Shown here in pieces: positions 1-25,430 of a DNA stretch of 25,430 nt. The position numbers and the translations under genes were made by a program. Source of the DNA: a virus; IMG/VR virus record IMGVR_UViG_3300047562_003832, positions 1-25,430 of that record, one strand, 5' to 3'. Every line of letters begins with the position of its first letter. Position 1 is the stretch's first letter. Below the pieces are notes generated by a model, which was not told where the DNA came from, searched no databases, and saw only the letters and a program-made list of their open reading frames with translations.

Positions 1-3000
1 CATCTACGCTTGTTCCAGATACAGTTCTTAACAATGATGAAACTGATGTATTTTCTGGAGTTAGTACGTTAAAATATGGTGCAATTGATGAAAATTGAAT
101 ATTTTGTGATGCTTTACAATTTGATCCACCAACTATTCTTTCATCAATAAAACTTAACTGATTATCACCAAAAGATTTATCACTCAAGTATGTTCTATCA
201 AATTCTAAATGGTACTTATCAATTCCTCTAAGAGACTTGAGGGTTGAATTTGATGGTAAACTGTGTTGCTTATTAATTCTGGAAAGCGAAACTCCATTCA
301 ATTCATATTTGTAAAGTAAATCTCCAACATTATGAGAGATATTTGGAGATCCAAATCTAGATCTTTGTCCAATGGTTAGAGATTGGGAACCAACATCAAT
401 GTATGAAATAACTTCATTGTTAATTAATACATATCCCGGATTGCTTGCGTTAACAGGTTTACCCTCAAAAGATGTAAAGTTCGATGTACTAGCTACTGAT
501 ATGGACAATGAATTTGAAACAATATTAGCAGTAATTGGTTCGGGAACAGTATCTGGAAAAACATTTGAAATAACTACAATATTATTATTTGATTGCATAC
601 CGTGATTATATTGAGTTACTTCAAATATATTTCCCGAATAAATGTAATTCGGGACATATGTTGGTTTAATTACTTGAGTTGATGCCATAGATACTAATGT
701 TGACCCATTATAATATGATATTGGTTGCCCCAAACTAAACTCAAGTCCTTGAACATTAGTGAGATACAAAGTATCAATATTTTGAATGGATGAAACTGTC
801 AATCTTGCACCTCTTCCCCTTACTACTGAACTTGTAGTAATTCCCAAAACATCACCAACAATATATCCAGATCCACTAAAAGCTATTGATACGTTAGATA
901 TTTTATTATTTGTTACAGTAATGTTGGCCGTTGCACTCATACCATAACCAGTAATACTATAAAGTGGAACAGATGTAAATGTTCCATTTGAATATCCAGT
1001 TCCAACATTTGAAGTTGTAATTGCGACTATATTTCCACCGACATTTTCGATATATCCAAATGCATTTCCTTCATAAACTTTTGTTCCTGGAGTTAAAATA
1101 TTTCCGACAACTGAAATCTGGGAGGTTGTAATACCTACATTTAATTTTCTTGGTAAAGTTTTGATTGGATTGTTTGTTAATTTTGGTATATTTAAATCAT
1201 CAATATATGTTGTGCTTCCTACAGAAATATTGGGATTGTGGAAATATGCAGTTCCATTAGAAGAAGTAAAATTGCATTTATATAAAACAAAAGTTAAATC
1301 TTCTGATATAGAAGAATTCCAAATAGAACCATTTTGAGGTTTATATAAGTTTCCTCCAATATAATTGTTAGAATAGATTACTTGTTCAGCATTTGGTAAA
1401 TTTTGAGTAGATATAGTTGGTTGATTAGTTTGTGCTGTCCAAACTTTATAATTACTTGATGAAGAACAAATTAAAGAAATTGCATATTGTTTATTTGGTT
1501 CAAGATAAATTGGTGATGAAAATTTGACATTTGTTGCCACTTGCCCCGTGCTAGATGTAGTAATTCCGGAAGGATAAAGTTCAGCACGTGCATAATCTTG
1601 AACTAAATTACGTTTTGGTGTGCCCCCAATATCTGTTTCTCTAATTTCAACAAATATTTTTTCTGTAGAATCTTTATCAGCAAAATATAAATCTACTGAT
1701 GATAAGAACATACCATCATTATCAGTTCTAAAAGTTTGTGACAAAGGATCAGTTCTTAAAGCACTTAAAGGTAAAGCAGCAGATGGTCTTCTTAAAGAAA
1801 TACTTTCTGTGTAGGTTTGAGAATTTACGATACCATTTGCATAAAATGTATTTTGAGTAAATGAAACTGTGGTGGAAGGTGAATTAGTAAAACTGGATGA
1901 TAATTTAAAAGTTTTTGTGCCCACCCCAAAAGAAACTGATGGTGCTGGAGATTGAAATGAATTTCTTATAAAGAAACATCCGATTAAATCTCCAACATTA
2001 TCAGTAATTAAAGATTGCGTAGAAACAGTTGCTTCCGCCCCAGAAGTTTTTCCAATTAAAATTGCACCTTGTGGTAAATAACCAAAAAATCTACCTGAAG
2101 CATCATCTGCTAGAGAATAAGTATCTATATTTAAAGTAGTCGATGCTGAAGAATATGCAGGTAGACTTAATGAAGTATTGTATGGATTTTGTGTATATGA
2201 TACTATTGGAGTAATAGAATTATAAATTCCTTTTTTATGTGTTGGAGTGGCTAATCTAAAACTGGCAACTTTAATTCCAGCATAGTACCCATCAACTGTT
2301 TCACCAACCTGGAACGAAGAAGAACCAGAACTCATTGATATTTGTAATAATTTTGGTATAAAATCAATACTTGAATTTCCATCGAAGAATGAATAATACT
2401 GTGTATTTGGTTGCAACCCAGTAGCTTCAAATTGAATGTTTTTTGATTTAAATTTATCTGATGAATTATTATCTAATAAAGTTTCATTTACAAATGAATT
2501 ATTCCATTCGCCCTGCGTTTTTATTATAATTCCATTTTCAGAATTAATTGATCTTACCCAAGTATCTGAAGATGGAGTTAATTTAACATATCCATTATAG
2601 TTTGAAACTCCTGCAGGATTTACATTTTGATAAGCAGTAGCATAAGTTTGTCCAATTCCTGCCGAAATTTCTGTATAGTTTAATGTTAACAAATCTCCTG
2701 TTTTTTTAATATTATTATCTAGAGGAATAAAATTAGAAGAAAAGTCTAAAGAATCAATATTAGCACTTTCATTAGTACCAATCTCAGACTTTAATGAATA
2801 AAATGAAATGTTGGCGTTCAATTCTTCATTTTTCTTATTTATTACGCATTTTGTATCTAAATCTTTCAAATTTATAAAATTATTAGTTTTAAAATTATCA
2901 ACAAAAAATCCAGATTTAAATCTATTAACTCCATCAGAATCTAAAACTTGTAATGCTTGGGTGTTTAATTCTAATAAAGAAAGAGATGATGCTATTTCTA

Positions 3001-6000
3001 AATTTTCAATTCTATTTTCTAAAGATTCAATGTCTCTCATTGTATATCTTTTATTATTTGTAAGTCTAACTACACTATCTGTTGGACTATACAAATATGC
3101 GGGAAATTCAATTATCGCAATATCCATAGAATCATCAATCGAAGATGGAGCCTTAGGATTTAAAGAAGAAACTCCTTTTATTAAGTTAAATGAACCACTC
3201 TTACTTAAAACTATTTTATCTATTCTAGGAAGATAAAATGAGTATCCAATTGTAGAACTTTCATTTGGAGATAATACCAAAGTTGGATTATTACCTGCAG
3301 ATGAAAATGAACGACTTGCAAAATCAAATGGTGATAAAGAAGTAGAAGTGAAAGGAGAAACTCTTGGTCTAAAATCAAGAATATCTGATGCTCTAGTATT
3401 ATTTGATAAAATTGGTATGTCTTTTTGATATCTTTCAGAATCGTATGAATTTACAGTGTAAACATCTCCATTATCACTAGATGGTACATTATAATAATCG
3501 TAAATTACTAGAAGTTTTCTCGCAGGGGAAGTATTCGGATTTTTTCTAACTATTCTTGAATAATCATAATATTGTTCTCTTTGTCCTTTATCAAGAGTAT
3601 ATTCTTGTGTTCTATCAATATAAGAACCAACATCAACTGATTGAATTGGTGCAGAAATATTTGATTCTTTAAATACTACTGTTTCTCCATTAATAAATCT
3701 GTTTGAATTTAAATAAACAAATTCAATTTTTGTAGAAGTATTTCTTGTAACTATTTGTGCAACCGCACCACTAGTCTGACCTACAATCTGTTCACCCAAA
3801 ATAGAATTGGTATTTAAATTTAGCCCATTTTGAAAATTTAATCCATCTAAAATTGGCGATGATATATTAACTGACTCATAAACTGCAATAATATTTGCTA
3901 CATCTGGAACATTTAGAGAAATTTCTTCATCTTCAACTCTTAATCCGTAAAAAGGACTTGTTGAAAGACCAGAAATTGTTGTAGAAATTCCAGAAATGCA
4001 TTTATTAATTTCAAGTTTTTGACTTCTTACATATATTTTTTGTTTATTGCGTATTGAATTTTTCTTAACAGTAGAATTAATGGTAACGTTAGATTGATTT
4101 GGAGTTAATCCACTAAAAGTAATAAAAGTTCCAGAACTATCTAAAGAAAATTTATCGTAAGTCAATGGTTCTACAGTTCCATTGGAATAAAATATAGAAT
4201 ATCTTTCAGTATCGAAAGTTTCAAAATATGCACTTGTAATCCCAACATCAGATAAACTCAATGATAAACTTCCGACAGAATTGGTAGATTTTCCTGTAGT
4301 TTGTCTGGTAACTTTTATATCAGAATTAGTAAAATTAACATCAGATATATTTTTATTGTTTAATTTTGCATATAAAAATGCATTTTCTTCATTTTGAATA
4401 GAAGGAATTCCTAATGAAAATGTTACATTAGTTAAAGTATTTGGAACTCCACCATCACAAATACCTGCTACTGTTGAAACTCCAGAAAGAGTGATTGAAA
4501 GTCCATCTGATGAAACCTGTGAAATTCTGTTAAATGTTTCTGTACTAAACCCAGATCTTTGATATTTAATAATTGTGTTAGTTGAAATTCCTGAAAAATT
4601 TCTTCCCGCACAAGTAGCAATTCCAGATGAGCTAATAGTCAAAATATCATTTGAATTAAAGTTAGGTGCTAATCTACTTGTTAAAAATGTATCAGCAGCA
4701 AAATCTGTTGATAATCCAATAGAGCTTGAATCTTGATATACTGATTTTATATCAGATATACTATATGCTCTGATATTTTCTATTGTTCTTGAAATTATTG
4801 TTGAACCATTTATTAAAATTTTCTCTCCAGGACTAAATGAACCAGAAGTTTGAGTAATAGTTATTGTTTCGTTTGTAGGAGAAGAAACAACGTATCCAGA
4901 AGCTCCACTACTCAATCCTTTAATATACGTAGATATGGGACATTCAATAGAACTTAAAGATTGATTTAATGTTAACTTAGTATAAGTTTGAATATCAAAT
5001 AAGTATAAATCCCAAGTTGTAGCACTATTAGAATATGGTGTATTACTTAGATTAAATGAATATACTCTTGCTTTTCCAATTTCTGTTCCACTTCCTGCAA
5101 TAGTTGAATTTTTTCTTTGATCATATAATCCTATAGTATGATTATTATCAATGCCAATCACCGGGGATCCAGAAATATTATTAATTTTTAATAAGTTCCC
5201 CATTTCAAATGGAACAGATGATGTAGATAATGAAAATTTATCTCTTGGCTTTTCTACATCTAAGATAGTAGTTTCATTTTTTTCTATATCAAATCCTTTT
5301 ACGTATGCTTTTCCTGGAGAAATTTTTACCGATAACAGATTTGATGATGGAATATTATTCTGGTCAGTTTTTTGTGTTTCTAGATATATTCCATCGGACG
5401 AAATTTGATTATTTAAAGAGTCTTTTACCTCAATTGTAAATGGTGTAAGTGCATAATCTCCAGATTCATCATATGTTCTTTTTGCAATATACTCTTTTAT
5501 TAATGAATAAGTATTGCTATCTTGTATTTTTTTAATTACTCCATTAGATATTCTTAATATTTCAATAAAATTTTTATCATCTAAATCTGTAAGTGCTTTT
5601 TTGGATAAAAATGTTGAAATTTTTAATCTGTCTGCTCCTGGAGCTGAAAAGTTTGAAAATCCTTTAGCATTATCAAATAAATCTTGGTTTTCTGCCGATG
5701 CAAATTCTATAGATTCTAAAATATTCAAACCAATTCTATAAGAAGGGGTATTAGTATATTGGTCTAATATTAAAGTATCTTCATTTACTTTTACAAATGT
5801 TCCTCTTATAAAATAAACACCTTCAGTAATTGTCACTGCAGATCCCGTTGCTATTGCATTGGAGTTTATTAATGATGCAATTGTTTGCCCAGAATTTATA
5901 GTAGTATTTCCATATTTAAATGTATCAAGTGTTATTAAAGTTTCACCATCTGTAAATGGGTTAATATTATAATTTGCATCTGAATTTAAATACTTAACAT

Positions 6001-6382
6001 ATAATGTATAAGTATCAATAGAAGATTCTGTTTTAGTAATTACATTCTGAATAATTGCTGTAATTTGAGAATTTTGCCCTTTAATTTTTTTACCTATTAA
6101 TTCATTTAGATATATTCCAACATCTAACCCCAAATGTGAATCATTAATTTTTACTGCATAATAATTTGAATCATATATGATATTTCCAGGAATAACAACC
6201 GATCCATCTTTAAAAAAATGAGAACCAAAAGATTGTATTTGATTCTGTAAAATAGATTGTAATGTTACTAATTCACGTGATTGAACTGGAAATCCTGGTT
6301 TAAATAAGACTCTGTGGAAATTTTTAGCAGGATCAAAGTCATCAAAATATGGTGATATATTTAAGTTTGTTTTTTGGGACAT
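1..6382 (-). CDS. Giant DUF4815-type tail/baseplate structural protein, C-terminus cut by the window edge
   Basis: The frame is open from an ATG at 6382 to the left edge with no stop, giving 2127 complete codons. Residues 10-18 (SPYFDDFDP), 26-38 (LFKPGFPVQSREL) and the following LQSILQNQIQSFGSH stretch are what I know as the signature of DUF4815, a family in large cyanophage virion proteins that follow gp8. The middle is serine-, threonine- and asparagine-rich with many G-I/V/L-S-T motifs, like a beta-rich fibre. Residues about 1112-1129 (KRYTMRDIESLENRIENLE) look like a short coiled coil. Residues about 1545-1640, starting LSQTFRTDNDGMFLSSVDLYF, resemble a jelly-roll module seen in cyanophage fibre proteins. 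Further on are GTGYSNGTF and SGSGYIVGD repeats like those of the two upstream proteins. The start is 3 nt after the gp8 stop, so translation is probably coupled. A fibre or spike role is inferred; the receptor-binding tip would lie outside the window. Confidence 0.85.
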   Translation of the reverse strand, partial: MSQKTNLNISPYFDDFDPAKNFHRVLFKPGFPVQSRELVTLQSILQNQIQSFGSHFFKDGSVVIPGNIIYDSNYYAVKINDSHLGLDVGIYLNELIGKKIKGQNSQITAIIQNVITKTESSIDTYTLYVKYLNSDANYNINPFTDGETLITLDTFKYGNTTINSGQTIASLINSNAIATGSAVTITEGVYFIRGTFVKVNEDTLILDQYTNTPSYRIGLNILESIEFASAENQDLFDNAKGFSNFSAPGADRLKISTFLSKKALTDLDDKNFIEILRISNGVIKKIQDSNTYSLIKEYIAKRTYDESGDYALTPFTIEVKDSLNNQISSDGIYLETQKTDQNNIPSSNLLSVKISPGKAYVKGFDIEKNETTILDVEKPRDKFSLSTSSVPFEMGNLLKINNISGSPVIGIDNNHTIGLYDQRKNSTIAGSGTEIGKARVYSFNLSNTPYSNSATTWDLYLFDIQTYTKLTLNQSLSSIECPISTYIKGLSSGASGYVVSSPTNETITITQTSGSFSPGEKILINGSTIISRTIENIRAYSISDIKSVYQDSSSIGLSTDFAADTFLTSRLAPNFNSNDILTISSSGIATCAGRNFSGISTNTIIKYQRSGFSTETFNRISQVSSDGLSITLSGVSTVAGICDGGVPNTLTNVTFSLGIPSIQNEENAFLYAKLNNKNISDVNFTNSDIKVTRQTTGKSTNSVGSLSLSLSDVGITSAYFETFDTERYSIFYSNGTVEPLTYDKFSLDSSGTFITFSGLTPNQSNVTINSTVKKNSIRNKQKIYVRSQKLEINKCISGISTTISGLSTSPFYGLRVEDEEISLNVPDVANIIAVYESVNISSPILDGLNFQNGLNLNTNSILGEQIVGQTSGAVAQIVTRNTSTKIEFVYLNSNRFINGETVVFKESNISAPIQSVDVGSYIDRTQEYTLDKGQREQYYDYSRIVRKNPNTSPARKLLVIYDYYNVPSSDNGDVYTVNSYDSERYQKDIPILSNNTRASDILDFRPRVSPFTSTSLSPFDFASRSFSSAGNNPTLVLSPNESSTIGYSFYLPRIDKIVLSKSGSFNLIKGVSSLNPKAPSSIDDSMDIAIIEFPAYLYSPTDSVVRLTNNKRYTMRDIESLENRIENLEIASSLSLLELNTQALQVLDSDGVNRFKSGFFVDNFKTNNFINLKDLDTKCVINKKNEELNANISFYSLKSEIGTNESANIDSLDFSSNFIPLDNNIKKTGDLLTLNYTEISAGIGQTYATAYQNVNPAGVSNYNGYVKLTPSSDTWVRSINSENGIIIKTQGEWNNSFVNETLLDNNSSDKFKSKNIQFEATGLQPNTQYYSFFDGNSSIDFIPKLLQISMSSGSSSFQVGETVDGYYAGIKVASFRLATPTHKKGIYNSITPIVSYTQNPYNTSLSLPAYSSASTTLNIDTYSLADDASGRFFGYLPQGAILIGKTSGAEATVSTQSLITDNVGDLIGCFFIRNSFQSPAPSVSFGVGTKTFKLSSSFTNSPSTTVSFTQNTFYANGIVNSQTYTESISLRRPSAALPLSALRTDPLSQTFRTDNDGMFLSSVDLYFADKDSTEKIFVEIRETDIGGTPKRNLVQDYARAELYPSGITTSSTGQVATNVKFSSPIYLEPNKQYAISLICSSSSNYKVWTAQTNQPTISTQNLPNAEQVIYSNNYIGGNLYKPQNGSIWNSSISEDLTFVLYKCNFTSSNGTAYFHNPNISVGSTTYIDDLNIPKLTNNPIKTLPRKLNVGITTSQISVVGNILTPGTKVYEGNAFGYIENVGGNIVAITTSNVGTGYSNGTFTSVPLYSITGYGMSATANITVTNNKISNVSIAFSGSGYIVGDVLGITTSSVVRGRGARLTVSSIQNIDTLYLTNVQGLEFSLGQPISYYNGSTLVSMASTQVIKPTYVPNYIYSGNIFEVTQYNHGMQSNNNIVVISNVFPDTVPEPITANIVSNSLSISVASTSNFTSFEGKPVNASNPGYVLINNEVISYIDVGSQSLTIGQRSRFGSPNISHNVGDLLYKYELNGVSLSRINKQHSLPSNSTLKSLRGIDKYHLEFDRTYLSDKSFGDNQLSFIDERIVGGSNCKASQNIQFSSIAPYFNVLTPENTSVSSLLRTVSGTSVD

Positions 6383-6385
6383 TTT

Positions 6386-7945
6386 TTAAAATTCCAGTAT
6401 AATTTTAATGTCTTCTTTTTGTCTTGGATTTCTTGTAACCACGGGTCTATTGTCTAAATAAAGAATAGTTCCACTTCTTTTATTTATCTCTCCTAATGCA
6501 ATACCATCGGTAAATTGAGTTGCTAAATTTACTATCTTGGTTGAAGAAACTGATGTTGTTATTCCATTAAAATTTGAATCTATTGTGCAACTAAAGTTTG
6601 TTTCAGATGTAATCACACCACCAAAAGGATTAAAGTTAACTACAGTAGACTCATTAACAACATTGAAAGAATCTTTTTGATCATATGACTCTGCGTTAAA
6701 ATATAATGATCTGTCTGAAAAATATTTTAAAACCTTAGTTTCATCATCATATGATGCAATATAACCCACTGCCGTTCCAACTCCAGTAACTGATTGAAAT
6801 ATTTTTGTACCTGGAATAGCATCTGATGAATTGGTAACAGGTGATATAAGTTTTAAAGAATTTAAATTTGAAAATTGACCTTCTGTAAATATTGAAGTAG
6901 AGGATCCTACTCTTGTTGGATTTTTAATAATCCCAATTTGAGAAAATTTAGTATCTACAGGAAAATCTTTTGTAGAATCATCAAATCTACAGTAAATTAA
7001 AACTTTATCAGTTCCAAGTTCCGTATAAATGTCATAACCATGACCTTTAGATGGTGGAATAATTGGTATTAATCGTGCAAATTCTGTTGCTCCAGAGTTA
7101 ATTGGTGACAAATCAACTCTACCATATGAATAATTTTTTCCACCAGAAGAAACTGTAGCTTCAGTTATTTTTCCAGCATTAACATTTACTATAACTTTTG
7201 CACCGCTACCGTCCCCAATAATATCTAATTCCGCATTTGTAACATTATATCCAGAACCTTGTTTATCTATATAAACTTTTTTTATTTGATTATTATTAAC
7301 AGTTGCGTCTCCACTTTCACGAACTGCTTGAATCTGGGCATCAATTGAAGTTTCCCAATCATTGGGAACGGGAATATATTCTATAGAGTCAAATTTAATA
7401 ATATCACTTGGAGATATTGTAAAAAGATATTTCCAAATGTATCCGTCACCACTTTCTCCAGCTCTGGATGGTTCTAAATCAATAAATGTTGGCTCATCTT
7501 GAGAAAAATTTCCACCAGGTTTTGTTCCATTTGAACCATTATCAATACAAATATAAACTCTGTAATCGCTATTAATTACATAATAATTTGCATCATATAA
7601 TCTAGTAGAGCTAGTTTGTGGAGATTGGTTGTAAATATCATAATCATGGCGATACATTTCATATATTGTTCCCTGTGTCCAGTTCACTCTTCTAATTAAT
7701 CTTCTTACATTATTTGCTGTTATTCTTTTTCCAAAAACAATTGTATCTCTTACATGATTTAAATAATTTATACTATCAATTGGACTAGGAACATTTGTAT
7801 CCCATGTAGTAGAACGACCAAATCCAACACTTGATGGATTTGGGAGACTCAAAAAAACATAATAAGAATTATTGGTATCTTGAATCGAATCAATAAAGTT
7901 ATTCGCATTTAAAATTCTAAATTGATCCGTAACAATTGCAGACAT
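6386..7945 (-). CDS. 8: Baseplate wedge protein gp8
   Basis: 519 residues, against 334 in T4 gp8. Three stretches match T4 gp8 as I remember it. The first is N-terminal: AIVTDQFR at 3-10, FGRSTTWD at 42-49 and a P-x-DS at 55-58. The second is GDGYIWKYLF at 166-175 followed by EYIPVP. The third is at the C-terminus, where SGTILYLDNRPVV and the final IKIILEF correspond to T4's GEMIYMENRPPI and INILFTF. In T4, gp8 is a dimeric wedge component that joins the gp7 arm. Residues about 229-276 carry a GSGY/GDGSGA beta repeat that I do not recall in T4 gp8 and that accounts for part of the extra length; the same repeat occurs in both neighbouring proteins. There is a late promoter 18 nt ahead of the ATG and no clear Shine-Dalgarno. 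Confidence 0.9.
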   Translation of the reverse strand: MSAIVTDQFRILNANNFIDSIQDTNNSYYVFLSLPNPSSVGFGRSTTWDTNVPSPIDSINYLNHVRDTIVFGKRITANNVRRLIRRVNWTQGTIYEMYRHDYDIYNQSPQTSSTRLYDANYYVINSDYRVYICIDNGSNGTKPGGNFSQDEPTFIDLEPSRAGESGDGYIWKYLFTISPSDIIKFDSIEYIPVPNDWETSIDAQIQAVRESGDATVNNNQIKKVYIDKQGSGYNVTNAELDIIGDGSGAKVIVNVNAGKITEATVSSGGKNYSYGRVDLSPINSGATEFARLIPIIPPSKGHGYDIYTELGTDKVLIYCRFDDSTKDFPVDTKFSQIGIIKNPTRVGSSTSIFTEGQFSNLNSLKLISPVTNSSDAIPGTKIFQSVTGVGTAVGYIASYDDETKVLKYFSDRSLYFNAESYDQKDSFNVVNESTVVNFNPFGGVITSETNFSCTIDSNFNGITTSVSSTKIVNLATQFTDGIALGEINKRSGTILYLDNRPVVTRNPRQKEDIKIILEF

Positions 7946-7963
7946 ATTACTATCTTTTTTTTA

Positions 7964-7971
7964 TATTTATA
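7964..7971 (-). promoter_or_regulatory. T4-type late promoter (TATAAATA) for gene 8
   Basis: The minus strand reads TATAAATA, identical to the T4 late promoter consensus recognised through phage sigma gp55. It sits in the 31-nt gap between the stop of the gp7-like gene and the ATG of gene 8, and its last base is 18 nt before the ATG. The transcript would therefore begin only about a dozen bases before the start codon. This gives gp8 and the giant downstream gene a transcript independent of the 12.4-kb gene before them. Confidence 0.75.
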
Positions 7972-7976
7972 CTTAA

Positions 7977-10900
7977 TTATTTAAGTTCCTTACTTAATCC
8001 GCCAGTGTTTCTTAATCCATAACCTCTCCTAAGTATTTGTGGATATGTTGTAAGGCCACTATTTACAGTGTATCCACTTACATTTATAGATACTGGATTA
8101 TTAGATCTACTTATTCCGCTCAATCTTCCCCAAGAAAATCGTCCACAAAAATTTCCATTAGTTGAAATGCCAGAAATATTTGATGTTGATAAAACATTGC
8201 AAGTTATTACTCCAACTAAGTTATCTCTTGAAATTTGATTAATTATAAAAATATTATCAAAAAATGATGTTCCTATTCCAACAACATCATTATCAGAAGA
8301 GTTAATTGAAATAACTCCATTTCCAATATTTGTTTGTGATACAAGTATTGGATATCCGACAACAAGAGAATCTATATTTGTTAATGAATCATATTGAAGA
8401 TTAAATTGTAATGCTAAAGGATTTGATCCAGTTCCAGTAGATGTTGTTATTCCAGTTATTATTCCACTAAAACCCTCAGCAAATTTAATTTGGGGTATTA
8501 ATTCTCTAGTAAACTCCGGAGGAGTGCATATAATTTGTGGTGGATTTGTGACAGTATATCCACTTCCAGGATTAGTTATTGATATGGAAGATACTGTTCC
8601 TGCTGCAGAAACTGAGGCCGTGGCAGTTGCTGTACTACCAATTCCTATAGGATTTGCAATTTTCAGAGTTAGTATAGAACCGGGTGTGTATCCATTTCCT
8701 CCGGTCAATATTTCGATAGATTCTATTGTAGATGCTGCACTTACATTAGCTGTAAATCCTGCAGAAATTATTTCATTTGATTCTATTATTAAACCTTCAA
8801 ATTGTTGAATTACTGTTGATGTATTTGGATCATTTTCCTCATATTTAAAAAATTGTGCATCATCTACAAAAATTTCCCCATCTGTAGGAGAAACATTACT
8901 TATAATCTTTGCAGATGGAACTACAAGAGTTTCAATAGAATCTCTTGATTTAAATTCAAAATTCTGATTAATTATCAAATCTCTTTTTTGTTTTTCCCAA
9001 TGTATAGGTCTGAAAATATTTTCATCTACCCCATCACCTAAGTATACCCCAGTTTCTAAGACATCTGCACTTTGGATTAAAGAAACAATACGATTTGTTT
9101 GAGGTACTGTAGAAGGTATAAAATTATGCTTGTCTAATCTTAAAGTGTCTCCTGGTTTTACCGTTTCATTTACATTTATTAAAGAACTATCAACATCTCT
9201 TGTTCCTCTGTAGAAAAATATTGCAATATTATCTTCTGGCTTTGGAGGTTCTCTAAATCTAAACGTGGTTCCACCATTAAAAGTATAAGAAACACCAGGT
9301 TCCTGCATAACCCCATTAAGAAATATTAACAATAGTGTATTAAAATCAATTAAATTTGATTCTATATTACCCTTATCTTTTTCAAAACTCAATAATTCAT
9401 TATTTCTAAAAAGTGGAAATCTAGTTCTAAAACCATCTTGGAAATTTTTAATACTGTCAATGTAATCAAGTTCACCCAATTGCCAACATGCAAAAGAATC
9501 TACAAATATTTCCTCAACAGTAAATACTAATTTTTCTATAGGAGATGATAATCTTGCATCAGTAACCAATCCAACGACTTCAAATTTATCTCCACGCATA
9601 AAAGCGTATCCTGGTTTTGTAATATTAAAAGATTTAACCTCAAAAAAACTATTCCCAACTCCAGTTACAGAACTTTCTCCAACATTAACGGTTACAGAAA
9701 GTCCAATTCCAGTTTCCGTTGTATTTCCAACAGAAAGTCTAGAAACACCAATTATAGAAAGATTTTCATATGAAGGACTATCAATCTTAAACATTGGGTT
9801 AGTGTATCCACTACCTCCATTCAATATATTGAATGATAGCGTTCCACCAGCACCTACAGTAGCAGTTATAACAGCTCCACTTCCTGTTGAATCAGTTACA
9901 CCTACTGAAATAGTTCCTCCACGATATCCAGATCCTACTATATCAGTAGATCCAGTGCCAACAGATATAATACTACCTGCTCCATTAGTAACGGCAGTTA
10001 CTGAAGCACCAACCAACGGAGCATACCCCAAACCTCCTGTCGATCCAAGTGAGATTATAATACCTCCACGTGGAACTTGATTTTGGTTAACATCAGAATC
10101 AACAATTATTACATCATCACTATTCGGTCTAGTAATGGATGTAAAAGTTATAGTTGTTATTCCTGAATTTTCTGATGATGTTAATACGTAATTATTTCCT
10201 GCATTATTTTCAGTATCAGGAGTTTGAAATACATCGTTAATAAACACTAATCCACTTCCAGGTTCAACTCCAGAAGTATTTTGACCTTGAACACTCAAAT
10301 TAAATGTTCTTCCTATTCCAGTAAACTGTGATGATACATCATCGTATAATTTATTAAATTCATAGTCTCTACGTAAAAACACTCTACCATTAAATGTAGA
10401 TTTTGGAAGAGGTAGTCCACTTTGATCTAATCTATTATTATTTCCTTTTCCGTCAGGAGCTTCTGTAAAGTGAATTTTATTTCCAACAATATTAAATGAA
10501 CCTCTATAAATTCTGGCCTCAGTTCCATCTAAATGAGACGTAGCAGATGTTCCGACAAATCCCCTATTAACTTCAACAATAGGAATGGTTCCAACACCCG
10601 TAACAGGTCCAGTATTTGTTGTTCCAAATCCTACATTAATAACTCTAACATATTCATCATCTATTTTAATTAAATCCTTAGGTGCTATAGAAGATATTCC
10701 AGAAAGTCCAAAAAAAGTTATTCCTGCACCTATTGATCCACCATTGTATTGTATAGTATGATTTACTGGAGTCCATATCAATGGATATTGATTTACACCA
10801 TTAACTGTAATCAAGCATTTTTCTAACTTCTTTTTCATTTCAAGCTTGTGTAAATTTCCAGATCCATTGTTTGTAAAGGTAAATCCTATCCCACTCCCAC

Positions 10901-13900
10901 CACTTACGCCAGTAAGTTTAAAATTATCATTATCTATTCTAATTGCATAAACTCTCGTTGGTGCAATATCTGTTATAATTCCAGTGATAAAATTCGTTCT
11001 GATTGTATTCCCAATAGAAACTTCAGATACTTCTAAAGAGGTTTTTAATTGATCGGAATAGAAAATAATGTCAGTTCCCCCATCAATGACTTCAGTCGAT
11101 ATTATAGAATTTGTTCCAATAGAAATAATTGTTCCTATTCCAATATTATTTTCAGAAAAAATTCCAGACCCAATTGTTAAAACACTTGTATTTGCAATTC
11201 CAGTAATAATTGAAGATCCTCCGGATACAACACTTCCAACAAAATAAGTATATGTTTCTCCAATGGAAACTATTGATGTTCCTTCAGGCAATGATGCCCC
11301 AATAATTAGATCTCCAACATTAATTCCATTTGTCGAAACAATACCGGTGATAGTGGAAAATCCAACTATAAAGTCACCAACAAAATCTCTACCACCAGAT
11401 ATGGTAGTTCCAATTCCAATTGGACTCGCATCTATACCATCAATAGTCGAATAAGGTGTGTAAATTAATTCTTCACCAGTTTGAAAAAAGTGGTTTGGAA
11501 TCGTAAATATTCCCGTAGACTTATCTAAAATATTTAAATTTTTGGGATTAAATGTTTTTTCAAAAATAGGAGTTCCTTCGTAATTTAAATCAAATTCTAA
11601 TCTATCTTTTCCAAAATTATTCAATGATCCATAAAATGCAGTAGAGAGTTCTTCAATAACATCACCATAAGTAAAACTATCTGGATTATTGAACTCATCA
11701 ACATCAAAATATATTAATTGATTAAATTCTTGAATTAAAATATTTTCAGAAGAAAACATTAAATCGGGATAAAACTTAACTATAACATTGTTCCCACTTA
11801 TTTCAGCTCCGAAAGTTCCTATTCCAGTAGTAGAGGCTGATCCAACAGATAAGAAAGGATATTGTTGAATATTAACTGTATTGTTATCGGATACAACAAG
11901 AACTTGGTGAAGCGCAACCGTGTTTCCCACTCCAACTCTAATTAAAGATTTTAAAGTAGATTCGACACCCAATTCATAAGATGCAACTGTTGTAATTCCG
12001 GTAGAAATTTGATATGATGTCTCTAGTCTGGCACTTTTTTCAGTTCCAGGATCTTGATCTTCTACTAAGTATCGATAAGTTCCTATTCCGGAAGAAGTCG
12101 AACCAAATCCAACCGTTTTTGCTTTTACAGTAATATTATTATTTGTATTATTTGTAAAATTGAGACTAAGTACATCATTAATTATACTGACTCCAAAAGT
12201 ACCAATAAATCCAAAAGATGATCCACTTATATTATTTTCAGTATCAAAACAATATTCACTAATATATCCATTATCACCATCATGATATGCTAAAATTTCA
12301 AAATAGTTCATATCTAATGTATCTTCGTTTCTTATAAAAACATTAGCATATACTGTATCTATTGAAGATAATTGAGATTTAAATATATCTGTAGTTATTC
12401 CAGCAGTCTCGAAATTTTCAGTTCTTCCACTGAGACGTAGAAATCCAATATCCTTAAAATTTTCTTCGATATTTATTAGATTTGATGAAAAATAATCTCT
12501 GTATATTTTTATATTATAATTAAAAATTAGTGGATTTATTGGGTCAAATCTTAATGCAGTATTTCCATTACTTGCAAATGTTCCACTAAGATTTCCTAAT
12601 AAAGAATCGCCAGTATAAAGATCAATTTTATTTAAGGTGTATGTATTATCATAATTATTTAAAACAACAACTTCACTGGTTTGTATATTGATTTTATTTT
12701 CATCAGTTATTTGTACCAAAAATTTTGAGAATTGATCTGTTACCGAATATTCAATTACTTCAATGAAATCATCCCTATTAAATTCTGCACTAGAAAATTT
12801 ACTACTAATATCATCTATTTGAAGAACTCTGTTTGAAATGCATTCAATATAATCTGCTAATTTTCTATTTCTAAAAAGAATAGCATCTGAAAAATTTAAA
12901 CTAGATAAGTAGTCTAAAGCTAAATCAAAATTATTAAAAGTATCTATTCTCTCTTCAGAGACAAAATCTAAAATTTGGTTTAATATTTGATCTGAACTTA
13001 TCCCAATTGATGCTCTAGATGTTATACCAACATCTGCAAAATTTTTAAATCCTGTGGGGTGAACAAGACGATTTACTGAATCTTTAACTCTATTAAAATC
13101 TAAAACTACATTATTTTTATATTTTTCTCCGGTAGTTTTAATTGAATATGATAAATTTTGATAATAATCATTATCAGGTAAAACTTGATAACTATTATTT
13201 AACTTACCACTATCATTTTTCCACCCATAAGACCTTTTTTTCGAATAATCAACATTAAAATATTTTTCAAAAGAAATATCTTTATTTACTCTAGATAGAT
13301 TTCCCGATAGTGTGCCACTTAGTAAATCATTATATGATAATCTATTTTCACCCAAAATAGTTAAATAATTTTTATTTGATGTTTGTACAACTAAATCTGA
13401 TGGTTGATTATTAATCAATAATTTTTCACCAGTAAAAAATATGCTAGGTACTCTGTCAAATATAAAAGTTGGATAATTTTTTTGATTTACAATACTAGTA
13501 AAAAATGGTTGTATTGTAATTGGAATTCCTGCATTATCAGTATAATCTCCTATGTTATATTTTAAAATGGCAGGATTAGAATTAATAAAGTCAACTACCT
13601 TAAAAAATTGATATCCATTCTCTGCAGAATTAAATCCCGTTCCTGGTGTAATAGTTACACCAAGATCACTAGTGATAGATCGTCTTTTTATACCTTCAAC
13701 AAAAATATAATCTCCTATTGCAAATGGGGGAGTAATAAACCCATTAACTGCGGGAGTGGATAATTCACATTCTACAATTCCATCCACATAACTCAAAATT
13801 CTTTCTATTGAAACACCATTACTATTATTTTCAGTAAAAATTGTATGCTCAACAGACTCTAATCCTTTTGGTTCTTCAATAACATTAACATTAACTACAG

Positions 13901-16900
13901 CACTTCCTCTTAATTTTGCCATCAAAAGCCCAGAAGAAATCTTTTCTCTAGTATTATTGTTAACTAAAGATAAAGTTGGTGGGGAGATGAAATTTTTTCC
14001 ACCATATGTAACATTAATACTTTCAATTTTATCAGAATTTTGAAGCCTTATCAATCTAGGTATATCGGCCTTTGGTTTAAGAGTTTTATCTGATGAATAC
14101 TCAAATCCTTCATTTAAAATTCTAAGGTTTTCAATTTTTCCAATACTTTTTGAATCCGCTTCAATAATAGCATTAGATCCAAAACTTAAAGTGTTTATTT
14201 TAGAAACGAAAGGTAATTTCTTATATCCAAAACCACCGGATATTAAATCAATTTTGTCAATTCCTCCCGTTGCAGTTTTAGAATTTGTAGTATACTTAAG
14301 AACATCACATTCTGATGATTTATATGAATACTTTTCAGGTACTTCATTTAAAGATATATTGAATGTTGTATTCCCCACACCAAATATATTGTATTCTCCA
14401 TTATAAGCACTATTTTGATATAAAATTTGAGAGCGATTAATAACATCAGAATCTACTGAAACTAGAGATCCTGATTTTTCTAAAGTATAAAATAAATTAA
14501 ATGGTAAATTTGCTGAAAACCCTATAGTTATTGAGGCCGAAGTTGAAACTCCAATAGTTCCAATCTTAGAAACGGAAAAAGAAGATTCATCACCAGTGGA
14601 TATAAATTCATTTTTAAATTCGGAATCATAAAAGAATTTTAAAGATAATCCCGAAAGAGATGAATCTGATACATCAAATACAACATTATTATTTTTAATT
14701 ATATTTAATTGTGGATTTATTAGACTAATTTGCTGCAATGCACCACCAGTTTCACCAATACTCACAAATCTTGGTGGAAAAGAGATAGAATTTTTATAAG
14801 TATCGCATAAGTAAAAATAATCATCATCAATCCTATGAATAAAATAACCACCAGTATCTAATCCAGATGCAATCGAATCTTCAGAATTATAAAAAACTTT
14901 TTGTCCTGTTTTTAATCCATGAGATAAAATATTAATTTTATTTGTGGTTGTATCAAGATTAGATGAACTAAATCCAATAGGATTAACTAAAATTTTATTA
15001 TATTGTGCATTATATTTAATAGTGATATTTGAAGAAGTAGTTCCAATTCCAGTTGATAATCCTGGATTTACCATTAATGAAATTTTATCACCATAACGTA
15101 AATCATGATTTGTGGAAATTGAAACCTGGCATGTAATTTTTTTTACATCGGCAGTAATCTGTTCGTATTCTGGTTCAAAGTAATAATAATTATTATCTGA
15201 ACCAGTATTGTTAAAAAATAATCCGCCAGTTGTTGTTAAACCAACATTTGTCACAATTCCAATTGTGTTTGGAGTTTTATTAATTACATAAACATATTGA
15301 CTATTTCCAGATTCTGGAAGAGTAAAAAATGATGTATCTGAAACGTTTTTAACAATCAATGATCCAGAATCATTAGGTTTCACAAATAGAACTTTTTGAT
15401 TAGTTTTAAATGGGTGATTTGGTATATAAAGACTTTGTGTTTCTACTGAAACTGAATTGGATTGATTTCCAAGTTGATAATGAATAGTGTTAAAAGTTCC
15501 TGTATCTAATCCAGAACTTACAGAAATATTTGGATTAAAATAAACTTTTTCATTTATTTTAGAATTAAAATGTGGTGTTTTTAAATCGACTAAAAACGTA
15601 TCGGTATAAAAATTTACTCTTGTACCTGAAGTATGTCCAACTGATACTCCTCTAGAAACTCTTAAAATATTTTTACTTTCAAAAATATTTAAAATAAATA
15701 AATTTTCATCCTCAATATTAAGTTCTGACCCAATGTGTATATTACTTGGAAATGGTGAAATGTAAATATCAGTTACAACTCCAATAGTTGTATTTGATGG
15801 CATCGAATAAATTAATGATGAAAATTCTGAAGAAACTCCTATTTTATGTGATCCCACTAAATTTTCAACAGAATCTGCAAGTCCACCAGAAATTTGTACG
15901 GTATCTCCATCCAAGAGATTGTGATATGGAAAAACTTTAACTTGAATTTGATCGGGAGTTTTTCTAAGTACTAAAGAATTTTCATATATTTCAGATGTTG
16001 TTAATATTCTTGTTATATTTTTACCTACAAGTGAACTTACTACTGCTGAAGCACCACTACCTTCTGTTTCAGTTTCGTCAAAAATTAAAGAATCTCCCAC
16101 AGAATATTGATTCCCAGATTCAATTACAGATAAATCTTCTATAGACCCATCAGAGACAGATTCAACTAGAGAATTTTGTTGTATTAATTTGTTTGATTCA
16201 ATGATAAAATCATTACTGGAATATTTTTCTGATACTCTATAAGGAAATGTATTTCTAACAAGATTTGAATTATTAAAATCATAATCTTGTTTTTGATTTA
16301 AATCTGCATAAAATTTTGATCTATATTTATTACCTATAAAATATGGAAATTTTGGTTCCAATTTATTTGTTGTTAAATTAGTGGAAACTCCTACAAAATA
16401 TGCATAAACGCCATTTGGAAAATCTGGTGTTTTTGAAAACCTACCATTATATTCATCTAAGTCGCCATTATTTGTATAAACATAATCTTCAACAAAAAAT
16501 CCTAAATTATATCCATCTGGACGATTAATAATATTAAAATTATTTGCTACATATCCAGTTTGTAGTATTTTTACTTGAGAATTGTCATCATCTGGATTTG
16601 AATATCCATATGGGCCATAGATTGGATTTCCATCATAAGACCATCCAATTATTTTAGAATGTTCTAATTGACCAATATCTGCAAATGATCTTCCCTCTCT
16701 ATCAGTAGAATATCCAACAATTCCATAACATAAATCTTCACCATCTTCTGTTAAAATTTCATCAGAAAATCTTTTTTCGTTATTTATCGTTAATGATCTA
16801 ACATCTAGTGTCAATGCACCATTTTTTCCATTCGGTTCAACTCTAATAGATGTATTTTTTGAGTTGTAATTAGATCCAGAATTAATTATAATAACATTTT

Positions 16901-19900
16901 GAATTCTACCATTTACAACATTTGCTCTTAACTTGGCACCTATTCCATCGCCATTAATGATTAAGTTTGGAGATGATGAGTAATTCGATCCACTATTTTG
17001 AACTTCAACTCCAACAATTTTACCATTAGTTATAATTGGTTTTAATTGTGCAGAATTTCCAGTTCTTAAATTTACTATAGGTCGTCTATGGAAGTTTAAA
17101 ATTTTAGATCCATAATCGGTTCCTGGTTCGTATAAGTAAGATCCAATAATTTCTCCTCTAAACAATGGACTAGCAGTGATTGTTCCAATTACTCCAGAAT
17201 ATTCAATTTCAAGATTTAAAGTTATTGGTGGATATTCAAATATTTGTTGACCTAATCCTGTAGATGAAAATGTAACATATTTTCCTTGATTAAAATCATC
17301 ATTTAATGGTGCTGATGTTTTAATACCAGCATTTGCAAGTCTAAACTTTGTATCATCTAATTTTATAACATAATATTGATTATTTGTTGATAATCCAGTT
17401 ATTGGTTGATCAAATGTATATCCAAATCCAACAGAAGTTCTGTAATTAATTAAATCTCCATGATTAAATCCATGATTTTGAAAACTTATTGTATTTGAAG
17501 TTGTAGATATTCCCGTTGGTTTAACTTTTAAACTTCTATTTTCATATCCAGATCCACCATCAAGAACTTGAATATCTGTTAAAATCTTTTTACCATTCAA
17601 CAATCTAAATTTATGAATACCACCAGCATTTGAAGTTGTAAACCCAACTGTGTTAATGCCAGCACTTAAATCAGATATACTATTATACAATCTAATTGAA
17701 CTTGTATTAATTACTTCAGGATAATATACTGAACCATTTATTAAAAATCTTGATTGATCAGTATTTGATTGTCTAAAAGTTCCAATTCCTAACGGAGTAT
17801 TTCCATTTGAATTATATACAATTGGAGTTCCATTTTGTAAGTTATGAAACTCTAAAAATGAGATAGTTTCCTCTTCTACATTAAGTCCACCACCCAAAGT
17901 TGAAATTTGTGCGTTAAAATTAAGTTCCCTAAATCTTTCTTCTATTATTGGCTGTAAAACAGCTCCAGAACCATTTCCTCCAGATATAGTAGCAGAAATT
18001 ACTCTTTCAATATCGACATCGTTTGGATCAACTAAAACTTCTTTTAGATTTCCTCTGATTATCAAATCTACAAGTGCAGTTGTTCCAATACTAATACTGG
18101 GATTTGATACTATAACTTTAGGAGGCGATAAAACATCATAATCAGAACCAGAATTAATAATACTTGGATTTGTAAGTGGGCCATAATAAATTTTATCGTT
18201 TGACTTATAGTTGATAATTTCAACACCATTGATTAACATACCAACTGGTCCTGGTTGAGTTTCAATTCCATCTCCAGATTGAATATTAGGACTTAAAGAT
18301 ATTTTTCTGAGTGCTTTTTTAGGAGCTAATTTTTTATTTTGTGCCTGTTCTTCTAGAGTAAATGTATGAGTAGATGTGTCTGAAGATTTTAAAAATTGGA
18401 TATAATTATTAGTTCCAATAAAAGATCTTGCGTTATATAATCTTATTTTATTTTTAATATCTTCGGTATTTGACGAGTCTAAAACTTCTACATAATAGGT
18501 TCTATTGAAAACCAACCCTTCAATAGGATTTGAAGAACCTGTATAAATTACAGCATCTCCTGTTATAAATGGAACTTCAGTTTCAAAAGAAATAATACTA
18601 TATTTTGTTGTTCCGTCAAGTGATATAATTGCACCTGAAAAAATATCATTTAAATTAGATGATGAAGTAATATCTAGAGTTTTACTTATTATTTGTTTAG
18701 TAATTGTATAGCTGGGTAACGAATTGGACGCTACATGTATAAATTTTGAATTCTCATCATATGTATTTTGAACATTAGCAGTTATCTTTGGATATTTTAA
18801 TTCAATACCTGTTGAATCTGCATAATCAATATTTTTTCTTATACTTATTTTTGTATTTTGATTAATGTCTACTATATTCTTATTTAATTCAACAATCTTA
18901 TTGTTTATTGAAGTTACAATTGCATTATTGACAATAATATCTTCAGAATTTCTGTTTAACACATTTACAGAGTCTCCTATTTTGAGACTCGACTTATCAG
19001 GCAAATCATAAAGAGTTACTATATTGTTATTAACCGTAAAGAATTCTACTTCATATCTTGAACTTGTGTTATAAATCCAAGAATTAAATACAATTTCTTT
19101 ATAACTTTTATTTGATGGATTTTTTATTTTTTCCCCAATATTTTTTACAGAAATAACATCACCAATTGACCTGAAATAAATATCATTTTGATTTTCTAGA
19201 TCTGATAATACACCTGTTATTCTAAATTCTACTTTTTTAGAAGTGTCACCATTCTCATAACCATAAATTATTTTATCAGATCGTATATCTGATCCAGAAT
19301 TAATTTCAGTATCTATACCAGTACATCCAAAAAATTGATTAATACTTTTATTAGTATATTTAATTATATTTGAACCAGATATTAAAGTTCCAAATTCACC
19401 AAAACCAATTGTAGAATCTACTGTAATAACTGAAGAATTTATGTTAACTTTTTCTATTACTTTAGTTGTTGGAGTAATTTCAAACGTTCCTTGAATTAAA
19501 CTTTTATCATCAAATCCTGCAAAAAGTTGAATTTTATAATAAGTTTTTTGATTTCTTGTTATAATTTCTACCTCTGAAACCGGTGCAGATGCAGTATTGT
19601 CACTACTATTAATAGTTTGTCCAACTAAATTATTTGGGTTATTTCCAGATATTAATTCTGCAACTATAACCTCTCTTCTAATAAACTCTGCATCAGATGG
19701 TCTAAATAAAAATTCCTTTAAATTTAAAATTGTAGGATCGACACCGTATAAAACGTTATAGAGAATACGAAAAGATTCTGATGTACCTTTTGATTGATAA
19801 AAAGTTCTTATTTCTTTAATAAAATTATTAACGTTTAATTCTGAAACAAAATCAACATTTTCAAATCCAGGAGCCAAAGATTGTTTTAATTTTTTATAAA

Positions 19901-20399
19901 ATTCTTTTAAAAATAAAGAACTTAAATTTTGAACTACTGTTCCTGTTGTATGAGTTTCAGCTTTCGATGTAGAAAACTCAAGTTCTTCAGGATTTTCAGA
20001 ACTTTTATAATTAACAATACCACTAAAACCTCTTATACATCCAGTAAAAGAATTTGTTGTAATTCCAGTATAAGTTATTATCTCATTATCAATTTTAAGT
20101 AATCCATATTGTGAAGGAAATCCCTTTGTATTACTTACATTAATCGTTGAACTGTTTATTTCAACATTAGAGGTTAATATAGAAGTTCCAGAGATTGCAT
20201 CTGGAGTTAGATTATTTAATTTTTTATACTGATCTAAATTTTCGGCAATATCTACAGGACCACCCTGAAATTCTTGCGAAATATAATATTGCTTCAGAAA
20301 CTCCACTGCTTTAGGAGTTTCTGATATAATAAATTCTGGTAATTGATTTTCAACAATTTGTTGAATTTTAACCCTAGAATCAAAACCAGCTATAATCAT
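7977..20399 (-). CDS. Giant baseplate wedge protein in the gp7 position (4140 aa), with YHYH-like domain and many beta repeats
   Basis: 4140 residues, roughly 450 kDa, between gp6 and gp8, which is where T4 has gene 7 (about 1030 aa). Two stretches resemble T4 gp7 as I recall it: residues 200-217 (FYQSKG...SFRILYNVLY) with LVGQTI at 258-263, against T4 FYSTKG...KFLFKVLY...LVGQTI; and RLVHPTGF at 2444-2451, against RFVHPVGF. Between and after them lie: a D/E-N-E-I-I-TYTG...RG module near 100-127 with related copies near 330, 1556 and 3237; H-x-x-x-x-G-x-x-V/I/L modules near 850, 979, 1492, 1764, 1825 and 2970; GSGY/GSNY repeats; and a YHYH-like domain at about 1240-1360 (GWSYDGNPIYGPYGY...LDEYNGRF...GVYAYF). 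Residues about 3330-3900 hold FLNGVMQEPG-type modules. The start is supported by GAGG 4 nt before the ATG; the gp6 stop overlaps this site. Confidence 0.8.
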   Translation of the reverse strand: MIIAGFDSRVKIQQIVENQLPEFIISETPKAVEFLKQYYISQEFQGGPVDIAENLDQYKKLNNLTPDAISGTSILTSNVEINSSTINVSNTKGFPSQYGLLKIDNEIITYTGITTNSFTGCIRGFSGIVNYKSSENPEELEFSTSKAETHTTGTVVQNLSSLFLKEFYKKLKQSLAPGFENVDFVSELNVNNFIKEIRTFYQSKGTSESFRILYNVLYGVDPTILNLKEFLFRPSDAEFIRREVIVAELISGNNPNNLVGQTINSSDNTASAPVSEVEIITRNQKTYYKIQLFAGFDDKSLIQGTFEITPTTKVIEKVNINSSVITVDSTIGFGEFGTLISGSNIIKYTNKSINQFFGCTGIDTEINSGSDIRSDKIIYGYENGDTSKKVEFRITGVLSDLENQNDIYFRSIGDVISVKNIGEKIKNPSNKSYKEIVFNSWIYNTSSRYEVEFFTVNNNIVTLYDLPDKSSLKIGDSVNVLNRNSEDIIVNNAIVTSINNKIVELNKNIVDINQNTKISIRKNIDYADSTGIELKYPKITANVQNTYDENSKFIHVASNSLPSYTITKQIISKTLDITSSSNLNDIFSGAIISLDGTTKYSIISFETEVPFITGDAVIYTGSSNPIEGLVFNRTYYVEVLDSSNTEDIKNKIRLYNARSFIGTNNYIQFLKSSDTSTHTFTLEEQAQNKKLAPKKALRKISLSPNIQSGDGIETQPGPVGMLINGVEIINYKSNDKIYYGPLTNPSIINSGSDYDVLSPPKVIVSNPSISIGTTALVDLIIRGNLKEVLVDPNDVDIERVISATISGGNGSGAVLQPIIEERFRELNFNAQISTLGGGLNVEEETISFLEFHNLQNGTPIVYNSNGNTPLGIGTFRQSNTDQSRFLINGSVYYPEVINTSSIRLYNSISDLSAGINTVGFTTSNAGGIHKFRLLNGKKILTDIQVLDGGSGYENRSLKVKPTGISTTSNTISFQNHGFNHGDLINYRTSVGFGYTFDQPITGLSTNNQYYVIKLDDTKFRLANAGIKTSAPLNDDFNQGKYVTFSSTGLGQQIFEYPPITLNLEIEYSGVIGTITASPLFRGEIIGSYLYEPGTDYGSKILNFHRRPIVNLRTGNSAQLKPIITNGKIVGVEVQNSGSNYSSSPNLIINGDGIGAKLRANVVNGRIQNVIIINSGSNYNSKNTSIRVEPNGKNGALTLDVRSLTINNEKRFSDEILTEDGEDLCYGIVGYSTDREGRSFADIGQLEHSKIIGWSYDGNPIYGPYGYSNPDDDNSQVKILQTGYVANNFNIINRPDGYNLGFFVEDYVYTNNGDLDEYNGRFSKTPDFPNGVYAYFVGVSTNLTTNKLEPKFPYFIGNKYRSKFYADLNQKQDYDFNNSNLVRNTFPYRVSEKYSSNDFIIESNKLIQQNSLVESVSDGSIEDLSVIESGNQYSVGDSLIFDETETEGSGASAVVSSLVGKNITRILTTSEIYENSLVLRKTPDQIQVKVFPYHNLLDGDTVQISGGLADSVENLVGSHKIGVSSEFSSLIYSMPSNTTIGVVTDIYISPFPSNIHIGSELNIEDENLFILNIFESKNILRVSRGVSVGHTSGTRVNFYTDTFLVDLKTPHFNSKINEKVYFNPNISVSSGLDTGTFNTIHYQLGNQSNSVSVETQSLYIPNHPFKTNQKVLFVKPNDSGSLIVKNVSDTSFFTLPESGNSQYVYVINKTPNTIGIVTNVGLTTTGGLFFNNTGSDNNYYYFEPEYEQITADVKKITCQVSISTNHDLRYGDKISLMVNPGLSTGIGTTSSNITIKYNAQYNKILVNPIGFSSSNLDTTTNKINILSHGLKTGQKVFYNSEDSIASGLDTGGYFIHRIDDDYFYLCDTYKNSISFPPRFVSIGETGGALQQISLINPQLNIIKNNNVVFDVSDSSLSGLSLKFFYDSEFKNEFISTGDESSFSVSKIGTIGVSTSASITIGFSANLPFNLFYTLEKSGSLVSVDSDVINRSQILYQNSAYNGEYNIFGVGNTTFNISLNEVPEKYSYKSSECDVLKYTTNSKTATGGIDKIDLISGGFGYKKLPFVSKINTLSFGSNAIIEADSKSIGKIENLRILNEGFEYSSDKTLKPKADIPRLIRLQNSDKIESINVTYGGKNFISPPTLSLVNNNTREKISSGLLMAKLRGSAVVNVNVIEEPKGLESVEHTIFTENNSNGVSIERILSYVDGIVECELSTPAVNGFITPPFAIGDYIFVEGIKRRSITSDLGVTITPGTGFNSAENGYQFFKVVDFINSNPAILKYNIGDYTDNAGIPITIQPFFTSIVNQKNYPTFIFDRVPSIFFTGEKLLINNQPSDLVVQTSNKNYLTILGENRLSYNDLLSGTLSGNLSRVNKDISFEKYFNVDYSKKRSYGWKNDSGKLNNSYQVLPDNDYYQNLSYSIKTTGEKYKNNVVLDFNRVKDSVNRLVHPTGFKNFADVGITSRASIGISSDQILNQILDFVSEERIDTFNNFDLALDYLSSLNFSDAILFRNRKLADYIECISNRVLQIDDISSKFSSAEFNRDDFIEVIEYSVTDQFSKFLVQITDENKINIQTSEVVVLNNYDNTYTLNKIDLYTGDSLLGNLSGTFASNGNTALRFDPINPLIFNYNIKIYRDYFSSNLINIEENFKDIGFLRLSGRTENFETAGITTDIFKSQLSSIDTVYANVFIRNEDTLDMNYFEILAYHDGDNGYISEYCFDTENNISGSSFGFIGTFGVSIINDVLSLNFTNNTNNNITVKAKTVGFGSTSSGIGTYRYLVEDQDPGTEKSARLETSYQISTGITTVASYELGVESTLKSLIRVGVGNTVALHQVLVVSDNNTVNIQQYPFLSVGSASTTGIGTFGAEISGNNVIVKFYPDLMFSSENILIQEFNQLIYFDVDEFNNPDSFTYGDVIEELSTAFYGSLNNFGKDRLEFDLNYEGTPIFEKTFNPKNLNILDKSTGIFTIPNHFFQTGEELIYTPYSTIDGIDASPIGIGTTISGGRDFVGDFIVGFSTITGIVSTNGINVGDLIIGASLPEGTSIVSIGETYTYFVGSVVSGGSSIITGIANTSVLTIGSGIFSENNIGIGTIISIGTNSIISTEVIDGGTDIIFYSDQLKTSLEVSEVSIGNTIRTNFITGIITDIAPTRVYAIRIDNDNFKLTGVSGGSGIGFTFTNNGSGNLHKLEMKKKLEKCLITVNGVNQYPLIWTPVNHTIQYNGGSIGAGITFFGLSGISSIAPKDLIKIDDEYVRVINVGFGTTNTGPVTGVGTIPIVEVNRGFVGTSATSHLDGTEARIYRGSFNIVGNKIHFTEAPDGKGNNNRLDQSGLPLPKSTFNGRVFLRRDYEFNKLYDDVSSQFTGIGRTFNLSVQGQNTSGVEPGSGLVFINDVFQTPDTENNAGNNYVLTSSENSGITTITFTSITRPNSDDVIIVDSDVNQNQVPRGGIIISLGSTGGLGYAPLVGASVTAVTNGAGSIISVGTGSTDIVGSGYRGGTISVGVTDSTGSGAVITATVGAGGTLSFNILNGGSGYTNPMFKIDSPSYENLSIIGVSRLSVGNTTETGIGLSVTVNVGESSVTGVGNSFFEVKSFNITKPGYAFMRGDKFEVVGLVTDARLSSPIEKLVFTVEEIFVDSFACWQLGELDYIDSIKNFQDGFRTRFPLFRNNELLSFEKDKGNIESNLIDFNTLLLIFLNGVMQEPGVSYTFNGGTTFRFREPPKPEDNIAIFFYRGTRDVDSSLINVNETVKPGDTLRLDKHNFIPSTVPQTNRIVSLIQSADVLETGVYLGDGVDENIFRPIHWEKQKRDLIINQNFEFKSRDSIETLVVPSAKIISNVSPTDGEIFVDDAQFFKYEENDPNTSTVIQQFEGLIIESNEIISAGFTANVSAASTIESIEILTGGNGYTPGSILTLKIANPIGIGSTATATASVSAAGTVSSISITNPGSGYTVTNPPQIICTPPEFTRELIPQIKFAEGFSGIITGITTSTGTGSNPLALQFNLQYDSLTNIDSLVVGYPILVSQTNIGNGVISINSSDNDVVGIGTSFFDNIFIINQISRDNLVGVITCNVLSTSNISGISTNGNFCGRFSWGRLSGISRSNNPVSINVSGYTVNSGLTTYPQILRRGYGLRNTGGLSKELK

Positions 20400-20400
20400 A

Positions 20401-22272
20401 TTACCTCGTTAATTTTCCGTTTGAATAACTTGAAGTTGAGTCAAATCCAATACCAGAAATTTGCTCACCTGAAGTAATTGTATCCTTTTTCATATTTATG
20501 ATGCTTTCTGAAATATCAAAAACTAAATATAAATCCTTTAGTCCAATTACATCATTAGATTCTGGAAAAGCTTGAATTTCAATTACACCATCTTCTAAAT
20601 CTGTTGCAACAATATTAATTGTATTAACAATAATTTCTCCTTTAAGATAATCAACTGTTCCTATAGATTTTTTTACAACTTGATATTGTTCTGGGATACT
20701 TGTTGGTTTTACAATCGATAGAATGCCAATATTTGGATTAGACGAATCTGGAACATCGGAGAAATAAACTGTATCTCCTTCACCAGCGATTTTAAACCCA
20801 GTGCTTTTAATATTATATCCATTTGGATTTTTATGAAATTGATTTCCAAAGCAAATTTCATATTGAGCAAATGAATTTAATATTGCATTCATATTTCTTC
20901 GTATTCTAACTTTTGTAATGTTAGATGATATAGCAGTATCAACATTATCAATAACTTGAATAACTTTACTATACTTAAATCTACCTCCAAATTTATTGAA
21001 ATCAATAGATTGTGAATATGTGGTTAGATTATTAATTATATCTGTTCTTAAATTTTCTATATTTAAAACTGCTGAAGAATTGTAATAAACGGTACTATCA
21101 ATTTCAACATATAATAATTTGAGATCTATAATTTTTTGATTGATTCCAGCAACACTATATTTTTTTAAATCATTTAAAATTCTTATTTTTGTAAAATCTG
21201 ATATTGATGTTCCATTTTTTGGTTTGATACTAATTAATACTGTTCCAAATTGTGGTGGATCAAGCTCTTCACCACCAACAATTGAAACTGATTCTGTATT
21301 TGGGTATAATTGTTGAATGATTGCCTCATAGTCTCTTGCTGTAACTGCTCTATACTGTGATGAGTACACTCTCGGGGCAAAATATTTGACAGAATCAATT
21401 GATTCAATAGATGCTCCTCCTGCAGACCCTTCGATCGTTACGATAGGAACACTTGATGTTAGAGGTATGGTATTTCCATTTGAACTTACGATTGTTCCAG
21501 AAAATGTAAAAACTCTTGGTCCATTTCCATCTTCACCATCTGTAACGATGTAACTTGCATTGATTGTGACTCCATTTTCTAATTTTTTACCAAAAATTCC
21601 ATCGCCAAATAATAATTCATATTTTTCATCAGAGACTTCCTGAATTAAAAATATTTCTGAAGTTCCATTAATTTCAAATAAATTATCAGCAACACTATAA
21701 TTTCTATTTCCAACTTTAATTCTAATTGATTGTGTATCAATTCCGGAGTTATCCAATATAAATCTTTGATTCAATGATGTATTTACAGTAAATGTTTTGC
21801 TCAGAAAAATACCCTGATAGACGGGAATATTATTGAAAGAAGCAGTTCCATTAGTCACACTTACTGTTATATCTTCAGGAACAGAAAAAACATAGGAGGA
21901 AGTTCCATTTCCACCAACACAAACAAGACCAGATTTTAATGTTACTTGTGGTGTTGTAATATTTCCTGGAACATTAATAGTAAATGATATAACTGCCCTT
22001 GCTGATTTCTTTGAACGTGGTACGTAACCAATATTACGTGCTAGAGATACAATATTTTCACGAACAGTTGCTGAGTCTAAAAATGACTCATTAACAACCA
22101 TATTAGAATTGAATGCGGTAATATAAGTGTTATATGCTAACGTATCAATTAATACAGAAAAGTTTGATCCCTCAAAGTCGAAATCCGTGAATGTTGAATT
22201 TGCACGGAGATAGTCTTTAATTGACGTTTTAATTTGATCGAAATCTAAATTTGTAAATTTTGTAAAAGGCAT
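20401..22272 (-). CDS. 6: Baseplate wedge protein gp6 (baseplate J-like)
   Basis: 623 residues, close to the 660 of T4 gp6. The N-terminal region has the usual gp6/baseplate-J pattern: FDFEGSNFSVLIDTLAYN at about 31-48, then NMVVNESFLDSATVRENIV and ARNIGYVPRSKKSARA at about 57-93. The central APRVYSSQYRAVTARDYEAI stretch at about 300-320 is typical of baseplate-J proteins, where the domain builds the inner ring of the baseplate. In T4, gp6 dimers link neighbouring wedges and contact gp7, gp25 and gp53. The ATG lies 1 nt after the gp25 stop with AAGAAG just upstream, and its stop lies 1 nt before the next ATG, so gp25, gp6 and the gp7-like protein should be translated from one message. No truncation or unusual feature is visible. 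Confidence 0.93.
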   Translation of the reverse strand: MPFTKFTNLDFDQIKTSIKDYLRANSTFTDFDFEGSNFSVLIDTLAYNTYITAFNSNMVVNESFLDSATVRENIVSLARNIGYVPRSKKSARAVISFTINVPGNITTPQVTLKSGLVCVGGNGTSSYVFSVPEDITVSVTNGTASFNNIPVYQGIFLSKTFTVNTSLNQRFILDNSGIDTQSIRIKVGNRNYSVADNLFEINGTSEIFLIQEVSDEKYELLFGDGIFGKKLENGVTINASYIVTDGEDGNGPRVFTFSGTIVSSNGNTIPLTSSVPIVTIEGSAGGASIESIDSVKYFAPRVYSSQYRAVTARDYEAIIQQLYPNTESVSIVGGEELDPPQFGTVLISIKPKNGTSISDFTKIRILNDLKKYSVAGINQKIIDLKLLYVEIDSTVYYNSSAVLNIENLRTDIINNLTTYSQSIDFNKFGGRFKYSKVIQVIDNVDTAISSNITKVRIRRNMNAILNSFAQYEICFGNQFHKNPNGYNIKSTGFKIAGEGDTVYFSDVPDSSNPNIGILSIVKPTSIPEQYQVVKKSIGTVDYLKGEIIVNTINIVATDLEDGVIEIQAFPESNDVIGLKDLYLVFDISESIINMKKDTITSGEQISGIGFDSTSSYSNGKLTR

Positions 22273-22273
22273 T

Positions 22274-22675
22274 TTATCTTCTTGTTGCCTCTAAAATATA
22301 TGTGAATTGCTGTTGGGGAAAGTCTTGCCCAATAACATCAAAGTATACTGTTATTTCAAATGCATTTTCATCATATCTAGGAATAACTTCTACTTTAATA
22401 TTATCTGCACGGGGCTCATAATTTATAATTGCATTTTTAATTTGACTTTGAATTGTTGATGCAGATCCAAAGTCAATGAAATCAAATAAACTTGTTGTCA
22501 CATCTGATCCAATATTTGAATTGAAAAATCTTTCACCAGGTAATGTTTGAACAATATTTCGAATGGATCTTTTAATTGCATCGGCATCTTTTAAAACAAG
22601 AATATCTCGCGTCACAGGGTGCATGTCAAAAGACAAGCTAATATCTTTAAATTGGCGAGATATTCTTTCAATCAC
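22274..22675 (-). CDS. 25: Baseplate wedge protein gp25 (GPW/gp25 family)
   Basis: 133 residues, against 132 in T4 gp25. LPGERFFNSNIGSDV at about 45-59 followed by LFDFIDF is the family core. NYEPRADNIKVEVIPRYDE at 85-103 matches T4 NYEPRIDKLAVNVIPVYDD as I recall it. In T4, gp25 sits at the inner end of the wedge, contacts gp6 and gp53, and helps start sheath assembly; related proteins serve type VI secretion as TssE. The start is GTG, giving V/M-IERISRQF; the next ATG (residue 18) would cut into the N-terminal region. A late promoter lies 19 nt before the GTG, and I see no strong Shine-Dalgarno. This is the first gene of the gp25-gp6-gp7-like block. Confidence 0.93.
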   Translation of the reverse strand: MIERISRQFKDISLSFDMHPVTRDILVLKDADAIKRSIRNIVQTLPGERFFNSNIGSDVTTSLFDFIDFGSASTIQSQIKNAIINYEPRADNIKVEVIPRYDENAFEITVYFDVIGQDFPQQQFTYILEATRR

Positions 22676-22694
22676 TGCTTTTTAGTTTTACTTT

Positions 22695-22702
22695 TATTTA
22701 TA
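22695..22702 (-). promoter_or_regulatory. T4-type late promoter (TATAAATA) for gene 25 and the baseplate block
   Basis: The minus strand reads an exact TATAAATA overlapping the last codons of the 83-aa gene, with 19 nt between the octamer and the GTG of gene 25. Spacing and sequence match the octamer in front of gene 8, which makes a chance match less likely. It should drive gp25, gp6 and the gp7-like gene late in infection. Confidence 0.75.
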
Positions 22703-22949
22703 GTCCACTTTTACCATAATTAGGCTCCGTTCCATACTCCCAATCATCATAATCCTCATCATTGCGAATTTTTTCATGCAATTCTGTTTGTTCTCTTAAA
22801 TAATGTTTTTTTTGAGGTAAATCATCGTGCATAATTTCTTGAATTACCTTTTTTTCTGAGTTTAGAGATTGATAATCAGTGATTAAATGAGTTGTTCCCC
22901 ACATTTGTTTCATATAATCTAAATCTCTATCGACTGGTAAATTAGACAT
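22698..22949 (-). CDS. Hypothetical protein, 83 aa, between speD and gene 25
   Basis: I do not recognise a family. The protein has no membrane segment or signal peptide. The N-terminal half (MSNLPVDRDLDYMKQMWGTT) is mixed; residues about 47-66 are rich in lysine, glutamate and histidine and probably helical; the C-terminus is acidic and aromatic (NDEDYDDWEYGTEPNYG). Its reality is supported by a good Shine-Dalgarno (AGGAG, 5 nt before the ATG), the tight fit between two genes on the same strand, and its end overlapping the late promoter of gene 25. A 21-nt palindrome upstream reaches into the ribosome binding site. It may be an assembly or accessory factor, but nothing in the sequence shows this. 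Confidence 0.7.
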   Translation of the reverse strand: MSNLPVDRDLDYMKQMWGTTHLITDYQSLNSEKKVIQEIMHDDLPQKKHYLREQTELHEKIRNDEDYDDWEYGTEPNYGKSGL

Positions 22950-22957
22950 TGTAGCTC

Positions 22958-22978
22958 CTGTTTTAGTATATAAAACAG
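22958..22978 (-). repeat. Perfect 8-bp palindrome overlapping the ribosome binding site of the 83-aa gene
   Basis: On the minus strand CTGTTTTA is followed by TATAC and then TAAAACAG, an exact inverted repeat with a 5-nt loop. The final CAG of the 3' arm runs into the AGGAG that precedes the ATG at 22949, so two bases of the Shine-Dalgarno would be paired in the hairpin. It could damp translation of the 83-aa gene, or be a DNA-binding operator; the sequence alone does not decide. Confidence 0.55.
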
Positions 22979-22980
22979 AA

Positions 22981-22988
22981 CTTTTATA
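22981..22988 (-). promoter_or_regulatory. Possible late promoter variant (TATAAAAG) before the 83-aa gene
   Basis: The minus strand reads TATAAAAG, matching TATAAATA at six of eight positions. It lies in the gap after speD, 31 nt before the ATG of the 83-aa gene. It is weaker than the exact octamers before genes 25 and 8 and could be chance in AT-rich DNA. Confidence 0.3.
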
Positions 22989-23008
22989 AAGGAGGTTCCT
23001 ATCTCCTT
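22989..23008 (-). terminator. Hairpin just after speD; possible weak terminator or attenuator
   Basis: On the minus strand AAGGAG, an 8-nt loop, and CTCCTT form a 6-bp stem 8 nt after the speD stop codon. The following bases are TTTATAAAAG rather than a true U tract, so intrinsic termination would be inefficient. The CUCCUU arm is also an anti-Shine-Dalgarno sequence and could pair with the AGGAG of the next gene. Confidence 0.35.
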
Positions 23009-23016
23009 ATTTCTAT

Positions 23017-23343
23017 TTAACGTTCCACTTCTCTCAGAGAATATTGATCCGAATTGAGATATTTTAATATTTCTAAAGCGATTAGGCGGGGGTTTTTTTC
23101 TCCGCAGGTATAAACATCGACTGCGATACATCCTTCTTCAGGCCAAGTATGACATGAAACATGACTTTCTGCGAGTGTAATTACTACCGTACACCCCTGT
23201 GGAATGAAACAATGTGAAAAAGTATTTAAAATTGTCATGTTGGCACGTTTAATGCCTTTAATCATGACATTTTGAAGCGATTCTACGTCATTAATCGCCT
23301 CAAAATTTACATTATAAACTTCCAAAAGCAGGTGTGTACCCAT
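23017..23343 (-). CDS. speD: S-adenosylmethionine decarboxylase proenzyme (SpeD), phage auxiliary metabolic gene
   Basis: This pyruvoyl enzyme decarboxylates S-adenosylmethionine to the aminopropyl donor for spermidine. From the ATG at 23343 it has 108 residues. The hallmark LAESHVSCHTWPEEG is present: the proenzyme cuts itself before the serine of ESH, at residue 60, and the histidine of SCHTW (65) and the cysteine of YTCGE (80) are the catalytic pair. Their offsets from the serine (+5 and +20) equal those in the Thermotoga enzyme (Ser63, His68, Cys83). The protein ends about 20 residues earlier than bacterial SpeD (about 125-130 aa), which I believe is common in cyanophages. A TTG at 23358 would add MKRFS, and no Shine-Dalgarno distinguishes the two starts; I prefer the ATG. 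It lies 34 nt after the 152-aa gene, on the same strand. Confidence 0.92.
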   Translation of the reverse strand: MGTHLLLEVYNVNFEAINDVESLQNVMIKGIKRANMTILNTFSHCFIPQGCTVVITLAESHVSCHTWPEEGCIAVDVYTCGEKNPRLIALEILKYLNSDQYSLREVER

Positions 23344-23377
23344 TGAAAAGCGTTTCAATTCAGTTTTGCGTAAAAAA

Positions 23378-23836
23378 TTATTTATTTCTGATTTTTTGAA
23401 TCATTTTATAGTCATTTTTAAGAATTTTTTTCAAATATTCTTCATCCCACAAATCATAATAGTTAGTTTTTGCCAAAATTTTTCTCATTTTTGTCAAAAA
23501 TTGTGCATTTTGGTATAAAATTAAGTTATATAATCCATTATTTGTCTGAATTCCATTTATAAAGCTTGGATCATCACGAAAATCATCAAAAAATTTATAC
23601 TTTGAGTATTTTTGATTTAATTCTTCAATTTTTTTATACCCATATTCAATATCTAAGTCATCTTCAACTATAAAAATAACGACACCAAATTCCTCATCTA
23701 GAGGTTTGATGTCGTTAATTGAACATTTTACAATTTTATAAGTATTTGTTTTTGCAAATGGACATATTGAATATCCTTTTAAATCTGGATGAGATTCTTT
23801 GACTTTTTGAATCCATTTTTCCAGATCTTGAGTCAC
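23378..23836 (-). CDS. Conserved hypothetical cyanophage-type protein with a CPFA motif, 152 aa
   Basis: I recall proteins of this kind from T4-like cyanophages but know no function. Visible features are GYSICPFAKT at 21-30, with a single cysteine in a CPFA context; a hydrophobic strand followed by acids (VVIFIVEDDLD at 52-62); FINGIQTNNGLYNLIL at 92-107, which looks like a tight turn and strand; and a lysine- and aspartate-rich C-terminal helix. There is no signal peptide or membrane segment, so it should be cytoplasmic. The CPFAK string also occurs in the DUF1415 family, but length and the rest of the sequence do not convince me of a link. The start is GTG, and its first four bases overlap the stop of the 51-aa gene (GTGA), indicating coupled translation. 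Confidence 0.8.
   Translation of the reverse strand: MTQDLEKWIQKVKESHPDLKGYSICPFAKTNTYKIVKCSINDIKPLDEEFGVVIFIVEDDLDIEYGYKKIEELNQKYSKYKFFDDFRDDPSFINGIQTNNGLYNLILYQNAQFLTKMRKILAKTNYYDLWDEEYLKKILKNDYKMIQKIRNK
23379..23386 (-). promoter_or_regulatory. Possible late promoter variant (AATAAATA) before speD
   Basis: The minus strand reads AATAAATA, one base from the late octamer, overlapping the end of the 152-aa gene. It lies 20 nt before the TTG at 23358 and 35 nt before the ATG at 23343. A one-base variant is easily found by chance in this composition, so the call is weak. Confidence 0.3.
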
Positions 23837-23988
23837 CCCTTTCCTTGTCCTCGATATTTTTTTCGGGATACGTTACGAGACGAAGCAGAATATTTCGTAC
23901 CTTTGCCATCTCCTTGACGAGATTTTTTAGGAGGTCCAGGAATATAAGAACTATTTTTATTCAATCCAGTTTTTGATTTTACAGCCAT
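23833..23988 (-). CDS. Small basic hypothetical protein, 51 aa
   Basis: Read directly from the sequence: ATG at 23988, TGA at 23833-23835. The protein starts MAVKSKTGLNKNSSYIPG, continues with PPKKSRQGDGKGTKYSASS and ends KKYRGQGKG. It is strongly basic and rich in glycine and serine, with no hydrophobic core, so it is likely disordered and may bind nucleic acid or an acidic virion protein. I recall very similar small proteins in T4-like cyanophages, without a known role. A GGAG lies 9 nt before the ATG, inside the end of the 55-aa gene, and its stop overlaps the next gene's GTG by 4 nt. This overlap, the Shine-Dalgarno and the gap-free fit are the main evidence that it is real. Confidence 0.75.
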   Translation of the reverse strand: MAVKSKTGLNKNSSYIPGPPKKSRQGDGKGTKYSASSRNVSRKKYRGQGKG

Positions 23989-23990
23989 AA

Positions 23991-24158
23991 TTAATTCTCC
24001 AAGATTTCGTGAGTGATTTCATGATGTTCGGGAGATCCTGACTCATAGAATTGTTGAGCCATGTCTTCCATCACATCGAAAAATTCTTCTTCAGAAATTT
24101 CTGAGAAGATTTTTTCTTTTTTATAAAAGATATTAAATCGTGAGGGTTTGTTTTCCAT
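23991..24158 (-). CDS. Small acidic hypothetical protein, 55 aa
   Basis: Read directly from the sequence: ATG at 24158, TAA at 23991-23993. It starts MENKPSRFNIFYKKEKIFS, followed by the acidic EISEEEFFDVMEDMAQQFYE and a histidine-containing tail (GSPEHHEITHEILEN). The middle probably forms an amphipathic helix. I believe similar short proteins occur in cyanophages next to the basic 51-aa protein, but know no function. Its ATG shares one base with the stop of the glycosyltransferase-like gene (TGATG), and its stop lies 2 nt before the next ATG. The pairing of a very acidic with a very basic small protein in adjacent, coupled genes suggests, but does not show, that they interact. Confidence 0.75.
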   Translation of the reverse strand: MENKPSRFNIFYKKEKIFSEISEEEFFDVMEDMAQQFYESGSPEHHEITHEILEN

Positions 24159-24910
24159 CAAATAATTCTTGTCTTTTCGTGACCAACTCTAATACGAGGA
24201 TCGCACCAAATTTCAAAACCTGCGTCTTTTGCATCCAAACAGAAACTCACATCTTCTCCACACATGTCTTGAACTTCACCAGATTCAAATACTTGCATTT
24301 TTGGAGCAAACCAAGGATATTTCATATCTTCATGTTCAAAAACTCCATGTTTAATTAGAAGCCAACCAAATCCAGTGTAATCAACTGTGAATGGTTTTCT
24401 ACGCTTGGAAATTGATTCCAAAGTTTCATGATTCATTACTCCACCATTATTGCGGAAATCATTTTCTTCTAACCAATGTGCAACAGAAGTTGTACGCCCA
24501 TCTTCTGTGCAATACCAACCAGCAGCAATATCTTTTTCCATAAGTACAAGTTGCCAAAACTTTTCAGTATTGAAAACAATGTCACTATCGATCCATAGTT
24601 GCCAGTCATAGTTTAGTTTACCATCCCAAGGAATTTGGTCTGGTCCACGAAGAACATTCGCACCCAAACATTTGCAACGTGCGAAATTCACCATGGAGCT
24701 ATAGTCTTGAGAAATCTGAATGCTTGCTCCTGCCTGAACTAAATCGAAACAAAGTTGTACAAAATTTTTCAGATAAGTGTAAGAGACTCCTCTTCCAGGT
24801 AAACAAAAGACAATGGCTTTTCCTTTAACCATTTCTCTTGCTTTATCGTAATCCCATTCTTGTTCTGTTGTTGCGGGGGTTTTTGCTTTTACCGTAAATC
24901 CTTTAGCCAT
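24158..24910 (-). CDS. GT-A fold glycosyltransferase-like protein, 250 aa
   Basis: Residues 31-42 (KAIVFCLPGRGV) form the first beta strand and nucleotide-binding start of a GT-A fold. YDWQLWIDSDIVF at 101-113 carries the DxD metal- and nucleotide-sugar-binding motif (D108-S-D110). GEDVSFCLDAKDAGF at 218-232 holds the acidic ED expected near the active site, and RVGH at 241-244 the conserved histidine. SSMVNFARCKCLGANV at 71-86 is the usual second helix. There is no membrane segment or signal, so the protein is cytosolic. Possible targets are phage DNA, virion proteins or host glycans; the sequence does not say which. A sigma-70-type promoter lies directly upstream; no Shine-Dalgarno precedes the ATG. 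Its stop overlaps the 55-aa gene by 1 nt, which puts it at the head of an auxiliary operon. Confidence 0.85.
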   Translation of the reverse strand: MAKGFTVKAKTPATTEQEWDYDKAREMVKGKAIVFCLPGRGVSYTYLKNFVQLCFDLVQAGASIQISQDYSSMVNFARCKCLGANVLRGPDQIPWDGKLNYDWQLWIDSDIVFNTEKFWQLVLMEKDIAAGWYCTEDGRTTSVAHWLEENDFRNNGGVMNHETLESISKRRKPFTVDYTGFGWLLIKHGVFEHEDMKYPWFAPKMQVFESGEVQDMCGEDVSFCLDAKDAGFEIWCDPRIRVGHEKTRII

Positions 24911-24932
24911 AAGAAAGTGTAATTATAAGGTT

Positions 24933-24961
24933 ATCATACAGTATTATCTATAATAAGTCAA
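24933..24961 (-). promoter_or_regulatory. Sigma-70-type promoter before the glycosyltransferase-like gene
   Basis: On the minus strand TTGACT (24961-24956) and TATGAT (24938-24933) are separated by exactly 17 nt, each matching the consensus hexamer at five of six positions. Transcription would begin near 24926, about 16 nt before the ATG at 24910. The -35 box overlaps the stop codon of the 56-aa gene. This would allow expression by host RNA polymerase before late transcription begins. Confidence 0.65.
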
Positions 24962-25128
24962 TCTACCTCTGAAAGGATGATTTCATCTCCTTCTAGATTA
25001 AAATTAACTTCGGTGTCTTCATACCAGGAAAGTTCGTTGACAATCCACTCTGGAATTATAACATAATATTGTCCGGTAATTGGATCAACTTGTAGGGGTC
25101 TTAAATTATCTCCGGAATTTTTTTTCAT
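24958..25128 (-). CDS. Small AbrB/MazE-like protein, 56 aa
   Basis: Read directly from the sequence: ATG at 25128, TGA at 24958-24960. The core PITGQYYVIIPEWIVNEL at about 16-33, then WYEDTEVNFNLEGDEIIL, follows the swapped-hairpin pattern of SpoVT-AbrB DNA-binding domains: strand, I-P-x-x-I/V-hydrophobic-x-x-L, a stretch rich in acids, then a short strand. Such domains dimerise and bind DNA as transition-state regulators or antitoxins. I believe close relatives are widespread in T4-like cyanophages. No toxin partner is visible next to it, so a transcription-regulator role fits better than a toxin-antitoxin pair. No Shine-Dalgarno precedes the ATG; a possible extended -10 promoter lies about 30 nt upstream. 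Confidence 0.7.
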   Translation of the reverse strand: MKKNSGDNLRPLQVDPITGQYYVIIPEWIVNELSWYEDTEVNFNLEGDEIILSEVD

Positions 25129-25158
25129 TTTATGTAATTAAAGTTTCTTTTTTTGTTT

Positions 25159-25167
25159 TATATAGCA
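25159..25167 (-). promoter_or_regulatory. Possible extended -10 promoter for the 56-aa AbrB-like gene
   Basis: The minus strand reads TGCTATATA, an extended -10 arrangement (TG, one base, then a TATAAT-like hexamer), preceded by a long A-rich tract that could act as an UP element. There is no good -35 hexamer. The 60 bases 25141-25200 contain only seven G or C by hand count. The predicted start near 25152 would leave a leader of about 24 nt. Confidence 0.35.
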
Positions 25168-25223
25168 AATTTTTTTTATTTTTTAATGTATTAAATAGAT
25201 GCCTTTCGTAACACTTTGTAGAC

Positions 25224-25259
25224 TAGGGGGACCCATCAATTTTAGCTTAGGGGGGCATC
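25224..25259 (+). repeat. Imperfect direct repeat TAGGGGG...CATC
   Basis: TAGGGGGACCCATC at 25224-25237 recurs as TAGGGGGGCATC at 25248-25259, with the two copies starting 24 nt apart. The copies differ only between the G run and the CATC. They lie at the entrance to the GC-rich block. A 24-nt period equals eight codons, so both copies fall in the same plus-strand frame. Confidence 0.5.
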
Positions 25260-25271
25260 GACGCCTTACGC

Positions 25272-25294
25272 GGGCGGACCGCCCTAAGGGGCGG
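25272..25294. repeat. Overlapping inverted repeats giving two mutually exclusive hairpins
   Basis: The order is GGGCGG (25272-25277), A, CCGCCC (25279-25284), TAAG, GGGCGG (25289-25294). The middle arm can pair perfectly with either flanking arm, the right-hand hairpin having a proper 4-nt loop and the left-hand one needing to open at the tip. Such a layout can act as a structural switch, but no associated gene is visible. Confidence 0.5.
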
Positions 25295-25351
25295 CACCGG
25301 GACACTGCCAAACTGCACGAACGAACAGGGGGGGGGTCACCCCTGCTGAGA

Positions 25352-25389
25352 ACGCCACCCGCTCACAGGGCAGCGGTGGTCGGTGGCGT
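25352..25389. repeat. Nested inverted repeats with competing arms
   Basis: ACGCCACC at 25352-25359 is an exact inverted match to GGTGGCGT at 25382-25389. The same left arm, as CCACCCGCT (25355-25363), can instead pair with AGCGGTGG (25372-25379), with one bulged C. The right side contains CGGTGG twice in tandem, which is what makes the two pairings possible. Confidence 0.5.
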
Positions 25390-25430
25390 GTGCCTCAGCA
25401 TACTGGGCAGCCAGCACGGTGGCAGGCAGA

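Follow-up and report, generated by a model that had tools for sequence, protein, structure and literature searches.

The locus analyzed here raises the question of what kind of protein, 4,140 amino acids long, is found where phage T4 has its gene 7 and, if it is a gp7, where the additional residues have been accommodated. The window (the whole stretch of DNA analyzed, a virus record of 25,430 bases, probably a fragment of a genome) had been described in a first-pass annotation as encoding a gp7-like baseplate protein with its core possibly split by a very large insertion.

The giant gene and its neighbors

The giant gene is a single intact ORF on the minus strand (7977..20399), with 4,140 codons from ATG to stop and no internal stop. 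Pieces of PHROG 2885 (“baseplate wedge subunit,” 4,179 positions) match it end to end with an E value of 0, residues 4-3001 in one stretch and the C-terminal part up to model position 4177, which places it in the gp7 family of baseplate wedge genes. According to PHROG and Pfam, the order in the coding direction, with all genes on the minus strand, is gp25 (22675-22274; PHROG 261/43), gp6 (22272-20401; PHROG 219, Pfam Gp6-like_1st), the giant gene, gp8 (7945-6386; Pfam Phage-Gp8, E 1e-10, PHROG 438), the first two and the last being baseplate wedge genes as well, and a VrlC-like gene cut by the end of the window (6382-2; DUF4815, PF16075, E 5e-56). Lying between gp6 and gp8 in a wedge cluster, the gene does occupy the position of T4 gene 7, as the first-pass annotation had it. 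A VrlC gene follows gp8 in many such phages, and the gene at the position of the VrlC-like one is named VrlC or VriC in S-T4, S-SRM01, S-SCSM1, and HTVC008M; DUF4815 is a domain of unknown function. The product of gp8 is enlarged too, with 519 aa versus 334 aa in T4, and at 208-275 it contains a module of the GSGY type that matches PHROG 460. Upstream of the wedge genes there is a speD gene (S-adenosylmethionine decarboxylase, 23017-23358), and S-SRM01 has one at a similar place.

An ORF of this size might be an artefact, e.g., two genes fused by an assembly error, and the record is indeed a 25-kb contig fragment with an odd right end. There, the last 230 bases (25200-25430) have a GC content of 0.61 to 0.67 versus ca. 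0.30 elsewhere, with runs of G, possibly a chimeric or low-quality contig end; a megablast search against plasmids gave no match for it. However, 48 other complete giant genes, from 3,328 to 7,312 aa, come from other contigs and from sequenced isolates, and the window protein agrees over nearly its full length with two relatives (L213 and L215, ca. 73%). On these grounds we rejected the fusion, which we regard as hardly credible.

Comparing the lengths of the gene after gp6 across phages indicated that the giant form is not peculiar to the window genome. It was found in all 12 marine cyanomyophage references measured, i.e., S-RIM44 (3,328 aa), S-RSM4 (3,515), S-CAM9 (3,884), S-SRM01 (3,895), S-SCSM1 (4,120), S-T4 (4,749), P-SSM2 (5,195), syn9 (6,076), S-SSM5 (6,171), S-RIM8 (6,395), S-WAM1 (6,737), and P-SSM4 (7,312). 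The same gene codes for 1,032 aa in T4, 1,165 in Vibrio phage PVA8, and 1,007 in phiM19, and the gp7 of pelagi- and methylophages has ca. 900 to 1,000 aa (1,016 in HTVC008M and 896 in Melnitz-2). Among 125 complete viral-contig genes with both core modules, two size classes were found (ca. 780 to 1,030 and 3,980 to 6,040 aa), although the gap between them may partly reflect sampling, since the queries used to collect the loci came from both classes. In Synechococcus phage S-SKS1 (L005 18001-31946), the record leaves the N-terminal 7 kb of gp7 unannotated and divides the remainder among smaller CDS; this gene is interrupted or its sequence contains errors. The giant gene as such was already known, since the records of P-SSM2 and P-SSM4 name it gp7 and many others name it baseplate wedge initiator.

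Homology of both core halves to T4 gp7

The motifs that led the first-pass annotation to gp7 were found exactly where it had placed them, with FYQSKG at residues 200-205 (19785..19802, minus strand like all the features that follow), LVGQTI at 258, and RLVHPTGF at 2444-2451 (13047..13070). Their counterparts in T4 gp7 are FYSTKG at 734, LVGQTI at 781, and RFVHPVGF at 881-888. The spacing given there for T4 (within ca. 200 residues) was also right, with 147 residues in T4 versus ca. 2,240 in the giant protein. The first half of the core (residues 1-292; 19524..20399) comprises an N-terminal helical segment, the FYQSKG segment, LVGQTI, and the first half of domain V, and the second half (ca. 2339-2487; 12939..13385) contains the remainder of domain V and the YYQ..SYSIK...RLVHPTGF module.

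A phmmer search of the PDB with the single window protein found nothing, and profiles were needed. Using hhalign, a T4-family profile was compared with a profile of the window protein and 32 giant relatives; T4 724-813 corresponded to residues 190-292 (E 8.8e-8), and the match of the second half, T4 865-923 on 2419-2487, was weak alone (P 0.01, with a best P of 0.48 in the reversed control). HMMs of the two segments made without Straboviridae (only cyano-, pelagi-, and rhizophage sequences) recovered T4 gp7 with 27.9 bits (E 3.1e-8) and 13.8 bits (E 6e-4, at T4 864-909), and both matched, in the expected positions, every one of the six gp7 proteins from Straboviridae that were searched. Shuffled Straboviridae gp7 sequences reached only 4.9 and 5.8 bits, so far below the T4 scores that the homology of the motifs goes beyond chance. 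A profile of residues 1-300 and relatives, searched against the whole PDB, retrieved two distinct sequences up to an E value of 10, both of them gp7 (7.1e-4 and 4.8e-3). The profile of the compact family retrieved a single one within the same limit, again gp7 (weak, E 0.33), with the helical domain and the first and second segments in order. PHROG 26741 bridges both proteins in register, with T4 664-759 on its positions 24-116 and window residues 193-375 on 84-266. The proposed homology of both segments, in order, is thus borne out by profile-profile, HMM, and PDB-wide profile searches.

Pfam gave two families in the giant protein, a YHYH domain (see below) and PF23786 (Baseplate_wedge, 284 positions, no insert). 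The latter matched the second half only (2402-2456) with 21.3 bits, under the gathering cut-off of 27 bits, and we take it as support rather than as membership. In HTVC008M, Melnitz-2, P-SSM4, and syn9, PF23786 matched both halves of one ORF and no other ORF. The T4-type models Gp7_helical, Gp7_5th, and Gp7_6th remained unmatched, the giant gp7s showed no counterpart of T4 domain VI, and the hhalign profile comparison gave no significant alignment to residues 1-640 of T4 gp7. Judging from sequence, the window protein belongs to gp7 without being of the T4 type.

It has been stated that gp7 is absent from cyano- and pelagimyophages and is substituted by VrlC (PMC7029224), and Sullivan et al. 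placed it among the non-cyanophage core genes (PMC3037559). Were gp7 truly missing, the giant protein would be an unrelated fiber sharing short motifs with it by chance. We consider this highly improbable and rejected the replacement by VrlC, which is contradicted by the ordered homology of the two halves to gp7; besides, the VrlC-like protein of the window has DUF4815 and no gp7 domain listed by Pfam. We also looked for a second gp7 by searching ten complete phage genomes in six frames with the T4 gp7 profile (PHROG 964). There was one match in T4 and a single one, the gene at the gp7 position, in each of P-SSM2, S-SCSM1, P-SSM4, syn9, phiM19, and Melnitz-2, with no match in the genomes of S-T4, S-SRM01, and HTVC008M. 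Hence, this profile detected no second gp7 in the six complete non-T4 genomes with a match, the window itself being a 25-kb fragment.

Location and content of the insertion

The insertion extends over ca. 2,050 residues, from ca. 293 to 2338 (13386..19523), with boundaries good to tens of residues, as derived from the alignments with HTVC008M and T4. Residues 5-285 of HTVC008M gp7 align on 9-282 of the window protein (E 9.8e-20) and 695-821 on 2339-2469 (E 2.7e-15), leaving the two core halves separated by a very large insertion, as had been proposed. In Pelagibacter phage HTVC008M and Methylophilales phage Melnitz-2, the homology covers the N-terminal 280 residues and the second core half (E ca. 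1e-19 and 3e-15), and an insert is found at the same place, but of only ca. 330 to 460 residues, followed by a short C-terminal tail. Their gp7 proteins are annotated only as putative structural or hypothetical proteins.

The position of the insert relative to the T4 domains was examined with an AlphaFold model of HTVC008M gp7. The model is poor overall (mean pLDDT 52.7), with a mostly low-scoring helical core (<50) and a poor C terminus, and the pieces at ca. 240-320 and 690-750 are fair, so that the three-dimensional comparison with T4 concerns the domain V pieces. In a structural comparison by VIA with 995 chains, gp7 ranked first and second (9f4a_A0 and, from T4, 5iv5_BJ, both with Z 9.3 over ca. 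90 residues at 2.8 to 2.9 Å), model residues 238..756 falling on T4 762..851, which corresponds to Pfam domain V (766-861). Other rows included another gp7 chain (5hx2_A, Z 7.3), an EF-Tu-type structure (the best of its type, 7.0), and a T4 sheath domain (8.3), the last one on another part of the model. A Foldseek search with the same model had no gp7 among the matches listed. From the aligned range and the number of residues, domain V is, in this model, rebuilt from two pieces ca. 400 residues apart, and since the two halves reconstitute the T4 domain, the insert sits inside it. By homology with this shorter relative, the insert of the window protein is likewise placed within domain V. In comparison with T4 gp7 (5IV5, 5HX2), therefore, the gene order is the same, the core stretches 724-813 and 865-923 match in order, and the fold of domain V appears to be recovered in the modeled compact relative. 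The window protein has in addition these ca. 2,050 residues inside domain V and a tail of ca. 1,650, and no counterpart was detected for T4 1-640 or domain VI.

The gap between the two core modules is 105 to 106 residues in Straboviridae, 332 to 764 in three compact relatives (Melnitz-2, 332; HTVC008M, 464; phiM19, 764), and 1,531 to 2,753 in the cyanophages (S-RIM44, 1,534; P-SSM4, 2,753), with 2,107 in the window. Beyond the second module, the tail has 8 aa in phiM19 and as many as 3,690 in P-SSM4. In this Sinorhizobium phage (phiM19, L017 5058-8081), gp7 thus ends right past the second module, so nearly all its extra mass is located between the core halves.

Across the related giants, the insert is colinear, with ca. 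40 to 55% identity, and within the clade of the window the identity is fairly even, ca. 32 to 60% per 60-residue block. Extra length inside this otherwise conserved insert was seen as one insertion of 209 residues near residues 1021-1080, and three relatives (L227, L228, and L229) carry a block of ca. 210 residues near residues 1026-1041. The gp7 proteins of Prochlorococcus phage P-SSM2 and of S-SRM01 (PHROG 2885) share with the window protein the same position and the split core, and they align over nearly their full length with ca. 40 to 54% identity in the aligned pieces. P-SSM2 also has the same YHYH domain.

The insertion had been described as consisting of beta repeats, and this description held only in part. 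The AlphaFold model of residues 1080-2270 (mean pLDDT 70.8) is almost all beta, and short G-S-G-Y modules recur, but self-BLAST detected no internal sequence repeat. Modules of this GSGY type appear at several places in the giant protein, the one at 3875-3952 matching PHROG 460, and a comparable module of HTVC008M is similar in structure to gp18, the sheath protein of T4 (Z 8.3, with 28% identity across 76 residues). Residues 1522-1600 (15600..15836) form, in the VIA-align comparison, a small beta-barrel domain like those of siphophage baseplate and tail-tip proteins (JBD30 baseplate protein 8rk3_b, Z 11.8, 1.4 Å over 75 residues; Chi tail-tip protein 8vjh_A, Z 9.2). The YHYH domain (PF14240, E 1.5e-23) is found at residues 1245-1345 (16365..16667), and in a comparative study it was predicted to be a tail-associated zinc-dependent hydrolase (PMC7824862). 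Its signature reads YAYF at 1332-1335 and is YAY[FYH] in 28 of 28 aligned giants, the first His being always replaced by Ala, while the His of HSxIIGW is conserved throughout these 28 sequences. Such a degenerate signature makes hydrolase activity doubtful, and the predicted function may have been lost in the giant gp7 lineage. PDB profile searches with residues 1080-2270 and 2340-3000 found nothing, and other parts gave weak matches only (endosialidase, E 0.61; pilin, E 4.4), which we do not take as evidence of fold. Foldseek against BFVD returned the same gp7 family first.

C-terminal extension and possible role

Residues 2488-4140 (7980..12938) make up a C-terminal extension of ca. 1,650 residues; counted from the end of the second motif there are 1,689, in agreement with the ca. 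1,700 initially estimated. Within the clade of the window, extra length is found mainly at 3001-3150, 3420-3660, and 3900-3960. The main length-variable site is at ca. 3420-3660 (9420..10142), where as many as 655 residues are added at a single point in relatives and P-SSM2 carries ca. 1,070. A second site (3001-3150; 10950..11399) is for the most part missing in over half of the relatives. Compared with P-SSM2, the window protein is shorter at the main C-terminal site and has the block 3001-3150 as an extra. The variable-site insertions of P-SSM2, S-T4, L227, and L221 had no Pfam family over the cut-off, and therefore, no receptor-binding domain was identified at these sites.

A giant gp7 is a real component of the virion, since the S-SSM5 giant gene belongs to cluster T4-GC969 and the S-SM1 member of this cluster was detected by mass spectrometry in purified virions (PMC3037559). 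In T4, gp7 is a monomer present in six copies per tail, and gp7 and gp8 together make up the platform for gp6 (PMC3004832); the (gp6)2-gp7 complex resembles the (TssF)2-TssG wedge of the T6SS (PMC6300606). We are quite confident in reading the window protein as the gp7 of its phage, with a split core and with insert and tail bearing peripheral or host-contact modules. It would pair with the gp6 dimer of every baseplate wedge, the two core pieces (ca. 1-292 and 2339-2487) presumably meeting in the assembled wedge as in T4, in which case the insert would leave and return at a loop of domain V. The insert and the C-terminal tail most likely carry peripheral baseplate or host-contact modules in cis, and would replace what T4 does with its N-terminal 640 residues and with separate proteins. 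The conserved insert would then be a fixed scaffold, and what differs from phage to phage would be the C-terminal sites of variable length.

There is a possible parallel in Vibrio phage XM1, in which the tail spikes attach to the 242-aa gp7 counterpart (gp17) at one internal loop and at the C terminus (PMC10457771). The giant gp7s have grown at sites of these same two kinds, although the equivalence of the loops is drawn by analogy. In XM1 the spikes are separate proteins, whereas in the giant gp7 the extra modules belong to the same chain.

A purely structural role for insert and tail, in which they would thicken the baseplate or add a second layer to it and so brace the wedges, without any part in host contact, has a substantial chance of being correct, if somewhat short of even. 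A colinear insert conserved across relatives is what is expected of a scaffold, the domains recognized look like structural parts of tails (the T4 sheath protein gp18 and siphophage tail-tip barrels), and for T4-like phages possessing VrlC a baseplate of two layers has been proposed (PMC7029224 and PMC6630229). On the other hand, the length of the C-terminal sites differs widely from one relative to another, and some modules show a weak resemblance to parts of tailspikes (8ck1, E 0.0075; endosialidase 4hiz). A more specific version of the reading with host-contact modules would have marine cyanomyophages make a large share of their baseplate periphery in cis. The wedge core of all six giant gp7 chains would be opened at domain V, and the chains would form an additional layer, or a set of arms, covalently attached and ending in host-contact modules that can be swapped at the C terminus; they would thereby do work for which T4 has separate proteins such as gp10, gp11, and gp12. 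We put this forward tentatively, as the less probable outcome.

We found no description of an interrupted gp7 core in the open-access literature searched. The results correct the published statement that cyano- and pelagimyophages are devoid of gp7 and tie to one wedge protein several clusters that go by different names (T4-GC 107, 397, and 969, “virion structural protein,” and “hypothetical protein”). They also show at which point the core of a widespread contractile tail can accommodate additional residues by the thousand. For viruses that are very abundant in the ocean, the end that faces the host becomes in this way a concrete target, with the domain V insert as a putative scaffold and the C-terminal variable sites as candidate determinants of host range.
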